Source: Syntrophomonas sp. (GTDB taxonomy: Bacteria > Bacillota > Syntrophomonadia > Syntrophomonadales > Syntrophomonadaceae). Taken from it: a stretch of DNA of 64,000 nt. The notes under the pieces were generated by a model that saw only the letters and a list, made by a program, of their open reading frames with translations, did not search any database and had not been told where the DNA came from. Numbering within the stretch: the stretch's first letter is position 1; every line of letters begins with the position of its first letter. The stretch lies in contig JAENYG010000009.1 in NCBI GenBank assembly GCA_016841875.1, positions 62,001 to 126,000 on the forward strand, written 5' to 3'. The position numbers were made by a program, and so were the translations under genes. Of this stretch, positions 1 through 64,000 are shown piece after piece.

Positions 1-39
1 ATCAGATAATAAACTTGCATGATTGTCGACTTATTATAT

Positions 40-69
40 TTGACATTATTCGTGGTTTTCGGCTAAAAT
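40..69 (+). promoter_or_regulatory. Candidate sigma-A promoter
   Basis: The -35 box TTGACA is at 40-45 and TAAAAT is at 64-69, with an 18-nt spacer. Both boxes are close to consensus. It would start a transcript near 76 that runs into the hairpin at 151-172, well before the first gene. Inference from motif match only. Confidence 0.4.
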
Positions 70-75
70 TTTAGT

Positions 76-182
76 AGAGTTAGAGCGGTTACAATATTTG
101 CAGAAATCTTCGTAGTAATATTCTTTGTTTTAATAACTCCTCCTTCATGTTGAGCACCTTAACCGGTGCTCACTTTCTTTTT
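76..182 (+). ncRNA. Possible short RNA with an anti-Shine-Dalgarno stretch
   Basis: A start near 76 and termination near 180 would give an RNA of roughly 105 nt with no convincing reading frame. Just before the terminator stem lies ACTCCTCCTTCATG (137-150), which is complementary to a strong Shine-Dalgarno sequence. C/U-rich single-stranded stretches beside the terminator are typical of Firmicute base-pairing sRNAs. The alternative is simply the leader or tail of a neighbouring transcript. Confidence 0.25.
151..182 (+). terminator. Intrinsic terminator
   Basis: TGAGCACC (151-158) and GGTGCTCA (165-172) form an 8-bp stem with a 6-nt loop, followed by a T-rich tract (CTTTCTTTTTATTT). Confidence 0.6.
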
Positions 183-259
183 ATTTGAGCATATGAGTCA
201 TAAAATTAAGACTAGCTTCGTATCTTAGTAAAGAAACTGAGAAAGGAGGCTGGGAATAT

Positions 260-874
260 ATGGATAAAAGAATTATGATTATGGTCGCTGTTATAGTAAC
301 TGCTATCTGTCTTATCAGCGGAGGTTGTTCTACTTTTGCAGGCGATAACAGTTTGAAAGCCTGGAAGGAATTACTGAGTTTGACACCAGAATCTGGTACA
401 GTCAGCGATAATAGTGGTACAAGTCTGGAAGATCTGCTGCTGGATGAGCAGGTTGACCAGCAGGATACAGCTGAATATGTGGTAGTTTCATTATATTATG
501 CGGATGCCACCGGCAGCAGCCTGGTATCTGAGGAAAGGAAGATTGTAAAGACTGAAGGAATTGCGCGTCAAACCCTGCAGGAACTGTTTAAGGGACCGGA
601 AAATACTGAGTATTCAAGTGTATTTCCGGAGGGGACCAAACTGCTGGACATTAATATTAAAGAAGACGGGCTGTGTATTGTTGATCTCAGTTCTGAGGTA
701 CGGCAGGTCAAAACTGAGCAGCAGGAGAGACTCCTGGTTTATGCTATTGCTAACACCCTGGGTGAGTTTCCCACGATTCGCAGCGTTACTTTTATGATTG
801 ATGGTCAGCCAGTTGATTACATAGGAGGTTATATGGATCTGTCATATCCTCTGGAACCAGATTATACAAAATAG
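260..874 (+). CDS. GerMN-domain lipoprotein
   Basis: 204 residues. The N-terminus is a type II signal peptide: basic start, hydrophobic stretch at residues 6-20, and lipobox S-G-G-C with the lipidated Cys at 23. The protein should therefore be anchored on the outer face of the membrane. Residues of about 80-195 match the GerMN (sporulation/germination) domain, first described in Bacillus GerM, a cell-wall-associated protein needed for sporulation and germination. The domain is also found in non-sporulation lipoproteins, so a sporulation role is inferred. The ATG is set by GAAAGGAGG seven to eight bases upstream. It appears to be transcribed alone. A hairpin at 902-947 lies just after the stop and may terminate it. 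Confidence 0.85.
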   Translation: MDKRIMIMVAVIVTAICLISGGCSTFAGDNSLKAWKELLSLTPESGTVSDNSGTSLEDLLLDEQVDQQDTAEYVVVSLYYADATGSSLVSEERKIVKTEGIARQTLQELFKGPENTEYSSVFPEGTKLLDINIKEDGLCIVDLSSEVRQVKTEQQERLLVYAIANTLGEFPTIRSVTFMIDGQPVDYIGGYMDLSYPLEPDYTK

Positions 875-901
875 AAAAGATGCCGATCAGGATTGAAAAC
901 C

Positions 902-950
902 AGAAGAGGCTGTCCCGAGAGTCAGAGGATAAAAGGGCACCTCTTCTTTA
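902..950 (+). terminator. Hairpin/terminator, first of a similar pair
   Basis: AGAAGAGG (902-909) pairs with CCTCTTCT (940-947), with an inner CCC/GGG pairing (914-916/935-937) and a short T run. A sister hairpin of similar sequence lies at 1154-1201, and about 200 bp with no gene lies between them. Confidence 0.5.
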
Positions 951-1153
951 GTTTCAGGGAACTCCCAGGGGGTATATGTCATAGGATGCCGTATTTTTCA
1001 ATATAACCAGTCTGCCGGTTCCCGTAGCAGCTCGTTATGCTCGGATAGCTTTTGTTTTGGAGATACCAGTAACTCAGGAGGCCACGTCGACCTGGATGAT
1101 GTCTCCCGGATGGACCTATAAAGTACTATCTTGTTCCCGCTAGCGGAAAAAGT
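951..1153. other. Non-coding segment between two related hairpins
   Basis: About 200 bp without a supported reading frame. The flanking hairpins (902-950 and 1154-1201) share AAGAGG-TG-CCCGA-AGT on the left arm and AGGGC-CCTCTT on the right arm. This is what a small element inserted at a terminator, or a decayed insertion sequence, would leave. No transposase remnant is recognisable. Confidence 0.35.
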
Positions 1154-1205
1154 AAAGAGGTTGACCCGAAAGTTTAAAATGGACAGAGGGCAGCCTCTTT
1201 TGTGC
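1154..1205 (+). terminator. Hairpin/terminator, second of a similar pair
   Basis: AAAGAGG (1154-1160) pairs with CCTCTTT (1194-1200), with inner CCC (1165-1167)/GGG (1188-1190), ending in TTTT. It resembles the hairpin at 902-950. The following 1206-1403 is A+T-rich leader sequence before murI, with no gene. Confidence 0.5.
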
Positions 1206-1403
1206 TTAAATCAGGGCTAAAACATTTTCGAGCATAGTTGAGTCCAACTTTAAGTAGAATATATCTAACAAAAGTGTTAAATTATTTATTGGGTTATTTT
1301 TGAATTCTTAAGTCTATAATTCTTTTTATCTGCTTAAAATATCATTTTATAATAAATTATTATTTGCACTTAATTAGTGTGATTACTAAAAGAGGTGTTG
1401 GAA

Positions 1404-2207
1404 TTGGGAAAAGAGAGCCCCATTGGAATTTTTGATTCTGGGGTTGGAGGACTTACTGTAGTGAAGTCTTTGCTGGAACGTTTACCCGGGGAAAGTTTTA
1501 TATATTTTGGAGATACTGCTCATGTTCCTTATGGCAATAAAACTGAAGAACAGCTTATGTCTTATGCCAGAAACATCTTGAGTTTCCTCATAGATAAAGG
1601 AGTTAAAGCAGTTGTGGTAGCATGTGGAACGCACTCTTCGGTCACCCTTCCCAGGCTTGAGGGGCAATATAGTTTCCCCATGCTGGGTGTAGTCAAGGCA
1701 GGTGCACGTTCTGCTAACCGCTTGAGCAGAAATTTAAGAATAGGCGTGATAGCAACTCAAGCTACCGTTAACAGCCATGCCTATACCAGGGAGATACAGA
1801 CCATTAATCCTGAATGTCAGGTTTTTGAAGCGGCCTGCCATAAATTTGTACCTCTAATTGAAAGCGGTATACTTGATGGGGAGGAGATTCAGGGATCGAT
1901 CAGGGAGTATATTGCTCCGCTGCTGGAGAATAGAGTAGACAGCCTGGTTCTGGGCTGTACCCATTATCCCTTTTTATCCTCTGCTATTAAGAAATTTGCT
2001 GGTTGTGATATAGAACTAGTTGATCCTTCATTTGAAACTATAGAAGAACTCCGGGACATTCTTTTGCGGGATAATCTATTCAATGACAGCGGTGAGAAGC
2101 CTCTTAGGCAGTTTTATGTAAGTGGTAATGATGAGTCATTTTATAAGGTGGGCAGATTACTGCTGGGTGACATGATCCAAAGGGTAAAAAGGGCAGCATT
2201 GGACTGA
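1404..2207 (+). CDS. murI: Glutamate racemase
   Basis: 267 residues from the chosen TTG. It interconverts L- and D-glutamate for peptidoglycan precursor synthesis in the cytoplasm. The fold signature is clear: IGIFDSGVGGLT at the N-terminus, with the catalytic-site Asp at about 11, the first catalytic Cys at 74 and the second in LGCTHYP at 185. Length is normal for the family (about 265). The first Cys sits in A-C-G-T-H-S-S instead of the usual A-C-N-T-A-S-A, so the Asn after Cys is replaced. The track-length frame opens at GTG 1395, but AGAGGTG (1391-1397) is a Shine-Dalgarno that fits TTG 1404 with a 6-nt gap. An MBL hydrolase follows after 52 bp. Confidence 0.93.
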   Translation: MGKESPIGIFDSGVGGLTVVKSLLERLPGESFIYFGDTAHVPYGNKTEEQLMSYARNILSFLIDKGVKAVVVACGTHSSVTLPRLEGQYSFPMLGVVKAGARSANRLSRNLRIGVIATQATVNSHAYTREIQTINPECQVFEAACHKFVPLIESGILDGEEIQGSIREYIAPLLENRVDSLVLGCTHYPFLSSAIKKFAGCDIELVDPSFETIEELRDILLRDNLFNDSGEKPLRQFYVSGNDESFYKVGRLLLGDMIQRVKRAALD

Positions 2208-2259
2208 GAACTGACATCAGCTCTAGCAAATGGTATTGAGTTGATGGAGAGGACAGTAT

Positions 2260-3009
2260 ATGGAACTTGTAATAATAGGGTGCTGGGCACCTTACCCGCC
2301 AGCAGGTCAAGCCTGTTCCGGATATCTGCTTAAAGACCAGCAGACCAACATTCTATTGGATTGTGGTCATGGAGTAGTCTCCGGGCTCGGAAATCATATA
2401 GACCTGGGTGCTATTGATGCAGTGGTGATCAGCCATTTCCATCCCGATCATTATGTCGATTTATACGCTATGCGTCATTTTATACGGGCTGCTATGGTAC
2501 AAGGTCATAGAAGTAAACCACTTAAAGTATACCTGCCGGGTAATCCTGAGGATAAATATAGTTATTTTGCATCCTTGTCTGAACTCGAGGTTATAGAATT
2601 AAAATCTGGTTTATGTCAAGTCATAGGCTCTTTACAAATTAAATTTCATGAAATGCTGCATACAGTTACGTCCTTTGGTATTGAGGTTAGTAATGGCAGC
2701 ACCAGCTTTTTCTACAGTGGAGATACCGCATTCGGTGCAGAAGTTCAGCAGGCAGCTCAGAATGCGGACATACTACTGTTGGAAACCAGCATGCTGATAA
2801 AAGACTCCGCATATGCACAGCAAGCTTTGCATTTGACTACCAGGGAAGCAGCTGAAATCGCTCAAAATTCCAGGGCGGAATTACTTATTGCCACCCATTT
2901 CTGGCCTGGCTATGATATTAATCAGTTAGAGCAAGAAATTACAGCGATATACAAAAAGGAATTAAAAATGGCTAATACCGGATTGCATTTAACTTTTAAA
3001 GGAAGGTGA
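2260..3009 (+). CDS. Metallo-beta-lactamase-fold hydrolase
   Basis: 249 residues, cytoplasmic. The zinc-site motif H-x-H-x-D-H is intact at residues 59-64 (SHFHPDH). Downstream are the SGDTAF segment (Asp ligand) and a late THFWPGY His. The layout is closest to the tRNase Z/RNase Z-like branch of the superfamily ('MBL fold metallo-hydrolase'), which includes nucleases and phosphodiesterases. The substrate cannot be read from the sequence. The ATG is supported by GGAGAGG about 11 nt upstream. The fumarase alpha gene starts 5 nt after the stop, so co-transcription and probably translational coupling are likely. Confidence 0.8.
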   Translation: MELVIIGCWAPYPPAGQACSGYLLKDQQTNILLDCGHGVVSGLGNHIDLGAIDAVVISHFHPDHYVDLYAMRHFIRAAMVQGHRSKPLKVYLPGNPEDKYSYFASLSELEVIELKSGLCQVIGSLQIKFHEMLHTVTSFGIEVSNGSTSFFYSGDTAFGAEVQQAAQNADILLLETSMLIKDSAYAQQALHLTTREAAEIAQNSRAELLIATHFWPGYDINQLEQEITAIYKKELKMANTGLHLTFKGR

Positions 3010-3013
3010 GAGA

Positions 3014-3856
3014 GTGCGCTGCATACAATATGAGGAAATCAAACAAGCTGTAAAGTCAGCTGTTATAAAAGCTAATACCCTGCTGCCGGATGATATTTTG
3101 GAAGCACTCGAGTTGGCTCTGGAAAATGAGAGCAGCAGTCGGGGAAAAATGTTTCTGAAGATCTTACTGGAAAATGCGGTTATTGCAGAAAGTGAAAAGA
3201 TGGCTTTGTGCCAGGATACTGGTATGGTTTCAGCAGATATTGACCTGGGTCAGGAGGTTATGATAACTGGAGGCAGCCTGGAAGAAGCAGTAAATGAGGG
3301 GGTCAAGGAAGGGTACCAAGAAGGCTTTTTTCGAAAATCCATAGTTAGTGATCCTTTTACAAGAACTAATACGGGAGATAATACGCCGGCGGTTATACAT
3401 ACTCACCTTGATCTGGGAGATCACTTAAGGTTGACCATTTTTCCCAAAGGTGCAGGCAGTGAAAACATGGGCCAACTGGCTATGCTAAAGCCATCTCAGG
3501 GAACGGAAGGAGTTAAAGAATTTATTCTCAAGGTGGTCAGGGAAGCTGGTGCCAATGCATGTCCTCCACTGATTGTAGGGGTAGGGATTGGAGGAAATAT
3601 GGAAAAGGCGGCTTATCTGGCTAAAAAGGCACTTTTCCGACCGATAAATGTACCGAATTCCAGTCCGGATATAGCCAGGTTAGAAGAAGAGATGCTCGCT
3701 CGCATAAATGCCCTGGGTATAGGACCGCAGGGCATGGGAGGAGATACTACCGCCCTGGGGGTAAATATTATCACCTTCCCTACCCATATTGCCTGTCTGC
3801 CAGTTGCGGTTAGTCTGGGGTGCCATTGTACCCGCAGGGTTACCATCGAAATATAG
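3014..3856 (+). CDS. Class I fumarate hydratase, alpha subunit
   Basis: 280 residues, GTG start. This is the N-terminal half of the Fe-S dependent fumarase/tartrate dehydratase family, found as two separate chains in many anaerobes. With the beta subunit it hydrates fumarate to malate. Three cysteines are in the expected 4Fe-4S ligand positions: C66 in LCQDTG, C183 in ANACPP and C270 in LGCHC. Start: AAGGAAGGTGAGAGA immediately precedes the GTG. The beta subunit begins 35 nt downstream with its own strong ribosome binding site. In a syntrophic fatty-acid oxidiser it would serve a partial TCA or anaplerotic route (inference). L(+)-tartrate dehydratase is the main alternative from sequence alone. 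Confidence 0.88.
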   Translation: MRCIQYEEIKQAVKSAVIKANTLLPDDILEALELALENESSSRGKMFLKILLENAVIAESEKMALCQDTGMVSADIDLGQEVMITGGSLEEAVNEGVKEGYQEGFFRKSIVSDPFTRTNTGDNTPAVIHTHLDLGDHLRLTIFPKGAGSENMGQLAMLKPSQGTEGVKEFILKVVREAGANACPPLIVGVGIGGNMEKAAYLAKKALFRPINVPNSSPDIARLEEEMLARINALGIGPQGMGGDTTALGVNIITFPTHIACLPVAVSLGCHCTRRVTIEI

Positions 3857-3891
3857 GCATCGGGTGTTCAAGTGGATTACAGGAGGTAATT

Positions 3892-4419
3892 ATGATCGTT
3901 TTAAGAGCTCCTCTGAATGGAGAGGATATAAAAAGCTTGAAAACTGGAGACGAAGTATTGTTGGAAGGCACTATATATGCTGCCCGGGATGCGGCGCATA
4001 AAAATATAGTTGATGCAATACATAAAGGCGAGGAGCTGCCTTTTGACCTGAAGGGACAGATGATATACTATGTGGGACCCTGTCCCGCACCTCCAGGCAG
4101 GGTGATAGGATCGGCTGGACCTACTACCAGCGGAAGAATGGATGCCTATGCTCCTTTGCTGATCGAAAAGGGATTAAAGGCGATGATCGGTAAAGGGAAT
4201 CGCAGCCAGGAAGTGATAGCGGCCATGAAAAAACACGGGGCTGTCTATCTGGCCGCTGTCGGTGGTGCAGGAGCATATCTGGCGGGAAAGATTGAAGCAG
4301 TGGAAACCATTGCCTATCCTGAGCAAGGGCCAGAAGCAGTGTTTAAAATGACTGTTCGTGATTTTCCCTGTATTGTGGCCATAGACTGCAGAGGAAACAA
4401 TATCTATGATTTGAAGTAA
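3892..4419 (+). CDS. Class I fumarate hydratase, beta subunit
   Basis: 175 residues. This is the C-terminal half of the Fe-S hydro-lyase, carrying the substrate-binding swivel domain. Recognisable family segments are the N-terminal LRAPL, the YYVGPCPAPPGRVIGSAGPT stretch with GPTTSGRMD, and the KHGAVYLAAVGGAGA segment. The frame is open from 3820, but the real start is ATG 3892, directly preceded by AGGAGGTAATT and matching the usual family N-terminus. The gene follows the alpha subunit, as expected for a heteromeric enzyme. The 137 bp after the stop shows no clear terminator and leads into rph. Confidence 0.88.
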   Translation: MIVLRAPLNGEDIKSLKTGDEVLLEGTIYAARDAAHKNIVDAIHKGEELPFDLKGQMIYYVGPCPAPPGRVIGSAGPTTSGRMDAYAPLLIEKGLKAMIGKGNRSQEVIAAMKKHGAVYLAAVGGAGAYLAGKIEAVETIAYPEQGPEAVFKMTVRDFPCIVAIDCRGNNIYDLK

Positions 4420-4556
4420 TTGAATTCGCCTTTCCTTCCTTGCGTTACATAGTTTCATCCTTGCTTACAAGTTAAGAGGGAAAGTTAATCATTAAATGAG
4501 CAATTACCGGCCAAGAATGAAAAAATTAATTGAGATATTAAAGATGGGAGTGCAAT

Positions 4557-5276
4557 ATGATCAGAACAGGTAACCGGTTAAACGATCAAATGAGACCAAT
4601 CAAAATAAGTCCAGGTTTTATTAAGAACCCGGATGGTTCCGTTTTAATGGAAATGGGGGATACCAGAGTTTTGTGTTCCGCCATGCTGGAAGAAAAGGTT
4701 CCGCCATTTTTGAAAGGTACCGGAAGCGGATGGATAACTGCTGAGTATTCACTGTTACCCTCCTCGACCAATACACGTTCTTCTCGGGAGGCCAGCCGCG
4801 GCAAAATAAGCGGCAGAACTTCAGAGATACAGAGACTGATCGGCAGGTCCATAAGATCAGTAGTTGACCTGGAAAAACTGGGAGAGAAAACTATTTGGAT
4901 CGATTGTGATGTTATCCAGGCCGATGGGGGAACCAGGACCGCATCTATCACTGGAAGCTTTATCGCACTGTTTCTGGCGTTGAAAAAATACCAGCAAGCA
5001 GGTATTATTGATGAAATACCCCTGAAGGACTATGTAGCTGCCATTAGTGTGGGAATAGTTGATGGAGAAAAACTGCTTGATTTGGAGTATATCGAAGATT
5101 CGGCCGCCGAAGTTGATATGAATGTAGTCATGACCGGCAGCGGAGAATTCGTTGAAATACAGGGAACTGCTGAGGGTAAGGCATTCAGCCGGCAGGATTT
5201 AGATGAACTGCTGGCCCTGGCCCAAAAAGGTATTGAGGAACTTATTGTAATACAGAAAAGTATAATGGGAGAATGA
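4557..5276 (+). CDS. rph: RNase PH
   Basis: 239 residues, full family length. A phosphate-dependent 3'-5' exoribonuclease that trims tRNA 3' ends, acting as a hexameric ring. Visible signatures: GDTRVLCSA near residue 36, the Arg-rich [17 protein letters not shown] block around 80-97 that binds phosphate and RNA, and [10 protein letters not shown] near 122-131. ATG 4557 has GGGAGTG upstream. The stop is separated by a single base from the ATG of rdgB, a coupled pair that is common in Firmicutes. Confidence 0.95.
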
Positions 5277-5277
5277 A

Positions 5278-5880
5278 ATGAATCCAGGATTACTTCTAGC
5301 CACACGCAATCCTAAGAAAAAATTGGAACTGCAGCAGCTGTTGCAGGATCACAATATTGATATATTAACTCTGGATGATATTGAGGGGATACCAGAAATA
5401 GTTGAAGATGGGCTTAGTTTTGCAGAAAATGCAATAAAAAAAGCACAGGAGACCGCAGCCTTGAGCGGACATACCTGTCTGGCTGATGATTCTGGCCTGG
5501 TAGTTGATGCCCTGGAAGGTAAACCGGGAGTATTTTCTGCCCGTTTTGCCGGGGAGGATTCTAATGATCAAAAGAACAATGAAAAATTATTGGATATGAT
5601 GCAGAATGTTGAAGAAAACCAAAGAACCGCCAGATTTATATGTGTTATAGCTGTCAGCAGTCCCGTCGGAGAAGTACAGACGGTAAGCGGAGTATGTGAG
5701 GGTAGGATTGCTTTTAGACCTAACGGTACAGGCGGTTTTGGATATGATCCGCTGTTTATTCCTCAAGGGTATGATCAGAGTTTTGGAGAATTGTCTGCTC
5801 AAATCAAGAATTCCATCAGCCACCGCGCCAGAGCATTGCAAAAATGCAAACCTCTCCTCAAACAATTTCTGGAGTCATAA
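5278..5880 (+). CDS. rdgB: XTP/dITP pyrophosphatase (house-cleaning NTPase)
   Basis: 200 residues, the normal size for the Ham1/RdgB family. It hydrolyses non-canonical purine triphosphates (XTP, ITP, dITP) to the monophosphate, keeping them out of DNA and RNA. Family motifs are all present: ATRNPKK at the N-terminus, LADDSGL around 62-68, GGFGYDPLF near 150, and SHRARAL near the C-terminus. It starts one base after the rph stop, within GAATGAAATG, so translation is likely coupled. The phosphoesterase gene follows within 30 bp. Confidence 0.95.
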   Translation: MNPGLLLATRNPKKKLELQQLLQDHNIDILTLDDIEGIPEIVEDGLSFAENAIKKAQETAALSGHTCLADDSGLVVDALEGKPGVFSARFAGEDSNDQKNNEKLLDMMQNVEENQRTARFICVIAVSSPVGEVQTVSGVCEGRIAFRPNGTGGFGYDPLFIPQGYDQSFGELSAQIKNSISHRARALQKCKPLLKQFLES

Positions 5881-5906
5881 TCAATCTGTGAGATGGGGTG
5901 CCGCCA

Positions 5907-6383
5907 ATGCTGATCGCCGTAACCGGTGATACTCATGGCCGGATAGATGCTGTAAAAAGTGAACTCGAGGGGAAAAAACCTGATTACCTGCTGCACACCG
6001 GTGACTTTTATGCCGATGGAATAAGGCTGGCATATCACCTGGGTATTGATTTTGCTGGGGTCAGAGGTAATTGCGATACTGGCAAAAGGGGTAAGCGGGA
6101 AAAGATTCTGGATCTGGCCGGGTATCGTTTCTGTATCATTCACGGACATCAGCATAAGGTTAAGACCACTCTCAATAATATTTATTATCATGGTCAGGAA
6201 ATAGGGGCAGATATAGTAGTTTTTGGTCATACCCATGTACCATGCTGTGAGTTCCAGGATGGGATCTGGCTTATCAACCCAGGCAGTCCCAGCCTGCCAA
6301 GATCCGTATCTATGGGAAGTTATGTTCTAATACAGGCAGAAAAAGATATTTTAATGCCGGAAATCATAACGTTTAGATTATAA
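5907..6383 (+). CDS. YfcE/MJ0936-family metallophosphoesterase
   Basis: 158 residues from ATG 5907; an in-frame GTG at 5898 would add three. All five calcineurin-like metal motifs can be read: GDTHG, HTGDF, RGNCD, IHGHQH and FGHTHVP. The family are Mn-dependent phosphodiesterases, mostly active on artificial substrates or 2',3'-cAMP in vitro. The physiological substrate is unknown. It closes the rph-rdgB cluster, an arrangement seen in many Clostridia. folD begins 47 nt after the stop. Confidence 0.88.
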   Translation: MLIAVTGDTHGRIDAVKSELEGKKPDYLLHTGDFYADGIRLAYHLGIDFAGVRGNCDTGKRGKREKILDLAGYRFCIIHGHQHKVKTTLNNIYYHGQEIGADIVVFGHTHVPCCEFQDGIWLINPGSPSLPRSVSMGSYVLIQAEKDILMPEIITFRL

Positions 6384-6430
6384 TTATGATATTGAATTAC
6401 TATAAGATGCATGTGGAGGTAGAAAAAAGG

Positions 6431-7309
6431 ATGACAGAAGAAATGAATTCTAAATTGTTAAAAGGAAAGCCCTTGGCAGATCAAATATTAATGGAAGTTG
6501 CCCATCAATTGGATAAATTGAAGGAAAAAGATATTTTTCCCTGCTTGACGACTATTGAAGTGGGTTCTGATCCGGCTTCCAGGTATTACCTGGATAACCA
6601 GAGGCGTACCGCTGAAAGAGTTGGAATCAAGTATGAATCCAGGCAGTTGGAGGAGAACATCTCCCGAGAGAAAATGCTGGAAGTAATCGAAGAGGTCAAT
6701 CGGGATCCGGGCATACATGGCTTAATTATTAATCTTCCTTTACCAGGTCACCTCAAAGCTAGTGAAATGCAGTGGAGTATCGATAGTGCAAAAGATGTAG
6801 AAGGAGTCACTCCTCAAAATCTGGGTAGAATGGTTTTGGGGGCTGGAGGGCTGAAGCCCTGCACGGCGCTGGCAATTGTAGAATTGATAAAATCTACGGG
6901 CGTAGACATTAAAGGGAAAGAAGTTACGGTCATTGGTCGCAGCAGCATAGTAGGCAAACCGGTCAGCCTGCTGCTTTTGGCTGAAAACGCTACTATAACC
7001 ATCTGTCATTCCTTTACCTCGAAAGCCGGTCTTTTGAAAGCGCATATAAAGAAAGCCGATATATTGGTAGCAGCTATGGGAGTGCCTGAATTTATTAAAG
7101 GTGCATGGGTCAAGGATAATGCGATCGTAATAGATGCCGGTATAAATAGTGTGGATGGAAAAATGGTTGGTGATGTCGAATTTGAAGCTGCCGCAGCAAA
7201 AGCCAGTTTCATAACTCCGGTTCCAGGGGGTGTAGGACCGGTTACTACGGCACTGCTGATGAAAAATACTGTTGATGCAGTATATATGCAGCTGTCCCAG
7301 ATATTATAG
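6431..7309 (+). CDS. folD: FolD-family methylene-THF dehydrogenase (cyclohydrolase doubtful)
   Basis: 292 residues from ATG 6431, which is placed by GGAGGT at 6415-6420; an upstream in-frame ATG at 6386 lacks this support. The family oxidises 5,10-methylene-THF to methenyl-THF with NAD(P)+ and then hydrolyses it to 10-formyl-THF. The Rossmann region (GRSSIVGKPVSLLL) and the C-terminal TPVPGGVGPVT are normal. The catalytic positions are not: the Y-x-x-x-K pair reads Y53-L-D-N-Q57, VQLPLP reads INLPLP, and KDVDG reads KDVEG. The Lys, Gln and second Asp of the standard site are thus Gln, Asn and Glu. In the human enzyme the Lys-to-Gln change is known to abolish cyclohydrolase while leaving dehydrogenase activity. 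Whether that holds here is inference. Confidence 0.88.
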   Translation: MTEEMNSKLLKGKPLADQILMEVAHQLDKLKEKDIFPCLTTIEVGSDPASRYYLDNQRRTAERVGIKYESRQLEENISREKMLEVIEEVNRDPGIHGLIINLPLPGHLKASEMQWSIDSAKDVEGVTPQNLGRMVLGAGGLKPCTALAIVELIKSTGVDIKGKEVTVIGRSSIVGKPVSLLLLAENATITICHSFTSKAGLLKAHIKKADILVAAMGVPEFIKGAWVKDNAIVIDAGINSVDGKMVGDVEFEAAAAKASFITPVPGGVGPVTTALLMKNTVDAVYMQLSQIL

Positions 7310-7333
7310 TTGGGCTTACATAGTTGGGATCTA

Positions 7334-7361
7334 GGGGACCTCATTAATATAGAGGCCTTTT
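7334..7361 (+). terminator. Weak terminator after folD
   Basis: GG-A-CCTC (7336-7342) pairs with GAGG-CC (7352-7357) with a bulged A, followed by TTTT. It separates folD from the next MBL gene. Confidence 0.35.
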
Positions 7362-7392
7362 GTATTTGGGTGTCAGATGGGGGATAAACAGT

Positions 7393-8277
7393 TTGAGATT
7401 AAAAAAAATTACTGGCAGGACATATGCAATTGAATATCCTAGTTCCGTAGGGATATATGTTCTGGATGATAATAGCTGCATACTTATTGATAGTGGTGCC
7501 GGTGAAGTGTATGCTCGCCGGACGATGAAGATAATAGAAGCCCGGGGATGGCATATTATTGGGATTATTAATACCCATTCCCATGGTGATCATAGCGGAG
7601 GAAATAAATATATACAGGATGCTGCCGGGTGCAGCATATATGCTTCCCCGATGGAAGCAGCCTATTTGAACCATCCTGTTTTAGCCGCTTATTCCCTTTA
7701 CCATTCCGTACCCATGCAGGCTTTAAAAAGTAAGTATTACACTGTCCCTGCTGGTACCATTAATACTGCCATAGATGCTGATTCAATAGAATTTCTGGGG
7801 GAGAGGTTCACGGTATGGAACCTCCCTGGACATAGTTTGGGGCACATAGGAATAGAGACACCAGATAAAGTCTTATTTGCCGGTGACAGTTTGAGCGAAG
7901 CCAGAATTATTTCCAAACATTCTTTCCCCCACCTGGAAGATGTTGAGAGTCAGTTCCATAGTCTGGAATTGTTAAAGAAGAGCGAATTGATATACCTCTC
8001 CCATGGGGGGCTGGTAGAGAATAAAGACCGCATCATTAATAGCAATTATGAGCTTTTGATCAACAATCTGGCCTTGATGGAAGAGCTCATCAAGGAAGAG
8101 TGTACACGAGAGCAAATAATAAAAAAACTGGCTGATAATCAAGTATTTGATGTAAAAGAAAGCAATTATTTTCGGCTGATGACCAGTACCGCAGCCTATC
8201 TGGCTTTTTTGCAGAACACTGGCCGGGCCGGGGTAGCTGTGAAAGAAGGCCGTCTGCTTTTCCACGCTAATAACTAA
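7393..8277 (+). CDS. MBL-fold hydrolase with intact zinc motif
   Basis: 294 residues from TTG 7393, which sits 8 nt after GGGGGAT; the frame itself is open from TTG 7360. The zinc motif THSHGDH falls at about residues 61-67, then GHSLGHIG and the FAGDS Asp follow, and a late LSHGG His. The architecture resembles glyoxalase II/flavo-lyase type MBL proteins, but no specific substrate can be assigned. It is paralogous to the protein at 41456-42340 (-): the same Y-x-I-E-x-P start, VDSG/IDSG and INTHS blocks. The paralogue has lost the second His of the motif. It is convergent with the MinD-like gene, leaving 73 bp between the two 3' ends if the latter really ends at 8351. Confidence 0.8.
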   Translation: MRLKKITGRTYAIEYPSSVGIYVLDDNSCILIDSGAGEVYARRTMKIIEARGWHIIGIINTHSHGDHSGGNKYIQDAAGCSIYASPMEAAYLNHPVLAAYSLYHSVPMQALKSKYYTVPAGTINTAIDADSIEFLGERFTVWNLPGHSLGHIGIETPDKVLFAGDSLSEARIISKHSFPHLEDVESQFHSLELLKKSELIYLSHGGLVENKDRIINSNYELLINNLALMEELIKEECTREQIIKKLADNQVFDVKESNYFRLMTSTAAYLAFLQNTGRAGVAVKEGRLLFHANN

Positions 8278-8350
8278 AGGTGTTTTTCTTGTTAAATTTC
8301 TGTTACCCGGCAGGTGTGAATCATACTGCATGTGCTTATGAAATCAGAGA

Positions 8351-8473
8351 TTATTTCTGCAATTTAGATAAAACCATCTGTAAAAGCCGATCAAAGGCAT
8401 CCTGACGGTTTCGATACTGTACCGGCAGCTGCCAGACATGCTTCCCCTCCAGGGGAAGATCATGAATCGCGCT
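8351..8473 (-). pseudogene. In-frame continuation of the MinD-like gene beyond TGA
   Basis: Immediately after the TGA the minus strand reads S-A-I-H-D-L-P-L-E-G-K-H-V-W-Q-L-P and continues to a TAA at 8351-8353. It is 40 codons long with protein-like composition, of the kind expected where ParA/MinD proteins have their last strand and helix. A CGA-to-TGA transition would account for the stop. A perfect 7-bp hairpin CTTCCCC-TGGA-GGGGAAG occupies 8458-8441, with its loop 22 nt past the TGA. That is within the distance range of bacterial selenocysteine insertion elements, but such a role has no family precedent here. Confidence 0.55.
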
Positions 8474-9013
8474 TCATTCTGGTATCATATCCGCTATTCC
8501 ATCTTCTTCAAAATAGTTCATTAATTCAAATAATACTTCACTGTTACTGCTCCATTCCTTAGTATTTATCATAGTGGGTATGATCAGACCGATAGTATGT
8601 TGATTTGCGGTAGCTTGAGATATCATTTTATCCAGTGAGGGGAGCGCTGCTGCTTCTTCAGACCTCAAATCTGTACAGGCAGCAATCAGGTCAACATGAT
8701 TTAGCACATTCGGGTATGCTGCCAGATCATCGTTCCCGGTGTCTACAAGAAGCAAATCATATTCTTGGAAATCAGTGGTATTAATATTTGGATCAGGCTG
8801 CATAAGGATATCGAACCCCATGTCAGTGGATGTTTTAAGGCCGTGAGGTTTATTAGCATCACTGATATCAAACCACAAGTTAAGTAAGGCGGGATTGCCT
8901 GTCTCTATGAGGATAGTTTTATATCCAAGTCTTGCGAGGCCGGCAGCCAGGTTTACTGCAATGGTAGTTTTACCCTGGGCCGGATGAGTAGATACTAGAG
9001 CAAGTGATTTCAT
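8474..9013 (-). CDS. MinD/ParA-like ATPase, reading frame ends at an in-frame TGA
   Basis: 179 residues up to the first stop. The deviant Walker A is at residues 9-17 (THPAQGKTT), with the two Lys-region residues of KGGxGKTT partly replaced. LLLVDTGNDD near 90 is the Walker B/switch region. The family uses ATP-driven dimerisation for positioning, partitioning or cofactor delivery. There are no other conserved partners next door, so its job is unknown. ATG 9013 follows TAGGAGAG. After the TGA at 8474-8476 the same frame stays open for 40 more sense codons and reads like the missing C-terminus (see 8351-8473). So this is either a gene broken by one nonsense change, or a stop that is read through. 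Confidence 0.7.
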   Translation of the reverse strand: MKSLALVSTHPAQGKTTIAVNLAAGLARLGYKTILIETGNPALLNLWFDISDANKPHGLKTSTDMGFDILMQPDPNINTTDFQEYDLLLVDTGNDDLAAYPNVLNHVDLIAACTDLRSEEAAALPSLDKMISQATANQHTIGLIIPTMINTKEWSSNSEVLFELMNYFEEDGIADMIPE

Positions 9014-9079
9014 AATTGTACTCTCCTAATACATGCTTAATTTACTAACATTTTACCATTATTTTTATTACCATGAACT

Positions 9080-9114
9080 AATAATAATAAAAGCAGCAGG
9101 CGAACCTGCTGCTT
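9080..9114 (-). terminator. Terminator downstream of the thiolase gene
   Basis: AAGCAGCAGG (9091-9100) and CCTGCTGCTT (9105-9114) form a 10-bp stem with a CGAA loop. Read on the minus strand it is followed by TTTTATTATTATT. Confidence 0.7.
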
Positions 9115-9152
9115 CAAGATTACTAAAAGATATATACGATTATCGTGGGTTA

Positions 9153-10379
9153 TTAAATATCTCTGGTCCAGAGTGAAGCCATAGCAGCACCGCCGCCTAC
9201 ACACAGGGATGCGCCACCATTAGTAACACCCAGTCTTTCCATTTCATAATAGAGGCTGACAATAATTCTTAATCCAGTACATCCAACCGGATGACCCAGA
9301 CCAATTCCGGACCCATTGTTGTTGATGTTGCCGGGTTTGTCCAGAGTACCCATATTAAGCTCAATGCCTGCTTCTTCTTTTATCATTTTGCCTACTCCGA
9401 GTACTTGCGCTGCAAAGGCCTCGTTGATTTCCCAGTAGTCAACCTGATCATAGTTCATGCCTGCCTGCTTGAGAACTTTGGGGATAGCTACAGCTGGACC
9501 CAGACCCATAACCTTGGCGTCCACACCTTCGCTGCAGATATTTACAAGTTTCATCAAGGGCTTGATTCCCAGTTCTTCAGCTTTTTTCTTGGTCATAAAT
9601 ACTGCCGCAGCAGAAGCGTCATTCAAACCGGAAGCATTGGCTGCAGTTACTACGCCGCCCTTCTTGAATGCAGGTGATAACCTGGCCATAGTTTCCAGGC
9701 TGGCTCCACGAATGGGATGCTCGTCAGCTTCAAACAGGATCTCTTTTTTGCCTTTCTTTACCATTACCGGAAGAATTTCGCGTTTAAAACGACCGTCATC
9801 ATTGGCTGCAACTGCCCTGACGTGGCTCATGAGTGCCAACTCATCGCATTCTTCTCTGGTAATGTCGTATCTTTCAGCGATGTTTTCAGCAGTTCCACCC
9901 ATGTGGATGCCGCCGGCCAACTTACATACTAATCCATCTGACAGCATGGCATCCTGAAGTTTGCCATCGCCCATTCTGTGTCCCCATCTGGCGTTCTGGG
10001 AGAGATAAGGAATATTGCTCATGCTTTCAGTTCCCACTACTATAGCAATATCAGTTTTTCCAAGCATAAGGCTATGTGCTGCAATCTCAAGAGCACGCAT
10101 GGCTGATGCACAATTCTGGTTGACCATACTAGCAGATGACCGATCGGCTAGGCCGGATTCGATAGCTACTATACGGGCCGGACACGAACCATTACCATGG
10201 TGCAGGCACATACCCAGAACCAGTTCATCGATTGTAGATGCATCAATACCAGCTCTTTTAACAGCTTCAGCTATGGCTAATTTCGACAGATCGTTTGCTC
10301 TTACCCCCTGCAACGTTCCACCATAATCTCCGATAGGCGTTCTACACGCACTGACCATTACCACTTCGTTAATCGACAT
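9153..10379 (-). CDS. Acetyl-CoA acetyltransferase (thiolase)
   Basis: 408 residues. It condenses two acetyl-CoA to acetoacetyl-CoA or, in a butyrate oxidiser, cleaves acetoacetyl-CoA with CoA. Catalytic residues are visible: C90 in NQNCASAMR, H363 in GHPVGCTG and C393 in CVGGGAAMA, plus the NEAFA block. The frame is open from 10412, but AAAGGGGGA lies 9 nt before ATG 10379 and the family N-terminus begins there. It is monocistronic, with its own terminator at 9091-9114. Together with the acetoacetyl-CoA synthetase at 55.8 kb it points to C4 acyl-CoA metabolism. Confidence 0.93.
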   Translation of the reverse strand: MSINEVVMVSACRTPIGDYGGTLQGVRANDLSKLAIAEAVKRAGIDASTIDELVLGMCLHHGNGSCPARIVAIESGLADRSSASMVNQNCASAMRALEIAAHSLMLGKTDIAIVVGTESMSNIPYLSQNARWGHRMGDGKLQDAMLSDGLVCKLAGGIHMGGTAENIAERYDITREECDELALMSHVRAVAANDDGRFKREILPVMVKKGKKEILFEADEHPIRGASLETMARLSPAFKKGGVVTAANASGLNDASAAAVFMTKKKAEELGIKPLMKLVNICSEGVDAKVMGLGPAVAIPKVLKQAGMNYDQVDYWEINEAFAAQVLGVGKMIKEEAGIELNMGTLDKPGNINNNGSGIGLGHPVGCTGLRIIVSLYYEMERLGVTNGGASLCVGGGAAMASLWTRDI

Positions 10380-10682
10380 AATTATAAATCCCCCTTTTAA
10401 CATATTTCCCATACTACCCTCAAAAAACCATTACCACTCACTCCTATAATTCGAGAGGGATAATACAAAATCCTGCCGATAAAACGTGATAAATAACGTT
10501 AATCTAATGAAAATAACGATGTAACCATAAAAGCCTCGGAAAATCGACTTTTTAAAACAACTTTCGCAGTTGACATATTGTAATAACTTGGGAACAGGCG
10601 AAAACGATGCTTTATCATGCCGGCCCCTCCGATCGCAACCTATACACCAATTGGCCATAATTAACGATGCACCTCCTGGCAC

Positions 10683-10740
10683 AGCCCCGAAACGGGACAA
10701 CTGATGTGTATTCACTTCGTTACTGCACTATTAAGGTTGC
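10683..10740 (+). repeat. Diverged copy of a two-hairpin repeat (copy 1)
   Basis: CCCC..GGG stem-loop, then ACAACTGAT, then stem GTGTA (10706-10710) / TGCAC (10724-10728) around a 13-nt loop TTCACTTCGTTAC. It matches copies at 11347 and 11416 in layout, spacing and loop sequence, while the stem differs but still pairs (one G-T wobble). The 94-residue minus-strand frame at 10431-10715 runs through this repeat and is judged spurious. Confidence 0.65.
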
Positions 10741-11120
10741 TGATACTCCCGCTGGCCGTCATTAATGACGCAGCCGGTCTCTAATTGATCAAGGCAGATT
10801 CTCTATCTAAGCATGCTTGCTCTTCAAGCTGTATTTCGGTTATAGCTGCCTGTTTACTTAATGGTAGTGAGGGCACGAACATGGAATCCACGTTATCAAT
10901 AGTGACGTAATTCTATGGAGTCACATCTGTTGCCCGGTACGGGCTCCTCAGACCAGCATCATGCTCCCCCCATCCGAGTGCGAAAGTGAATTTCTGCTTC
11001 CAGGAGCTTTATGGTCTAGGGTGATTGTCAGGCAAGTAATCAAAATATGCAGTGCTTATGGTAGGGGAATAAGATATGGTGTATAGTAGTGCAGGCAGCT
11101 GCTAATATATAATGCCATTT
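10741..11120. other. Gap without an intact gene
   Basis: Apart from the weak HsdS-like fragment at 10781-10912, I see no supported reading frame, tRNA or known RNA class here. Short palindromes are present (for example CCCGGTACGGG near 10933). The region between copy 1 and copies 2-3 of the two-hairpin repeat may be a decayed accessory segment. Confidence 0.4.
10781..10912 (-). pseudogene. Possible fragment of a type I R-M specificity/methylase C-terminus
   Basis: A 43-codon open stretch ending at TAG (10781-10783) reads ...S-L-P-L-S-K-Q-A-A-I-T-E-I-Q-L-E-E-Q-A-C-L-D-R-E. This resembles the P-L-P-P-L-x-x-Q-x-x-I-V-x-E-I-E tail common to HsdS subunits and some DNA methylases. There is no start codon and the upstream frame is stopped, so at best it is a decayed remnant. 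This is weak, composition-dependent evidence. Confidence 0.22.
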
Positions 11121-11121
11121 G

Positions 11122-11130
11122 TGTTATAAT
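11122..11130 (+). promoter_or_regulatory. Extended -10 promoter for the microprotein gene
   Basis: TGTTATAAT, a TGn-TATAAT extended -10 element, ends 34 nt before the ATG at 11165. No good -35 box is seen at 17 nt, which is typical of extended -10 promoters. Confidence 0.45.
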
Positions 11131-11164
11131 AATTTAGTGATTATCGAACGAGGAGGAAGCTCTT

Positions 11165-11269
11165 ATGGAAGAATTGTCTAAACTGGTTAGACATGACCTG
11201 CTTCGCACATTAATATGGGCTTTGATTGCCATGGGAGTTGCAGGGGCTGTATACTATCTAGTATGGTAA
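11165..11269 (+). CDS. 34-residue single-pass membrane microprotein
   Basis: A short gene not resembling any family I recognise. ATG 11165 has GAGGAGGAAGCTCTT directly upstream, and the frame ends at TAA 11267. The N-terminal dozen residues (M-E-E-L-S-K-L-V-R-H-D-L) are charged and amphipathic. The rest (residues 13-33) is a hydrophobic helix with Gly/Ala spacing (ALIAMGVAGAVYYLVW). It has its own extended -10 promoter and is followed by a GGGGG/CCCCC terminator at 11290-11311, so it is a complete transcription unit. Candidate roles (regulator of a membrane complex, small toxin) are guesses; no antitoxin RNA is evident. Confidence 0.65.
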   Translation: MEELSKLVRHDLLRTLIWALIAMGVAGAVYYLVW

Positions 11270-11289
11270 AAAATAATACCCAAATAAGT

Positions 11290-11315
11290 AAAGGGGGAAA
11301 TATCCCCCTTTAATT
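11290..11315 (+). terminator. Terminator, left copy of a duplicated hairpin
   Basis: AAAGGGGG (11290-11297) pairs with CCCCCTTT (11304-11311), loop AAATAT. A near-identical hairpin lies at 11712-11733, with a repeat-rich segment between the two. Confidence 0.75.
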
Positions 11316-11346
11316 CAGACCGATGACAAAAGTCCCCTCCGGGGAT

Positions 11347-11405
11347 CACCCCGTGCCGGGGCAACTGATGTGCCTTCATTTCATTGCGGCACCATTACGG
11401 GTGCA
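11347..11405 (+). repeat. Two-hairpin repeat, copy 2
   Basis: CCCC-GTGCC-GGGG stem-loop, then GCAACTGAT, then stem GTGCC (11370-11374) / GGCAC (11388-11392) around the 13-nt loop TTCATTTCATTGC, then GGGTGCA. It is adjacent to copy 3 in direct orientation. Confidence 0.8.
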
Positions 11406-11415
11406 CTTACAGCAC

Positions 11416-11475
11416 AACCCCGGGGTCGGGGCAACTGATGTACCTTCATTTCATTGCGGTACCACTATAGGTGCA
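11416..11475 (+). repeat. Two-hairpin repeat, copy 3
   Basis: CCCC-GGGGTC-GGGG, then GCAACTGAT, then stem GTACC (11440-11444) / GGTAC (11458-11462) around exactly the same 13-nt loop as copy 2. The G-C to A-T change at stem position 3 is compensated on both arms. Confidence 0.8.
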
Positions 11476-11585
11476 ATGTATGTTCGCAATGCTCACAGAT
11501 GATTAAGGGTGCAATTCTAAGCTCACTACGCTCGAAACAATTCGGAAGTCCTTACAGGAGCCCCATTGAGTTCGCGAAAGCTCAC

Positions 11586-11700
11586 AAATGATAAAGAAGC
11601 CCGCTCAATCAACGTACTCAAGTACGCCTCAATCGCGTGCTTCTTTGATGCCTTTATTTTCACTTCTTTTATCGGTCTGTCATATTGTCGACTTTGTTGA
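11586..11700 (-). repeat. Dispersed repeat, copy A (inverted relative to 21007-21130)
   Basis: The reverse complement reads GTCGACAATATGACAG, then AAAGAAGCACGCGATTGAGG, CGTACTTGAGTACGTTGATT and GAGCGGGCTT. The copy at 21007-21130 is the same with few substitutions. It contains the near-palindrome GTACTTGAGTAC and two GATTGAG(G)CG half-repeats, and has no coding sense. It lies between two copies of a GGGGG/CCCCC terminator. Confidence 0.75.
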
Positions 11701-11711
11701 TAATATGAATT

Positions 11712-11733
11712 AAAGGGGGAAACATCCCCCTTT
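11712..11733. terminator. Bidirectional terminator, right copy of a duplicated hairpin
   Basis: AAAGGGGG (11712-11719) pairs with CCCCCTTT (11726-11733), loop AAACAT. It matches the hairpin at 11290-11311 except at one loop base. It overlaps the stop of the NifX-like gene on the minus strand. Confidence 0.7.
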
Positions 11734-12103
11734 AATTATGGTCATGTTGGCAGTCTTGTTCATGGTCATGTCCTTCATGTGAACAAGTTTCATTGGTAGC
11801 CTGCAGGGTATTGCTCAAATAAGCACCTAAGATCTGGTCTACCGTGCCGCTTAATCCGGTAATGGTATGGATATTATTTTCCGCAAAAAGGTCACGAGCT
11901 CGTTGACCCATGCCTCCGGCAATTACCACATGAACTCCCTGCTGGTGCAAAAAGGGTGGCAGAATACCTGGTTCATGCCCGGGGTTCTGCAAAACGCTCT
12001 GATTAATAACTTTATGATCCTCAATATCATATATTACGAAGTTATCACAGTGCCCGAAATGCTGAGCAGCTTCATTACCAGTTCTAGCTATGGCTAATCT
12101 CAT
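11732..12103 (-). CDS. NifX/NafY-type dinitrogenase iron-molybdenum cofactor family protein
   Basis: 123 residues from ATG 12103. The family (NifB C-terminal/NifX/NafY-like) binds Fe-S or metal-cluster precursors; stand-alone members are widespread in anaerobes without nitrogenase. The core is typical: LAIAR at the start, HFGHCDNF around 15-22, and the GMGQRARDLF and VDQILGAYL blocks. The last 20 residues are His/Asp-rich (H-E-G-H-D-H-E-Q-D-C-Q-H-D-H), a likely metal-binding tail. The frame also has an ATG at 12112, but AGGGAG abuts that codon and is correctly spaced for 12103. It is isolated from nif genes, so the role is probably metal or redox-cofactor handling (inference). Confidence 0.8.
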   Translation of the reverse strand: MRLAIARTGNEAAQHFGHCDNFVIYDIEDHKVINQSVLQNPGHEPGILPPFLHQQGVHVVIAGGMGQRARDLFAENNIHTITGLSGTVDQILGAYLSNTLQATNETCSHEGHDHEQDCQHDHN

Positions 12104-12384
12104 ATTTTTCATCTCCCTATTGTTTATTTTGGTTAAGAAAGTTAAATTGATTTTGCGCCTCCCTGTCTAACTTATTATTTCAAGCTCAACTAGTTTTTAG
12201 TCCAAGTTCATATTATAAAAATAATGGGCATATGTCAACAACTAGTCCTTGTTTATCAATTTTTATGAGAAGGATTTTATAATTCCAATCTTAATGATAA
12301 GGTTTTATTTTGATGATTATTAAAGTACCATGATAGACATAATAAAAAATAAAATAAATTTACCGAGGTATACTGTGTGCAAGA

Positions 12385-12413
12385 TTGACATGCTGGCCAA
12401 AAATATGTTATTT
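12385..12413 (+). promoter_or_regulatory. Possible promoter upstream of thioredoxin
   Basis: TTGACA (12385-12390), a 17-nt spacer, then TTATTT (12408-12413): good -35, poor -10. The gap 12113-12484 otherwise holds nothing I can identify. Confidence 0.3.
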
Positions 12414-12484
12414 TTCGCATAAGCTGACAAGTTATGCTATGCTGAGCATATGGCAGATTCTAAAAGCTGAAGGATACTAGCTTG

Positions 12485-12577
12485 ATGATTATCGAAACTA
12501 TTGGAGGTTTAGGAGCGATACAGGAAACAGTAAGTCAAGCAATCCTGGTTGCTGGAAGATTATTTAGGAGGGATTAA
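12485..12577 (+). CDS. Possible 30-residue leader peptide
   Basis: ATG 12485 to TAA 12575-12577 encodes M-I-I-E-T-I-G-G-L-G-A-I-Q-E-T-V-S-Q-A-I... and ends in R-R-D. Its last codons are the thioredoxin ribosome binding site, so it could be a coupled leader. Its own ribosome binding site is poor and composition is unremarkable, so this may be chance. Confidence 0.25.
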   Translation: MIIETIGGLGAIQETVSQAILVAGRLFRRD

Positions 12578-12578
12578 T

Positions 12579-12905
12579 ATGGCAAGTATCAAAGATATTA
12601 CCAGCGTTAATTTTGATAAGGAAGTACTCGAATCAGACCTGCCAGTACTGATTGATTTCTGGGCCCCCTGGTGTGGACCCTGTCGTATGGTGAGTCCAGT
12701 GGTTGAAAATTTGGCAGATGAAAACCTGGGAAAAATAAATGTAGGTAAGATAAATGTTGATGAAAACCAGAGTCTGGCTATGCAGTACGGTATCAGGTCA
12801 ATACCTACTCTATCCTTCTTTAAGGGTGGCTCGGAAGTAAAAAGAGTTGTAGGAGCTCAAGGCAAAGCCCAGCTGCAAAAGGTAATCGACGAAGTTACCG
12901 GTTAA
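12579..12905 (+). CDS. trxA: Thioredoxin
   Basis: 108 residues, family-typical. Cytoplasmic protein disulphide reductase with the active site W-C-G-P-C at residues 31-35, the DFWAPWCGPC context, the cis-Pro segment S-I-P-T-L and the late GAQGKAQLQ helix. The frame is open from 12549, but TTAGGAGGGATTAAT precedes ATG 12579 and the protein then matches the family start. It is monocistronic, closed by the strong hairpin at 12923-12952. No thioredoxin reductase gene is adjacent. Confidence 0.95.
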   Translation: MASIKDITSVNFDKEVLESDLPVLIDFWAPWCGPCRMVSPVVENLADENLGKINVGKINVDENQSLAMQYGIRSIPTLSFFKGGSEVKRVVGAQGKAQLQKVIDEVTG

Positions 12906-12922
12906 CATAAACGCTTATATAT

Positions 12923-12960
12923 GATCAGGAGGATTTATTGATCCTCCTGATCTATTTTAT
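12923..12960. terminator. Strong terminator between convergent genes
   Basis: GATCAGGAGGAT (12923-12934) and ATCCTCCTGATC (12941-12952) form a perfect 12-bp stem followed by TATTTTAT. It serves trxA on the plus strand. Confidence 0.8.
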
Positions 12961-12969
12961 CACGGGTTT

Positions 12970-13116
12970 TTACTCATCATCATCTTCTTCGGAATGAGTA
13001 CAGTAATTGATTTCCTCTTCCTGAATCAGAAATTCACAACCCTGACAATCGTTTCCCATAACTGGTGTCTCACATAGTGAACAGAAAATAAAATTACCCA
13101 TAGTAACTCGTTTCAT
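12970..13116 (-). CDS. 48-residue CxxC (zinc-ribbon-like) acidic small protein
   Basis: A short gene with ATG at 13116 behind GGAGGTGCAGTTTCA and TAA at 12970-12972. It begins M-K-R-V-T-M-G-N-F-I-F, then has C12-S-L-C15, C24-Q-G-C27 and a fifth Cys near 39, and ends in an acidic run (S-E-E-D-D-D-E). Two CxxC pairs 12 residues apart suggest one bound zinc. The family looks like the small 'inhibitor of sigma-G Gin'/zinc-ribbon peptides of Firmicutes in size only; I cannot assign it. It starts 33 bp after the 3' end of rarA on the same strand, so it may be the last gene of a rarA transcript. Confidence 0.7.
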   Translation of the reverse strand: MKRVTMGNFIFCSLCETPVMGNDCQGCEFLIQEEEINYCTHSEEDDDE

Positions 13117-13148
13117 TGAAACTGCACCTCCATCTTTTTGCTGCTGAA

Positions 13149-14465
13149 TTACTGATCTTTTCGCGAGGCTGCTTTATCCAGGAACTTCTTGATTCTAATT
13201 TCGTAGCCCTCGCTGCCAGCCTCATAAAATACTGTTTCGCCAAGGTCTTCAGGGAGATAGCTCTGGCTAACATATCCACCGTAATTATGAGGGTACTTAT
13301 AACCCTGCCCCTTGCCTAATAGCTGCCTGGCTTGGGAATGAGAAGAATCAGCTATATGTAAAGGAACCGTAATTTTCTTGGATTCTCTTACCGCAGTATA
13401 AGCCTTTTCTATGGCCAGCAGACTGCTGTTGCTTTTGGGTGCTGTTGCCAGGTATATAGTTGCCTCAGCTAAGGGAATTCTGGCTTCAGGCATGCCGATA
13501 AGTTGAACCGCATTTGCTGCTGCATTAGCCAGGGTAAGAGCATAGGGGTCTGCCAGCCCTATATCTTCAGCAGCATGGATCACCAGGCGTCGGGCTATAA
13601 ACATGGGATCTTCACCCCCTTCCAGCATGACTGCCAGCCAGAATACGGCCGCATCAGGATCCGAACCCCGGATGCTTTTTATGAAAGCTGAGATACTGTC
13701 ATAATGACTGTCACCCTGGCGGTCATATTTTACCATCGGCCGGGAGAGAATTTTTTGCAACAGGTCAAGGTCAATTACTAAAGTACCATCTTCACTTAAA
13801 AAAGAATTCACTGCTGTTTCCAGAATGTTCAGTGCCATCCGAGCGTCCCCTTTACATGCTGCAGCAACCGCCTCTATACTGTCATTATTGATAGATATCT
13901 TTAAGTTTCCCAATCCGTGTTCTCTATCTGTAAGGGTGTTATTGATAATGGTGGTCAGGTGTTTTTCCTCCAGAGGTTCCAATATATAAAGCTTAATACG
14001 TGATAATAATGCATTATTAAGTTCGAACAGAGGATTTTCTGTAGTAGCACCAATCAACAGCAGAGTACCATCTTCAACAAAAGGCAGTAATACATCCTGC
14101 TGACTCTTGTTAAAGCGGTGGATTTCATCTACAAATAATATAGTCTTCTGCTGATAATATTTAAGCTTTTGAGATGCATCAGCAGCAATTTTTCGGATCT
14201 CATTCACTCCTGCGCTGACTGCCATGATAGATTCAAAATGGGCACTGGTCATATCGGCAATAATGCCAGCGATACTGGTTTTGCCAGTTCCGGGTGGACC
14301 GAACAGTATCATTGAGTGCAGTTGGTCCTTATCAATTAATTTTCGCAAACTGGAGCCAGGCCCTACCACATGGTCCTGTCCGATTATGTCGTCCAGATTG
14401 CGGGGGCGCATTCTATAGGCCAGAGGTGTATTAAGCTCCTTTTTCCCCAGATCAAACAAATCCAT
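13149..14465 (-). CDS. rarA: RarA/MgsA replication-associated recombination ATPase
   Basis: 438 residues. AAA+ clamp-loader-like ATPase that acts at stalled replication forks and binds single-stranded-DNA ends and SSB. Walker A GPPGTGKT is at 56-63, the Walker B/DEAH-like FVDEIHRF at about 107-114, and sensor GATTEN follows. The C-terminal tetramerisation domain has the typical YKYPHNYGGYV segment. The reading frame is open for 58 more codons upstream, but those lie in hydrophobic junk and the 26-bp tandem repeat at 14535-14656; GGAGGCAGAAAA is placed for ATG 14465. Divergent from mnmA. Confidence 0.93.
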   Translation of the reverse strand: MDLFDLGKKELNTPLAYRMRPRNLDDIIGQDHVVGPGSSLRKLIDKDQLHSMILFGPPGTGKTSIAGIIADMTSAHFESIMAVSAGVNEIRKIAADASQKLKYYQQKTILFVDEIHRFNKSQQDVLLPFVEDGTLLLIGATTENPLFELNNALLSRIKLYILEPLEEKHLTTIINNTLTDREHGLGNLKISINNDSIEAVAAACKGDARMALNILETAVNSFLSEDGTLVIDLDLLQKILSRPMVKYDRQGDSHYDSISAFIKSIRGSDPDAAVFWLAVMLEGGEDPMFIARRLVIHAAEDIGLADPYALTLANAAANAVQLIGMPEARIPLAEATIYLATAPKSNSSLLAIEKAYTAVRESKKITVPLHIADSSHSQARQLLGKGQGYKYPHNYGGYVSQSYLPEDLGETVFYEAGSEGYEIRIKKFLDKAASRKDQ

Positions 14466-14534
14466 TTTTCTGCCTCCATTAATGGCAATAATTACTGCCG
14501 TTATTATAAAACAAAAAAACAATATCCCACAAGG

Positions 14535-14656
14535 GACACAAGGGGACGTTTTTGGTGAATGACACAAGGGGACGTTTTTGGTGAATGACACAAGGGGACG
14601 TTTTTGGTGTGTCATTCTTGAAGAAGAATGACACACCAAAAACGTCCCCTTGTGTC
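14535..14656. repeat. REP-like palindrome with three tandem 26-bp units
   Basis: The unit GACACAAGGGGACGTTTTTG + GTGAAT occurs at 14535-14560 and 14561-14586. A third unit starts at 14587. The third unit is the left arm of a perfect 33-bp inverted repeat (14587-14619 / 14624-14656, loop GAAG). The sequence style (GGGGACG...TGTC) is that of repeats mobilised by Y1 (IS200-like/RAYT) transposases; none is encoded in the window. Confidence 0.85.
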
Positions 14657-14662
14657 ATATGG

Positions 14663-14692
14663 TTGTTTTCTGGGCTGGCTTGTATATATAAT
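14663..14692 (+). promoter_or_regulatory. Candidate mnmA promoter
   Basis: TTGTTT (14663-14668), an 18-nt spacer, then TATAAT (14687-14692), giving a start about 22 nt before the GTG of mnmA. It begins directly after the REP-like palindrome. Confidence 0.4.
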
Positions 14693-14721
14693 GTTACAAT
14701 GACCGGTAAAGGAGGTCTACG

Positions 14722-15750
14722 GTGAAAATAGCAGTATTAATGAGCGGGGGGGTAGACAGTACTGTAGCGGCCCTGCTGCTTAAAGAAAAAGGTTATGATA
14801 TATCCGGCTTGACCATGATCAATTGGGATTTAAAAGCAGTGGAGCCGGCAGCGGCAGCAGCACGATATCTGGGTATAAGCCATGAGGTGCTGGATTTAAG
14901 AAAGGTATTCTATGAAAAAGTCATAGAATATTTTCACTGCAGCTATGAAAAATGTCTTACTCCTAATCCCTGTGTTGAATGCAATCGGCATATCAAATTT
15001 GGAGCTTTACTGGATTATGCACTTCAGCAGGGTTTTGATAAGGTGGGAACCGGTCATTATGCACAGGTAGAGTTGGATAGCGATAGCAATCGGTATCGGT
15101 TAAAAAAGGGTTTAGACGAATCCAAAGACCAGAGTTATTTCTTGTATGGGTTAAATCAGCAGCAGCTGGCTGTCAGCCTGTTTCCCCTGGGCAGGTTGAA
15201 CAAAACCGAAGTAATAGATATGGCCAGGGAAGCAGGGATAAAAGGGGCCGAAAACCCAGAAAGCCAGGAAATATGTTTTATTAATGATGATTACCGGGAA
15301 TTTATACAGGATAAAGCAGAGCACCGTCCGGGCAAGGTAGTTGACTTGAATGGAAATATTCTAGGAAGTCATCGAGGGCTTCCTTTTTATACTATTGGAC
15401 AGCGACGGGGGTTGGGAATAAGTGCCGGCCGGCCAATCTATGTGGTAGCGCTGGATGCAGAGAATAACCGACTGATAGTAGGTGACGAGACGGAGTTATA
15501 CCATGACTGCCTGTTGACCGCGGATAACAATTTTATTTATCAAGAAAATATTGATTATCCAGTCCAGGTGCAGGCGAAAATCCGGTATGCCAGCCAACCA
15601 GCTTCAGCCCAGCTGGAAAAGGACCAAGATAGTTTGCTGCGGCTTACCTTTGAAAATCGGCAAAGAGCCATTACTGGTGGACAGTCAGCAGTATACTATC
15701 TGGATGACTATGTGCTGGGCGGAGGAATAATCGTGAAAGCTCTTAATTGA
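14722..15750 (+). CDS. mnmA: tRNA-specific 2-thiouridylase
   Basis: 342 residues, GTG start behind AAAGGAGGTCTACG. It thiolates U34 of tRNA-Lys/Glu/Gln using ATP and a persulphide donor. The PP-loop SGGVDST is at 8-14. The catalytic pair is the Cys in NPCVECN near 90 and the Cys in SQEICF near 188. The TIGQRRGLGIS block and C-terminal beta-barrel follow. Slightly short for the family (about 355-370): the segment after strand 2 (DLKAVEPAAAAARYLGI) is shorter than usual. Standing alone, with no iscS neighbour, so sulphur must come from a distant cysteine desulphurase. Confidence 0.93.
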   Translation: MKIAVLMSGGVDSTVAALLLKEKGYDISGLTMINWDLKAVEPAAAAARYLGISHEVLDLRKVFYEKVIEYFHCSYEKCLTPNPCVECNRHIKFGALLDYALQQGFDKVGTGHYAQVELDSDSNRYRLKKGLDESKDQSYFLYGLNQQQLAVSLFPLGRLNKTEVIDMAREAGIKGAENPESQEICFINDDYREFIQDKAEHRPGKVVDLNGNILGSHRGLPFYTIGQRRGLGISAGRPIYVVALDAENNRLIVGDETELYHDCLLTADNNFIYQENIDYPVQVQAKIRYASQPASAQLEKDQDSLLRLTFENRQRAITGGQSAVYYLDDYVLGGGIIVKALN

Positions 15751-15968
15751 GGTATGTCTTATCTTATTTATTACTGGTTCACACTAAATAAGCAGAATAA
15801 CTCCTCTTTAGGTACGGCTTTTGACCAGGCGAGCAGCATTTAGCTGCTATTAAGAAAAATAAGCAGCCGTACTATTTCTATCTCTGTAATTAGACCATTG
15901 GAGCGAAAAGGAACTACCATGGTAAATTCAGGAGTTTTTGACTTCCCCTAAGATATCAGTAATCTTCT
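15751..15968 (+). other. Structured non-coding leader of unknown class
   Basis: GTACGGCT (15812-15819) pairs with AGCCGTAC (15865-15872), enclosing AGCAGC (15832-15837) / GCTGCT (15843-15848). The terminator at 15969-15990 closes the region. No reading frame has a ribosome binding site. It could be a small RNA or an attenuator for the PRC-barrel operon; it matches no riboswitch I know. Confidence 0.35.
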
Positions 15969-15999
15969 AAATGCGTTGAAAAACGCATTTTTTTTATTT
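15969..15999 (+). terminator. Strong intrinsic terminator
   Basis: AAATGCGTT (15969-15977) pairs with AACGCATTT (15982-15990), tetraloop GAAA, then a run of T. It lies 42 bp before the PRC-barrel gene, so it ends either mnmA or a separate leader RNA. Confidence 0.8.
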
Positions 16000-16040
16000 T
16001 AAGGGAAACAATATTTTTAGGATGGAAGGGAGAAATCGAA

Positions 16041-16511
16041 ATGAAACTGCGTCATATTAAGCAGATGCCGGTCTTCCTGGAAAATAGTGCTGAAGTAGTG
16101 GGGACAGTTCAAAAAGCAGTTATTGGTGACGATTTCAGGCTTAGTTATGTGGTGATCGAGAGGGTGGGAAACCCGCCTGGAATGATATTGAGTAAGGATA
16201 TATGGTTGGGAGAAGAAACTCTGCTGATTAGAGATGTGGACTGTATTAAGTCCTACAAGCATGGGGAAGAATTATCAATATATGAACAAAAGCTGGGAGA
16301 CATAGTATTTGATAATAATGGGCGGGAATTGGGAAAAGTAAGTGATTTTATACTTTCGGCCCGGGACAAAAAGGTACTGGGCATAGAAGTTTTTTCAGGA
16401 GCCATTGGAGATTTGCTGCATGGCCGACAAGAGATAAACCTGGAGCAAATATCTTGGAAAAGTGCTGAAAGTGCGGTCGTGAGTAATGAAGGGAGAGAAA
16501 ATACTTGGTAA
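16041..16511 (+). CDS. PRC-barrel domain protein
   Basis: 156 residues. It contains two PRC-barrel-like repeats: residues 5-75 (KQMPVFLENSAEVVGTV...) and 82-142 (GDIVFDNNGRELGKVSDF). PRC barrels occur in RimM and photosynthetic reaction-centre H subunits and usually mediate protein contacts; the specific role is unknown. ATG with GGAAGGGAG upstream. The next gene, a zinc ribbon, starts at TTG 16505 inside its last codons. So it heads a tightly packed four-gene unit (PRC-barrel, zinc ribbon, YtxH-like, AI-2E permease). Confidence 0.82.
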   Translation: MKLRHIKQMPVFLENSAEVVGTVQKAVIGDDFRLSYVVIERVGNPPGMILSKDIWLGEETLLIRDVDCIKSYKHGEELSIYEQKLGDIVFDNNGRELGKVSDFILSARDKKVLGIEVFSGAIGDLLHGRQEINLEQISWKSAESAVVSNEGRENTW

Positions 16512-16681
16512 ATAAGTGTCCGGTTTGTGGTGGGCTGCAGGTAGGCAAGGTGGGCAGCGATCAGTATTATTGTTGGAACTGCTATCTGGAATTCAATTAT
16601 CATCGAGGGCGATTAAATCTGTATGAAGTAGGGGAAGATGGGTCACTGCTGGCCGTTGAGGAATCATCCCAGATATTGTGA
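16505..16681 (+). CDS. 58-residue zinc-ribbon protein
   Basis: A short gene starting at TTG 16505, 10 nt after AGGGAG, overlapping the PRC-barrel stop by 7 nt and ending at TGA 16679-16681. It begins M-V-N-K-C5-P-V-C8-G-G and then Y-Y-C-W-N-C-Y at 22-28. This CxxC..CxxC arrangement is a compact zinc ribbon. The tail (YEVGEDGSLLAVEES) has no known motif. The 'hydrogenase maturation nickel insertion' and 'rubredoxin-like' zinc ribbons share size but not sequence, so no function is assigned. Translational coupling to the PRC-barrel gene is likely. Confidence 0.72.
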   Translation: MVNKCPVCGGLQVGKVGSDQYYCWNCYLEFNYHRGRLNLYEVGEDGSLLAVEESSQIL

Positions 16682-16700
16682 AGACTTGGAGGTGACACAG

Positions 16701-16889
16701 TTGAAGGATATGTTTAGTGCAGTATTATTAGGAGCAGTAATAGGAGCTGCAGCAACCATGTTTTATTTAAACAATGAAAATGAATTAAGCAGTGCAGGCC
16801 GCCAGCTAAAAGACAGTACCAGCAACGCCATCAATTTTTTGAGTAACATGAGCCAGGATATCGATCATTCAATGAGGAAGCAGGGTTGA
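16701..16889 (+). CDS. YtxH-like small membrane protein
   Basis: 62 residues from TTG 16701, 6 nt after GGAGGTG; the frame is open further upstream but without such support. Residues 4-20 (FSAVLLGAVIGAAATMFYL) form one membrane helix with Gly/Ala spacing. A polar, Ser/Asn-rich amphipathic tail follows (LSSAGRQLKDSTSNAI). This is the layout of YtxH-type general-stress membrane proteins and of small permease partners. It overlaps the AI-2E permease start by 4 nt (TTGA), so the two are translated together. Confidence 0.7.
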   Translation: MKDMFSAVLLGAVIGAAATMFYLNNENELSSAGRQLKDSTSNAINFLSNMSQDIDHSMRKQG

Positions 16890-17911
16890 CAGTGAAACTG
16901 AGTTCCAACCATTGGTTCCGTTATCTGATCTTTGCAGGGGTGGCGTTAGCTGCCTCTTATTTTTTTTACCTGGTGCTAGATGTGATTACAACATTTGCTC
17001 TGGGGGGTATCATGGCTTATTTCTTATATCACCCGATAATGTATATGCAAAAACAAGGTTTTAATCGGCTATATGCCATATTGATTCTTTATCTTATAGT
17101 ATTGAGCGTTTTGGGACTTATTCTATATTGGGGTGTTCCCAGCCTGATAAATGAAGCTGGGCATCTGGTGGAAATGTACCCTCAGTTCGAGGAAAAGGCC
17201 GAACAGATTGTGGAAGACATTGATGGTATTTCCAAACCTGCCCAGATAGATAGACTTATTGAAACTAACGTAAAAAAAATTGAAGGCGCAGTATTTAAGG
17301 GGCTGCAAAACTTCATAGAAGGTATTTATAATTTCTTAAGCAAAATTTTCATTCTTATTTTAGCCCCCATTTTAGCCTTTTACATTCTAATGGACTGGGA
17401 AAAGATTCGAGAAGGGATACTGAATCTGTTTTCACCCGGATTCAGGCGGGAACTGCAGACTCTGGCGGCAGATATTGATCGAGTATTGATTGATGGGATT
17501 AAGGGTAGCCTTTTGATAGCAGCAATTGTGGGCACTCTGGTCGGTTTATCAGCCTTGATTCTAGGGGTTAAATTCCCTCTAATTATAGGCCTGTTGGCAG
17601 GAGTCACCAATTTGATTCCTTATTTTGGTCCATTCATAGGAGGAATTCCTGCGGTCCTTATCGCCTATTCAGAATCTTTTCGGCTGGCAGTATATCAGAC
17701 CACAGCTATAGTTATAGTGCAGCAAATTGAAAGTAATATCGTAACCCCCAGGATACTGGGAGGTAAACTGGGAATGCATCCCTTGTTTATAATATTTGCC
17801 CTGCTGGCTGGAGGGAATCTTTACGGAATCTGGGGCATATTGTTTGCAGTGCCAGTTGCTGCTATGATTAAGGTAACTATTTCCTGGGTATATCTGCGCT
17901 TTGCAGCTTGA
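16886..17911 (+). CDS. AI-2E family transporter (YdiK/PerM-like)
   Basis: 341 residues, TTG start within the TTGA overlap; GTG 16892 is an alternative. About eight membrane helices are visible: residues 12-50 (three short hydrophobic runs), 65-85, 150-170, and a dense set from 207 to 335. The periplasmic/coiled loop lies at 90-145. The family carries AI-2, Na+/H+ or other small solutes in different organisms, so the substrate is open. The signature GLLAGVTNLIPYFGPFIGG near 240 is conserved across the family. Last gene of the cluster; alaS follows after 97 bp. Confidence 0.85.
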   Translation: MTVKLSSNHWFRYLIFAGVALAASYFFYLVLDVITTFALGGIMAYFLYHPIMYMQKQGFNRLYAILILYLIVLSVLGLILYWGVPSLINEAGHLVEMYPQFEEKAEQIVEDIDGISKPAQIDRLIETNVKKIEGAVFKGLQNFIEGIYNFLSKIFILILAPILAFYILMDWEKIREGILNLFSPGFRRELQTLAADIDRVLIDGIKGSLLIAAIVGTLVGLSALILGVKFPLIIGLLAGVTNLIPYFGPFIGGIPAVLIAYSESFRLAVYQTTAIVIVQQIESNIVTPRILGGKLGMHPLFIIFALLAGGNLYGIWGILFAVPVAAMIKVTISWVYLRFAA

Positions 17912-18008
17912 AGAATATGCTAAAATACTTGTTAAAAGTTGACACAAAAGGTTTTATACCAGAAAATAGATAAGAAAAAAGTATTGTCGGGAAAGAGGAG
18001 GCCTGGTC

Positions 18009-20654
18009 GTGAGAAATAGTGGAGAAGTGAGAAAAGCTTTCCTAGATTATTTCGAAAATAAGGGGCATACAGTAATATCGAGTTCTTCGCTGGTCCCAGT
18101 GAATGACCCTACATTATTATTTACCAATGCAGGAATGAACCAGTTTAAAGATGTCTTTCTGGGTATAGATAAGCGAACTTATCAAAGGGCAGCAACAGCC
18201 CAGAAATGTGTGCGAGCGGGTGGAAAACACAACGATTTGGATACCGTGGGAAGAACTGCCCGTCATCACACTTTCTTTGAGATGCTGGGTAATTTCTCCT
18301 TTGGCGATTACTTTAAACGAGAAGCAATACAGTATGCCTGGGAATTCCTTACTGAACTGGCCGGGCTTCCAAAAGAGAATCTATGGATCACCATTTATGA
18401 GGATGACGATGAAGCAGAAAAACTGTGGCAGGAGGTCGCCGGAGTAGCACCGGAACGCATAATTAGAATGGGGGAAAAGGATAATTTTTGGGCTATGGGT
18501 GATACTGGTCCCTGTGGTCCCTGCAGTGAGATACATTATGACCGGGGAGCAGACTATGCATGTAAACAGCCGGAGTGCGCCCTGGGAGTATGTGATTGTG
18601 ATCGCTGGTTAGAAATATGGAATCTGGTATTTATGCAGTATAACCGGGACGAGGAGGGTAATTTGAATCCTCTTCCGCGGCCTAGTATCGATACCGGCAT
18701 GGGTCTGGAAAGATTAACTTCCCTATTACAGAAAGTAGACAGTAATTTTGATACCGATTTATTTATTCCTTTAATGGACAGTATCGAAAGAATGACCGGG
18801 ATTAAATATGACCAGGGGGAAAAAGGATTTCCCTTCCGAGTCATCGCTGATCACAGCAGAGCCTGTACTTTTCTTATAAGTGACGGAGTGCTGCCCAGCA
18901 ACGATGGACGGGGATACGTTTTAAGAAGGATATTGAGGCGGGCGGTTAGATTTGGGCGTTCTCTGGGTATACAAGAGGCTTTCCTTTATAAAAACGTAGA
19001 TGTGGTAGCCGATATAATGAGAGATGCTTATCCTGAAATAGAAGATAAGAAGGAATTTGTCAAAGAAGTAATTAAAATGGAAGAGGATCGCTTCCTGGTA
19101 ACGCTTAATGAAGGTTTGAAAAAAGTTGAAGAAATAATAGCGGGAGTAAAGTCCAGGGACACTGGAATAATCCCCGGGACTGAAGCTTTTATGCTTTATG
19201 ATACCTATGGTTTTCCCCTGGATTTAACTGAAGATGTAGCTGAGGAGAATCACCTGGTAGTTGATACAGATGGGTTTAACCAGATGATGGAGGAGCAGAG
19301 GGAGAGGGCCCGACAGGCTAATAAGTCCACAGGAGCATTTGCTCAAGACATCATTATATCTGAACTTATGCAGGGTGTAACTGCTGGACCAACCATTTTT
19401 ACCGGTTATGAGGATACCAAAGATGAATCAACCATAATTGCCATTATCAAAGGAGATCGTTTAATAGACGAAGCAGTTGAAGATGACGTATTAGTGGTTA
19501 CTGCCAATACTCCTTTTTATGCCGAAAGTGGCGGACAGGTCGCTGATACCGGGGTGATAACCGGAAATGAGGGGGAAATGTCAGTTGAGAATGTACAGAA
19601 AGTGGGCAGCTGTATTGTCCATGAAGGCAGGGTACAGGGGAGCCTGAAGACTGGTGAAAAAGTAAGCCTGCAGGTAAGTGAAACCCAGAGATTTGATATT
19701 GCCAGAAACCATACTGCTACCCACCTGCTGCATAAAGCTCTGCGACAAGTTCTGGGGGACCATGCCCAGCAGAAAGGTTCGCTGGTAGAGCCTTCCAGAT
19801 TACGATTTGACTTTTCCCATCTGGCTTCCCTATCGGAAGATGAACTGCTGAGGATAGAAAACATGGTTAATGAGTTTATCCTGGGAGTACATGAAGTAAA
19901 GACACAGGTCACTGGTCTGGAAGATGCCAGGGAATATGGAGCTATAGCCCTGTTTGGTGAGAAATACGATGAACAGGTGCGGGTGGTCGAAGTTGAAGGA
20001 GTCAGCATGGAACTCTGCGGTGGTACCCATGTTAGGAACACCGGACAAATAGGGACCTTTAAAATACTATCTGAGGGTAGTGTGGGGTCGGGTCTCCGAA
20101 GAATAGAGGCTTTGACAGGACGAGGGGCCCGGGAATATCTCAGTGGGATGGAAAAGACATTGAAAGCTGCTGCTTCAGCTCTGAGGGCAGCTCCAGCCGA
20201 AGTAGGGAATAAAATAGAAACCTTACAGCATATGGTAAAGGAATACGAAAAAGAAATAGAAAACTTAAAAGGAAAAATATCTCGTGCTTCTAGTGAGGAC
20301 TTGATCAACAAGGCTTACGATCTTTCCGGCAGTAAGGTATTGATAGAAAAGGTTGAAGCCCAGGATGCAGGTACCTTAAGGCAAAATGCGGAAATGCTCA
20401 AAGATAAACTGGGCAGTGGAATAGTACTCTTAGCGTCGGTTAGCCAGGATAAGGTTTCTCTGGTATCCTTTGTAAGCAAAGATCTAATTGAGAGAGGCCT
20501 TCATGCCGGTAATATTGTAGGGACTGCTGCCAAAATTGCAGGTGGCGGTGGGGGAGGACGCCCGGATATGGCACAGGCTGGTGCCAGGGATAAAAGCAAA
20601 TTGGATGAGGCTCTGACTGCTGCTCGGGAAATGGTTGAAAAAATCCTGGCATAA
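18009..20654 (+). CDS. alaS: Alanyl-tRNA synthetase
   Basis: 881 residues, GTG start behind AAAGAGGAGG. Class II synthetase that charges tRNA-Ala. N-terminal catalytic core: RKAFLDYFENKGH, LLFTNAGMNQFKD, and motif 2/3 regions through GMGLERL near 235. Editing domain: zinc residues HTATHLLH near 570 and CGGTH near 672. The C-terminal C-Ala/DHHA1 domain is rich in glycine (GGGGGGRPDMAQAG). A TTGACA at 17939 may belong to its promoter, but no good -10 follows. alaS-ireB-ruvX-DUF1292-mltG is the standard Firmicute order, with the VanW gene inserted here before mltG. Confidence 0.96.
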   Translation: MRNSGEVRKAFLDYFENKGHTVISSSSLVPVNDPTLLFTNAGMNQFKDVFLGIDKRTYQRAATAQKCVRAGGKHNDLDTVGRTARHHTFFEMLGNFSFGDYFKREAIQYAWEFLTELAGLPKENLWITIYEDDDEAEKLWQEVAGVAPERIIRMGEKDNFWAMGDTGPCGPCSEIHYDRGADYACKQPECALGVCDCDRWLEIWNLVFMQYNRDEEGNLNPLPRPSIDTGMGLERLTSLLQKVDSNFDTDLFIPLMDSIERMTGIKYDQGEKGFPFRVIADHSRACTFLISDGVLPSNDGRGYVLRRILRRAVRFGRSLGIQEAFLYKNVDVVADIMRDAYPEIEDKKEFVKEVIKMEEDRFLVTLNEGLKKVEEIIAGVKSRDTGIIPGTEAFMLYDTYGFPLDLTEDVAEENHLVVDTDGFNQMMEEQRERARQANKSTGAFAQDIIISELMQGVTAGPTIFTGYEDTKDESTIIAIIKGDRLIDEAVEDDVLVVTANTPFYAESGGQVADTGVITGNEGEMSVENVQKVGSCIVHEGRVQGSLKTGEKVSLQVSETQRFDIARNHTATHLLHKALRQVLGDHAQQKGSLVEPSRLRFDFSHLASLSEDELLRIENMVNEFILGVHEVKTQVTGLEDAREYGAIALFGEKYDEQVRVVEVEGVSMELCGGTHVRNTGQIGTFKILSEGSVGSGLRRIEALTGRGAREYLSGMEKTLKAAASALRAAPAEVGNKIETLQHMVKEYEKEIENLKGKISRASSEDLINKAYDLSGSKVLIEKVEAQDAGTLRQNAEMLKDKLGSGIVLLASVSQDKVSLVSFVSKDLIERGLHAGNIVGTAAKIAGGGGGGRPDMAQAGARDKSKLDEALTAAREMVEKILA

Positions 20655-20710
20655 ACAAAGGGATTTGTAGAGCAAATGTAGAAATCTTTGCATAAGAGGA
20701 GGTGTGGTGT

Positions 20711-20968
20711 ATGACTCAAGGAATGGGGGAAACAGTCAGTTTTAAACGAGAAAGAGAAGGCGAGGAACGCATCAAGGAGATTCTGCAGTCCGTATATAAA
20801 TCGCTGGAAGAGAAGGGATACAATCCAGTTAACCAGATGGTTGGGTATATGATCTCAGGTGATCCAGCTTATATTACGAGTCATAATGATGCCCGCAGCC
20901 TAATTTGCAAAGTTGACCGGGATGAGATTATGGAAGTGCTGGTAAAAGAGTACTTGACCAGCTTATAA
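20711..20968 (+). CDS. ireB: IreB family regulatory phosphoprotein
   Basis: 85 residues from ATG 20711, behind AGGAGGTGTGGTGT; an in-frame GTG at 20702 lies inside that ribosome binding site. IreB (formerly DUF965/UPF0297) is a small cytoplasmic regulator phosphorylated by the PASTA kinase IreK in Enterococcus, where it lowers cephalosporin resistance. The family core is complete: VKEIL-like [15 protein letters not shown], the [15 protein letters not shown] block, the SHNDAR segment and the terminal LVKEYL. It lies between alaS and ruvX, as in most Firmicutes. Confidence 0.92.
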
Positions 20969-20982
20969 AACAATTGCGATAT

Positions 20983-21182
20983 ATCCCCATGCTCGGCATG
21001 GGGATTTCATATTGTCGACAAGGTCGGCAAGATGCCAGGTTAATGACAGAAATGAAGATCAAGGCATGAAAGAAGCTCGCGATTGAGGCGTACTTGAGTA
21101 CATTGATTGAGCGGGCTTATTGAAATAACGCAGATATTCATTTTTATCATTGGGCTGACATCCCCATGCTCGGCATGGGGAT
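20983..21182. repeat. Dispersed repeat copy B framed by a duplicated terminator hairpin
   Basis: The 23-bp hairpin ATCCCCATGC-TCG-GCATGGGGAT occurs at 20983-21005 and again, identical, at 21160-21182. Between them, 21007-21130 is the dispersed repeat also found inverted at 11586-11700 (shared: AAAGAAGC.CGCGATTGAGGC, then GTACTTGAGTAC, then TTGATTGAGCGGGCTT). Either hairpin can act as terminator for ireB. There is no coding sense inside. Confidence 0.8.
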
Positions 21183-21212
21183 TAATTTTTGGTAGTATAA
21201 GGAGTTCCTTTT

Positions 21213-21626
21213 ATGAGAATAATGGGCTTAGATGTGGGAACTAAAAGAATAGGGATTGCATTAAGTGACCCCATGGAAATAGTAGCCGGTGGGCATTCCG
21301 TACTTGAACGCAAAAGTTTGCAACAGGATTTGGAACATATTCATAGATTATGTATTAGTCATGAGGTGAAGATGATTGTCGTGGGGCTGCCGTTGAATAT
21401 GGACGGCAGTATCGGCCCCAAAGCCTTAGAAATCAAGGAGTTTGCCATCCAACTAGAAGAATTTACCGGTATTAAAACTACCTTCTGGGATGAGCGATTA
21501 TCCACCGTAACTGCTGAGAGAGTTCTGCTGGAAGCGGATGTCTCTCGATCCAAAAGGAAAAAAGTCATTGATAAACTTGCCGCAGTAACCATTCTACAAA
21601 ATTATCTGGATGGGGTCAGGCCATAA
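21213..21626 (+). CDS. ruvX: RuvX/YqgF Holliday-junction-resolvase-like nuclease
   Basis: 137 residues. RNase H-fold protein implicated in 16S rRNA 5'-end processing and, by family name, junction resolution. The family start G-L-D-V-G-T-K-R-I-G (with the catalytic Asp at 6) is intact. VVGLPLNMDGS is near 53-63, and the FWDERLSTVTAER block with its catalytic Asp/Glu near 90-102. ATG behind AAGGAGTTCCTTTT. It is separated from ireB by the 200-bp repeat insertion but keeps the usual gene order. Confidence 0.92.
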   Translation: MRIMGLDVGTKRIGIALSDPMEIVAGGHSVLERKSLQQDLEHIHRLCISHEVKMIVVGLPLNMDGSIGPKALEIKEFAIQLEEFTGIKTTFWDERLSTVTAERVLLEADVSRSKRKKVIDKLAAVTILQNYLDGVRP

Positions 21627-21711
21627 ATTATTAACTTATTATGGAAAAGCTATTTGACAAATCAACAGGCAAACTATAGAATTGCTGTAGCTTGAAAGAA
21701 GAGGTGAATAT

Positions 21712-22035
21712 ATGAGCGACGAAGAACTTTTTGAGGAAGAATACCCTGTGCTGGTACTGGTAGATGAAGAAGGCGTAGAGATGGAGTTTGAACTGATTGC
21801 CGAGTTGGATATTCAGGATAACAAGTACCGGGTTCTGCTGCCACTGGATGAATTCTTTTTTGAAGAAGCAGAAGAAGACAACTCGGATGGAGAAGTCGAA
21901 GACGGCGGAGTAGTAATATTTAAGGTAATGTATGACGAAGAAGGCAACGAATTTCTTGCTGACATAGATGATGATGAAGAGTGGGAAATGGTCGCCGATG
22001 TATGGCAGGAACTAACAGAAAACGAAGAAATTTAA
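21712..22035 (+). CDS. DUF1292 (YrzB-type) protein
   Basis: 107 residues, very acidic (long E/D runs throughout), cytoplasmic. The DUF1292 core is VLVDEEGVEMEFELIAELD followed by the YRVLLPLDE segment. The protein is slightly longer than Bacillus YrzB (about 93) because of an acidic linker and a C-terminal EWEMVADVWQEL block. Function unknown in all members; its place between ruvX and mltG is conserved. GAAGAGGTGAATAT precedes the ATG. A terminator follows immediately. Confidence 0.88.
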   Translation: MSDEELFEEEYPVLVLVDEEGVEMEFELIAELDIQDNKYRVLLPLDEFFFEEAEEDNSDGEVEDGGVVIFKVMYDEEGNEFLADIDDDEEWEMVADVWQELTENEEI

Positions 22036-22047
22036 GTTAAAAAAAAT

Positions 22048-22071
22048 GAAGCCTCCGGGCTTCTTTTTTTA
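22048..22071 (+). terminator. Intrinsic terminator after DUF1292
   Basis: GAAGCC (22048-22053) pairs with GGCTTC (22058-22063), loop TCCG, then eight T. Confidence 0.8.
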
Positions 22072-22167
22072 TTGTAAAAAATTGTTACTATGGGTTACAA
22101 TATATAAGTTAGTCTTTATGTTATAGTATAATTTAGGTAGAATACAGGCGGTTTTGGGGGATGGGCT

Positions 22168-23664
22168 TTGTTTAAGGGGAAAGTAAGAGTTTACGTTGGG
22201 GTTTTGTTGATAGTTATCGCTATTTTAGCTGGAGTTGGCGGATATTTTTACCAGCAATTCTTCCTATCAGATAAGTTTCTGCCTGGTGTTAAAATTGCGG
22301 GAATATCAGTTCAGGGTTGTTCTCCGGAAGAGGTCAAGCAGAAATTGCAGTCATATCTGGATAATGCTTATGCCATACCGATTGTATTTTATGCTGATGA
22401 TTATCAGTTTAGCACGGTAATGCGAGATGTATGCAAGCAGGTCAATGCCAGCCAAGCAGTAGAAAAAATATTTCAAGAGGAAAGAGATCGGGATATACTA
22501 TCTAAAATAACCAATCTCAACGGGTCCAGGGAATATGATTATTCGGTACCGGTATCCTGTGATAGTGCATTTAAGCAGGAGATGCTGAACACGTGGAACG
22601 AAATACTGGGGCAAGAAGCGGTTGATGCCGAGCTTGATATGGATCCCAGCCAGGGGCTGGTGGTTATTCCCGAAGTTAGCGGCCGGACAGTAGACATAAC
22701 GGCAACTTTTAAGCAGATTCCCAGTCAGTGGGGAGGGCTGGAGCCGATAAAAGCAAAAATAACCATAATCGAACAATCACCGGAAGTTACCGCTAAGGAT
22801 CTTGAAGTTATGGGTGAACTGGCCTCGTATATTACCTGGTATAAGGTAGCTGAAATAGATAGGAGCCACAATCTTACCAGAGCAGCCAACTTGATCAATG
22901 GCAGCATAGTAAGACCGGGAAAAGAATTTTCATTTAATAAAACTGTAGGTCCACGTACCCTGGCCACAGGTTTTCGGGATGCCCCGGTGATCGTAGGCGA
23001 TACTCTGGAACCCGGACTGGGAGGGGGAATATGCCAGGTATCTTCTACCCTATATAACGCGTGTCTCCTGGCTGGATTGGATATAGTTGAAAGACATAAT
23101 CATGGACTGGCAGTATCCTATGTACCGCTCGGTTTGGATGCTACAGTTGCTTATGGAGCCAGCGATTTTCGCTTCAAGAATAATACCGATTATCCGGTAT
23201 ATATTAGGGTCTTGGCGGGGGGCGGAAAGCTAAGCATAAATATATACGGACATCTCGAATATAAGAAAAATATCAAGACCAGTCATGTTGTAGATGAGAT
23301 CATCCCGTTCGAATATCGGGATGAAATTGATCCTGAAATAAAAACGGGTGAGAGCCGGGTAGACCATAAAGGTTTTCCCGGGTATGTAGTCAGGTCTTTC
23401 CGCGCTTATTATGATAATGCCGAGCAGCTGATAAGCAGTGAAATGCTGGCACTGGACAGATATAAACCTTTTGATGAAATCACCTATGTAGGGCCTCCCG
23501 GAGCAGAAGAAATAATAGACCCGCTTGAACCCCCGGTAGATGGTGAAACCGATATTGAAGGGGATAATCAAGATGAGGATCAGGATAGTGATATTCCGGA
23601 GGCTGAACCTGAAGCGGACAATGATGGAGATCCGCAGATAGAGGGACAGCCTGAAGATAGTTAA
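22168..23664 (+). CDS. VanW-family protein with N-terminal peptidoglycan-binding-4-like region
   Basis: 498 residues, TTG start after GGGGGATGGGC. One N-terminal membrane helix at residues 7-27, the rest extracytoplasmic. Residues of about 40-210 resemble the PG_binding_4/YoaR-type repeat region. Residues 235-365 are the VanW domain with GKEFSFNKTVGPRT, PGLGGGICQVSSTLYNA and ERHNHGLAV, now regarded as a wall-associated enzyme-like domain with a conserved Cys and His. The last 50 residues are an acidic, low-complexity D/E/P/G tail. VanW was first noted in vancomycin clusters, but most homologues lie outside them and the reaction is not established. A second VanW protein is at 36666. Confidence 0.87.
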   Translation: MFKGKVRVYVGVLLIVIAILAGVGGYFYQQFFLSDKFLPGVKIAGISVQGCSPEEVKQKLQSYLDNAYAIPIVFYADDYQFSTVMRDVCKQVNASQAVEKIFQEERDRDILSKITNLNGSREYDYSVPVSCDSAFKQEMLNTWNEILGQEAVDAELDMDPSQGLVVIPEVSGRTVDITATFKQIPSQWGGLEPIKAKITIIEQSPEVTAKDLEVMGELASYITWYKVAEIDRSHNLTRAANLINGSIVRPGKEFSFNKTVGPRTLATGFRDAPVIVGDTLEPGLGGGICQVSSTLYNACLLAGLDIVERHNHGLAVSYVPLGLDATVAYGASDFRFKNNTDYPVYIRVLAGGGKLSINIYGHLEYKKNIKTSHVVDEIIPFEYRDEIDPEIKTGESRVDHKGFPGYVVRSFRAYYDNAEQLISSEMLALDRYKPFDEITYVGPPGAEEIIDPLEPPVDGETDIEGDNQDEDQDSDIPEAEPEADNDGDPQIEGQPEDS

Positions 23665-23696
23665 GTAAAAAGCATCCTGGAGAAAGGTGTAAAGAA

Positions 23697-24737
23697 GTGA
23701 GTGAGTTAAAGCTGATGATGAATCAAAAAGTGACCCGGGTGGTTATGATACTCATATTATTACTGGTTGGACTCACATTGACCGGTTATTACATATTGTT
23801 GATGCAACTTGATCCAGTCGATCCTGGAGATAATACCTGTATAGACATTAGAATAGCCGAAAACAATACTGCCAGTCAGGTGGCAGAGCTTCTTTACAGC
23901 AACCGGCTTATCCGGAATGAAACTTTATTTTTAGCCTATTGCCGCCATAAAGGTTTGGACAGCAGCTTAAAAGCAGGGCACTATCAATTCAACCGCAGCC
24001 AATCGTTACGGGAAATAGCAGCAGATATCTCGGTGGGGAAAGTAGTTACCATCGCTTTCACCATACCAGAAGGATACACGGTGGACAAAATAGGAGAACT
24101 GCTGGTTGAAAAGGACATCTGTACCATCGAGGAATGGCAGCAAGCGATAAATACGGATTACAATTACGAATTTCTTCAGTTGGCTGATCCGGGGGAAGGT
24201 AAATCTTATCTGGAAGGCTTTCTGTTTCCGGATACTTATGTGATAGCTGAAGACACTAGTGCCGCTGAAATCGTAAATGCCATGCTGGGCAATTTTGAAA
24301 AGCTTTGGGCCGAAGAATTTGAACAGCAGGCTTTGGATCACGGTATGAATGTCTATGATACCATTATCATTGCATCGATGATTGAGAAAGAAGCTATGGC
24401 CGATGATGAAAGAAAGACTATTTCCGGAGTTATAAAAAATCGCCTGGAAAAAGGCATGCTGTTGCAGATCGATGCTACCGTTTTATATATACTGAACAAT
24501 GATGAAAAAGACATCATTTATTATGAAGATCTGGAGATTGATTCACCTTATAATACCTACCTATATTCCGGACTTCCCCAGGCACCTATTGCCTGTCCAG
24601 GTAAGGCGGCTATTGATGCGGCTTTAAACCCGGAGCAGCATGAATATTTATATTACGTAGCCCGGGGAGATGGAAGCCACCAATTCAGCAAAACCTACAG
24701 TGAACATTTACAGGCGAAAGCATGTTACATAGAATAA
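23697..24737 (+). CDS. mltG: Endolytic murein transglycosylase
   Basis: 346 residues, GTG start after AAAGGTGTAAAGAA. Membrane-bound lytic transglycosylase that cuts nascent glycan strands and sets their length. Membrane helix at 14-34, a LysM-like subdomain around 45-115, and the YceG catalytic core at 120-340. The catalytic Glu is in the SMIEKEA block near 222-228. GLPQAPIACPGKAAIDAAL and the YYVARGDGSH.FSKTY block near the C-terminus are family signatures. It follows the VanW gene by 32 bp, which suggests joint expression of two wall-remodelling proteins. Confidence 0.93.
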   Translation: MSELKLMMNQKVTRVVMILILLLVGLTLTGYYILLMQLDPVDPGDNTCIDIRIAENNTASQVAELLYSNRLIRNETLFLAYCRHKGLDSSLKAGHYQFNRSQSLREIAADISVGKVVTIAFTIPEGYTVDKIGELLVEKDICTIEEWQQAINTDYNYEFLQLADPGEGKSYLEGFLFPDTYVIAEDTSAAEIVNAMLGNFEKLWAEEFEQQALDHGMNVYDTIIIASMIEKEAMADDERKTISGVIKNRLEKGMLLQIDATVLYILNNDEKDIIYYEDLEIDSPYNTYLYSGLPQAPIACPGKAAIDAALNPEQHEYLYYVARGDGSHQFSKTYSEHLQAKACYIE

Positions 24738-24813
24738 GTGCATAAAAGGGAGTGAGGAAGGTGGTAAGGGGGTCATTATCCCTACTTCCCTATTTATTGA
24801 GGAGGCCCTGCTT

Positions 24814-26037
24814 ATGAGACGCCCTGAACTAGTACTGCCAGCAGGAGATCTGGAAAAATTAAAAACCGCCTGTTTGTTCGGAGCAGATGCCGTTTACCTG
24901 GGTGGTAAGGAATACAGCCTGCGTGCCTATGCGGGGAATTTGAGTATGCCTCAGATTGAGGAGGGGCTTGAATTTGCCCATGCCCGACAAAAAAAGGTCT
25001 ACACAGCTGTCAATGTACTGGCCCGCAACCATGATTTAGTACAATTACCCGGATATCTGCAGCAGCTGGCTGCTGTTGGTGTAGATGGTCTGATAATTTC
25101 GGACCCGGGGGTGATGAAAATAGCCTCCCGGTATGCTCCGCAGCTGCCGGTTACCATAAGCACCCAGGCCAGTGTGAGCAATTATGAAACCGCTCGATTT
25201 TACAGTGAGCTGGGAGCAAAAAGAATCGTACTGGCACGTGAGCTTAGCTTGGAGGAGATAATAGAGATAAAAAGCAAGGCAGAGGTGGAGATAGAAATCT
25301 TTGTTCATGGAGCAATGTGTGTTTCCTATTCAGGCCGCTGCTTGTTATCATACTACATGGCGGGCAGGAGCGGCAATCGGGGAGAATGTGCTCATCCCTG
25401 TCGTTATTCATATACATTGATGGAAGAGAAGCGAGCAGGAGAATATTTTCCCATTCATGAGGATGAAAAAGGAACCTATATATTAAATTCGCGGGATCTC
25501 TGTCTTATAGAATATATTCCCCAACTAATAGAGGCCGGTATAGATGCTTTTAAAGTTGAGGGCAGAATGAAAAGTCCTTTATATGTAGCGAGTGCAGCTT
25601 CCACTTATCGTAGTGCTATAGATCAGTATGCGGCTGATGGATGTGAATTCACCGAGGAAGAAATCAATACCTGGGTCAATGAGCTTTCCAGTACTGCTAC
25701 CAGACCCTTTACCAATGGTTTTTTGGAAGGAGAATCTCCATTACTCCAGGACATCAATAAAAATACTCAGCATATGAGAGTTGATTTTTGCGGAATAGTA
25801 AAAGATTACGATTCTAAAAGAAAAATGTTGGAGATCGAACAGCGAGCTAATTTTGGGCCGGGTGAGGATATGGAAATCATGCTGCCTGGACAGGGGGTCA
25901 AGAAGCTGGAGATATACTCTATGTATGATAAAGAAGGACAGGAAATAGACCGGGCCCGGCACCCCAGGCAAAGAGTATTGATTCCCAGCTCTGAGCCGGT
26001 GCCAGAAAGTTCCATACTGAGAAGGGCAGGTGCCTAA
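24814..26037 (+). CDS. U32 family peptidase / tRNA hydroxylation-type protein
   Basis: 407 residues, ATG after GAGGAGGCCCTGCTT. The U32 signature EIFVHGAMCVSYSGRCLLS is near residue 166, and the Cys-rich RGECAHPCR follows near 195. Together these give four cysteines likely to bind an Fe-S cluster. U32 members include collagenase-annotated proteases and, more recently, TrhP/RlhA-type tRNA and rRNA hydroxylation factors. Its position after mltG is typical of the YrrN/YrrO (TrhP-like) branch. A role in tRNA U34 hydroxylation is therefore more likely than proteolysis, but this is inference. The stop overlaps the DUF4911 start. Confidence 0.87.
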   Translation: MRRPELVLPAGDLEKLKTACLFGADAVYLGGKEYSLRAYAGNLSMPQIEEGLEFAHARQKKVYTAVNVLARNHDLVQLPGYLQQLAAVGVDGLIISDPGVMKIASRYAPQLPVTISTQASVSNYETARFYSELGAKRIVLARELSLEEIIEIKSKAEVEIEIFVHGAMCVSYSGRCLLSYYMAGRSGNRGECAHPCRYSYTLMEEKRAGEYFPIHEDEKGTYILNSRDLCLIEYIPQLIEAGIDAFKVEGRMKSPLYVASAASTYRSAIDQYAADGCEFTEEEINTWVNELSSTATRPFTNGFLEGESPLLQDINKNTQHMRVDFCGIVKDYDSKRKMLEIEQRANFGPGEDMEIMLPGQGVKKLEIYSMYDKEGQEIDRARHPRQRVLIPSSEPVPESSILRRAGA

Positions 26038-26245
26038 AATAAAGAACGACATATATGCCAGGGTAGCGGTAAAAGATATAGACCTGTTGACCAAAATTAT
26101 AGAAGCCTACGAACATCTCGGTATTGTTTCCACCATCAGCCAGAGGGAAGGGACTGTAATTATCAGGGGCACTGTGGATACCAGACCTGAGCTTCTCGAC
26201 ATACTCACCACCTTACCATTTCCGGTAGAAATAATCGATAATTAA
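26030..26245 (+). CDS. DUF4911 domain protein
   Basis: 71 residues, GTG start at 26030, overlapping the U32 stop by 8 nt. It resembles a small ACT/ferredoxin-like alpha-beta domain: VKDIDLLTKIIEAYEHLGIVS, then REGTVIIRGTV and ELLDILTTLPF. DUF4911 proteins of this length follow U32 peptidase genes in several Clostridia; the function is unknown. Strong overlap suggests obligate co-translation with the U32 protein, and a partner role (for example sensing or regulation) is inferred. Confidence 0.75.
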   Translation: MPKIKNDIYARVAVKDIDLLTKIIEAYEHLGIVSTISQREGTVIIRGTVDTRPELLDILTTLPFPVEIIDN

Positions 26246-26254
26246 CAGTATAAC

Positions 26255-26302
26255 AACCTCCTTGACAGCCAATTATACAAATATAGGCTTTACAAGGAGG
26301 TT
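26255..26302 (+). promoter_or_regulatory. Inverted repeat covering the PBP ribosome binding site
   Basis: AACCTCCTTG (26255-26264) is an exact complement of CAAGGAGGTT (26293-26302), which is the Shine-Dalgarno of the TTG start at 26308. If both arms are on one transcript, initiation would be masked. The left arm overlaps a TTGACA (26262-26267), so a promoter starting inside the loop would escape the block. Confidence 0.5.
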
Positions 26303-26307
26303 CTCTT

Positions 26308-28023
26308 TTGATTAACAAGTACCGTATTGCCGGTCTGATGTGTGTTTTTTTGGTTATATTCCTGTTTTTATCAGGCGCTATAGCCTACTACCAGCTGGTC
26401 AAGGGACCTGTCATAGCCAGAGAAGCAGCGGCTATGAGAAACAAACAGATAGAGATCAAAGAATGGTCCCGGGGTGAAATTTACGATCGTAATCATCTGC
26501 TTTTAACGGAAAGTATAACCTCTACTGCCCTTTATTGCCTTCCCGGGGATATAAAAGTCAGCAGCAGCATGGCAGCTAATGAAGAACAAAGAATTGCTGA
26601 TGCTGCAAAAATCCTGGCCGCCTGTCTTAAACATACCAACAGCACAGAAATTAAAAAAAGACTTGAGGAAGCCAATGCAGCCAGGGGAAGTATTATCAGA
26701 ATTGCGGCAGATCTTGAGCAGCAGGAAATCGAGGCTATTAATGATTCAGGTCTTAGCGGGGTAATAGTTGCCCCCGTTTTAAAAAGATATAGAAATGATG
26801 GTTTTTGCGCCCACCTGCTGGGTTATGTAGGTAAAGGTGAAGATAGTTCAGGAAAAGCAGGGTTAGAGAAACTGTATAATGATGTCCTGGAAGGGAGTGA
26901 ACCTGGACAGGAGATAGTATCAGTACAGGATGCACGTGGAATCACCATTCAGGGACTAATGTTTCGAATGCGGCAGGAGCAGGATAGTGAAAAAAGCTGT
27001 CTGGTTTTGACCATAGACAGCCGGGTACAGGAGCTGGTTGAAAAGGCCATGAATGAAAAGGTGTCAAAAGGCGCAGTCGTAGTTTTAGACGTCAGCACCA
27101 AAGAAGTCCTGGCTATGGCCAGCAGGCCAACTTTTGATCCTTATGCAGATATAGAACAATTGATTGAGAATGACGGGCGCAGTATCCTTACTAACCGGGC
27201 CTTAAGCAGGTATCATCCCGGATCTATTTTTAAGATACTGGTTGCTTCGGCAGCCCTGGAGGAAAAAGCAGTTGGATTGGATGATGAATTTTTTTGCCCG
27301 GGCAGCTACAAATTTTCTGAGGATCTTTCCATTTCCTGCTGGAAGGAAGAAGGGCATGGAAAGTTGACTTTCCCGGAGGCATTTGCCATGTCGTGCAATC
27401 CTTCCTTTATTGAGATAGGATTGAGGCTAAACAGGAACCGGCTCTTGGATTATGTCGAGAAATTTCATATAACTGATGAAACTCTTTTGGGTTATAACGG
27501 TGACAGAGATTATTCTTATGTAAACATCGAACCGGTGAAACCGGCTCTGGCTAATGCCTGTCTGGGGCAGCAGGGGGTTATGCTTACCCCCCTGGAGATT
27601 GCTTCAATGGTTGCGACTATAGCTGATAACGGTAAATGGGCACCACCATCGCTGGTCCGCTATTCGGTAGATAAGCAAGGAGTAAAAACATCCCTGGACA
27701 ATCCCGATAAAGAACAGGTGATCAGCGAGAAAACGGCTCGGATAGTGCAGGATTTGATGATAAAGACCGTAAAAGAAGGTACGGGAAAAACTGCCGCTCT
27801 GAAGACAGTACAGTCAGCAGGCAAAACCGCTACCAGCCAGGAGGGGATAGTTAAAAATGATGATGAAGAAAGAGAAATTTTGAATACCTGGTTTGCGGGG
27901 TTTTTCCCGGCGGACAAACCCCGCTGGGCGATAGTAGTACTGGTAGAAGATGGAACCTCAGGAGCCGCAGATGCCGCCCCGGTTTTCAAAGAAATAGCCG
28001 AAGGTATGCTGGATATCTATTAA
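26308..28023 (+). CDS. Class B penicillin-binding protein (PBP2/SpoVD-like transpeptidase)
   Basis: 571 residues, TTG start behind CAAGGAGGTTCTCTT. Membrane helix at residues 7-29; dimerisation (pedestal) domain about 50-220; transpeptidase domain 235-570. It cross-links peptidoglycan with catalytic S306 in S-I-F-K309 and S-C-N at 362-364. The third motif reads K506-T-A in place of K-T-G (AGKTATSQ instead of AGKTGTAQ), a conservative but unusual change near the beta-lactam-contacting strand. No PASTA domains. It does not sit in a dcw cluster, so it could be a sporulation-specific or accessory enzyme. Translation may be gated by the hairpin at 26255-26302. Confidence 0.9.
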   Translation: MINKYRIAGLMCVFLVIFLFLSGAIAYYQLVKGPVIAREAAAMRNKQIEIKEWSRGEIYDRNHLLLTESITSTALYCLPGDIKVSSSMAANEEQRIADAAKILAACLKHTNSTEIKKRLEEANAARGSIIRIAADLEQQEIEAINDSGLSGVIVAPVLKRYRNDGFCAHLLGYVGKGEDSSGKAGLEKLYNDVLEGSEPGQEIVSVQDARGITIQGLMFRMRQEQDSEKSCLVLTIDSRVQELVEKAMNEKVSKGAVVVLDVSTKEVLAMASRPTFDPYADIEQLIENDGRSILTNRALSRYHPGSIFKILVASAALEEKAVGLDDEFFCPGSYKFSEDLSISCWKEEGHGKLTFPEAFAMSCNPSFIEIGLRLNRNRLLDYVEKFHITDETLLGYNGDRDYSYVNIEPVKPALANACLGQQGVMLTPLEIASMVATIADNGKWAPPSLVRYSVDKQGVKTSLDNPDKEQVISEKTARIVQDLMIKTVKEGTGKTAALKTVQSAGKTATSQEGIVKNDDEEREILNTWFAGFFPADKPRWAIVVLVEDGTSGAADAAPVFKEIAEGMLDIY

Positions 28024-28033
28024 TTAGGTGGGC

Positions 28034-28281
28034 ATGGGACATTCCATGTAATGGGGACATTCCTGCAACCCAGGAACTCCAAGGTAGGTGTGTCCCCTGA
28101 CCTTAGCCCGAGACTCTCATTCTATTACCCACCATCTGCTAGAACGCCCAAAGAACTCGGGCTCTTAACCTGGTGTGGCCCCTTTCCTTAGCCTGAGACC
28201 CCCAGGTCTATTCCTTCTTTTGATGTAACTAAACCAGCATGTTCCTTGGCTCTTACCCTGGTGTGTCCCCTGACCTTGATT
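28034..28281. repeat. Three imperfect direct repeats upstream of dnaK
   Basis: GGTGTGTCCCCTGACCTTAG-CC occurs at 28087, a diverged form at 28172 and another at 28260, spaced 85 and 88 bp; the last two are also preceded by GGCTCTTA.CCTGG. GGGACATTCC occurs twice (28037, 28054). There is no gene here. The 480-bp gap otherwise contains only the dnaK promoter. Confidence 0.6.
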
Positions 28282-28345
28282 AAATTTAACTTACTCAGCT
28301 GCAAAAAAAAGCATCTAAAATGTTACCAAAAAACCTTGACTATTA

Positions 28346-28374
28346 TTGACTATTGCGCGAAATGCTATTATAAT
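28346..28374 (+). promoter_or_regulatory. Sigma-A promoter of the dnaK operon
   Basis: TTGACT (28346-28351), exactly 17 nt, TATAAT (28369-28374). The start would fall about 125 nt before the dnaK ATG, leaving a long leader. I find no CIRCE (TTAGCACTC-N9-GAGTGCTAA) and no HAIR element, so HrcA or HspR control is not supported by the sequence. Confidence 0.75.
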
Positions 28375-28506
28375 TTAACTTAAGATATCCAATTTGATAC
28401 TTTCATACATGATTATGTAGGGATATTGGCACAGGCAAAAAAACCATTTTAAGGAGTATGATTATTAGGCAATTATTGACAATAGGGAAAAAAGGAGGTT
28501 GACAAT

Positions 28507-30369
28507 ATGCCGAAAGCTGTTGGAATTGACCTGGGTACAACTAATTCAGTTGTAGCAATAATAGAAGGTGGCAACCCCACCGTAATAGTGAACGCCGAAG
28601 GAGCAAGAACTACCCCTTCGGTTGTTGCATTTAAATCTGCTAATGAAAGACTGGTAGGACAGGTAGCCAAGCGGCAGGGGGCTTTAAATCCGGAGAAGAC
28701 TTTTTACTCAGTTAAAAGGTTTATCGGCCGCCGCTACTCGGAAACGGAAAATGAAAGAGAATTAGTACCTTATACTATTACCAAAGGTAAGGATGATTCG
28801 GTACGCTTTAAAGTCGATGAAAAATTCTATTCGCCGGAAGAGATATCTGCTATGGTTCTGCAAAAACTAGTCGAAGATGCCTCTCAATATCTGGGGGAAA
28901 AGATAAGTGATGCAGTTATTACCGTACCTGCTTATTTTAATGATGCCCAGCGACAGGCTACTAAAGATGCAGGAAAAATTGCAGGATTAAATGTGCTGCG
29001 TATTATTAACGAACCTACCGCAGCTTCTCTGGCCTATGGGTTGGATAAGAAGAAAAACGAGACCATACTGGTATTTGACCTGGGAGGAGGCACATTCGAT
29101 GTCTCCATACTGGAAGTCGGAGATGGGGTATTTGAAGTCAAGTCGACCAGTGGTGACACTCACCTGGGAGGCGATAATTTTGATAAAGCCATAGTTAATT
29201 GGATGTCCGAAGAGTATAAAAAGGACTTTGGTATCGACTTGAGGAAAGATAAGCAGGCTTTGCAGCGTCTTACTGAAGCCGCCGAAAAAGCTAAAATGGA
29301 GCTTTCCAGTATGATGGAAACCCATATCAGTCTGCCCTTTATTACCGCAGATGCCAGCGGCCCTCAGCACCTGGACATGAAATTGACCCGGGCAAAATTT
29401 GAAGATTTAATACATGATCTTTTGGAACGCCTGCGGGAGCCGGTTGAAAATGCTATTAAAGATGCCGGGCTTACCGCCGTAGACATAGAAGAAGTGATCC
29501 TGGTAGGAGGTTCTACCCGCATTCCAGGTGTACAAAAAGTGGTTGAAGAGATAACCGGCAAAAAACCTAACATGGGAGTTAATCCGGATGAAGTAGTTGC
29601 TGTTGGCGCAGCTATCCAGGCCGGGGTACTGGCGGGAGAAGTGAAAAACGTAGTCCTGCTGGATGTCACTCCCTTATCTCTGGGGGTAGAAACTATGGGA
29701 GGGATCATGACTAAAATCATAGAGAGAAATACTACCATACCTGTGAGAAGAAGCGAAGTATTTTCAACCGCGGAGGATAACCAGCCGGCGGTGGATATAC
29801 ATGTTCTTCAAGGAGAACGTGAAATGGCGGTGGACAATCGTACTCTGGGTCAGTTTAAACTGGAGGGTATCCCTCTGGCCGCCCGGGGTTTGCCACAGAT
29901 AGAAGTAACCTTTGATATAGACGCCAATGGTATCTTAAAGGTGAGTGCCAAAGATAAAAGCAGCGGCAAGGAACAGACGGTTACTATCAGTGGTTCATCC
30001 AACCTGGATGAAGCTCAAATCGATCGCATGGTCAAAGACGCTGAGAAATTCCAGGAAGAAGACCGCAGAAAAAAGGAGCAAAGTGAGAAATTGAATGCAG
30101 CCGATGCGGCAGTTTATCGGGTAGAAAGGCTGTTGAAGGAAAATGATGCCGGTCTGCCAGCTGGGGAAAAGGCAAAAGTTGAAAAAGTAATGGAAGAACT
30201 TAAAGAAGCTATAAAAGAAAATGCTTCCGCAGATAGAATCGATCAGCTTATCTCCGACATGGAGACAGCAGCGCAGGTCTTATGCCAGCAGGGAAAAACC
30301 GAATCAACTGCAAATCAGGGCAGTGAGCCGGGAGACGAGGTAATAGATGCTGAGTATGAGGAAAACTAA
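28507..30369 (+). CDS. dnaK: Hsp70 chaperone DnaK
   Basis: 620 residues, full length. ATP-dependent chaperone. The N-terminal ATPase begins [12 protein letters not shown], with the phosphate-2 loop [14 protein letters not shown] near 193 and the adenosine motif [11 protein letters not shown] near 330. Substrate-binding domain from about 385, and a helical lid with the charged VIDAEYEE terminus at the end. AAAAAAGGAGG precedes the ATG. It heads an operon with dnaJ (29-nt gap), cbpM and clpB. Usual Firmicute partners hrcA and grpE are missing next to it, which suggests either a second dnaK locus or a split operon. Confidence 0.96.
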
Positions 30370-30398
30370 AAGAGAAATAATAACGGAGGCTGTTTAAC

Positions 30399-31400
30399 AT
30401 GGCAGTACAATATCAGGATTATTATGAGGTTCTAGGTGTGGGGAGAGATGCCGAGGCCAAAGATATCAAAGCAGCTTATAGAAAACTGGCTCGCAAATGG
30501 CACCCGGACCTGCATACGGGGAAGAAAAAAAAGGACGAAGCGGAAGAAAAATTCAAACAAATCAATGAAGCTTATGAGGTCCTGAGCAACCCGGAAAACC
30601 GGGAGAAATATGATCGCCTAGGGAAAAACTGGCGTAATGGGGATAATTTCACCCCCCCACCTGATTGGGGGGAGGGAGTTCGTTATTACAGTACCGGTGA
30701 TGGTGACATGGGCGGATTTAGTGATTTCTTTGAAACTCTTTTCGGTGCCGGTGGCAGAAGGACAGCCGGACCGGATATGGGAGGGTTTAATAGCAGACCA
30801 ATGCGGGGGCAGGATATAGAAAGCGAAATCGAAGTTACTCTGGAAGAGGCTTATCATGGCGGTACTCGCTCCATTAGTCTTTCCTCCAGCAAAGCCTGTT
30901 CAGCATGCCAGGGACGCGGAATCGTGGATCGCGGATTCTGCAGCCGGTGTGGCGGCACAGGCAGCATACCTGAGAGGAAAAACCTGGAAGTAAAAATTCC
31001 CTCCGGGGTGGGTGAAGGCAGTATAATACGACTCAAGAATCAAGGGGGAGAGGGCTATGCAGGAGGAGCCAGGGGTGACCTGCACTTGAAAGTGCGTATC
31101 AGCCCTCATCCGATATTTACAGTTAAAGGCAGTGACCTGGAATCGGAAGTTGTGGTAATGCCCGAACAGGCTGTGATAGGTGACAAGATCAGTGCAGTTA
31201 CCATTGATGGTAATGTGAATGTTACGATCCCCCCGGGAAGTCATAGTGGACGAAAGATGCGCCTCAAAGGAAAAGGAATGCCCAAAAAGGGAGGCGGACG
31301 CGGGGATCACTATCTAGTAGTGAAGATCGATATACCACGGGACCTAACGGAAGAGGAAAAGCAGTTATATGCCAGTTTAAAGGACTTGCGAAGGAAGTAG
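30399..31400 (+). CDS. dnaJ: J-domain co-chaperone with a half zinc finger (DnaJ/CbpA type)
   Basis: 333 residues, shorter than canonical DnaJ (about 375). J domain at 7-75 with HPD at 35-37, then a G/F-rich linker (about 95-130), then the substrate-binding C-terminal domains. Canonical type I DnaJ has four CxxCxGxG units that bind two zinc ions. Only two remain here: C167-S-A-C170-Q-G-R-G and C181-S-R-C184-G-G-T-G. This is intermediate between DnaJ and the zinc-free CbpA. It stimulates DnaK ATPase and delivers substrates. The next gene encodes a CbpM-like modulator, which in E. coli binds the J domain of CbpA. Confidence 0.9.
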
Positions 31401-31410
31401 GGGTATAGAT

Positions 31411-31692
31411 ATGAGAATGCTAAGGATATATTACCATACCGCTCATGACAAACTCCCGATTTCCGAACTGGATATCCACCCGGACTTCCTGGATATGCTT
31501 GAGGAATTAGGGATAGTAGATATCAAAGATAATTATATTGAATCTCAGGACAGCCGGCGCTTGTACAAAATGCTGCGCCTGAAAGAATTCCTGGGGGTCA
31601 ATCTTAATGGAGCAGCGGTTATTGTTGATTTGCTGCAGAGAATAGAAGAGCTGGAAGAGGAAATTGAGCGTTTAAAAAGAGAGGTGAGATAG
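31411..31692 (+). CDS. cbpM: CbpM-like J-domain modulator (MerR-fold)
   Basis: 93 residues. It has the winged-helix MerR-like pattern of CbpM/HspR relatives: an N-terminal recognition region ([18 protein letters not shown]), [20 protein letters not shown], and a C-terminal coiled coil ([20 protein letters not shown]). In E. coli CbpM inhibits the CbpA co-chaperone by binding its J domain. In Thermus the equivalent slot holds dafA, and in Actinobacteria the repressor HspR. A DNA-binding role is therefore possible, but no HspR operator is visible upstream of dnaK. It is followed by clpB with only 1 nt between. Confidence 0.8.
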
Positions 31693-31693
31693 G

Positions 31694-34294
31694 ATGGATC
31701 TGGAAAAATTAACTCAGAAATCAAGGCAGGCCCTGGCTTCTGCCCAGCAGTTAGCAGCCGAGAGGCACCAGCAGGAAGTCAGTGGGAAACACCTGATGGC
31801 GGTATTGCTGAAGCAGGAAGATGGCATTACCCCTAGACTTCTGGAACAAGCCGGCATAAATACGGCTGACTTTGAGCAGCGTCTTACCCAGCTGCTGGAT
31901 AAAGTGCCGGCGGTACATGGTTATGAAAGCCAGGTTTATATGAGCTCGGCCCTGGCCAGGGTGTTGGGTCAGGCGGAAAAAGAAGCTGCGGATTTGAAAG
32001 ATGATTATATCAGCGTTGAACATATTATCCTGGGTCTGATAGCGGAAGGTGAAAACGATTTAAAAGCCCTACTGGCGCAGGTAGGTTTATCCCGGGAGGT
32101 ACTCTTATCGTCATTAAAGCGAGTGCGTGGTTCCCAGAGGGTTACCAGTGACAACCCGGAGGAGAGCTATGAAGCTTTGCAGAAATATGGACGAGACTTA
32201 ACCAGGTTAGCCCGGGAAGGGAAACTGGATCCGGTGATCGGGCGAGATGAGGAAATACGTCGGGTAATGGAAATATTATCCCGCCGTACCAAGAACAACC
32301 CGGTATTGATCGGGGAACCCGGGGTTGGGAAAACCGCTATCGTAGAAGGCCTGGCCCGTAGAATCGTTACCGGCGATGTGCCCGAGGGACTGAAAGGCAA
32401 GCAGCTTATATCCCTGGATATGGGATCTCTGGTAGCAGGAGCCAAGTATCGGGGTGAGTTCGAAGAGAGATTGAAAGCAGTTCTGAAAGAAGTAGAACAA
32501 TCCAGTGGACAGATAATCCTGTTTATTGATGAACTGCACACCGTTATAGGTGCAGGAGCAGCCGAAGGAGCCATGGATGCCAGTAATCTATTGAAACCGA
32601 TGCTGGCCCGGGGAGAGCTGCGAGCCATAGGGGCTACTACTCTGGATGAATATCGTAAGCATATTGAAAAGGATGCCGCCCTGGAAAGACGTTTTCAACC
32701 GGTCATGGTTAATCCACCCTCGGTGGAAGATACCATATCCATTCTAAGGGGTCTTAAAGAACGTTATGAAGTACACCATGGGGTACGGATACAGGATTCA
32801 GCACTGGTGGCAGCTGCGGTACTCTCGGATCGTTATATATCGGACCGCTTTTTGCCTGATAAGGCGATTGACTTGATGGACGAATCGGCGGCCAAGCTGC
32901 GTACCGAGATAGACAGTATGCCGTCAGAACTGGACGAAATAACCCGCCGTATCATGCAGCTGGAGATAGAAGCCGCTGCTCTGGAAAAAGAAAAGGATAA
33001 TGCCTCCAAGGAAAGACATAATAATATCTTAAAAGAACTGCAGGATTTGAGAAGCGAATCAGATGTTATGCAGGGACAGTGGGAGGCTGAAAAAGCTGCT
33101 ATTTCAAGAGTGCGCGATATAAAGCGGGAAATGGACGAATGCCGTACCGAGATCGAGAAAGCCGAGCGAGAATATGATTTGAATCGGATTGCTGAACTTA
33201 AATATGGAAAACTAAATGAGCTGGAACGCAAATTGAGAGAAGAAGAGGAACAAATGCTCAATAAGCAGGGCAGCAGCTTATTAAAAGAAGAGGTAGATGA
33301 AGAAGATATTGCCCGGGTGGTCAGCCGCTGGACCGGCATACAGGTGAGCAGGTTACTCGAAGGGGAAAAGGAAAAGCTTATGCACCTGGATGATATACTC
33401 CATGAGCGAGTTATCGGCCAGCAAGAGGCGGTAACAGCTGTGGCTGATGCAGTACTGCGTTCCCGGAGTGGACTAAAAGACCCCAACCGTCCCGTAGGCA
33501 GTTTCATATTCCTGGGACCCACCGGGGTAGGAAAGACTGAACTTAGTAAGGCACTGGCCGAAGCTTTGTTCGATGATGAAAAGAGCATCATCCGTTTGGA
33601 TATGTCAGAGTATATGGAAAAACACAGTGTATCCCGACTGGTGGGGGCTCCTCCTGGATATGTAGGTTATGAAGAAGGAGGACAATTGACGGAAGCTGTA
33701 CGCCGTAAACCCTACTCGGTAGTCCTTTTCGACGAAATCGAAAAAGCTCATTATGATGTTTTCAATATACTTCTGCAGATACTGGATGATGGTCGTTTAA
33801 CCGATGGTAAGGGAAGAAGGGTCGATTTTAGAAACACCATAATTATCATGACATCTAACATTGGCAGCCAGGAAATTCTGAATTACCAGGAACAAGGCGG
33901 CAATTATGAAGATATGAAAGAGCGGGTTCTGGGCTTGTTGAAGATGAATTTCAGGCCTGAATTCCTCAACCGGATTGACGAAACCATAGTATTCCATGCC
34001 CTGGAAAAAGAACAGATTGAAAAAATTGCAAGTATGCTGCTTAAAAATCTGGCTCTTCGTTTTCGGCAGACGGTACGAGGCCTGCTGACCTGGGACGAAA
34101 ATGCTCTGGACTATTTAGCCCGAAGGGGTTATGATCCGGCTTATGGTGCCAGACCATTGAAACGATTTATCCAACAGGAAGTCGAGACAGCATTATCGAG
34201 AAAAATCATTGCCGGTGAGATTGGACCCGATGACCGGGTGAATATCAGCGCTGATAATAATGGAGTAGTTATAGAAGTAGAACGAAATGAGTAA
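31694..34294 (+). CDS. clpB: ClpB disaggregase
   Basis: 866 residues. Hexameric AAA+ disaggregase that works with DnaK to resolubilise aggregated proteins. The N-terminal Clp repeat domain spans 1-145, the first AAA module has Walker A GEPGVGKT near 204, and the M-domain coiled coil runs about 400-525 with the typical charged Lys/Glu pattern. The second AAA module has GPTGVGKTE near 605, and the C-terminal D2-small domain includes [12 protein letters not shown] follows GAGGTGAGATAGG one nucleotide after cbpM. Last gene of the operon. The 120 bp to the terminator at 34371 carry a short relic of the dispersed repeat family. Confidence 0.96.
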
Positions 34295-34338
34295 GGGTCA
34301 AAAATAAAAAGGTGCAGGTATCCGCTACAGCTTGTTGA

Positions 34339-34370
34339 TAAAAAACGGCAAGCTGACAGACCAATGACAA
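34339..34370 (+). repeat. Partial copy of the terminator-associated repeat
   Basis: TTGTTGATAAAAAACGGCAA, then GCTGACAGACCAATGACAAAA, directly abut the terminator at 34371. The same AGACCGATGACAAAAG...CCCC context is found beside the terminator at 11290-11345, and GTCGACAA..CGGCAAG beside the one at 20983. Confidence 0.5.
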
Positions 34371-34412
34371 AAAGCCCCTGACGGGATGGTCCTGTCAGGG
34401 GCTTTAATCTAT
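34371..34412. terminator. Bidirectional terminator between clpB and the symporter gene
   Basis: AAAGCCCCTGAC (34371-34382) and GTCAGGGGCTTT (34394-34405) form a perfect 12-bp stem with an 11-nt loop. A/T runs on both sides allow it to serve both convergent genes. Confidence 0.85.
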
Positions 34413-34440
34413 CTGTTTAGTTTAACACCGCTGCATCAAA

Positions 34441-35802
34441 TCAGGCAGCGGATTGCTCTTTCTTTTTCTCAGTATCCCGGATCTTTTTGAAATCCTGGGT
34501 TTCAGCCACGATAACTGATGATAAAGCCAGCAGCGCAATCAGATTAGGTATGGCCATAGCTCCATTGAAGGTATCAGCAATATCCCATACTATGCTTATT
34601 TTGGTGATCGCACCGAGGAATGCACAGATGCAGAATATGACCCGGTAAGGGATCAGGCCTTTATATCCTACCAGGTAATAAAAGCATTTTTCACCATAGT
34701 AAGACCATCCCAATACGGTAGAATAAGCAAAAAATATCAGTGCTACAGTGACCAGAGTGCTTCCGAAACCAGGAAGGAAAACCTGGAAGGCATTTCCGGT
34801 TAAAGAGGCAGCTACGGAAGTATCTGCTCCCACATACAAGCCCGACATTACCAGAGCTAAGCCGGTAATAGAACATACAATTATGGTATCCAGAAAAGTA
34901 CCGGTCATAGATACCACACCCTGCCGACAGGGGTGGTCAGTTTTGGCAGCAGCAGCAGCTATAGGTGCAGAACCCAGACCTGCTTCGTTGGAGAAAACTC
35001 CTCTGGCCACACCGAATCTTATAGTGGTTCCAATCAAAGCTCCAAAGCCGGCCTGAGCTGTAAAGGCCTGGCTGATTATTACCCCAAAAGCATGCGGTAC
35101 CAGGGTAATATTGGCTATTAGTATGTATAGACCGGCCAGTATATAGAATACCGCCATGAAAGGAACTACAAACCCGGTAGCTTTGCCTATACTCTTAACT
35201 CCACCCAGGACAACTATTGCTGTTAAAGCAGCCAGGATGATGCCGGTAATATATGGACTTACTCCAAAACTCGACTGGACTGCACCTGCCACGGCATTAG
35301 TCTGTACCAGGTTGCCGATGCCAAAAGCCGCCACTGCTCCAAACAGGGCGAATATCCAGGCCAGCCATTTCCAACCCAGACCCTTTTCAATGTAATACAT
35401 CGGTCCCCCGGCCATATTGCCATTTTCATCTATAATGCGGTATTTAACCGCCAGTACTGCTTCACCATATTTGGTAGCCATTCCAAATATGGCTGTGATC
35501 CACATCCAGAATACAGCGCCCGGTCCTCCCAGGATAACAGCTGTTGCAACACCCACAATGTTACCAGTTCCAATAGTTGCTGCAAGAGCGGTCATCAAAG
35601 CTTGAAAGTGAGAAATATCTCCTTCTGACTCCTTGTCCTGTGATTTAGTGAAAGCAAGTTTAAGGCCATAGCCCAGACTCTGAAACTGCCAGAACCCCAA
35701 CCTTAAGGTTAGGAATACACCTGTACCTACCAAAAATACCAGCATCCAGGGTCCCCAGACAAAGCTATTGATGGTACTGATCAAATTAGCAAAAACATCC
35801 AC
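34441..35802 (-). CDS. AGCS-family sodium:alanine (glycine) symporter
   Basis: 453 residues. Integral membrane symporter of the alanine/glycine:cation family (AlsT/DagA type), about ten helices. Family segments: LRLGFWQF near the N-terminus, GTGNIVGVATAI-like TIGTGNIVGVATAV near 77-90, GGPMYYIEKGLG near 133, and the GRGVFSNEAGLGSAPI-like ARGVFSNEAGLGSAPI near 280, which is the diagnostic motif. The C-terminus is Lys/Glu-rich and cytoplasmic. GAGGAGGAATTT precedes the ATG. Monocistronic, convergent with the clpB operon. Confidence 0.92.
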   Translation of the reverse strand: MDVFANLISTINSFVWGPWMLVFLVGTGVFLTLRLGFWQFQSLGYGLKLAFTKSQDKESEGDISHFQALMTALAATIGTGNIVGVATAVILGGPGAVFWMWITAIFGMATKYGEAVLAVKYRIIDENGNMAGGPMYYIEKGLGWKWLAWIFALFGAVAAFGIGNLVQTNAVAGAVQSSFGVSPYITGIILAALTAIVVLGGVKSIGKATGFVVPFMAVFYILAGLYILIANITLVPHAFGVIISQAFTAQAGFGALIGTTIRFGVARGVFSNEAGLGSAPIAAAAAKTDHPCRQGVVSMTGTFLDTIIVCSITGLALVMSGLYVGADTSVAASLTGNAFQVFLPGFGSTLVTVALIFFAYSTVLGWSYYGEKCFYYLVGYKGLIPYRVIFCICAFLGAITKISIVWDIADTFNGAMAIPNLIALLALSSVIVAETQDFKKIRDTEKKKEQSAA

Positions 35803-36053
35803 ACCAAATTCCTCCTCTTATCTCTAACAAATTATAATCCCCCGTACACGATATACGGTACAAACCTGCTGCCCTATCAGGTCTGTGAAAAAAACTACAA
35901 ATACTAATATTCGCCTTTTTTTTTAAAATCCCTGCTGCGTTCATTGTATACAAATGTTTGCACATATAAATTTTGTATAACTTGCAATACTTATAAACAA
36001 AACTTACAATTAGATAAACTTTTTAACAGAATAGTGATAGGAGGTGAATTGAA

Positions 36054-36254
36054 CTGATAACAAAAGACATGATTATTAAAGATATAGTTGAGAAATATCC
36101 TCAGACCCTGCCTGTGTTTGGACAATTCCAGATGGGATGTTTGGGATGCAGCGGCGCTCTGTTTGAAACCCTGGAGCAGGGAGCGGTGGCACATGGAATC
36201 GATGCTGATGCTATGTTAAAAGCATTGAATGAAATGATAGCGCCTAAAAATTAA
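36054..36254 (+). CDS. DUF1858 protein, probable CTG start
   Basis: 66 residues if started at CTG 36054. DUF1858 is a small domain found alone or fused to hybrid-cluster and iron-sulphur proteins. Alone it usually begins M-I-T-K-D-M and contains a C-x-G-C motif; here M-G-C-L-G-C lies near residue 30. An ATG-based call at 36069 would drop the conserved ITKD and put the Shine-Dalgarno AGGAGGTG (36039-36046) 22 nt away. From CTG 36054 the gap is 7 nt and the N-terminus fits the family. ATT 36048 is the other non-standard option. Redox or disulphide function is inferred from the CxxC. A terminator follows at 36285. Confidence 0.8.
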   Translation: MITKDMIIKDIVEKYPQTLPVFGQFQMGCLGCSGALFETLEQGAVAHGIDADAMLKALNEMIAPKN

Positions 36255-36284
36255 CTTCAAATTCAAATTCAATATACTAACACC

Positions 36285-36316
36285 AAAAGGCTGCCAGTCC
36301 AGGCAGCCTTTTGTTA
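36285..36316 (+). terminator. Intrinsic terminator after DUF1858
   Basis: AAAAGGCTGCC (36285-36295) pairs with GGCAGCCTTTT (36302-36312), loop AGTCCA. The remaining gap to 36665 is A+T-rich and holds nothing else I can identify. Confidence 0.85.
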
Positions 36317-36665
36317 CCTTGAATTAGCCAGTTTAAATAATTTGCTGTGTAATTGAGTAGAAAATATCATACTGTTTGGCTGGTGAATGATACAGTTAAT
36401 AGGTTCATTTTGTTACTGCTGTAAATTGTATGGTTCTCCCTCAGCCAGGTTATTTAATAAGCATAAATAGATAATGAATCAGATATATATGTTATATAAT
36501 TCCTGCCGCGTCTTAATCAGGCTAGATAGACCTACTTGAGCGCATTTAACAATCACCTGGTATTCACCGGAGTGGTTGTTTTTCTTGTTAACAGAGGGCC
36601 TGTCTTTGCTGGTTAAAGAGGTAGGAGGGAGGAGGTAGATAGAGGTAAGAAAAAAAAATATCCGG

Positions 36666-38159
36666 TTGGAAATTGACATTTTGGTAAGCGTGATGCTGAT
36701 ATTGATACTGCTGCTGGCTTTTTGCTCCCCATCACTGGCGGAGAATCTGGAACGGGGATCATACCAGATAAAGATACCCACTATGGTTTCACCTGCCAAT
36801 GCCCAGAACGCAGTGCTAGCTGGAGAATACCTGAATGGTACTATTGTAGAGGCAGGCGAAGTATTCTCCTATAACCAGACCGTTGGACAAAGGACATCAG
36901 ATCGTGGGTTCATAGCCGGTATGATCTCCAGCCGATCAAAAAAGGCGGTTTACAGCATCGGAGGTGGGGTTTGTACTACCGCCAGCATTCTTCACCAGGC
37001 GGTTAAAGCTTCAGGTTTGGAAGTGATAGAGAGACATAACCATGTTGCACCCACCAGTTATCTTCCCCAGGGAGAAGATGCGGCTATCTGGTATGGAGTA
37101 GAAGACTACCGATTCAGGAACAATTTAGAAAACTCGATCCGGATAGATGCCGGGGTAGCTGACAATGCTCTCAAAATCAGTATTGTGGAGCTGCAGCCCG
37201 ATTATTCGAAACCGGTCATTGTGGTAAACGGCCAGACGATAAATGGCTGCCCAGCTTTAATCAACCAGGACGGTATTCTTATGGTGCCGATAAGAGCAGC
37301 AGCGCAGGCCCTGGGGGCAGAAGTGCACTGGGATAGTGCTGTACAAAGGATAGCGATAAAATACCACTCATCAGTTATTAGATTAGAGGTATCGAATGAT
37401 ATGGCCACCATAGAAGGTGAACCAGTTACGCTGGAATCCGAAGTATTATTATGGGAGGGTAATACTATGGTTCCTGCATCCATTCTGACCAGCGCTTTCG
37501 ATATCAGTGTTGAAACCGACCTGAAACAAAAGCGCACCGTTATTAGCAGTGATGATACTGACATGGGATGGCAGGAAAAGAAATATTTTGAAAATGATCT
37601 GGTATTTATACCTGATCCGGGATTGGAACAAGCTGTAAGATGCGCTCTGGATAAACCGGAGGGCCATATTAGAACTGAGGATATGCTGAAAATAAACGTA
37701 TTAGATGCAGCCGGGAGAGATATCAGCTGTTTGAAGGGACTAGAATATGCAATCAACTTACAATCGATCGACCTGGCTGACAATTTAATCGAAGATATCA
37801 GCCCATCGCTGCCATTTTTATCTCATCTGCAGATAATGGATCTGAGTGATAACTGTATCAGAAGTTTGTCAGTTTTCTTTGATCCTACTGGCAGAATGCT
37901 GCTTGGCAAAGGATGTCTCCTTTATTTAGGAGGAAATCAGCTGAATCTTGAAAACCCAGAAGAGCTGGCTAAATTCGATTTGCTTAACAATGCAGGTATA
38001 GTAGTTGATTTTGATCGGCCTGAGAGCAAGGGGGAAGATACCGCTGCCATATCTTATAGCCAATCCCTTTTGTGGGAGAGTGAAAATATTATATTAAGCA
38101 GGGGGATTACACAAAGCAAGAATAGCGAATTACAGGTGGGCGGTGGCAGAACCTGGTAA
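36666..38159 (+). CDS. VanW + copper-amine-oxidase-like + leucine-rich repeat secreted protein
   Basis: 497 residues. Signal peptide at the N-terminus (hydrophobic 6-19, likely cleavage after SLA at about 25). Residues 30-165 form a VanW domain (GEVFSYNQTVGQR, GGGVCTTASILHQA, ERHNHVAPTSYLP). Residues 178-290 match the copper amine oxidase-like N-terminal repeat used as a wall-binding module in Clostridia (MVPIRAAAQALGAEV and the paired EVLLWEGNTMVPASI). Residues 315-430 read as a short leucine-rich repeat array (LQSIDLADNLIEDIS, LQIMDLSDN). This three-part fusion is unusual. The TTG at 36666 is the first standard start after an in-frame stop, but GGAGGTAGATAGAGGT is about 19 nt away, so the start is uncertain. 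Confidence 0.82.
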   Translation: MEIDILVSVMLILILLLAFCSPSLAENLERGSYQIKIPTMVSPANAQNAVLAGEYLNGTIVEAGEVFSYNQTVGQRTSDRGFIAGMISSRSKKAVYSIGGGVCTTASILHQAVKASGLEVIERHNHVAPTSYLPQGEDAAIWYGVEDYRFRNNLENSIRIDAGVADNALKISIVELQPDYSKPVIVVNGQTINGCPALINQDGILMVPIRAAAQALGAEVHWDSAVQRIAIKYHSSVIRLEVSNDMATIEGEPVTLESEVLLWEGNTMVPASILTSAFDISVETDLKQKRTVISSDDTDMGWQEKKYFENDLVFIPDPGLEQAVRCALDKPEGHIRTEDMLKINVLDAAGRDISCLKGLEYAINLQSIDLADNLIEDISPSLPFLSHLQIMDLSDNCIRSLSVFFDPTGRMLLGKGCLLYLGGNQLNLENPEELAKFDLLNNAGIVVDFDRPESKGEDTAAISYSQSLLWESENIILSRGITQSKNSELQVGGGRTW

Positions 38160-38165
38160 AGAACC

Positions 38166-38234
38166 GGGACACGGGGACAGGTCCCTTGTCCCACTTAAAA
38201 TGGGATAGGGACAAGGGACCTGTCCCCGTGTCCC
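38166..38234. repeat. REP-like palindrome
   Basis: A perfect 27-bp inverted repeat, GGGACACGGGGACAGGTCCC + TTGTCCC (38166-38192) / 38208-38234, with a 15-nt loop. It is the same style of GGGGAC.../...TGTC hairpin as at 14.5, 39.6, 40.4 and 57.9 kb, but a different sub-family. It may also terminate the preceding gene. Confidence 0.85.
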
Positions 38235-38245
38235 ACGTGAAGATG

Positions 38246-38273
38246 GCCCCGGATCATTGATGATCCGGGGCTA
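38246..38273 (+). terminator. Second hairpin downstream of the VanW/LRR gene
   Basis: GCCCCGGATCAT (38246-38257) and ATGATCCGGGGC (38260-38271) are complementary and followed by TATTACTTATATT. The centre must be unpaired, giving a 9- to 10-bp stem. Confidence 0.6.
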
Positions 38274-38413
38274 TTACTTATATTCCCATATGATATCGAA
38301 TAAAAAGCGGTTAAACTGGTCCAGGGGCAAATCATATTAAAATTTAAAATATGATTTATAAAAGGTATTAATGTGGTAGGTGTCTAATTATTAGAGTTAC
38401 TGGAGGGGATAAA

Positions 38414-39595
38414 ATGATGGGAATTTATTTAATGATCGTTTTAATAGCGATAATTTTAATAGTCAGCAGCAAACTACATTTTCTGTCTAATAAGAGTAAA
38501 TTCAGGGTTTCTTCAATTTCAACAGCTTTAATAATTGCTTTACTGGCAGTGGGAGGATGCAGCGGACAGGATTCAGGCGGGGTTAAACAGCAAGCTCAAA
38601 GTGAAGACCTGCTGGAAGTGCATTTCATAGATGTGGGACAGGGCGATAGCATTCTGGTTAAAAACGGATCTAAAGCGATGCTGATCGATACCGGCACTAA
38701 AAATAACTCCGTACGATTGAAGAAATATCTGGACCAGCAGGGAATAACAAAATTAGATTATGTTATAGGTACCAACCCTCTTAAAGACCACATTGGAGGG
38801 ATGATTGACCTGATTGAAAACTATGAGATAAGCAGGATTATTTTACCCCAGATAGATACCTTGAACAAAACCTTTAAAGATCTGCAGATGGAAATGCTGG
38901 CTAGATATATGAAACCTATCAAACCGGAACCGGGGAAAAATTACACTCTGGGTGATGCCAGCTTTATGATACTTGCCCCTAACAGCACCAATTATGATGG
39001 TTTAGCCGATTACTCAATAGTGGTAAAGCTAATTTATGGGGAAACCTCTTTTTTACTTACCGGTGATGCAGGAAAGATTTCCGAACAGGAAATGCTGGAT
39101 ATGGAATTTGATTTATCTGCTAATGTGCTGAAATTAGGAAGGCATGGCAGCAGTTCATCTACTACTGATGAATTTCTGAGCGCAGTAAACCCCGATTCAG
39201 CAGTTATCAGTGTTGGAAAAGACAACGATTATTTGCATCCCCATATGGGAACCATGCTTAAACTAAAAGACAGAGAGATTCCCGTTTATCGCACCGATGA
39301 ACAGGGTTCCATAGTAGCGGTGTCAGATGGTCACAGTATCACATTTAACATTGAACCAGGCACTTATGTCTGGCCTGAGATAGTCATAGCGGAAGATAAG
39401 GGCGAAAATACAGCTGACCTTGAAGATAACGGCCTTAATAACGAGATCAAAGAATCGGCTACAGTATTTGTTAGTGAGAATAGCAATAAATATCATGCTG
39501 AAGGATGCAGCTTTCTAGATGAGAAAGCAGTGGAGATCACCCTGGAAGAAGCCTTAGAAGCAGGATATGAACCCTGCCTATTGTGTAAACCATAA
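38414..39595 (+). CDS. ComEC/Rec2-like MBL-fold lipoprotein with altered zinc motif
   Basis: 393 residues. Two hydrophobic stretches (3-18 and 36-47), the second ending in lipobox A-V-G-G-C with Cys at 49, so probably a membrane-anchored outward-facing protein. Residues 65-330 match the MBL domain of ComEC-type competence proteins (VHFIDVGQGDSILV, LLTGDAG, GRHGSS). The zinc motif, normally T-H-x-H-x-D-H, reads T120-N-P-L-K-D-H126, so two His ligands are gone. The C-terminal 45 residues (VFVSENSNKYHAEGCSFL...PCLLC) resemble the Ada/thermonuclease-associated Cys-x-x-Cys metal-binding tail. Catalysis would need a different metal arrangement. No comEA is present, so it is not a classic uptake operon. 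Confidence 0.8.
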   Translation: MMGIYLMIVLIAIILIVSSKLHFLSNKSKFRVSSISTALIIALLAVGGCSGQDSGGVKQQAQSEDLLEVHFIDVGQGDSILVKNGSKAMLIDTGTKNNSVRLKKYLDQQGITKLDYVIGTNPLKDHIGGMIDLIENYEISRIILPQIDTLNKTFKDLQMEMLARYMKPIKPEPGKNYTLGDASFMILAPNSTNYDGLADYSIVVKLIYGETSFLLTGDAGKISEQEMLDMEFDLSANVLKLGRHGSSSSTTDEFLSAVNPDSAVISVGKDNDYLHPHMGTMLKLKDREIPVYRTDEQGSIVAVSDGHSITFNIEPGTYVWPEIVIAEDKGENTADLEDNGLNNEIKESATVFVSENSNKYHAEGCSFLDEKAVEITLEEALEAGYEPCLLCKP

Positions 39596-39597
39596 GG

Positions 39598-39675
39598 TTG
39601 TCAGTGGGGACGGTTCTGTTTGACAACTTTCTTGCCTGTTTTTTTCTTGTCAAATGGAACCGTCCCCACTGACAA
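39598..39675. repeat. REP-like palindrome, left of a direct pair
   Basis: TTGTCAGTGGGGACGGTTCT + GTTTGACAA (39598-39626) pairs with 39647-39675 with two mismatches. It is nearly identical and in the same orientation as the copy at 40368-40442. It overlaps the last 24 codons of the reductase gene. Confidence 0.88.
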
Positions 39676-40254
39676 GTAATTACTATTTATCAATTCTCTT
39701 AGCTCTGTGAGCATTTGTTTTCTAGCTTCGTCACTTACGGTAGGCACGGCAAAGAAATTATGTTGTTTATATTCTTGAAAGCCGGAAAACCCAAAAACCG
39801 CACCAGCCAATGAATTGTTCAGGGTAGTGAGCATTCCGGTTTTTTCTGCCGCTTTCTGGTCGGCCCCGGAAGTGGTGATAAGCAGACCCTTTTTGCCTTT
39901 GAGTAAGCCTTCAGGCCCCTTGGAAGTATATTTATATGCAAAACCGATGGAGAAGACCCGGTCTATATAACCTTTTAGGATAGCCGGAACCGAATGCCAC
40001 CAGACCGGTGCCAGCAGGATCACCAGGTCCGCCCAGGCTATGTCAGCCTGCTCCTGCTTAACGTCTTCGGACACCTGGCCGATATGATAGCCCTCAAAAT
40101 CCTTCTCGCTTAAAACGGGGTTAAAATTCATCGAATACAGGTCTTTGACTTTTATCGGGCCGCCCAGCTTGCTGATCTCTTCCTGCACCACTTTGGCTAA
40201 AGCGGCGTTAAAACTCAGAGGATTGGGATGAGCATACACCAGTACAGTATTCAT
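39601..40254 (-). CDS. NAD(P)H:quinone oxidoreductase-like flavodoxin-fold protein with a repeat-encoded tail
   Basis: 217 residues. Flavodoxin-like fold of the MdaB/KefG/NQO1 group: LVYAHPNP at the N-terminus, then VKDLYSMNFNPVLS. The PVWWHSVPAILKGYIDRV flavin-site block is near 80-97, and KKGLLITTSGA near 124. It would reduce quinones or electrophiles using FMN/FAD. The usual C-terminus ends around LRELINS. The last 24 residues (from L-S-V-G-T-V-P-F-D-K-K-K to the stop) are translated from the REP-like palindrome at 39598-39675, whose insertion appears to have replaced the native stop. It is bracketed on the other side by the sister palindrome at 40368. Confidence 0.85.
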   Translation of the reverse strand: MNTVLVYAHPNPLSFNAALAKVVQEEISKLGGPIKVKDLYSMNFNPVLSEKDFEGYHIGQVSEDVKQEQADIAWADLVILLAPVWWHSVPAILKGYIDRVFSIGFAYKYTSKGPEGLLKGKKGLLITTSGADQKAAEKTGMLTTLNNSLAGAVFGFSGFQEYKQHNFFAVPTVSDEARKQMLTELRELINSNYLSVGTVPFDKKKTGKKVVKQNRPH

Positions 40255-40367
40255 TTACAGACACCTCCTGTTTTTTATCATTTATTTCCTTTTCTTATGA
40301 TTATTATTACGTTAGTATGTGAATTTAATCAACATTATATTTTATTACGGTCCTTCCAATTCCGGGG

Positions 40368-40442
40368 TTGTCAGTGGGGACGGTTCCGTTTGACAACTTT
40401 TTCTAGTTTATTTTTGTCAAATAGAACCGTCCCCACTGACAA
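40368..40442. repeat. REP-like palindrome, right of a direct pair
   Basis: TTGTCAGTGGGGACGGTTCC + GTTTGACAA (40368-40396) pairs with 40414-40442. The left arm differs from the 39598 copy by one base. The two copies bracket the reductase gene in direct orientation. Confidence 0.88.
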
Positions 40443-40507
40443 TGCGGTACATATTATTGCAATTGGATCAATATTATTAAGAAAACTTACTTATAGGAGT
40501 TTAGCAA

Positions 40508-41356
40508 ATGATATATGCCAGTCGCTTTCTGCGATTAGAAGATCCACCGATGCAGGGACCGGATGTAAAGGATTTACAGGAAGAATTAAAAAACATCGGT
40601 TTTTATCCGGGAGCAGTGGATGGCTCTTACGGTAAAGTTACCCAGGCAGCGGTGATCCAATTCCAGTTGAGCATCTCCCGGCCGGCCGATGGGGTGGTGG
40701 GACCGGATACCTGGAACCAACTTGCTTTGAGGAATATCCACCAACCAGTAGTTACTAGCATTACTGCTTATGATCTACCCAGTATATACATTGACACAGT
40801 TAAGAGAAGACTAAAGTTCAGTTCCGCCAGTCTAAACAAGACTTACAAGGTAGCAGTAGGCAAACCAAGTACGCCCAGCCCTCTTGGTAACTGGGTGATC
40901 GTCCAAAAGGCCCTTAATCCCGGCGGACCTTTCGGAGTCCGCTGGATGAGGCTTAGTGTACCATGGGGCGGTTATGGCATACATGGCACTAATAATCCCA
41001 GCTCGATAGGCAAGGCTGTCAGCCATGGCTGCATAAGAATGTACAATGAGGATGTTATTGAGGTCTATGATCGTACTCCGATTGGCACCCCGGTAACCAT
41101 AGTGGGCAGTTCTTATGCCGACCGAAATATGAAAAAAGGGGACAGCGGCTCGGATGTAGCAGAGGTTCAGAAGATGTTAAAGAAACTGGGCTATTACAAT
41201 TCTAAAATAGATGGCTATTTTGGTTCACTTACCGAGCAAGCGGTAAGGCGCTTTCAGGCCGATAAAAACCTGCAGGTTGATGGTATCGTAGGACCACAGA
41301 CAATATATGAACTGCAGAAAGCTTATGATCTGGCCCAAAACGATCAGCAGCCTTAA
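40508..41356 (+). CDS. L,D-transpeptidase (YkuD) flanked by two peptidoglycan-binding domains
   Basis: 282 residues. Layout PG_binding_1 (about 15-72), YkuD catalytic domain (about 90-197), PG_binding_1 (about 205-270). The YkuD active site is intact: H159-G-T followed by S-H173-G-C175-I-R-M. It forms 3-3 cross-links or attaches proteins to the wall. There is no clear signal peptide: the start at ATG 40508 follows ATAGGAGTTTAGCAA and the first residues are not hydrophobic. Either export is non-classical, or it belongs to the spore/coat group of cytoplasmically made YkuD proteins such as those in the mother cell (inference). Confidence 0.88.
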
Positions 41357-41455
41357 TAGAAAAACATGCAGTTTTACAATAGTAAGACTGCAAGGAGCAA
41401 ACTGGAGAATGGGGACTGTTCTTCTTTAATAATCTAATCTTGATTAAGAGCATGA

Positions 41456-42340
41456 TCAGCTATGAATGGTCTGCCATAACATTCGGTTGTCCATTATTAC
41501 GCAGTCCAGTTTGCCTTCATCACGCAGGTAGGACAGGTAAGAGCGCACGGTGCTGCCTACCAGTACATACTGGTTGAAATCCATGGTCAAATCATAGGCA
41601 TTGAAAATAGCCTGCAGAATATCTTCAAAACCGGTTGCATCCGTACAGACTGAAAGTATTCGGTCAATGATTTCATAAACTTTACCCCGGTTGGCCTTTG
41701 CCAGCGGCCGGATGTCTTCGCAGGCATCGGCATGGGCAGGAATAAACAGTCTGGCCTGCAGCTGCTCAACCGTGTCTAATGTGCTGAGGAATGCTCTCAC
41801 ATCATAAACAAATGACAGATGGTATTTATTAATGATGTTCTCACTGAAAACACAGTCGGCCAGGAAGTAAACATCATCTGGAGTCTTTAATCCTATCATA
41901 TCCAAGTAATGTCCGCCCAGCTTAATATACTCCAGGCCCTCGGGCAGATATTCATCGATATTATGGGTGGGCTCACTGGCATTGGCCATCAAAAACTTGT
42001 TGCGCAGCTCCTTAAAAGGGTAGCCTCCATATAAAAATGAGGGTTCCAATATGGGGAACCGGGCGATTGTATTTTCAATTACCGTGGAAATGATCTGGCA
42101 GCCGGTTCTCTGCTGTAAAAACTTGTTCCCGCCTATGTGGTCGGCATTGGAATGAGTATTGATTATCCCTTTCAGATTCCAATCATTGTTTTTAAGAACC
42201 CTCAAAATCTTTCGTCCCGCTTCCTTATCATTACCGCTGTCCACCAGATAGATGTCCTTATCGCTTACTTTATAGACTCCCACCTTAGCCGGGCATTCGA
42301 TATAATAAGTTCGTTCTCCTACCTGGATCAATTCGTACAT
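41456..42340 (-). CDS. MBL-fold protein, paralogue of 7393-8277, with His-to-Asn change
   Basis: 294 residues, same length class as the protein at 7393. The two share the Y-x-I-E-C/Y-P start, VDSG, KGIINTHS and the GGN blocks. Here the zinc motif is T-H63-S-N65-A-D67-H68: the second His of H-x-H-x-D-H is Asn, so zinc site 1 would lose a ligand. A later GLKTPDDVYFLADCVF segment takes the place of FAGDS, and IPAHADACEDI provides a late His. The change may alter metal or substrate choice rather than inactivate. ATG at 42340 follows a GGGAG on the minus strand. Convergent with the L,D-transpeptidase gene. Confidence 0.82.
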   Translation of the reverse strand: MYELIQVGERTYYIECPAKVGVYKVSDKDIYLVDSGNDKEAGRKILRVLKNNDWNLKGIINTHSNADHIGGNKFLQQRTGCQIISTVIENTIARFPILEPSFLYGGYPFKELRNKFLMANASEPTHNIDEYLPEGLEYIKLGGHYLDMIGLKTPDDVYFLADCVFSENIINKYHLSFVYDVRAFLSTLDTVEQLQARLFIPAHADACEDIRPLAKANRGKVYEIIDRILSVCTDATGFEDILQAIFNAYDLTMDFNQYVLVGSTVRSYLSYLRDEGKLDCVIMDNRMLWQTIHS

Positions 42341-42803
42341 GGCTGTCTCCCATCCTTACTTTCTTACCTGGTAGTATATCACTTTATGATAAATCAATGA
42401 ATAACACCGGTTAGCTGCATTAAAGGCCAAAGGGTACCGCTTTATGGTGGCAGAAAATTGCCTTATCTTTTTTGTTGTTAAGGGTGACGCCGTGCAGATT
42501 CGCCGCATTATTTATGGAAAACGCAATTACGAATGGCTCCTTTAATGCTTCCTGCCAATAATTATTTCCATACTACTTTCGCGAACTATGCAATGCATTG
42601 ATCAGCTTTGAATAATAACTACAAACTGCTTTGGATTATGATTAACCAGGAATTAAGGGTAAAATTATGCTTGTGATATATCTGAGCAAGTTATAGGATT
42701 TATAATTGGATTATATTTGTATGCAATGTATATGGGAGTATATAAAAAAGTGTTAATATCTATTATGGGAAAGATCAAACATCTTATCCAATAAGGAGTA
42801 AAA
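42341..42803. other. 460-bp gap, no supported gene
   Basis: A+T-rich toward the helicase start. The minus strand contains an open stretch of about 50 codons ending at a TAA (42420-42422), with no start or ribosome binding site. It is protein-like in composition (…E-P-F-V-I-A-F-S-I-N-N-A…), possibly a decayed gene. No promoter of quality, no terminator. Confidence 0.3.
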
Positions 42804-45800
42804 ATGCTTAGCGAGTCAATGATTAAGAATGAAGCCAGCAGCAGTGCTGTCTATTACCGGGGAATACGGTATTACAATGAAGCTCGGGTAAAAAAGCTTA
42901 GTTTCGATAAATCCCATCGATGCTTTAATGCCACTGTAATCGGTGAAGTGCACTATGATGTATCAGTGCATTTCAATGAGGACATGCTGGTTGATGATTA
43001 TGATTGTGATTGCCCGGCTTATTATGAATATGAAGGTGCCTGCAAACATGTCGTCGCATTGATGAAAGTAATACAGAAGCAGTGGGATACTTATTTTGCT
43101 CTTCCCAGTAATAGCGTGGTCTTTTCTTCCCCCAGGAGATCCCAGTTGGATTCCCGAACCTTACAGAGTGACCATCTCACTAACACGCTGATGAACTTGT
43201 TTGAGCAGGATCTGGCTGTTGGGTCTGACTTAAGGGAGAAAAAATCACAAGCCAATACCATACTCGTTCCTACCTTTTGCCTATCTGCGATTGGAGGCAG
43301 AAAGCAGCACAGCCTGGAGTTTCATATTGGCAACATCCGGCCCTATGTGGTGAAGGATATTCCTGCTTTCTTGACTGCCTATCTGAATAAACGAGACCTT
43401 TACTTTGGGAAAAACTACACCTTCCGGCCCCGGGAGGATGTTTTTGATGAAACTTCGGCTGCACTAATGCAAATAATTATCGATGCCTATCGCGATGAGA
43501 AATACTTGCAGGGATGGTCCTCCTATGGGTATACCCTGGGCTTGACCTTCTCCAACAAGAAATCCATGCGTTTGACCAACTCCATGCTGCTCAGATTTTT
43601 GGAGTTAATGGAGGATAAAACCTTCGATGCCTATATAAATAATCACAAGATAAGCGGGATGAGCATCCATAAGGGCAGGCCGCCTTTCCCGCTTAATCTG
43701 CAGGGTATACGCGGTGGCATCAAGTTATCGCTGGACTCGCAGAACCAGGTATATTACGGGCTCGATGCAGATAACCGGTATATTTATCACCAGGGTCTGA
43801 TATATCATGTTGATAGTCTGTTTGCCCAGACCATAACCCCTTTGATTGCTGCTTTTGCCCAGAAGCCCCGGCCTGAACTGGAGATCGGCGATAACGATGT
43901 GGCCCGTTTTTTTTCAGCGGTCCGCCCCGCTCTGGAAAGTGTTACTGAGCTTGAGGTAGAAGCGGCTCTATCGGAGAAGTATTTTTATGAAGAACCCGAA
44001 ACAAAAGTGTATTTTGATCGTTTCCAGAACGGCATTGCGGCCCGGATCGAATTTCAATACAGCACCCATAGCTTGAATCCTGTCCTGCAGCAGACCGGTG
44101 AAGCAATCAAAAACTCGGATGGTAAAGTGCTCTTGCGGTCTGTCAAAAAGGAAAAACAACTTATAAATGTTTTCCATCGATATCAATTCCAATTGCTTCA
44201 AGGGCTGTTTGTGCAGGAAGAGGAAGCAATGGTCTTCAAATTTCTTCAGGACGCCTTACCTGAACTGGAAACTATGGCAGAGCTTTATTATTCCGATGAT
44301 TTCAAAGCCAGAATCAACTATAATGCCGCAGTTTTCCCCGGCGTAAGGATGAATACCGGAAATGGCCTGCTGGAATTATCCCTTGAATACCAGGATATTT
44401 CTCCCCGGGAGTTTATCGAATTATTAAAATCCTATAAGATGAAGAAAAACTATCACCGCTTGAAGAACGGAAGTTTTCTTGCTCTGGATAACAGCGAAAT
44501 CCAAAGTGTCGCTGAACTTATGGCAGAACTGGATGTCAGCAGTCATGCCATAGCTGCGGGTAAGATCCAACTCCCTGCCTACCGAGCACCCTACCTTGAT
44601 CAAATAGCCCGGGAAAGAGGACTTAATGTCCAAGGTAATGGGGCCTTCAAGACCCTGGTGCGGGAAATTCGAGAACCTCAGGAATCAGATTATGAACTTC
44701 CTGCTCGCATTCAGACTAAGCTTCGGCATTATCAAGAGAACGGCTTCAAGTGGTTAAAATCTCTGTCTGCCTATGGATTTGGGGGTATTCTAGCCGATGA
44801 TATGGGCCTGGGCAAAACTCTGCAAGTACTCAGCCTGCTGCTTTCAGACCAGGCCAAAGGCGGTCAGACGTCACTGGCTATCGTTCCCACTTCGTTGATG
44901 TACCACTGGCAGGATGAAGCCCGGCGTTTCACCCCGGATCTGGAGGTTGCTGTTATATCGGGCAGTCAGCCAGAACGCCGTGAAATTCTGGGTTCTCTGG
45001 ACAGGCCGGATCTTATCGTAACCTCTTATGCTCTTATCAAACGAGACCTGGACCTATACCGGGACATGCAGTTCAGATATTGTATTCTGGATGAGGCGCA
45101 AAATATTAAAAATCCAAATACCCAGGCAGCTAAAGCGGTCAAAAAAATTCAAGCCTCAGCACGCTTCGCCCTTACCGGAACACCGATCGAGAACTCCCTG
45201 AGCGAGCTGTGGTCCATATTTGATTTTTTAATGCCCGGATATCTCTTGAGTCATAATAAATTCAGGAGCCGCTATGAAGTGCCCATTGTAAAAAACAATC
45301 AGCCTGAAGCAATACAGGAATTAAAAAAGCATATCCAGCCCTTTGTTATGAGAAGAATGAAAAGGGAAGTCCTTAAAGAATTACCGGCAAAAACAGAAAA
45401 TAAGATGTCCAATCCCATGACTGCAGAACAGCGCAAACTCTATCTGGCCTATCTGATGCAAGCCCAACAGGAATTTCGGGAGGAAGTACAGAAGCATGGT
45501 TTTGATAGGAGTCAGATCAAGATCCTATCGATTTTAACCAGACTTAGACAGATTTGCTGCCATCCCTCCCTGTTTATAGAAAACTACACCGGAGGAAGCG
45601 GCAAGCTGGAGCTTCTAATGGAAGTCCTGACAGATGCTATTGACAGTGGCCATCGCATCCTGGTATTTTCCCAATTTACCAGTATGTTGAGCCTGATAAA
45701 AACAGAGCTCGACCGCTCCGCGACTTCTTATTATTATCTGGACGGTTCAACCCCTGCCGAGCAGCGTATGAAGCTAGTCCATTCATTTAACGCCGGTAAG

Positions 45801-46109
45801 CAGAAAGTATTTCTCATTTCACTAAAGGCCGGAGGAACCGGATTGAATCTGACCGGTGCAGATGTAGTTATTCACTACGATCCCTGGTGGAATCCGGCAG
45901 TAGAAGACCAGGCCACTGACAGAGCCTACCGCATCGGCCAGAAGAACGCGGTCCAGGTGATAAAACTTATCAGTAAAGACAGCATAGAAGAGAAGATTTT
46001 CGAACTGCAGGAAAAAAAGAAAGCACTAATTGATGCCGTGATTCAACCCGGCGAAAACTTCCTGAGTAAAATGAGTGAAGAAGATATCCGTATGCTGTTT
46101 GAAGTCTAA
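42804..46109 (+). CDS. SNF2-family DEAD-like helicase with SWIM zinc finger
   Basis: 1101 residues. SWIM zinc finger near the N-terminus: C68-D-C70 ... C80-K-H82. A bacterial SNF2-associated middle region follows. The SNF2 ATPase core has GGILADDMGLGKTLQVL near 655-671 (Walker A), DEAQ near 761, LTGTPIENSL, and the helicase C lobe ending in WNPAVEDQATDRAYRIGQ near 1027. It is an ATP-driven DNA translocase. Bacterial members are involved in stress and repair, or are found in defence-type loci. No nuclease, methylase or other defence gene is adjacent, so a defence role is not claimed. ATG follows AAGGAGTAAAA. Confidence 0.92.
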   Translation: MLSESMIKNEASSSAVYYRGIRYYNEARVKKLSFDKSHRCFNATVIGEVHYDVSVHFNEDMLVDDYDCDCPAYYEYEGACKHVVALMKVIQKQWDTYFALPSNSVVFSSPRRSQLDSRTLQSDHLTNTLMNLFEQDLAVGSDLREKKSQANTILVPTFCLSAIGGRKQHSLEFHIGNIRPYVVKDIPAFLTAYLNKRDLYFGKNYTFRPREDVFDETSAALMQIIIDAYRDEKYLQGWSSYGYTLGLTFSNKKSMRLTNSMLLRFLELMEDKTFDAYINNHKISGMSIHKGRPPFPLNLQGIRGGIKLSLDSQNQVYYGLDADNRYIYHQGLIYHVDSLFAQTITPLIAAFAQKPRPELEIGDNDVARFFSAVRPALESVTELEVEAALSEKYFYEEPETKVYFDRFQNGIAARIEFQYSTHSLNPVLQQTGEAIKNSDGKVLLRSVKKEKQLINVFHRYQFQLLQGLFVQEEEAMVFKFLQDALPELETMAELYYSDDFKARINYNAAVFPGVRMNTGNGLLELSLEYQDISPREFIELLKSYKMKKNYHRLKNGSFLALDNSEIQSVAELMAELDVSSHAIAAGKIQLPAYRAPYLDQIARERGLNVQGNGAFKTLVREIREPQESDYELPARIQTKLRHYQENGFKWLKSLSAYGFGGILADDMGLGKTLQVLSLLLSDQAKGGQTSLAIVPTSLMYHWQDEARRFTPDLEVAVISGSQPERREILGSLDRPDLIVTSYALIKRDLDLYRDMQFRYCILDEAQNIKNPNTQAAKAVKKIQASARFALTGTPIENSLSELWSIFDFLMPGYLLSHNKFRSRYEVPIVKNNQPEAIQELKKHIQPFVMRRMKREVLKELPAKTENKMSNPMTAEQRKLYLAYLMQAQQEFREEVQKHGFDRSQIKILSILTRLRQICCHPSLFIENYTGGSGKLELLMEVLTDAIDSGHRILVFSQFTSMLSLIKTELDRSATSYYYLDGSTPAEQRMKLVHSFNAGKQKVFLISLKAGGTGLNLTGADVVIHYDPWWNPAVEDQATDRAYRIGQKNAVQVIKLISKDSIEEKIFELQEKKKALIDAVIQPGENFLSKMSEEDIRMLFEV

Positions 46110-46560
46110 TTGCCCCTATACTGATACTCACCATTCAACGATTACGGCAGATTTTTAATCATGCTTTCCACCCTGGCAACACCAGGTCCGCGAGATAACA
46201 TTCTGTTTATTGTGACTCCATCGTAATGATCCCGTCTATTTCTACAAGTTATAACTACATATTGATTAGCCCTCAAGAACAGCCACAACCTGTACAAACT
46301 AGCATGAGAAGGGAAAAGTGTAAATTTATGGTTGTGGCATGTATAAATAAGTTTTATGATTGTATATAGAGAATTATGAGGAAATATGTATTTTTGCTGG
46401 AGTGAATGACGATGCTGGGGCGGGTTTGAAGGGGTGCTAAGGCTAATAATCGGCAGTTCAGCAAATGGTTATGATATAACAATACTGGCAAGTTGGAAGG
46501 TAAAACCCTCGTATAAATTACACATGATAAGATGAATTAAGTATAAGAAAGGTTAGATTT
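46110..46560. other. 450-bp gap, no supported gene
   Basis: No terminator is obvious after the helicase. On the minus strand one frame stays open for about 110 codons to a TAA near 46148, with a protein-like last third, but without an ATG/GTG/TTG in a useful place or a ribosome binding site. It is at most a decayed gene. Composition shifts to A+T-rich from here on. Confidence 0.3.
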
Positions 46561-47490
46561 ATGAGAAACGAAAAAGAAAAACTATTTGATGGTAAAAAAG
46601 TAGGTGAGAATTTACACGGATTAGCAAATAAAGTTAGCAAAATTACAAAAGATTTAGCAGTAAATTCGACGGATTCAGTTATAAATGCAATCGACCAAAA
46701 TGGTAATGGTGAAATAGACATTGAAGATATTGTCATTATGGGATTACGAGTTCCAGGTATTAAAATCAACCGTGCTGAATTTCTTAAAAGAGAACTTTTT
46801 AAAAATTATCCACAGAACGTTATTGACACTGCAATAGCTAATACTCCGGCACAAGCTAAAATACCATTAATAGAAATAGATAAAATCGCTGATGAAGTAA
46901 TCAAGTTTGAAAGAAATTGTGTATCAGGTATATCTGCGGCACTTGGTACTCCGGGGGGGGTAGCAATGGTTGCTACAATTCCAGCTGATATATCTCAATA
47001 TTATGGATATATGTTAAGAGTGACACAAAAACTCTTATATTTGTACGGGTTTCCCGAAATAGATACTGAAGAAAAAGGACAAAAATTTGATTCTGAAACA
47101 ATAAACATTTTAATTCTATGCTTGGGAGTAATGTATGGAGTTGCTGGTGCAAATAATGCTATAAAAGTAATGGCAAAAGCTTTGGCAACAGGTGTTGAAA
47201 AGAAACTGATAAGAGCTGCTCTTACCAAGGGAACTATTTATCCTATTGTAAAAAGTGTTATGAAGTGGTTTAATGTGAACTTGACTAAAAAAATATTTGC
47301 CGAAACTTTTAAAAAGGCAATTCCTGTTGTTGGTGGTGTAATTGGTGGAGGTATCACTTTTGTTACATTTAAGCCGTGTTGTGACAAATTAAAAGCTTCC
47401 TTGCAAGATACATTGTTAAGTAATCCAAATCACAATATATCAGATGAAGAGAATATTACTATTATTATAGAGGATGCACAAGAAGTATAA
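46561..47490 (+). CDS. EcsC-like protein with an EF-hand type calcium loop
   Basis: 309 residues. Residues 45-56 (D-Q-N-G-N-G-E-I-D-I-E-D) are a near-perfect EF-hand calcium loop. A helix-rich region follows with several Gly-rich hydrophobic stretches (GISAALGTPGGVAMVATIPADI near 120-141, LILCLGVMYGVAGANNA near 180, and VVGGVIGGGITF near 261). These match the EcsC family (named from the Bacillus ecs operon), whose function is not known and whose members seem to be membrane-associated. An N-terminal calcium loop fused to EcsC suggests Ca-dependent membrane binding (inference). The gene is notably A+T-rich compared with the helicase, consistent with recent acquisition. Confidence 0.72.
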   Translation: MRNEKEKLFDGKKVGENLHGLANKVSKITKDLAVNSTDSVINAIDQNGNGEIDIEDIVIMGLRVPGIKINRAEFLKRELFKNYPQNVIDTAIANTPAQAKIPLIEIDKIADEVIKFERNCVSGISAALGTPGGVAMVATIPADISQYYGYMLRVTQKLLYLYGFPEIDTEEKGQKFDSETINILILCLGVMYGVAGANNAIKVMAKALATGVEKKLIRAALTKGTIYPIVKSVMKWFNVNLTKKIFAETFKKAIPVVGGVIGGGITFVTFKPCCDKLKASLQDTLLSNPNHNISDEENITIIIEDAQEV

Positions 47491-47729
47491 ATTCCATTTC
47501 ATTAAGAATTATTGGTGACGAGCCTTTTTGTAACATTCCCCAACTTTGTCTAATGTTTATAACCGACTAATCCAGTCGTGTTATCAAACTTCCCATTATC
47601 CATATAATGAACAGTCTGTTTATTGCTAAAGAATAAAATGATAGTAGGGAAATACTAAAGAATTTCATTTATACACTTCCGGAAACTTCTTTGATATATT
47701 GATGGCTAATAATTAGAATGGGTGATTGC

Positions 47730-48260
47730 ATGAAAAAATATCTATATCTATTCGTTTGTATGGCTATAAGTTTAGCCCTCCTGGCAGGATGCGGAAATCA
47801 TGGCAACAGCAATCCGGCCATAGGAACAGAAAACATCGTAACGGAAACTGCTTCAAACCAGCCTGCTGAGACAAGTGACTGGGAACCTACAACGTATGAA
47901 ACGGTCAATAACTTTGACGGCGTTACTATGACTGTAAAGGAAGGAACAGCTTCCTCTGCCGGGTTGACAGTAGTGTTTGAGAATGAATCTGGCAGTCAAT
48001 GTACCTATGGTGAATACTATTGTTTGGAAAAGAAAATCAATGGAAGCTGGTATCAGGTTCCTGTGGTTATAGATGGCGACTACGCATTTAATCATATTGC
48101 TTATGAGGTTGCTGGCGAGCGTGAATGGACCATTGATTGGGAATGGCTCTATGGCAGTCTGGATACAGGTGAATACCGTATTGTGAAGGATGTACTGGAT
48201 TTTCGGGGTCCGGGGGATTATGATAAATACTATTTGGCTGCGGAGTTTACAATTTACTAA
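47730..48260 (+). CDS. Lipoprotein with a bacterial Ig-like domain
   Basis: 176 residues from ATG 47730 (an in-frame ATG at 47718 precedes the GGGTGA). Signal peptide ends in lipobox L-L-A-G-C with Cys 21. A Ser/Thr/Asn linker follows to about residue 60. A compact beta-rich domain (VTMTVKEGTASSAGLTVVFENES, EYYCLEKKINGSWYQVP, WTIDWEWLYGSLDTGEYRIVKDV) matches the immunoglobulin-like Big_14 type seen beside BlaR1-like genes in Clostridia. The last 24 nt of the gene are copied at 49256-49281, in front of the BlaR1-like remnant. Confidence 0.75.
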   Translation: MKKYLYLFVCMAISLALLAGCGNHGNSNPAIGTENIVTETASNQPAETSDWEPTTYETVNNFDGVTMTVKEGTASSAGLTVVFENESGSQCTYGEYYCLEKKINGSWYQVPVVIDGDYAFNHIAYEVAGEREWTIDWEWLYGSLDTGEYRIVKDVLDFRGPGDYDKYYLAAEFTIY

Positions 48261-48273
48261 CCAATCGAAATGA

Positions 48274-48425
48274 GTAGTAAAATACTACGAATATTTTTAT
48301 TATGGTGAAAATGCCCGTTCTAACTAAATCTTATAGAGAACAGTGTATATTATTGCGCTATGGGGGAAGGCATGAAGTTCAGTTGTGAATATGGTCGTGA
48401 TAATATTGCTCGTCAGGTATTATTA
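48274..48425 (+). pseudogene. Patchwork remnant of the 53.6-55.1 kb gene pair
   Basis: Three adjoining pieces match three separated stretches downstream. 48274-48314 matches 54130-54170 (2 mismatches in 41); 48313-48390 matches 54421-54498; 48387-48420 matches about 54627-54660. The joints share the short bases GC and GAAT, as in deletions at microhomology. So this is a decayed, internally deleted duplicate of the end of one gene and the start of the transglutaminase gene. Confidence 0.75.
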
Positions 48426-48448
48426 ATAATTAGGAGATAAAAGTTAAT

Positions 48449-49216
48449 ATGTTTATAGCAGAAACAGCCTTTACTCTAAAAGACAAGGTGAATGAGGAAT
48501 TAGCCGAAGACGCTATTAACAGCTTTTTGGGTTCATTACGCATGAATGGACAGGTTTTGGGGAAAGAGTTTCTTATTGCTAAAAGAGGTTTAATATATCG
48601 AGCCTTTCTTCATATCCCTGAAGCTGATTCTTTGGATAAAAAGTATGCAAATAGCTATGTTTTAAGGGAGTTAAAGAAATTAGATGAAGTAGGTTTATCT
48701 TTTTTACATAAAATAATTGGTAAAGAACCGGATTGTTCATCCATTTGTGTGTGTAATTCACCTGGAAGTTATATTGTTTTTACCGATTATATTTCACTTG
48801 AATCACCTCTTCGTTGCGGTGATTGCTTTGGTGTTGTTCCATTATATAAAATTCCTCGTACTTATGACGATGAGTATTATGATATCATTTGTTGGCAAAG
48901 CGATTATCAAGCTTGTGATAGTCTTCAGATGAATTGTTTGACAGGAGAACGCTTTGGGAAACAACAAATGAGCAGACATAATAGCAGCTTATCTAAACAA
49001 GGAATTCAAATTTGTAATAATATAACTAAGGCTACCGGTATAAAAACGTACTATTATTTATATCGGTATTCTTCGCTGGGAAAAAAAGCTGAGTTAAATA
49101 GAAGATGTCCATCATGTGGGAAAGAATGGTTGCTTGATAAACCTTTGCATAAAATATTTGATTTCTGTTGTAATGATTGTTTATTGTTATCAAATATTTC
49201 ATGGTCAGTTCGTTAA
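48449..49216 (+). CDS. DUF2310-type zinc-ribbon protein
   Basis: 255 residues. The C-terminal region carries a zinc ribbon (RRCPSCGKEWLL near 219-230 and FCCNDC near 241-246). CGDCF near 122 is an additional Cys pair. The overall match is to the DUF2310 family of predicted nucleic-acid-binding proteins of about 250 residues; the N-terminal FIAETAFTL start and length agree. Function unknown. ATG after TAGGAGATAAAAGTTAAT. Strongly A+T-rich codon use, unlike the housekeeping genes of the window, suggests lateral acquisition. It lies inside the duplicated/mosaic stretch. Confidence 0.65.
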   Translation: MFIAETAFTLKDKVNEELAEDAINSFLGSLRMNGQVLGKEFLIAKRGLIYRAFLHIPEADSLDKKYANSYVLRELKKLDEVGLSFLHKIIGKEPDCSSICVCNSPGSYIVFTDYISLESPLRCGDCFGVVPLYKIPRTYDDEYYDIICWQSDYQACDSLQMNCLTGERFGKQQMSRHNSSLSKQGIQICNNITKATGIKTYYYLYRYSSLGKKAELNRRCPSCGKEWLLDKPLHKIFDFCCNDCLLLSNISWSVR

Positions 49217-49255
49217 ATTTATTGCAGGCAAGGGTGTAATTGACAGAATTTTAAT

Positions 49256-49281
49256 TTGGCTGCGGAGTTTACAATTTATTA
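49256..49281 (+). repeat. Duplicated 3' end of the upstream lipoprotein gene
   Basis: TTTGGCTGCGGAGTTTACAA and the following TTTAtTAA copy the last codons and stop of the lipoprotein gene (48233-48260) with one change. This shows that the lipoprotein-like sequence once stood directly before the BlaR1-like gene. Confidence 0.7.
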
Positions 49282-49288
49282 AAACAAA

Positions 49289-50728
49289 ATGAGTATACAC
49301 TTTTTATTTTTGGTGCTGTGTTTCACTGGTTTAATTCGCTTGTTTGGGTTCTTCCTTATGGGCGAGGTTATGGAGTTACCCTGTAATGAAAGTATTATTA
49401 ATCAGATGCGTAGTGAGATAAAAGAGGACTATTCAATTTTTCTTTTATCACTGTCCTCAGGCAGACGAATTATAGGTAATTGTCTTCTTGCCTTTGGTGA
49501 GAACAATAAGAAAGGACGCATAATGAATATATTAAACTACAAAAAGCCTGCATTTTGGGTTGTTATTGCGGCAATTATTGCAGTGGTGGCAATTTGTGTG
49601 GGACTCGTGAATAATCCACAAAAAGAACCATTAACAGTAGAAGATTATGCCAATCAATTTATGGAGCAGCAAATTACAACTTATGAAAAAAACGAAGGGA
49701 CAGATGTCAAGATTATTGACAGCAAAATTACCAGGCTTGAAAAAATAGCATCATTTGACGAATTGCTTTCATCACCTGTGGAAATTTGGAGCCTTGAATA
49801 TCGCTTGAAACCTGATGATATAAGCAAGGCGTTCTTACCAGGTGGTATGAATGAGGTTGATGGATGGATTACCGAAAATAGCAGTATGGGTAAGCCTATG
49901 TTGATTTTTTCTTATGAAGGTTCAAAACCACAGTATTTAGGATACGCTTGGAGTGGAGAAGGTGATTTTACTACAGTTGCAGGACGGGAAACAGCACTTC
50001 GCATGTTCCTTGAAGGGATGGATCTATTACCCAATGAAACTTATAGCGATACTGCGGAGAAAGCGCCAGTACCTTCATTAAATGAGCTTCTGACAAGTGA
50101 GTTAACAGCGAACTTGGAAAGCGTTGGCGTTGATACCAGTACTCTCACCAGGCTGGAGATTATCGATCCTAAAGTAAATGATCCGTCATACTATCTTATT
50201 TCATCAACAGAAGGAATTCAAATGTATTTAGATGCGGACAGAAATGTTGTCAGTATCGTAAATTTTATAGCTGAAGATAATGGCCTATCAGCCCAGGACA
50301 ATGTTGCGGTATTACTGGATAAGGTCCGTAAGCTGCTTAATTTGGGCGATGACTATATCTGCTCGGATGGTTACACATCCTTTACCTTTACTCGTCAGTA
50401 TCCTAACGGTCTTAAAAATATATATGAATCTGTCAATGTTCAGGTGAGTTCAGTTGCTCCTGCCGTGACCGTGCTGCGGAGGTTCAATGTACCGCCTAAC
50501 CGTATAGAACCAGCTTTAACTGAGACAGAAGCTATCAAAGCGGCAGAAAATAATGAATATGCAGTAAATAATACCGAAGTGCCATTGATTTGCTATCGTC
50601 CGCCAGATTCAGAAACCGGCGAAGTAAGGCTAGCTTACAAAATTTATTATGGTACTGCATCCTGGGTAATAATTGATGCCGAGAATGGTGATGTATTGGG
50701 AATAGATGCTCTAAATGAAAATCGATGA
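49289..50728 (+). CDS. 5'-truncated BlaR1/M56-like membrane protein with a C-terminal extension
   Basis: 479 residues. The segment FFLMGEVMELPCNESII ... DYSIFLLSLSSGRRIIGNCLLAFGE ... KGRIMNILNYKKPAFWVVIA is the C-terminal part of a BlaR1-type antirepressor (M56 metallopeptidase and last helix). The preceding four-helix and HExxH catalytic part is absent: only a short hydrophobic start (MSIHFLFLVLCFTGLIRLF) remains. It therefore cannot be an active M56 protease. A soluble outer domain of about 390 residues follows the helix (residues 88-108), ending in a PepSY-like repeat (AYKIYYGTASWVIIDAENGDV). It may survive as a secreted or anchored protein, or be a pseudogene. No good ribosome binding site precedes ATG 49289. 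Confidence 0.6.
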   Translation: MSIHFLFLVLCFTGLIRLFGFFLMGEVMELPCNESIINQMRSEIKEDYSIFLLSLSSGRRIIGNCLLAFGENNKKGRIMNILNYKKPAFWVVIAAIIAVVAICVGLVNNPQKEPLTVEDYANQFMEQQITTYEKNEGTDVKIIDSKITRLEKIASFDELLSSPVEIWSLEYRLKPDDISKAFLPGGMNEVDGWITENSSMGKPMLIFSYEGSKPQYLGYAWSGEGDFTTVAGRETALRMFLEGMDLLPNETYSDTAEKAPVPSLNELLTSELTANLESVGVDTSTLTRLEIIDPKVNDPSYYLISSTEGIQMYLDADRNVVSIVNFIAEDNGLSAQDNVAVLLDKVRKLLNLGDDYICSDGYTSFTFTRQYPNGLKNIYESVNVQVSSVAPAVTVLRRFNVPPNRIEPALTETEAIKAAENNEYAVNNTEVPLICYRPPDSETGEVRLAYKIYYGTASWVIIDAENGDVLGIDALNENR

Positions 50729-50877
50729 TCTGCTAGACCGCATTTATACAATATGGCAAAGAACAGCGACTGGTTATTTTGTTTTCAATCATACCATCCC
50801 CGAACCCCCTTTAATTTTTCAATACATAAATTACCCGAAATTAACACTTGAGTTAACGGGCAAGGAGGTGTTTGCTA

Positions 50878-51810
50878 ATGAATGTGCATGAACGCTTAAC
50901 GGAGGCGGTACGCTTAGTAAAGGAAAGAGAAAAGTGGCTTCATCGCAGAGAAATTACCGGTAATCTAATTCAAGGACAGAAAAATCTTAGGGATCAACTG
51001 AAACAACAATTGGCTTTGGAAAGCAGAGATGTGGAAAGGTTAGACGGCATTACACTCCTTAATATTTGGCATAGCCTCAGAGGAACTAAGGAAGAAGCAA
51101 AACGCAAAGAGCAAGAGGAATATCTGACCGCCAAACTTAAGTATGATGAAGCAAATGCTGCCCTGATAGCACTTGAAGCAGATCTAACTAGAATGGACAA
51201 CATTTTGGCCGCTATGGGTGATCTGGACACTAAATACCAGCAGGCTGTACGGGACAAGGAAGAGTATTTGCTTGGTTCTGGTGGATCTGAGGCTCAGCAC
51301 CTGTTTGAGATGGCCGAACAGTTGGGATACTTAAAAGCCGAGGAAAAGGAACTGATAGAAGCAATTGAAGCCGGTAAGAAAGCGGAGCAAGCATTCTCCA
51401 AGGTGCAGAAAAGCTTGGGCAGCGCTTCAGGATGGGGTGCCGTTGACTTGTTGGGGGGAGGTCTTCTAACCACTGCGATAAAGCATTCACACATCAGTGA
51501 TGCCAGGAATGAAATAGACCAGGCTCAGCTGCTGCTGCGCAAATTTCAGCGGGAACTGATTGATGTCAAAAACACCAATGACACCATTGAAATAGACGGA
51601 TTGACAACATTTGCCGATTTCCTTTTGGATGGGTTGTTATTCGACGCAATAGTTCAGTTTAAAATCAACGATGCCCAGGATCGCACCAGGCAGCTCCAAC
51701 GCCAGGTAAAGGAGACTATTCATGACCTGAACATGATGAAGGAGCAAAACATTCAAAAACTATTGGAACTCGACCAAGGACGCAGGCAAATAATAGAAAA
51801 CATCAAGTGA
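50878..51810 (+). CDS. Coiled-coil protein of unknown function
   Basis: 310 residues from ATG 50878, placed 7 nt after AAGGAGGTG. Almost entirely helical and charged, with heptad-like patterns at 5-150 and 245-308. A Gly-rich break (SASGWGAVDLLGGGLLTTA near 182-200) and a second hydrophobic segment (FADFLLDGLLFDAIV near 240-255) separate the coils. No signal peptide. I recognise no family; it may be a cytoplasmic structural or membrane-associated scaffold. An 87-bp piece of this gene is repeated at 52388-52474. It is the best-preserved large gene of the accessory block. Confidence 0.65.
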   Translation: MNVHERLTEAVRLVKEREKWLHRREITGNLIQGQKNLRDQLKQQLALESRDVERLDGITLLNIWHSLRGTKEEAKRKEQEEYLTAKLKYDEANAALIALEADLTRMDNILAAMGDLDTKYQQAVRDKEEYLLGSGGSEAQHLFEMAEQLGYLKAEEKELIEAIEAGKKAEQAFSKVQKSLGSASGWGAVDLLGGGLLTTAIKHSHISDARNEIDQAQLLLRKFQRELIDVKNTNDTIEIDGLTTFADFLLDGLLFDAIVQFKINDAQDRTRQLQRQVKETIHDLNMMKEQNIQKLLELDQGRRQIIENIK

Positions 51811-51984
51811 GTGTTATTTGCAGGTGAAAATACCTGCCTGTTACTAATGTATTTTCCATGAACCCCAGGGATGGTTAAAGTCATTAACGCTAAGGCGGTA
51901 ATTCTTTAATTGCGATGAAGATAACGAGGGCAGTGTTATTGATTTAGATGGGGTTGCCCTTATGAGAAGTTGGGAGGGCAAATC

Positions 51985-52386
51985 ATGATGCTTTTGATAA
52001 TAATTGCTGCTTTTTTAGTGGTGGGAATAATTCCTGCAGTTTTGATAACTAAATTTTATGATAAAAAGCCCATAAATCCATACTTGCCCGCATTTATAGT
52101 ATGGCTGTTGGGTCTTTTCAACTATGTCTATTATAAGATAATATATCTTTTACAAGATACTGGTATTGATCCTATTGGGCAATTAGGTACATTATTCATA
52201 ATGGCAATTGCGGTAATAAGCTCCTGTATTTCATGGATAATCGCTGAGGTATGGGTTAGACAAAAAGGTATAACCGAAACGAAGCTAAGGAAACTGGTAA
52301 TGGCATTGAATATCTTGACCATAGTTCTTCCTTTACTTTTTATGTTCATTGTAAGAATTATTTGGTCACTGCTGTCGCAAATGTGA
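51985..52386 (+). CDS. Small four-helix membrane protein
   Basis: 133 residues from ATG 51985, 8 nt after GGGAGGG; the TTG at 51970 is less likely. Four predicted membrane helices: about 2-22, 34-57, 65-88 and 107-130, with a K-rich loop near 95-105. No recognised family. The gene stop overlaps the copied fragment of the coiled-coil gene that starts at 52388. Unknown function. Confidence 0.55.
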   Translation: MMLLIIIAAFLVVGIIPAVLITKFYDKKPINPYLPAFIVWLLGLFNYVYYKIIYLLQDTGIDPIGQLGTLFIMAIAVISSCISWIIAEVWVRQKGITETKLRKLVMALNILTIVLPLLFMFIVRIIWSLLSQM

Positions 52387-52387
52387 A

Positions 52388-52474
52388 AAGAGTACTTGCT
52401 TGGCTCTGGTGGATCTGAGGTCCAGCACCTGTTTGAGATGGCCGAACAGTTGGGCTGCTTAAAAGCCGAGGAAA
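52388..52474 (+). pseudogene. Duplicated fragment of the coiled-coil gene
   Basis: About 87 bp matching 51259-51345 with few substitutions (shared ctggtggatctgagg, cagcacctgtttgagatggc, cgaacagttggg, ttaaaagccgaggaaa). It is in the same orientation, lacks start and stop of its own, and is followed by unrelated sequence. The region to 52582 has no other supported gene. Confidence 0.8.
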
Positions 52475-52582
52475 GCCAGAGTGCTGCCCGCTTTAGCCAG
52501 TAGCTGCGCATAGTCCGCCTCAATTATTTCTTATTATCTGACCAATGCGGTTCAACTTGCTTTAATAAGAGTTCCAACTAGG

Positions 52583-52774
52583 ATGGAGCTGCATTTATCC
52601 AATAGCAAAGACCCATATTTCTTGGATAAATGGAAAAGTGTATTCTTGTATGATATTCTAGGAGGCATGGTGGAATGGGTGGCTATTGCAGTGGTTGGCG
52701 GCTTCATCGTTGGATTTTTGATTAGCTTTATTTGTCTATACCTTAGAGAAAAAATGCTTAAAATAATTGAATAG
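52583..52774 (+). CDS. Possible small membrane protein
   Basis: 63 residues with one clear membrane helix (WVAIAVVGGFIVGFLISFICLYL, about 32-54) preceded by a polar N-terminus and ending in K/R-rich residues, as in small inner-membrane proteins. The ribosome binding site before ATG 52583 is weak, and the gene sits beside the duplicated fragment. It could be the 3' remnant of a larger gene. Confidence 0.35.
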   Translation: MELHLSNSKDPYFLDKWKSVFLYDILGGMVEWVAIAVVGGFIVGFLISFICLYLREKMLKIIE

Positions 52775-52812
52775 AATGCACCGGCTGACTATTGGGCGAA
52801 GAGGAAAGAACA

Positions 52813-53523
52813 ATGATAAAAACCAATTTGACGATCGAAGGCATTCCTGCAATTTTGTGGGGAGAGTCATCGGATAAACTATTTATAGCTGTTCATGGAA
52901 ACATGTCCAGCAAGGATGATGATGTTATTGTAATATTTGCGGAAGAAGCAATTGAAAAGGGATATCGGGTACTCAGCTTTGATTTGCCTGAACATGGAGA
53001 TCGCAAAGGTGAAGATTATGCTTGCAAGGTTCAAAACTGTGTTAGTGATCTTACTGCTATTGTGGGATATGCGCAAACCATTTCAAACAATATAAGCGTA
53101 TTTGCTTGCAGTATGGGCGCGTATTTCAGTTTACTTGCATATAGGGAGTTGCCGATCGAACAATGTCTATTTCTTTCTCCTGTGGTAAACATGGAGCGCA
53201 TCATAAGCAATATGATGGCATGGTTCAATGTAAGTGAGGACAGATTAAAAGTCGAAAAAGAAATATTAACGCCAATCGGACAGACCCTCTATTGGGATTA
53301 TTACTGCTATGTAAAATCCCATCCTATCGACACCTGGAACAAGCCAACTGCGATTCTCTATGGTTCAGATGACAATCTTTCTGAGTTTGATGTGGTCTTG
53401 GATTTCGCCAAACGTTATCATTGCAAGTTGCAAGTATTGGAACATGGGGAGCATTATTTTCATAGCGAAGAACAATTGCGATTTTTTAGACTGTGGCTTA
53501 GAGATAATATTTTCACTTTATGA
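52813..53523 (+). CDS. Alpha/beta hydrolase
   Basis: 236 residues from ATG 52813, behind GAGGAAAGAACA; the frame is open to 52792. The fold elements are in order: VHGN oxyanion segment at 28-31, FDLPEHGDR at 57-64, nucleophile in A-C-S100-M-G (variant of G-x-S-x-G), LYGSDDNLSEFD acid region near 190 and the catalytic His in LEHGEHYFHS near 215. Likely an esterase, lipase or peptidase of the serine hydrolase class. No partner gene gives the substrate. Confidence 0.8.
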   Translation: MIKTNLTIEGIPAILWGESSDKLFIAVHGNMSSKDDDVIVIFAEEAIEKGYRVLSFDLPEHGDRKGEDYACKVQNCVSDLTAIVGYAQTISNNISVFACSMGAYFSLLAYRELPIEQCLFLSPVVNMERIISNMMAWFNVSEDRLKVEKEILTPIGQTLYWDYYCYVKSHPIDTWNKPTAILYGSDDNLSEFDVVLDFAKRYHCKLQVLEHGEHYFHSEEQLRFFRLWLRDNIFTL

Positions 53524-53610
53524 GATAACAATTCAAGGTACAGTTCTTTAATCCCCAAAATATCCCACGGGAGTTGCCTTTATTAGAGCTTATTCATGGG
53601 AGGGAGCAGA

Positions 53611-54435
53611 ATGAATAAATATCCATTAAAAAGATGGGGGTTATACTCGGGTTTAGCTATTTTAATAATAATCCTAGCGGTTAGTGCAGTTCGTTTTTAT
53701 CTGGACAATCATGAGCGTGAGCCACAGCTGAGTGTTGGTCAGGCAGTAAACATTTTTGCCCAAGAGAGAATTTATTTAAGCAAAACCAGTGACCCTGAAG
53801 CTGAAGAAATAAAAGGGGTAAGACCGACTACCTATTTTATTAATGATACGAAAAACAAAATCTACATCTATCGCTATGACTCTATTGATGAGCGTAAAAC
53901 TGCTTATATGATATATAGAGATAGTGACGAGGGGAGAGGTATGTATTCAAATTCAGGGCCCCAAAATGCGAAAAATTTGATGTTCATTATTACACCGGTT
54001 GATGATGAGCAAATGACTGTTGAGGATATGGAACTGTTATATAACGTATCAAAAACTATTTTTGAGAAATTAAATGATACTCAGGAAATTGTTTTTAGCG
54101 GAGCCGGTAACAACTGGGAAGCGCTAACGGTAGTAAAATATTACGAATATTTTTATTATGGCGAAAATGCAACAATGAAGTATGACCATTATTATACGGA
54201 ATCTGGCTCACTTAAATACCTCGGCCAGGATATAGAATCGGTAGGAGAAATATCTTACGAAATGCAGTGTCCCACCGGTGGAGATTGGGGCTCAAAGTCG
54301 AAATTAAAGTCTGATGGGACGTTAAGTCTGGGTTCGTCAGGAGGTACGGGAGCGATTCTTCGTTCTGACCAAGAAATAACCTTCACCATCAGATGGAATG
54401 ATCAGGAAGAGACTTTTATAGCCCGTTCTAAATAA
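53611..54435 (+). CDS. Membrane-anchored protein of unknown function
   Basis: 274 residues from ATG 53611, set by GGGAGGGAG upstream. A single N-terminal helix (about 10-30, GLYSGLAILIIILAVSAV) anchors an outer domain rich in Tyr, Asp and Glu. Two subregions can be separated: 35-150 (VNIFAQERIYL... IYIYRYDSIDERKTAYMIY) and 160-274 (beta-rich, with ITFTIRWNDQEETF at the end). No known family. Its last stretch and the next gene were duplicated, and decayed, at 48274-48425. Confidence 0.6.
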   Translation: MNKYPLKRWGLYSGLAILIIILAVSAVRFYLDNHEREPQLSVGQAVNIFAQERIYLSKTSDPEAEEIKGVRPTTYFINDTKNKIYIYRYDSIDERKTAYMIYRDSDEGRGMYSNSGPQNAKNLMFIITPVDDEQMTVEDMELLYNVSKTIFEKLNDTQEIVFSGAGNNWEALTVVKYYEYFYYGENATMKYDHYYTESGSLKYLGQDIESVGEISYEMQCPTGGDWGSKSKLKSDGTLSLGSSGGTGAILRSDQEITFTIRWNDQEETFIARSK

Positions 54436-54479
54436 TACTATTGGGAACGGAGTGTATATTATTACGCCGGGGGGAAGAC

Positions 54480-55085
54480 ATGAAATTAAGTTGTGAATCT
54501 AATTACCTTAAAGACTATTTACTTGAATTAGATATGGTTGATTACAATCACCCATTAATTAGAACGAAAGTAAGTGAAATATTCTCTGGTTTATTTAATG
54601 AAATTGAAATAATCAAAGCTGCATTTGAATATGTTCGTGATAATATTGCCCATTCTTTTGATATACAAGGCTCCCGTGTGACATGCAAAGCATCAGAAGT
54701 TCTTTACTTTGAAGAAGGAATTTGCTATGCAAAGTCAAACTTGTTAGCAGCCATATTAAGAAGTCAGGGTATTCCCACCGGTTTTTGTTATCAAAGGCTT
54801 ACCAAAGGTGATACACCTGATACAGGCTATTGCATACATGCTTTAAATGCGGTATATCTTAAAACGCTGCAGCGTTGGATAAGATTAGATGCCCGTGGGA
54901 ATAAAGCAGAGGTCAATTCTCAATTTTCTATTGATGAGGAGAGATTGGCTTTTCCTATAAGGAAAGAATATGATGAAATAGATTATCCCGTTATTTATAC
55001 AGAACCAAATGCTAATACAATAACTGCATTAAAGCAGAATTCGGATTGTCAGATGCTTTATAATAATTTGCCTGATAGATTGTAG
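54480..55085 (+). CDS. Transglutaminase-like cysteine protease-fold protein
   Basis: 201 residues from ATG 54480, behind GGGGGGAAGAC. The Cys-His-Asp triad of the transglutaminase core is clear: C82 in EEGICYAKSNLLAAILRSQG, H120 in GYCIHALNAVY and D137 in WIRLDARGN. No signal peptide. Bacterial members include peptidases and amide-bond forming enzymes; whether this one cuts or crosslinks cannot be told. It is followed by a 270-bp stretch before the RNA unit at 55.3 kb. Confidence 0.8.
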   Translation: MKLSCESNYLKDYLLELDMVDYNHPLIRTKVSEIFSGLFNEIEIIKAAFEYVRDNIAHSFDIQGSRVTCKASEVLYFEEGICYAKSNLLAAILRSQGIPTGFCYQRLTKGDTPDTGYCIHALNAVYLKTLQRWIRLDARGNKAEVNSQFSIDEERLAFPIRKEYDEIDYPVIYTEPNANTITALKQNSDCQMLYNNLPDRL

Positions 55086-55306
55086 GTTTCTGCTGTGCAT
55101 CTAAAAAACCAATCCAAAGAAAAACAGCAAAAAGAAAGATAAAGCTAAGCATAAGCGTGCATGGTATCACTCCATTGGTATTTAGATAACTAGTATCTAT
55201 GATTCCAAAAGAGAGAAGGAGGAAGATTTTGTTAGGATATGTAAGATAAGATCTCATAGAACATATAAATTGAGACTAATGCCCTATTTGCGCACGATTT
55301 TAGGAT

Positions 55307-55334
55307 TTGCATTAGTATTTATATCTGATATAAT
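55307..55334 (+). promoter_or_regulatory. Promoter of the structured RNA unit
   Basis: TTGCAT (55307-55312), a 16-nt spacer, TATAAT (55329-55334). Predicted start near 55341, about 45 nt before the first conserved hairpin. Confidence 0.55.
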
Positions 55335-55340
55335 ATACAA

Positions 55341-55560
55341 ATAAGGTACATGATTTTATCTTTACTTTAGATGTTCTTGTTGAACCCGTCAGGGGAGCGT
55401 ACATAAAGTTGCTTGACTGGCTTAAGGGTTCTTAAGATAAGTAGTCGGGCGTACAGAAGTTGCCCGGTTACAAAAGACTAATAACAGGCTCCACTCACAG
55501 GGGCCCTTGTTAGTGAAATTTTATTCCTCTGCATATTATGTGCAGAGGAATTTGTTGTTT
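55341..55560 (+). ncRNA. Candidate structured RNA: tandem hairpins with a shared loop
   Basis: Hairpin 1: CCcGTCA(gggg)AGC (55385-55398) / GCT-TGACtGG (55411-55420), loop GTACATAAAGTT (55399-55410). Hairpin 2: GTAGTCGGGC (55441-55450) / GCCCGGTTAC (55462-55471), 10 pairs with two G-T wobbles, loop GTACAGAAGTT (55451-55461). The loops are nearly the same, the stems are different but fully paired, which is the pattern of a conserved RNA motif. A promoter lies upstream and an intrinsic terminator downstream (55523-55551). It stands 177 bp before the acetoacetyl-CoA synthetase gene. It could be a small RNA or an attenuating leader. It is not a class I recognise. Confidence 0.5.
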
Positions 55561-55566
55561 TTTTGT
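55523..55566 (+). terminator. Terminator of the structured RNA unit
   Basis: ATTCCTCTGCA (55523-55533) pairs with TGCAGAGGAAT (55541-55551), loop TATTATG, then TTGTTGTTTTTTT. Confidence 0.8.
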
Positions 55567-55756
55567 ATGGTGCAGCAGAAAAAACATTTCCTGTTTTCAC
55601 CCCTGCCGTATTATAAGTCACCATTTAATTAATGCTTAACCCTTGACCAGAAATATGTTATGTAATTTCCTAATGATTAGATAGGATGTTATTAACATAA
55701 TGTAGAAAGGTTAAATAGTCTCTTGTGTCCTAAAACTTAATATGGGAGTGAATCAT

Positions 55757-57724
55757 ATGAAAAAATTATTATGGAAGCCCTCGGCTGAATATGTAAAAAA
55801 GACTAATATGAACGCTTTTATGGGTTATGTAAATGCCAAATTTGGTCTTGCAATTGATGATTACCGGTCTCTTTACAACTGGTCGATTGATTATCCTATC
55901 GAATTTTGGGACACACTATGGCACTATCTGGATATCAAGTGTTCCAGGCCCTATTCAAAGCCAGTCGATGATTTATCAAGATTTCCCGGAGCTAACTGGT
56001 TCATAGGTGCTGAATTAAACTATGCGGAGAATATGCTCCGGTTTTCTTCAAGCTCGGCTCCGGCTATTATATTTCGGGGTGAGAATCAAATCAGAGAAGA
56101 GATCAGCCATAAGGAGTTATATGAACAGGTTGTCCGGCTTGCTGAAGCGCTTAGACAAGAGGGAATAAAAGCAGGGGATATAATCGCCGCGTATATGCCC
56201 AATCTACCTCAAACAGTTATAGCGATGCTCGCGTGTTCAGCTGTAGGTGCGGTATGGTGCTCGTGCGCTACTGATATTGGACCGCAGGCAGCCATTGACA
56301 GGCTGGGCCAGGTGAAACCTTCGGTATTATTTACAACGGATGGATATTTCTATAAAGGAAAACCATTCGATGTTCTAGAAAATGTAAAAGCAGTTTTGGA
56401 CGGAATCAGTTCCATAAAAAGGGTGGTTATCACTCCTTATGCGGGTCATAGTTCGAAAATAAATGAAATTCCCAATAGTGTTGGTTATGCAGACTATCTT
56501 AGCAGGAATGTGCCGCAGAATTTTGAGTTTGAGCAGCTTCCTTCGGAACACCCTCTTTTTATAATGTTTTCATCGGGAACCACCGGAAACCCCAAATGTA
56601 TGGTGCAATCAGCGGCAGGTGTTTTGATCAATCAACTAAAAGAACTGGTTTTGCATAATGACATGAAGCCTTCTGATCGCATGCTCTATATCACCAGCTG
56701 CAGTTGGATGATGTGGAACTGGCAGGCTGCAGCTATAGGAACAGGTGCTTCAATAGTCCTCTATGACGGTAACCCATCCTATCCCGATACATCTGCTATA
56801 TGGAAGATTCTAGAGGAGGAGCGGGTTACTATATTCGGGCTCAGTGCCAGCTATGTGCATGCTATTATGAAAGAACACTTTTCACCTAAGCAAGCTGTTT
56901 CGCTCCCATATCTCAGGGTCATATCCCAGACCGGTTCGGTGCTCACCGATGAAGGCTTTGAATACATTTATAAAGAGATCAAAGAGGATTTGCATTTTAA
57001 TTCAATTGCCGGGGGAACTGAAATTAACGGCTGTTTAGCATCAGGTAATCCTATCAGTCCTGTTTATTCCGGGGAACTTCAAGCCCCCGGACTGGGCATG
57101 AAGATAAATGCGTACAATGAAAAGGGAGAGCCGGTCAGAGATGAACAAGGGGAACTGGTCTGTGAACTGCCTGCTCCGTCAATGCCGATCAAATTCTGGA
57201 ATGATCCGGATAACAGCCGTTATATGGATGCTTATTTTAGAATGTATCCTGGCATTTGGCATCATGGAGATTACGTAATGATACATTCTGATACCGGGGG
57301 AATAACGTATTTTGGTCGCTCTGATTCGATCTTAAAACCATCCGGGGTTAGAATCGGAACTGCAGAAATCTATAATCAGGTTGAAAAAATTCCGCAAATT
57401 ACGGATAGTCTGGCAATCGGACAGAACTATAGGGGTGACCAGAGGATCATCCTTTTTGTTCAAACCAAAGAGGGGATTGAACTGGATGAGCAACTGAAAG
57501 AAGAAATATCAAAGTTTTTGAGGGTAAATGCTTCTCCCCGGCATGTCCCGGCAATTATTATGCAAGTGCCTGATATTCCCCAAACCCTGAATGGCAAAAA
57601 AGTCGAAAGTGCAGTTACCAATATTGTGAACGGGCGCAGGGTTACTAATAGGGATGCCCTGGGTAATCCCGAATCACTTGATTATTTTACAGGGATTTTA
57701 CCCTTATTGAATGAGCCCGGTTAG
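55757..57724 (+). CDS. Acetoacetyl-CoA synthetase
   Basis: 655 residues from ATG 55757, 6 nt after GGGAGTG; the frame also has an ATG at 55742. ANL superfamily acyl-CoA synthetase: N-terminal ACS domain, AMP-binding signature FSSGTTGNPKCMVQ near 272-285, the A8 hinge region TYFGRSDSILKPSG near 517, and the C-terminal A10 Lys in NGKKVES. Length and the N-terminal FPGANWFIGAELNYAENML block fit the AACS branch rather than acetyl-CoA synthetase. It activates acetoacetate to acetoacetyl-CoA with ATP, which would feed the thiolase at 9153. It has its own leader, possibly controlled by the hairpin unit upstream. Confidence 0.92.
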   Translation: MKKLLWKPSAEYVKKTNMNAFMGYVNAKFGLAIDDYRSLYNWSIDYPIEFWDTLWHYLDIKCSRPYSKPVDDLSRFPGANWFIGAELNYAENMLRFSSSSAPAIIFRGENQIREEISHKELYEQVVRLAEALRQEGIKAGDIIAAYMPNLPQTVIAMLACSAVGAVWCSCATDIGPQAAIDRLGQVKPSVLFTTDGYFYKGKPFDVLENVKAVLDGISSIKRVVITPYAGHSSKINEIPNSVGYADYLSRNVPQNFEFEQLPSEHPLFIMFSSGTTGNPKCMVQSAAGVLINQLKELVLHNDMKPSDRMLYITSCSWMMWNWQAAAIGTGASIVLYDGNPSYPDTSAIWKILEEERVTIFGLSASYVHAIMKEHFSPKQAVSLPYLRVISQTGSVLTDEGFEYIYKEIKEDLHFNSIAGGTEINGCLASGNPISPVYSGELQAPGLGMKINAYNEKGEPVRDEQGELVCELPAPSMPIKFWNDPDNSRYMDAYFRMYPGIWHHGDYVMIHSDTGGITYFGRSDSILKPSGVRIGTAEIYNQVEKIPQITDSLAIGQNYRGDQRIILFVQTKEGIELDEQLKEEISKFLRVNASPRHVPAIIMQVPDIPQTLNGKKVESAVTNIVNGRRVTNRDALGNPESLDYFTGILPLLNEPG

Positions 57725-57781
57725 ACCCAAGGGGAAGTTTCCATGGTGTCCCCGGCGCCATGCTGAAAACTAAGGAAAACG

Positions 57782-57818
57782 ACCCGCAGGGATCATGCCT
57801 GCAGGTTGGTATTTTTTG
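57782..57818 (+). terminator. Terminator after acetoacetyl-CoA synthetase
   Basis: ACCCGCAGG (57782-57790) pairs with CCTGCAGGT (57798-57806) with one mismatch, followed by ATTTTTT. Confidence 0.55.
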
Positions 57819-57866
57819 GGGGAGAGAATTTCTGTATCCGTAACAGCAGAGAAGAGATTTGCGCAG

Positions 57867-57917
57867 GACAAATGGGGACCAAGCAATTTTGTCACCTTTG
57901 CTCCGTCCCCATTTGTC
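57867..57917. repeat. REP-like palindrome
   Basis: GACAAATGGGGAC (57867-57879) pairs with GTCCCCATTTGTC (57905-57917), loop 25 nt. It has the same GGGGAC...GTCCCC core as the 14.5, 38.2, 39.6 and 40.4 kb elements. Confidence 0.8.
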
Positions 57918-58018
57918 TTATCCCGGTTTGAAATACCAAGCTGAAGGGAACGTGTAAACCGAGTCAGCAGAATATAATATATAAGTGTAGTATCATAAGA
58001 ACCAGAGAGGTGATGAAC

Positions 58019-58651
58019 ATGTTAAGACAAAGAGATTTCAATGAAAAGAGGTTTACCTATGATGAGATGATGCCTGTTTTCCCTCTGATCGCCCAGCAAT
58101 GCATTGATGATTATCAGCTTGATCAGGGCATTTGTCTGGATATCGGTGCAGGCAGCGGGCAGTTGGGTACCGAAATTGCCAAGATTACAAATATGACGAT
58201 GTATTACATAGATATCGATCCCGAAGCCATGGCTTTGGCCAAAAGCGTTGTTGCTGCCAGCAACATTGATAACGAAACGCATTTTATCCAGGCAGATATC
58301 TGCAAAGGACTTCCCCTGGAGGATAACTTTGCTGATTTTATCATTAGCCGCGGGTCAATGTGGTTCTGGGAGGATCAGGTCAAGGGGACAGAAGAAATAT
58401 ACCGGGTCTTGAAAAAAGGCGGTACAGCACTGGTCGGCGGTGGATTGGGCCGATATGTCCCTCCCACCATGAGGCAGAGATTAACCGCCCTCAGGCGAAC
58501 TGTCGGCCATCCTGAAGGCTATCACCGGCTTACAGCTGAGGAGCTTGAAGCTGTTGCGATACAGGCTGGAATTGCGGACTTCAAGATTATCGAGGAAAAA
58601 CCTGAAGCGAAAAAGGGCGGTTGGATTGAGATGCATAAGCCGATTGAGTGA
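58019..58651 (+). CDS. Class I SAM-dependent methyltransferase
   Basis: 210 residues from ATG 58019. SAM-binding motif I: C-L-D-I-G-A-G-S-G-Q-L-G near 40-51. Post-I acidic residue in YYIDIDPEA near 66, and motif II-like NFADFIISRGSMWFW. The C-terminal half contains LTAEELEAVAIQAG. A small-molecule methyltransferase of the type found with many secondary or cofactor pathways. The substrate is not inferable from context. GAGAGGTGATGAAC precedes the ATG. Monocistronic between two short gaps. Confidence 0.82.
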   Translation: MLRQRDFNEKRFTYDEMMPVFPLIAQQCIDDYQLDQGICLDIGAGSGQLGTEIAKITNMTMYYIDIDPEAMALAKSVVAASNIDNETHFIQADICKGLPLEDNFADFIISRGSMWFWEDQVKGTEEIYRVLKKGGTALVGGGLGRYVPPTMRQRLTALRRTVGHPEGYHRLTAEELEAVAIQAGIADFKIIEEKPEAKKGGWIEMHKPIE

Positions 58652-58818
58652 GTGTTCTAATATTTAAGTTCGATCTGAGCAAGGCTTTTCAGATAATGGG
58701 GTAGTTTGGGGTAATCTATTTCTTTACCGAACAGTAACAATTATATGCCTGTGACAGAGGCAGACGGATCGTTGCTGAAAAGAGTGAAACCTCAGTCAAT
58801 CAAGGGAGAGTGCAAAAT

Positions 58819-59676
58819 ATGAAAATAGGATTTATCGGCTTAGGTGTAATGGGAAAAAGCATGGCTTTGAATCTAATGAAGGCGGGATATCCGTTAAATA
58901 TCTATACCCGCACGAAAAGCAAAGCCGCTGAATTAACAGCAAAAGGGGCAGTCTGGATGGACACTGCCGGTCAGGTCGCTGCAGCGTCAGATGTCATTAT
59001 AACCATTGTAGGTTATCCGAAAGACGTTGAAGAGGTTTATTTCGGGGAAAATGGGATTATTGAAAATGCACAAGAAGGCTCTGTATTAGTCGATATGACA
59101 ACCTCTTCTCCGTTGCTGGCTCAAAAAATCTATGAACAGGCGAAGGCGAGAAATATATCTGCGCTTGATGCACCTGTTTCAGGAGGAGATGTTGGTGCAA
59201 GAGAAGCCGGACTTTCCATTATGGTTGGCGGTGACCCGGAAGCCTTTGAAAGGGTGAAGCCTGTTTTCGAGACAATGGGTAAAAACATTGTGCTGCAAGG
59301 GGAAGCGGGAGCAGGGCAGCATACGAAGATGTGCAATCAGATTGCGATTGCTGCCAATATGATCGGGGTTTGTGAAGCTGTGGCTTATGCGCAGAAAGCC
59401 GGCCTGGATCCCGAAACTGTTTTGAAAAGTATCGAATCAGGGGCAGCCGGCAGCTGGTCTCTCAGCAACCTGGCGCCAAGAATGATCGCAGGTGATTTTG
59501 CTCCGGGATTTTACGTAAAACACTTTATTAAAGATATGACGATTGCTTTAGATGCCGCCAAAGAAATGGGAATGATGACGCCTGGCCTGGATTTGGCAAA
59601 AACGCTGTACGAAAAACTGGCAGCTGATGGAGCAGAAGACGATGGCACCCAGGCACTTTTTAAACTATTTATCTAG
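58819..59676 (+). CDS. 3-Hydroxyisobutyrate dehydrogenase-family oxidoreductase
   Basis: 285 residues from ATG 58819, 8 nt after GGGAGAG. Beta-hydroxyacid dehydrogenase fold: Rossmann motif GFIGLGVMGKSMALNL at 4-19, substrate motif DAPVSGGDVGAREAGL near 118-133, catalytic Lys in GQHTKMCNQ near 170, and cofactor-side residues after. It oxidises a hydroxy acid (3-hydroxyisobutyrate, tartronate semialdehyde or related) using NAD(P)+. Its Asp/Arg choice after the Rossmann strand (TRTKSK) favours NADP (inference). A terminator lies 107 bp downstream. Confidence 0.9.
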   Translation: MKIGFIGLGVMGKSMALNLMKAGYPLNIYTRTKSKAAELTAKGAVWMDTAGQVAAASDVIITIVGYPKDVEEVYFGENGIIENAQEGSVLVDMTTSSPLLAQKIYEQAKARNISALDAPVSGGDVGAREAGLSIMVGGDPEAFERVKPVFETMGKNIVLQGEAGAGQHTKMCNQIAIAANMIGVCEAVAYAQKAGLDPETVLKSIESGAAGSWSLSNLAPRMIAGDFAPGFYVKHFIKDMTIALDAAKEMGMMTPGLDLAKTLYEKLAADGAEDDGTQALFKLFI

Positions 59677-59783
59677 AAGGACCTTATCAACGGCTTCGTT
59701 GACGTATGTTTTCCAACGTGTTACCATATAATTACAAAAGGAGCTGCCGCTTTTGGTCAGGCGGCTGGTACTTGCATGTGGTT

Positions 59784-59816
59784 AGACCGCCTTACGCCAA
59801 GGCGGTCTCGTTATTT
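59784..59816 (+). terminator. Intrinsic terminator
   Basis: AGACCGCCTT (59784-59793) pairs with AAGGCGGTCT (59799-59808), loop ACGCC, then CGTTATTTT. The gap 59817-60017 contains no other supported gene; a 78-residue frame at 59706-59942 crosses this hairpin and is rejected. Confidence 0.75.
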
Positions 59817-60017
59817 TCTGAGCATTATGTTGCGTGCTCTAGAGCTCGGAAGAATCTGATTTGTATTAGGCTAATAAAGCCTGAGGAAGAAAAAATGTGT
59901 CTTAAGAGATTTCCTTTAGCTGAAAAATACGGCATTAAGTAATTTATAGTTAAACTGTGACAATAGATTTTTGAACAGGACTTGGTTAGTATTAAGAAAT
60001 ATGAGGGAGCAGATGAA

Positions 60018-60308
60018 GTGAAAAATAAACAAACAGCCGCCAAGTTTATATCAGGCTTGATCATTATCATATTGATCTGGGGCGGCATTACAATCTTTGA
60101 TTATAGACGGGTCTGTCATAATTTCGAAAGACCTGTTTTTGCTGTACCGGCAGAAACAGCGGATGATGGCGGTTCTGGTATATATAAAGGATTGGGGTAT
60201 GCATTCGATATAGAAGGAAATTTTATGCCGGAGGACGAATTTCCCGGTGTAACCCAGGCCAGATTTTATTTGTTTGGAAAAATGATTGAGGAATCAGTTA
60301 GAGACTAA
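60018..60308 (+). CDS. Small single-pass membrane protein
   Basis: 96 residues from GTG 60018 (GGGAG about 9 nt upstream; the ATG-proximal frame start at 59985 is less supported). A membrane helix at about 10-28 (FISGLIIIILIWGGITIF) follows a short basic N-terminus (VKNKQTAAK), so Nin/Cout. The remaining 65 residues are Gly/Tyr/Phe-rich. No known family; similar-sized proteins appear in Clostridial genomes as hypotheticals. It is followed by the GNAT gene 23 bp downstream. Confidence 0.6.
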   Translation: MKNKQTAAKFISGLIIIILIWGGITIFDYRRVCHNFERPVFAVPAETADDGGSGIYKGLGYAFDIEGNFMPEDEFPGVTQARFYLFGKMIEESVRD

Positions 60309-60331
60309 TTGAAAGCTGCGAGGTAAAAAAT

Positions 60332-60832
60332 ATGGATTTCACGGCTGAGAAATGGCATATTGATTATGCGGGGATGTGGGAATATGCCAATAACAAGCAG
60401 ATCGCTGATAACGTAAGAAATATATTCCCATATCCGTATACTTTAGATGATGCCAGAAGTTATATTAACAGCTGTGCTGAAAATGATGAATCACGGCAGC
60501 TTTGCCGTGCGATTGTGATTGAAGGTAAGGCGGCGGGCAGTATAGGGATATTTCTCAGGGATGACATTCATTGTAAAAGTGCGGAACTCGGATATTGGCT
60601 GGGCGAACCATTTGGGGGGAAGGGGATTATCAGCAGGGCCATAAAGGAAATCTGCGGCACTGCCTTTGAACAGTATGATATCGTTCGCATTTTCGCTGAA
60701 CCATTTGCTCATAATGCTGGTTCCAGAAGGGCACTGGAGAAGGCCGGGTTTGAGCTGGAAGGTATTATGAAAAATAGTATATTCAAGAATGGAATAATCT
60801 TTGATTCGTGTATGTATGCACTGGTAAAATAG
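60332..60832 (+). CDS. GNAT-family N-acetyltransferase (RimJ/RimL-like)
   Basis: 166 residues. GNAT fold with motif A GYWLGEPFGGKGIISRAI near 89-106, the V/I-x-x-x-Q/R-G-x-G-x-A coenzyme A pyrophosphate pattern, and the SRRALEKAGFELEG end (NAGSRRALEKAGF near 129-141). The RimJ/RimL-type proteins acetylate ribosomal protein N-termini or antibiotics. Substrate unknown. ATG after GCGAGGTAAAAAAT. Confidence 0.85.
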   Translation: MDFTAEKWHIDYAGMWEYANNKQIADNVRNIFPYPYTLDDARSYINSCAENDESRQLCRAIVIEGKAAGSIGIFLRDDIHCKSAELGYWLGEPFGGKGIISRAIKEICGTAFEQYDIVRIFAEPFAHNAGSRRALEKAGFELEGIMKNSIFKNGIIFDSCMYALVK

Positions 60833-60895
60833 AATAAGGCAGTAAGCGATTTTTATGTTCTGGGGATATTTTTGGAAATGGGGGAGGGAATGCAT

Positions 60896-61012
60896 ATGCT
60901 GGATGTATATGAAAAGATAGCTGCAGCCAAAGTGGAGATAACGGAAGGGAAGGTTCTGGGCGCAGAATCTTCTTTAATACGTATAAGAGAAAATTTGGAG
61001 GGAAGAGAATGA
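60896..61012 (+). CDS. 38-residue helical small protein coupled to YccF
   Basis: ATG 60896 (or 60890) to TGA 61010-61012; TGGGGGAGGGAATGC lies upstream. Sequence M-L-D-V-Y-E-K-I-A-A-A-K-V-E... with I-R-E-N-L-E-G-R-E at the end, all helical and charged. Its TGA overlaps the ATG of the next gene by ATGA, which argues for translation. It resembles the C-terminal helix of small antitoxin-like or adaptor proteins, but I cannot assign it. Confidence 0.45.
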   Translation: MLDVYEKIAAAKVEITEGKVLGAESSLIRIRENLEGRE

Positions 61013-61398
61013 ATTTTATCGGTAATATTATCTGGCTGCTGATCGGTGGGATCATAGCAGCTGTTTTATGGGCAATATCTGGTCTGATTTTGTGTATAAC
61101 CATCATCGGGATACCGTTTGGGCTGCAGTGTTTCAAGATCGCTGGTTTTGTGTTGTGGCCTTTTGGAAGAGAGATAGAACTCGGTCATTTTGGAGCGGGT
61201 GGATTGATTTTCAATATTATCTGGCTCATCGTTTTTGGCTGGGAGTTTGCCATAACTCATGTCATCATAGGTTTGATCTTCTGTATAACCATCATCGGGA
61301 TACCATTCGGACTCCAGCATTTTAAATTTGCTATGTTAGGGCTCATACCTTTTGGAGCGAGAATAATAAGTAAAAATCAGGTTTCCCAGTATCACTAA
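61009..61398 (+). CDS. YccF-domain membrane protein
   Basis: 129 residues. Two copies of the YccF motif, with the repeated core C-I-T-I-I-G-I-P-F-G-L-Q (about 28-39 and 92-103), and four membrane helices. In the DNA the two cores are about 190 bp apart and almost identical at nucleotide level (ctgtataaccatcatcggga). YccF is a bacterial inner-membrane family of unknown function. Start ATGA overlap with the upstream small gene; GGAGGGAAGAGA supports it. Confidence 0.85.
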   Translation: MNFIGNIIWLLIGGIIAAVLWAISGLILCITIIGIPFGLQCFKIAGFVLWPFGREIELGHFGAGGLIFNIIWLIVFGWEFAITHVIIGLIFCITIIGIPFGLQHFKFAMLGLIPFGARIISKNQVSQYH

Positions 61399-61482
61399 AA
61401 CCGGGAATGGGTTGATAAGCTGAAGGTACTGCTTGGAAAAGGGCAGTATCGAAGGGCGGCTGAAAATATCAAGGAGGCAATT

Positions 61483-61983
61483 ATGGTAAAAGACGTACTT
61501 TTATTGGGGAACTCAAAGCTGTATCAGAGCAGCTCAGTTATACATACAGAGGAAACAGACACTATAAAAGAAGTCATCAACGATTTGCATGATACACTCA
61601 TGGATTTCAGGAGCAGGTATGGGGCAGGCAGAGCGATTGCCGCACCGCAGATAGGAGTATTCAAGCGGTTGATATATATGTATATTGATAGACCCACAGC
61701 CTTTATAAATCCAAAACTACAGTTTCAAGATGATGAACTTATAGAGGTGCTAGACGATTGCATGTGCTTTCCTGAATTACTAGTGAAGGTGAAACGTCAT
61801 AAGAGATGTATTATCCAGTTTAAGGATATTGATTTTAATGACCATGAAATGCGTCTGGAAGGAGAATTATCCGAACTGCTGCAGCATGAATACGACCATC
61901 TGGACGGAATTCTGGCTACCATGAGAGCTATAGATGATAAATCACTGTGTTTGAGAACTCAAAAAGATTTGTTTCCGGAGTAA
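61483..61983 (+). CDS. Peptide-deformylase-like protein
   Basis: 166 residues. PDF family metalloenzyme (removes formyl from nascent N-formyl-Met). Motif 1: GAGRAIAAPQIG near 47-58 is close to G-x-G-x-A-A-P-Q. Motif 3: H135-E-Y-D-H139-L-D-G is intact. Motif 2, normally E-G-C-L-S, reads D-D-C93-M-C95-F. So the metal-binding Cys is kept, but Leu-Ser is Met-Cys. This is the type often called 'PDF-like' or PDF3, where the residue change alters substrate preference. GGAGGCAATT precedes the ATG. There is no fmt gene next to it. Confidence 0.82.
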   Translation: MVKDVLLLGNSKLYQSSSVIHTEETDTIKEVINDLHDTLMDFRSRYGAGRAIAAPQIGVFKRLIYMYIDRPTAFINPKLQFQDDELIEVLDDCMCFPELLVKVKRHKRCIIQFKDIDFNDHEMRLEGELSELLQHEYDHLDGILATMRAIDDKSLCLRTQKDLFPE

Positions 61984-62014
61984 TTTAATCTGGGGATATA
62001 GGAGGAAGTGTAAT

Positions 62015-62643
62015 TTGGAGATAATAAATTTTGACACCTGGGAACGGACAACCCATTATAAATTTTTCAAGAGAATGGATTATCCTCATTACAATATATG
62101 TGTGAACATTGATATAACAAACTTCTTGCCTAAGATTGAAGAAAATAAAATTCCATTCTATTACGCTATGATATATGCAGCAACTTATGCTTTGAATCAA
62201 GTAAAGGAATTTCGGTACCGTATTAGAGGAGAGCAGGTTGTTTTGCATGATATGATCCATCCATCTTTTACTGATATGTTGGAAGGTACTGATTTGTTCA
62301 AAATGGTAACGGTTGATATGGAAAAATCAATTTTAGACTTTGCGAAAAAGCCAAAGAAAAGGCCAGGAAGCAAACAGATTGTTTTGTCATAGAAGATGTG
62401 GAAGGACGGGATGATTTAACTTATATTACTTGTGTTCCGTGGGTGTCATTCACCCATCTATCACACACCATATCGTTCAATAAAGATGACTCTATTCCAA
62501 GATTGGCGTGGGGCAAGTACTTTCAAGAGGGTGAAAAAATACTATTACCATTTTCAGTACAAGCCCACCATTCTTTTGTTGATGGTATTCACATAGGCAG
62601 GTACATTGATTGTTTACAGAACTACCTTAACGAATATAGATAA
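62015..62643 (+). pseudogene. Chloramphenicol acetyltransferase (CatA-type), frameshifted
   Basis: Type A CAT transfers acetyl from acetyl-CoA to chloramphenicol. TTG 62015 follows GGAGGAAGTG. The first frame covers the N-terminal half (MEIINFDTWERTTHY... to 62392). The second resumes in the other frame with D-C-F-V-I-E-D-V-E-G-R-D-D and ends at 62643; the catalytic H-H-S-F-V-D-G lies there. Reading the bases around 62345-62349 with one extra A (A5 to A6) restores F-A-K-K-A-K-E-K-A-R-K-Q-T-D-C-F. A single-base loss in a homopolymer is the simplest explanation: a real mutation or a sequencing error. If real, the gene is inactive. Confidence 0.85.
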
Positions 62644-62733
62644 TCAGAAGAGAGATAATTCCAATTTGCTTATATATTTGTTGTGGCTGCGCTCTTATGC
62701 CCAGCAAATTGCTTGAAATGGAGGCAAGCATAT

Positions 62734-63384
62734 ATGGAAGAAAAGATTAAAACAAAAATATTAAGGCCAATATTTGATAATGACTTAGATATCATAGAGT
62801 TATCAAGAGATAAGATAACGGATGATGCGGTGTTTTCTTTTGGAACGATCAGTGATTGTTCTTTAGAAAACCATGAGGCAGAGAGAATGGCTTTTAAACA
62901 AGTAATATTTAATAATGTCATTTTCAATAAAATAATATTTAAACATATAGAGCTGATGGAAGTGAGATTTGAAAATTGCGATTTATCAAATGTTGATTTT
63001 CATGAAGCTTTATTACATAGAGTCGAATTTATTAATTGCAAAATTATTGGCATTGATTTAAGTGAAGCCACCTTGAGAGATGTGGTTTTTGAAAATTGCA
63101 TGGGCCAATATGCTTTCTTCAGCTATTCCAATTGTAAGCAAGCTGCATTCCTGGAATGTCAATTAAATTCCTCGGATTTTAAAAATTCAGTGTTTTCAAA
63201 AGTTGAATTTATAGATTCTAATCTGCTTCAGGCTCAAATGAACTTCACCAAGCTTAAAGGAATAGATTTTTCTAGTTGTGATATTGAAGGTATCGGTGTA
63301 AATATTAATGATGTTAATGGCGTTATAGTTAACCCTATGCAAGCAGTTTCTCTTTCTGCCCTGCTAGGTCTCATTGTTAAATAA
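62734..63384 (+). CDS. Pentapeptide-repeat protein
   Basis: 216 residues from ATG 62734 (ATGGAGG context; the frame is open from 62683). About eighteen imperfect A(D/N)LXX-type five-residue units: VIFNN VIFNK IIFKH ... FENCD LSNVD FHEAL, then FINCK and FSSCD. The units form a right-handed quadrilateral beta-helix. Related proteins (Qnr, McbG, MfpA) mimic DNA and protect topoisomerases; most others have unknown targets. No export signal. A+T-rich like the flanking accessory genes. It follows the CAT relic, so this end may be a small resistance-type island (inference). Confidence 0.82.
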   Translation: MEEKIKTKILRPIFDNDLDIIELSRDKITDDAVFSFGTISDCSLENHEAERMAFKQVIFNNVIFNKIIFKHIELMEVRFENCDLSNVDFHEALLHRVEFINCKIIGIDLSEATLRDVVFENCMGQYAFFSYSNCKQAAFLECQLNSSDFKNSVFSKVEFIDSNLLQAQMNFTKLKGIDFSSCDIEGIGVNINDVNGVIVNPMQAVSLSALLGLIVK

Positions 63385-63648
63385 ATGTCAACTTTTAGGA
63401 ATTGTCACGGGTTGTCAGGGGATGGGGTTATTGACTCCTTTAATTAGGTGCACGCGAAGTGCATGTCATTCGAGGCTGTTCAGCTTCTAATTATCCCTAT
63501 TTTAGAACTGCAGTTTATAAAGGTAAGTTTACCATTGGAATAATTAGTTTATTGCATAAAAAAAATATATACTAATTCAAGCCCCAAAGGACTAGTTCTT
63601 TAAGTATATTATGATAGAAATATACTACAGTGAAGGTTGGAAACTAAT

Positions 63649-64000
63649 ATGTTTAATGTTTTTAAAAGAAAAACCACTATCCTGCTACCTTGGGTCGGTA
63701 AGGAAGCAATTTATAGTTACATTAAGAGAAACCTTAATTCTGAAGGTGAATTGCCAACAGAATGCGAGGAACTACCCGATAGCATCGAATTTTATGAAGA
63801 TAAACCTTTGCGTTGGGTATCTGGTGCAATGGATGGTGTTATAGGTCACCATGCAGGCTCTGGTGAGGAAAAAGAAAATATGATAAGGGTTACAAAGTTA
63901 TTACGAGAACAGGTTGTTAAACCTTCGAATGCTACAAGAAGAGAAACATATTTAGCTTTCATGGATGATGGTGTATTAGGGTATATTGACCCTTTGCTTG
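63649..64000 (+). CDS. Gene of unknown function cut by the right edge
   Basis: ATG 63649 (after GAAGGTTGGAAACTAAT), open to the last base, so the 3' end lies outside the window. The first 117 codons read M-F-N-V-F-K-R-K-T-T-I-L-L-P-W-V-G-K-E-A and continue with L-R-W-V-S-G-A-M-D-G-V-I-G-H-H-A-G-S-G. The Gly-His-His stretch may be a metal or nucleotide site. Codon choice and continuity argue for a real gene. The 77-residue frame that starts at 63611 is out of phase and is rejected. I do not recognise the family. Confidence 0.6.
   Translation, partial: MFNVFKRKTTILLPWVGKEAIYSYIKRNLNSEGELPTECEELPDSIEFYEDKPLRWVSGAMDGVIGHHAGSGEEKENMIRVTKLLREQVVKPSNATRRETYLAFMDDGVLGYIDPLL

Follow-up and report, generated by a model that had tools for sequence, protein, structure and literature searches.

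The locus raises the question of what a short two-hairpin repeat is doing at three places in a 64,000-nucleotide stretch of Syntrophomonas sp. DNA (contig JAENYG010000009.1; the whole stretch is referred to here as the window). The preliminary description had noted paired changes in a stem around a fixed loop, and had offered an RNA element, an attC-type recombination site or a mobile palindrome as explanations. The analysis reported here indicates that the repeats are probably modules carried inside small, non-autonomous mobile elements, and that the element carrying two of the copies, designated E, inserts at intrinsic terminator hairpins and leaves copies of the hairpin on both sides.

The three copies are real and form one 69-nt direct-repeat family at 10672-10740, 11336-11404 (74%) and 11406-11474 (62%), with spacings of 664 and 70 nt, and the sequence does contain the stems and loops given earlier. 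With a covariance model built from the 42 copies of alignment A1 (below), the module was placed on the plus strand at 10678-10745 (copy 1, within a composite repeat termed type 2; 70.3 bits), 11342-11409 (copy 2; 93.9 bits) and 11411-11479 (copy 3; 77.8 bits), with expectation values of 1.8e-17 to 5e-24, copies 2 and 3 being among the model's own sequences. These two copies do lie in tandem, both inside one element, E. A degenerate fourth copy faces copy 1 on the minus strand at 10898-10944 (24.2 bits, expectation value 1.3e-4). The core pattern CAACTGATGTNNNTTCA occurred 13 times in the window's genome and the reversed pattern not at all, and it is therefore not a product of chance. It was also found in the records of metagenome-assembled Syntrophomonas sp. 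BM5_bin.8 and BL5_bin.17, and gave zero matches in viral contigs. A search of the genome and its relatives, as had been proposed, recovered the module in 21 of 63 genomes of the order (covariance model, expectation value ≤ 1e-4), although a few of the weakest matches, for example in L289 and L293, do not resemble the module when read.

Covariation of the stem was confirmed both in the module's own group and among divergent copies. Alignment A1 comprised 42 distinct copies, drawn from three genomes (that of the window and those of two congeners), with 2 of 44 references left out. One stem pair was GC in 19 copies, AU in 17 and GU in 4, and the stem-pair covariation score was 0.222 versus 0.130 after shuffling (0/500) and no more than 0.104 with slid partners. 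Among 56 distinct divergent copies, the second stem varied on both sides at each of its five pairs, with 98% paired cells, in an alignment that was fitted to the covariance model and so leans towards it. Across the family the loop varies: other copies have loops and whole stems replaced. Covariation alone is no proof of function, because template switching in palindromes can also yield compensatory changes; either such switching or selection acting on the folded strand may preserve the stems.

Element E and the hairpins that flank it

Element E was located at 11316-11707 (392 bp, non-coding as read), with inverted ends CAGACCGATGACAAAAGT / ACTTCTTTTATCGGTCTG at 11316 and 11662. An asymmetric end hairpin, the reverse complement of the TTGTCGACAAAGTCGGCAAGATG type with 4 mismatches (pattern match), occupies 11681-11707 on the minus strand, and because this hairpin lies at the right, E reads on the minus strand by the standard orientation. 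The element sits exactly between two plus-strand copies of a terminator hairpin (T; AAAGGGGGAAAYATCCCCCTTT) at 11286-11315 and 11708-11737, which form a 30-nt direct repeat with 93% identity (string match). The left T lies 3' of a 34-aa ORF (11165-11269), while the right T overlaps the stop end of a minus-strand ORF (11732-12112). The DNA fold z-score for 11286-11737 was -8.8. The ORF listing held no frame of 80 aa or more within 11316-11707, and none was recognised; positions 11286-11740 gave zero matches in phage or plasmid records.

A second E of about 150 bp was found on the plus strand at 21008-21157, in a minimal form without the two-hairpin module. Its end hairpin starts at 21012 (1 mismatch), its inverted ends carry 5 mismatches each, and it is bounded by terminator hairpins at 20983-21005 and 21160-21182 (both plus strand), which are exact 23-nt repeats of each other. 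The inverted ends of E are written CAGRCCGATGAC... or CAGRCCGATGACARAAGC, and an additional end hairpin (TTGTCGACAAAGTCGGCAAGATG) is present. Short length, terminal inverted repeats and lack of coding capacity are thus all found in E, as they are in miniature inverted-repeat transposable elements (MITEs).

The flanks were compared for 57 E with a recognisable end hairpin from the window's genome and its two congeners (G000, G001 and G002); of 74 end pairs, the 17 that lack an end hairpin were left out. Cognate flanks reached the 99th percentile (score 10) of mismatched left/right flank pairs in 47 of the 57, with a mean score of 18.9 versus 5.6 for mismatched pairs. Since most loci came from E-based searches, this fraction describes elements with recognisable ends and an end hairpin, and not all relics. 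The duplicated segments folded at a median of -15.6 kcal/mol versus -0.6 kcal/mol for random stretches of the same length, and 41 distinct hairpins were represented; the duplicated stretch matches the hairpin and changes with it. Aligned duplicated segments scoring at least 14 measured 14-46 nt (median 24.5), although about 17-46 nt is the fair range because the two 14-nt cases are partial alignments. By a simple criterion a T- or A-run adjoined 19 of 46 duplicated hairpins, versus 11% at random places, so for the remaining hairpins we infer the designation "terminator". Crude ORFs at the 40 loci with enough flank gave 22 co-directional, 7 convergent and 4 divergent contexts, and 7 without a near ORF.

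Minimal elements of 148-149 nt made up 31 of the 57, and elements with modules reached about 390 bp. The modules point inward from the ends of E in 20 of 22 module matches, which were spread over 16 of the 74 elements. Tandem T-E-T-E-T arrangements were also seen.

Two pairs of filled and empty sites were found among the loci examined. At L128 (G000) the arrangement is T-E-T; at L092 (G002) there is a single hairpin, AAGCACTTCTGCGAAGTGCTCT, without E and identical to one of the two at L128. The orthologous empty site of the T-E-T at L215 (G001) lies at about 7334-7357 on the plus strand (coordinates counted by hand), where a single hairpin is followed by TTTT. The site of the window's E holds one hairpin of different sequence in G003, between the same two flanking genes; in G002 it holds a 149-bp E that is inverted relative to the window's and has the same hairpin on either side. 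Lengths of E at one site in different species were 149 and 300; 149 and 391 (window); and 149, about 324 and about 219 bp, and because they differ, modules are gained or lost in place. Judged from these sequence comparisons, T-E-T appears to be an insertion product and not the ancestral arrangement.

Target duplication (47 of 57) and empty sites (two pairs) are likewise features of MITEs, the duplication here being a whole hairpin of variable length, and E is most likely a MITE with structure-directed targeting. The mobile palindrome of the preliminary description was right in kind; the unit that moves, however, is the larger E that contains copies 2 and 3, and it is the terminator hairpin of the host that E duplicates.

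E-like sequence was detected with a 150-nt query in at least 29 of 63 genomes of the order among the matches listed, one of them in another family (G037). Twenty distant loci were taken, mostly as long matches among the matches listed, and L380 was dropped at a contig end; the hairpin was duplicated in 12 of the 19 readable loci, all from other genera. Elements without a clear duplication (10 of 57, and 7 of 19 distant ones) may have decayed or been inserted otherwise. In G003 and G004, two small genomes of the genus, the E end pattern was at background and the 150-nt query gave one weaker match each.

Solo E end hairpins adjoin terminators without the rest of E at L240-L242, L244 and L245, those of L242 and L244 being apparently orthologous. 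No transposase was found beside them when the ORF starts were read, and they are not accounted for by transposition of E. At L246:1729-1900 an E-like left end was noted whose first hairpin is seemingly broken by an apparent insertion sequence (ORF start by eye).

Proposed insertion pathway and rival explanations

Transposition of E is deduced from its apparent products. A transposase acting in trans would bind the CAG...CTG ends of E. The ends would then be joined at the hairpin foot on each strand of the terminator cruciform, or the two-fold symmetry of the target would be recognised, and gap repair would copy the entire hairpin; with cuts at both feet, the whole hairpin would thus become the target duplication. 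Each flanking gene would keep a terminator after insertion, so that insertion would be nearly harmless. Because the flanking hairpins are both direct repeats and palindromes, recombination between them could invert E as well as build tandem arrays, and examples of each were observed. The arms of E and of the type-2 repeat would both have received the two-hairpin module, a unit separate from either. We consider it an evenly balanced proposition that E is an order-wide lineage whose target rule is the terminator cruciform, with joining at both feet, a hairpin duplication of variable length and nested two-hairpin units spreading inside it.

No transposase-bearing copy with E ends was found in the stretches around the end patterns, the assemblies being fragmented, and for this reason we infer the transposase. 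Domain PF13751 (DDE_Tnp_1_6), which we take to be that of transposases of the IS1182 type, occurs in G000, G001 and G002 and was not found in G003 or G004. An IS1182-type parent was rejected, as the ends of L271, L272, L274, L275 and L277 as printed differ from those of E. The 1.3-kb end pairs at L148 and L149 and the wider pair at L150 are separate short elements or chance matches.

A role as functional RNA (in a 3' UTR, as an antiterminator or as a protein-binding RNA), with repetition of the two-hairpin unit as a secondary matter, would fit the covariation, which includes GU pairs, and the stems that are replaced while the shape is kept. We judge it unlikely: the mobile composites that contain the units vary between species at one site, the units occur in tandem arrays and in both orientations, and template switching could give the same compensatory changes. 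Nor did the RNA-element option gain from Rfam 15, which gave 0 matches in the 64-kb window at gathering score; six further loci at an expectation value of ≤ 0.05 gave only two group II intron matches, in L168. Replication slippage or template switching at terminators might have doubled the hairpins without transposition of E, since hairpins provoke template switching and tandem T-E arrays exist. The same E is flanked by 41 unrelated hairpins, however, the minimal form is constant at 148-149 nt with defined ends, and empty sites exist, all of which make this explanation highly improbable.

Movement by RAYT (Y1) transposases, as for REP/BIME-like repeats, would fit the GTAG that adjoins the first hairpin in divergent copies and the frequency of Y1 genes, of which the large genomes G000, G001 and G002 have 8, 9 and 7 versus 2 and 1 in the small G003 and G004. 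It was rejected as very unlikely because the neighbourhoods of Y1 genes are unlinked to the unit: only 1 of 41 Y1 loci has a unit within about 1.5 kb at good score, and the gene there is IS200-sized. Y1 genes are present in 17 of 21 unit-bearing genomes and in 25 of 42 without the unit, G012 has 12 units and zero Y1 genes, and to our knowledge HUH (Y1) enzymes make no target duplication. The attC-like sites of an integron share tandem hairpins of conserved shape with the repeats, but variable gene cassettes are absent between the window copies, and inspection did not reveal the GTTRRRY motif that forms the attC core; we assign this option next to no likelihood.

Descent of E from terminator-targeting group IIC introns, as a reduced derivative, draws on an identical 568-bp stretch that occurs three times in G000 (L168:706-1273, L169 and L170), has matches to Rfam RF02001 (group II) and in each case directly follows a terminator hairpin; one such terminator carries T-E-T in G002 (L158). 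The window and the E-bearing loci L208 and L365 are free of group II matches. Retrohoming, as far as we know, makes no target duplication, and we know of no inverted ends in group II introns, so that this descent has a remote chance of being correct. Use of terminators by the group II-like copies, one of them at a site of T-E-T, does lend independent support to terminators as a target class. A thrice-repeated end pattern, AACCGATGACAAAAGA, proved to be part of the 568-bp stretch and not of E.

Comparison with known systems

As a rule, a target duplication is short and dictated by the enzyme. With E it is the hairpin at the target that dictates it, in one genus (41 distinct cases) and again in others. 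In being short, non-coding, intergenic and present in many copies, with inverted ends and presumably moved in trans, E resembles bacterial MITEs; these normally have a short, fixed target duplication, whereas that of E is a whole hairpin of variable length, and E also takes up internal hairpin modules. Group IIC introns likewise insert at intrinsic terminators, but they retrohome to one side of the hairpin, which is not known to be duplicated in the process, and E shows no group II domains. Members of the IS1182 family have direct repeats of 0-60 bp according to family tables. E differs from them in lacking a transposase and in having ends unlike those of the IS1182-type copies in these genomes.

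The closest parallel is IS1272 (IS1182 family), whose target, as described in the available part of PMC5678879, is an inverted repeat of any sequence, 21-85 bp long, recognised as a structure. E similarly targets stem-loops irrespective of sequence (41 distinct hairpins). IS1272 is described there as replacing its target stem-loop without target duplication, whereas E keeps the hairpin and doubles it; end-joining at the hairpin feet with gap repair figures in the same part of that source, next to the reported replacement, as a pathway (b) that is purely hypothetical. E insertions would be natural products for this pathway, which, in the part of PMC5678879 available, is only proposed on paper for IS1272. 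In a search of the open-licence literature only this paper, as far as its available text goes, came close to hairpin duplication by a MITE at terminators. With REP/BIME units, as treated in the available part of PMC3733652, the module shares short hairpin units, tandem and mosaic arrays and, in divergent copies, GTAG beside the hairpin. It differs in being unlinked to Y1 genes, in having two hairpins per unit and in being embedded in a terminator-targeting element; the same part of PMC3733652 places GTAG repeats in Proteobacteria, Cyanobacteria, Chloroflexi and the PVC group.

By inserting at a terminator and leaving one on each side, E would show a route to near-harmless mobile DNA. If this reading is true, each insertion builds its own second terminator, and the repeats are mobile palindromes nested within one another. 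The many filled and some empty sites provide material for working out structure-directed transposition. There is also a warning in these data, as covarying stems in bacterial repeats may stem from mobile palindromes and not necessarily from regulatory RNA.

Wider family of the two-hairpin module

The composite repeat of copy 1 (type 2) has inverted ends of its own, TGGCGAGYATTATGCTTTGTC, as judged by eye. A type-2 query matched the window at 10678-10776, and the repeat was matched in the same three E-rich genomes. The two-hairpin module is a separate passenger unit in E and in the type-2 repeat.

In G005, a genome of another genus, the module is repeated in tandem with a period of about 47 nt, for up to ten consecutive units (L348), and its second hairpin alternates, for example ATGAACTTCGTTCAT / GCTCCCTAACGGTCGC. 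Together with the presence or absence of modules at orthologous E sites, these tandem 47-nt units bear out the earlier suggestion that the repeat is copied as a unit. A loose pattern applied to the fetched loci gave 182 stretches, unrelated DNA among them; 76 had stems of at least 4 pairs, all sharing a one-nucleotide offset. In divergent copies GTAG adjoins the first hairpin on the reverse strand; when checked for a tetranucleotide of this type, window copies 2 and 3 had GTTG and copy 1 had GTTG beside CCCG.

Tandem two-hairpin units reach contig ends in G003 (L295) and G004 (L301), and long arrays may therefore be absent from these assemblies. A further recurrent sequence, of the TGTGTAAATCTGTCTTATCTGTGTTATCTGTGTCTATTA...CCGCG type, often comes after the G005 arrays at L337-L350. 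In G001 and in Syntrophomonas sp. BM5_bin.8, two-hairpin and related modules directly adjoin a selenocysteine tRNA gene (L028:1328-1425 and L040:4433-4530).

Follow-up and report, generated by a model that had tools for sequence, protein, structure and literature searches.

Organization of the locus and transcription signals

In the window, i.e., the whole 64-kb stretch of Syntrophomonas DNA that was analysed, a structured RNA lies upstream of a gene for acetoacetate--CoA ligase; all the RNA features given below are on the plus strand. The signal scan of the window places a near-consensus sigma-70-type promoter, TTTGCA-N17-TATAAT with an extended -10 (TG), at 55306-55334. This is the site that the earlier note on this DNA had read, one base along, as TTGCAT-N16-TATAAT. 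The promoter is seen again at the same position, in the form TTTACA...TATCTGnTATAAT, 5' of most homologues: TTTACA-N17-TATAAT is present in most members and a conserved TATCTG precedes the -10, i.e., a strong promoter type. The start of the RNA is predicted near 55341. The 5' leader (55341-55370) is variable and not conserved among homologues, the distance from the -10 to the core ranging from 2 to 81 nt.

The same scan gives an intrinsic terminator at 55523-55565, made of a 13-bp stem (55523-55551, exactly the coordinates proposed previously) and a T-rich tail. Individual folding of the homologues shows a terminator hairpin, often of other sequence, at the same place in nearly all of them. 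The proposal that the locus is a self-contained unit thus agrees with its own predicted promoter and terminator, both also found in the homologues.

Secondary structure

Computation establishes the RNA unit and its structure. The segment 55335-55570 folds at -84.2 kcal/mol, versus a mean of -55.3 for shuffled sequences (z = -6.6), and none of the 200 shuffles is as stable. An outer helix encloses hairpin 1; hairpins 2 and 3 follow in this order, and the terminator comes last. The outer helix combines P1a (UCUU/AAGA, 55375-55378 with 55434-55437), where all four pairs show double-sided compensatory changes, and P1b (GAACC/GGUUC, 55382-55386 with 55427-55431), where four of the five pairs do. 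Hairpin 1 (55388-55421) has double-sided changes in 6 of its 12 pairs and contains a conserved GG/GA internal loop (55393-55394/55415-55416) and an invariant CGUAC/GUUG module (55398-55402/55408-55411). Hairpin 2 (55441-55471) is paired in 98.4% of cells, with double-sided changes at three pairs, and carries the same CGUAC/GUUG module (55450-55454/55459-55462), here essentially invariant.

Hairpin 3 (ACUAAUAACAGG...CUUGUUAGU, 55477-55514) comes from the individual folds of homologues: a hairpin is found at this site in 23 of 24 homologues folded singly, with some compensatory changes, and its CUAAU...CAGG block is kept in most members. It is probably accessory, since it is missing in one member (L093, genome G031).

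The earlier note had given hairpin 2 at exactly these coordinates and hairpin 1 at 55385-55420, i.e., within a few bases of its place; it had missed the enclosing helix P1a/P1b as well as hairpin 3, and its description of the stems as fully paired does not hold for hairpin 1, interrupted by the GG/GA loop. A small protein encoded within the RNA was also considered. An ATG-started frame of 11 codons runs over hairpin 1; its start is not conserved in the homologue alignment and this candidate was rejected.

Covariation and conserved module

In the alignment of 24 members, standard pairs occupy 97.7% of cells and 17 of the 34 core pairs show double-sided changes. The covariation score is 0.364 versus 0.203 in shuffles, none of 500 shuffles being as high, and pairing falls to 28-45% when partners are shifted by 1-3 columns. 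It must be noticed that this alignment leans towards the model structure because it was fitted to the covariance model. An unfitted MAFFT alignment of 19 members gives 96.9% pairing and 20 double-sided cells, versus 6.3 in shuffles. The RNA of the window is under strong structural selection, and the selection at the RNA level suspected previously is borne out by compensatory changes that keep the structure across 24 genomes.

Within the 64 kb, the pattern CGTACN{3,6}GTTG has two occurrences, both located in this RNA, versus 0.44 expected by chance. In each hairpin, the 5' strand always carries CGUAC and the 3' strand GUUG, apart from a single GUUA in 48 cases. Folding suggests the succession C-G, G-U, bulged U, A-U and C-G. 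The weighted column identity has a mean of 1.00 over the 18 positions of the two modules, and the GG/GA internal loop in hairpin 1 comes close with 0.97; the remaining paired positions, the terminal loops and the linkers have values of 0.73, 0.64 and 0.52, respectively. The bases of the terminal loops (4-6 nt) differ in sequence and length across species. The contrast drawn in the earlier note between conserved loops and divergent stems must therefore be shifted: the terminal loops proper vary, while the (near-)invariant part is the flanking CGUAC/GUUG, embedded in the helix. Since these modules approach an identity of 1.00, versus 0.64 for loops and 0.52 for linkers, the selected unit appears to be an identical helix-embedded module present twice and not a single-stranded seed; judged from conservation, the pattern would be that of a docking surface rather than of an antisense seed.

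Gene neighbourhood

The next gene in the window, on the same strand, is the acetoacetate--CoA ligase gene (the acetoacetyl-CoA synthetase gene of the earlier note, correctly identified there), and the terminator ends the RNA 190 nt before it. Position and strand are those of a cis-acting leader or attenuator of this gene. Against this reading stand the intervening terminator and the congener G002, where the RNA is 94% identical and has no ligase gene beside it: the G002 RNA is directly followed by the methyltransferase and dehydrogenase genes that, in the window, lie beyond the ligase. When the ORFs around 27 loci are clustered, no gene family recurs beside the RNA beyond closely related genomes, and the flanking genes are on either strand across the family. 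This comparison refutes a cis leader as the function of the family, leaves the suggested link with acetoacetyl-CoA synthetase without a common neighbour to sustain it, and makes the leader or attenuator reading so improbable as to be negligible. Because G002 keeps the RNA without the gene, the RNA is not a leader of the ligase gene.

Since its neighbours are not common to the species compared and the G002 copy lacks the ligase gene, the RNA is very probably stand-alone and trans-acting. It has the general attributes of trans-encoded small RNAs, i.e., its own predicted promoter and terminator, an intergenic and context-independent location and a conserved structure. Among the loci compared, no downstream gene or pathway is conserved, as would be required of a cis-regulatory leader or riboswitch.

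Two other observations concern neighbouring sequences. In the congener G003 (contig C109), the RNA homologue is followed, about 240 nt further downstream, by a strong match to the Moco (molybdenum/tungsten-cofactor) riboswitch (L005:854-971, 72.8 bits). In the window itself, minus-strand frames at 50994-51494 and 52131-52523 have peptide stretches in common, among them SSAFK.PNCSAISNRC, a sign that a segment of DNA has been duplicated within the plus-strand genes at around 51-52.5 kb.

Distribution and history

A nucleotide search of 101 relatives gives matches in 23 genomes, with 21 credible full-length or core-length homologues including that of the window. A covariance model of the two-hairpin core matches 26 of the 63 genomes of the order (roughly 40%), several of them too diverged for BLAST, and a second model built from 24 members finds the same 26 genomes; the search for conserved copies in relatives, advised in the earlier note, is thus positive. 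The search of 398 genomes of the phylum gives six matches, all known members, and none among the roughly 382 Bacillota from outside the order; full scoring was limited to the ten best candidates of each genome, so that very distant members could escape. A pattern scan of 84,980 species retrieves 20 contigs, labelled Syntrophomonadaceae, Syntrophomonas, Syntrophothermus, Gelria or just Firmicutes/Bacillota. A viral, phage or plasmid origin was rejected, with zero matches in viral contigs, phage records and plasmid records.

There is one copy per genome, except in G044, where a second, truncated copy (L074:1501-1585, contig C107) keeps the promoter, the outer 5' strand and hairpin 1 and has unrelated sequence in place of hairpin 2; it is probably a decayed duplicate. 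Presence is patchy within genera, and neither covariance model detects a copy in the congener G001, whose assembly is rated complete. The group can thus do without the function of the RNA. The equivalent neighbourhood in G001 (L149:1390-1490, contig C22) contains an inverted repeat, GGGGACGGTTCTTGCGGTTG...CAACCGCAAGAACCGTCCCC, that may be left over from a mobile element.

The RNAs of G009 and G029 are 69% identical although both genomes are assigned to one genus, while those of G009 and G008 are 84% identical although their genera differ. Such values suggest either that the RNA was transferred horizontally or that old paralogues were lost differentially; since these genomes were assembled from metagenomes, wrongly binned contigs may also produce this pattern.

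Pho-box-like repeats in one sub-lineage

Pho boxes are defined by tandem 11-nt direct repeats (PMC4415409). In G008, G009, G014 and G039, the promoter of the RNA is different, with a poor -35, and TTTAC is repeated every 11 bp upstream of it. Exact TTTAC-N6 triplets are located about 60 bp before the -10 in G008, G009 and G039; G014 is a partial case, with two exact boxes one helical turn closer to the -10 (spacing read from the sequence). The only other exact triplet of G008 is a run of four units that closely follows phoP-pnpS and is itself followed at a distance by pstS, so that the repeats lie between pnpS and pstS; another near-match precedes pstC-pstA-pstB-phoU. On this contig, 0.01 matches are expected by chance. 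The two sites of the phoP-pnpS-pstS...pstCAB-phoU region (L146, G008:C127) are at 4844-4881 (four units) and 9024-9050 (three units). A GGDEF/EAL gene directly follows the four-unit repeat, possibly a phosphate-controlled cyclic-di-GMP enzyme.

In G009, sites with one mismatch are found between two divergent genes of the Ppx/GppA family (exopolyphosphatase; ppx/gppA; L116, G009:C149) and next to a PhoB/YycF-like regulator and its kinase. These sites are only suggestive, because a reversed-pattern control at one mismatch gives similar totals. The eleven genomes with the other promoter type have one exact triplet in all, which is not at the RNA. The window RNA is not preceded by any such TTTAC repeat, and its genome (G000) contains no exact match at all.

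The sub-lineage RNA thus has a predicted Pho box, which the window copy lacks. Because the same repeats flank phoP-pnpS/pst in G008, the RNA has probably joined the phosphate-starvation regulon in this one lineage, where it would be expressed under phosphate starvation. As far as its upstream sequence indicates, the window copy is not Pho-controlled; outside the Pho sub-lineage, the near-consensus promoter would probably make the RNA constitutive.

Comparison with known RNA families

At the gathering threshold, no family of Rfam 15 matches the window, nor does any match the RNA at 19 homologous loci; permissive searching of 55200-55760 gives only chance-level matches, with E of at least 2. The earlier note had recognised no known riboswitch, and both thresholds agree with it. 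In the literature searched on Syntrophomonas small RNAs and in the structured-RNA surveys consulted, no description of the RNA is found, the coverage of the large surveys being incomplete, and the main text of the published surveys searched makes no mention of Syntrophomonas. The RNA family is almost certainly genuine, and apparently undescribed.

Like the window RNA, 6S RNA (RF00013) is structured and stand-alone and has a similar length; it acts through protein binding. The window RNA differs in having no 6S match and in not being one long hairpin with a central bubble. Identity with 6S RNA was rejected: RF00013 matches elsewhere in the same genome (G000:C38:109666-109841), not at the window RNA, and 6S RNA is found in 57 of the 63 genomes of the order.

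Sponge RNAs of the CsrB/CsrC/RsmZ type are untranslated RNAs with repeated hairpin binding sites, in which GGA is exposed in the hairpin loops. Repeated hairpin sites are common to both, a comparison of working principle only; the window RNA has just two sites, and these are defined by a module in an internal loop, not by a motif in the hairpin loop. Since GGA is conserved in neither terminal loop, a CsrB-type sponge was discarded.

ANTAR sites are hexaloops with fixed A1 and G4 and occur in dual-hairpin RNAs and sponges of the EutX/Rli55 type. Two adjacent hairpins bound as a pair by a dimeric protein would share this geometry; in the window RNA, however, hairpin 2 and the terminator do not overlap. 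The terminal loops of the family have 4-6 nt and vary in length and sequence across 24 genomes, and an ANTAR dual hairpin was rejected.

TwoAYGGAY RNAs are named after the AYGGAY loops of two hairpins with a common motif. Two hairpins with a common motif are also found here, but AYGGAY loops are absent. A table in PMC2864571 lists the TwoAYGGAY motif for human gut, gammaproteobacteria and Clostridiales. The glycine tandem riboswitch likewise has two similar domains in one RNA; the window RNA differs in having no Rfam match, no association with a downstream gene, a terminator of its own and a context-free location. The glycine-type tandem aptamer evoked in the earlier note finds no support, given the absence of a riboswitch match and of a conserved downstream gene.

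Proposed mechanism and rival explanations

The most likely reading is that the Syntrophomonas group has a structured small RNA, about 190-225 nt long, that stands alone, acts in trans and would be transcribed between a promoter and a terminator of its own. The same module is displayed by hairpins 1 and 2: CGUAC faces GUUG, with a G-U pair and a bulged U below two pairs. The two copies would serve as binding sites for a single RNA-binding protein, probably dimeric, which would be titrated or allosterically controlled by the RNA. A Pho box would link the synthesis of the RNA to phosphate starvation in one sub-lineage. This two-site protein-binding RNA is the best-fitting mechanism, proposed tentatively since the odds remain somewhat below even.

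No protein gene travels with the RNA across the loci compared. A single-hairpin model (34 positions) applied to 12 genomes retrieves only the RNA's own hairpins and the truncated G044 copy, and no further copies of the module: the best other matches score about 14 bits versus 29-48, and the CGTAC...GTTG strings at such weak matches have no supporting stems. Any mRNA targets of such a protein would thus lack the full element.

The main rival is an ordinary trans-encoded antisense sRNA, in which the hairpins would stabilise the molecule while the leader, the linker between hairpins 2 and 3 or hairpin 3 itself pairs with mRNAs. Among stand-alone bacterial sRNAs that end in an intrinsic terminator, this kind is the most frequent, and it fits the context-free location and the CUAAU...CAGG block conserved in hairpin 3 of most members. 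However, hairpin 3 is absent in G031, the unpaired linkers are the least conserved part, the terminal loops vary and the invariant part is inside helices. Protein binding is preferred mainly because selection bears on a duplicate, helix-embedded module and not on a seed, antisense pairing being less probable, though a serious contender.

RNA-RNA contact, in which the palindromic GUAC of both hairpins would allow internal kissing or an RNA dimer and the module would be architecture, accounts for a self-complementary sequence invariant in both hairpins. Drift to other palindromes would then be expected; none is found in 24 sequences down to about 52-60% identity, and the GUUG strand, not required for kissing, is almost as invariant. 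Contact of this kind is thus quite improbable. Still more improbable is a stand-alone small-molecule aptamer, riboswitch-like or ligand-sequestering, with one pocket in two copies: tandem aptamers are known and the invariant internal-loop module is indeed duplicated, but a 2x1 internal loop is small for an aptamer, the terminator does not overlap the modules, and neither a conserved downstream gene nor an Rfam riboswitch match is found.

Significance

Taken as a whole, the reading as a new class of regulatory RNA, with two copies of an undescribed CGUAC/GUUG module for an RNA-binding protein and rewired into the phosphate-starvation regulon in one lineage, is possible, at about one chance in three. 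Structured stand-alone RNAs that belong to no known family can open the way to RNA-binding proteins or mechanisms not yet described. This family offers a clear covariation-supported model, an invariant module to mutate and a natural variant without hairpin 3; moreover, one lineage supplies a predicted inducing condition, phosphate starvation. The hosts are syntrophic bacteria, whose regulation is poorly known.
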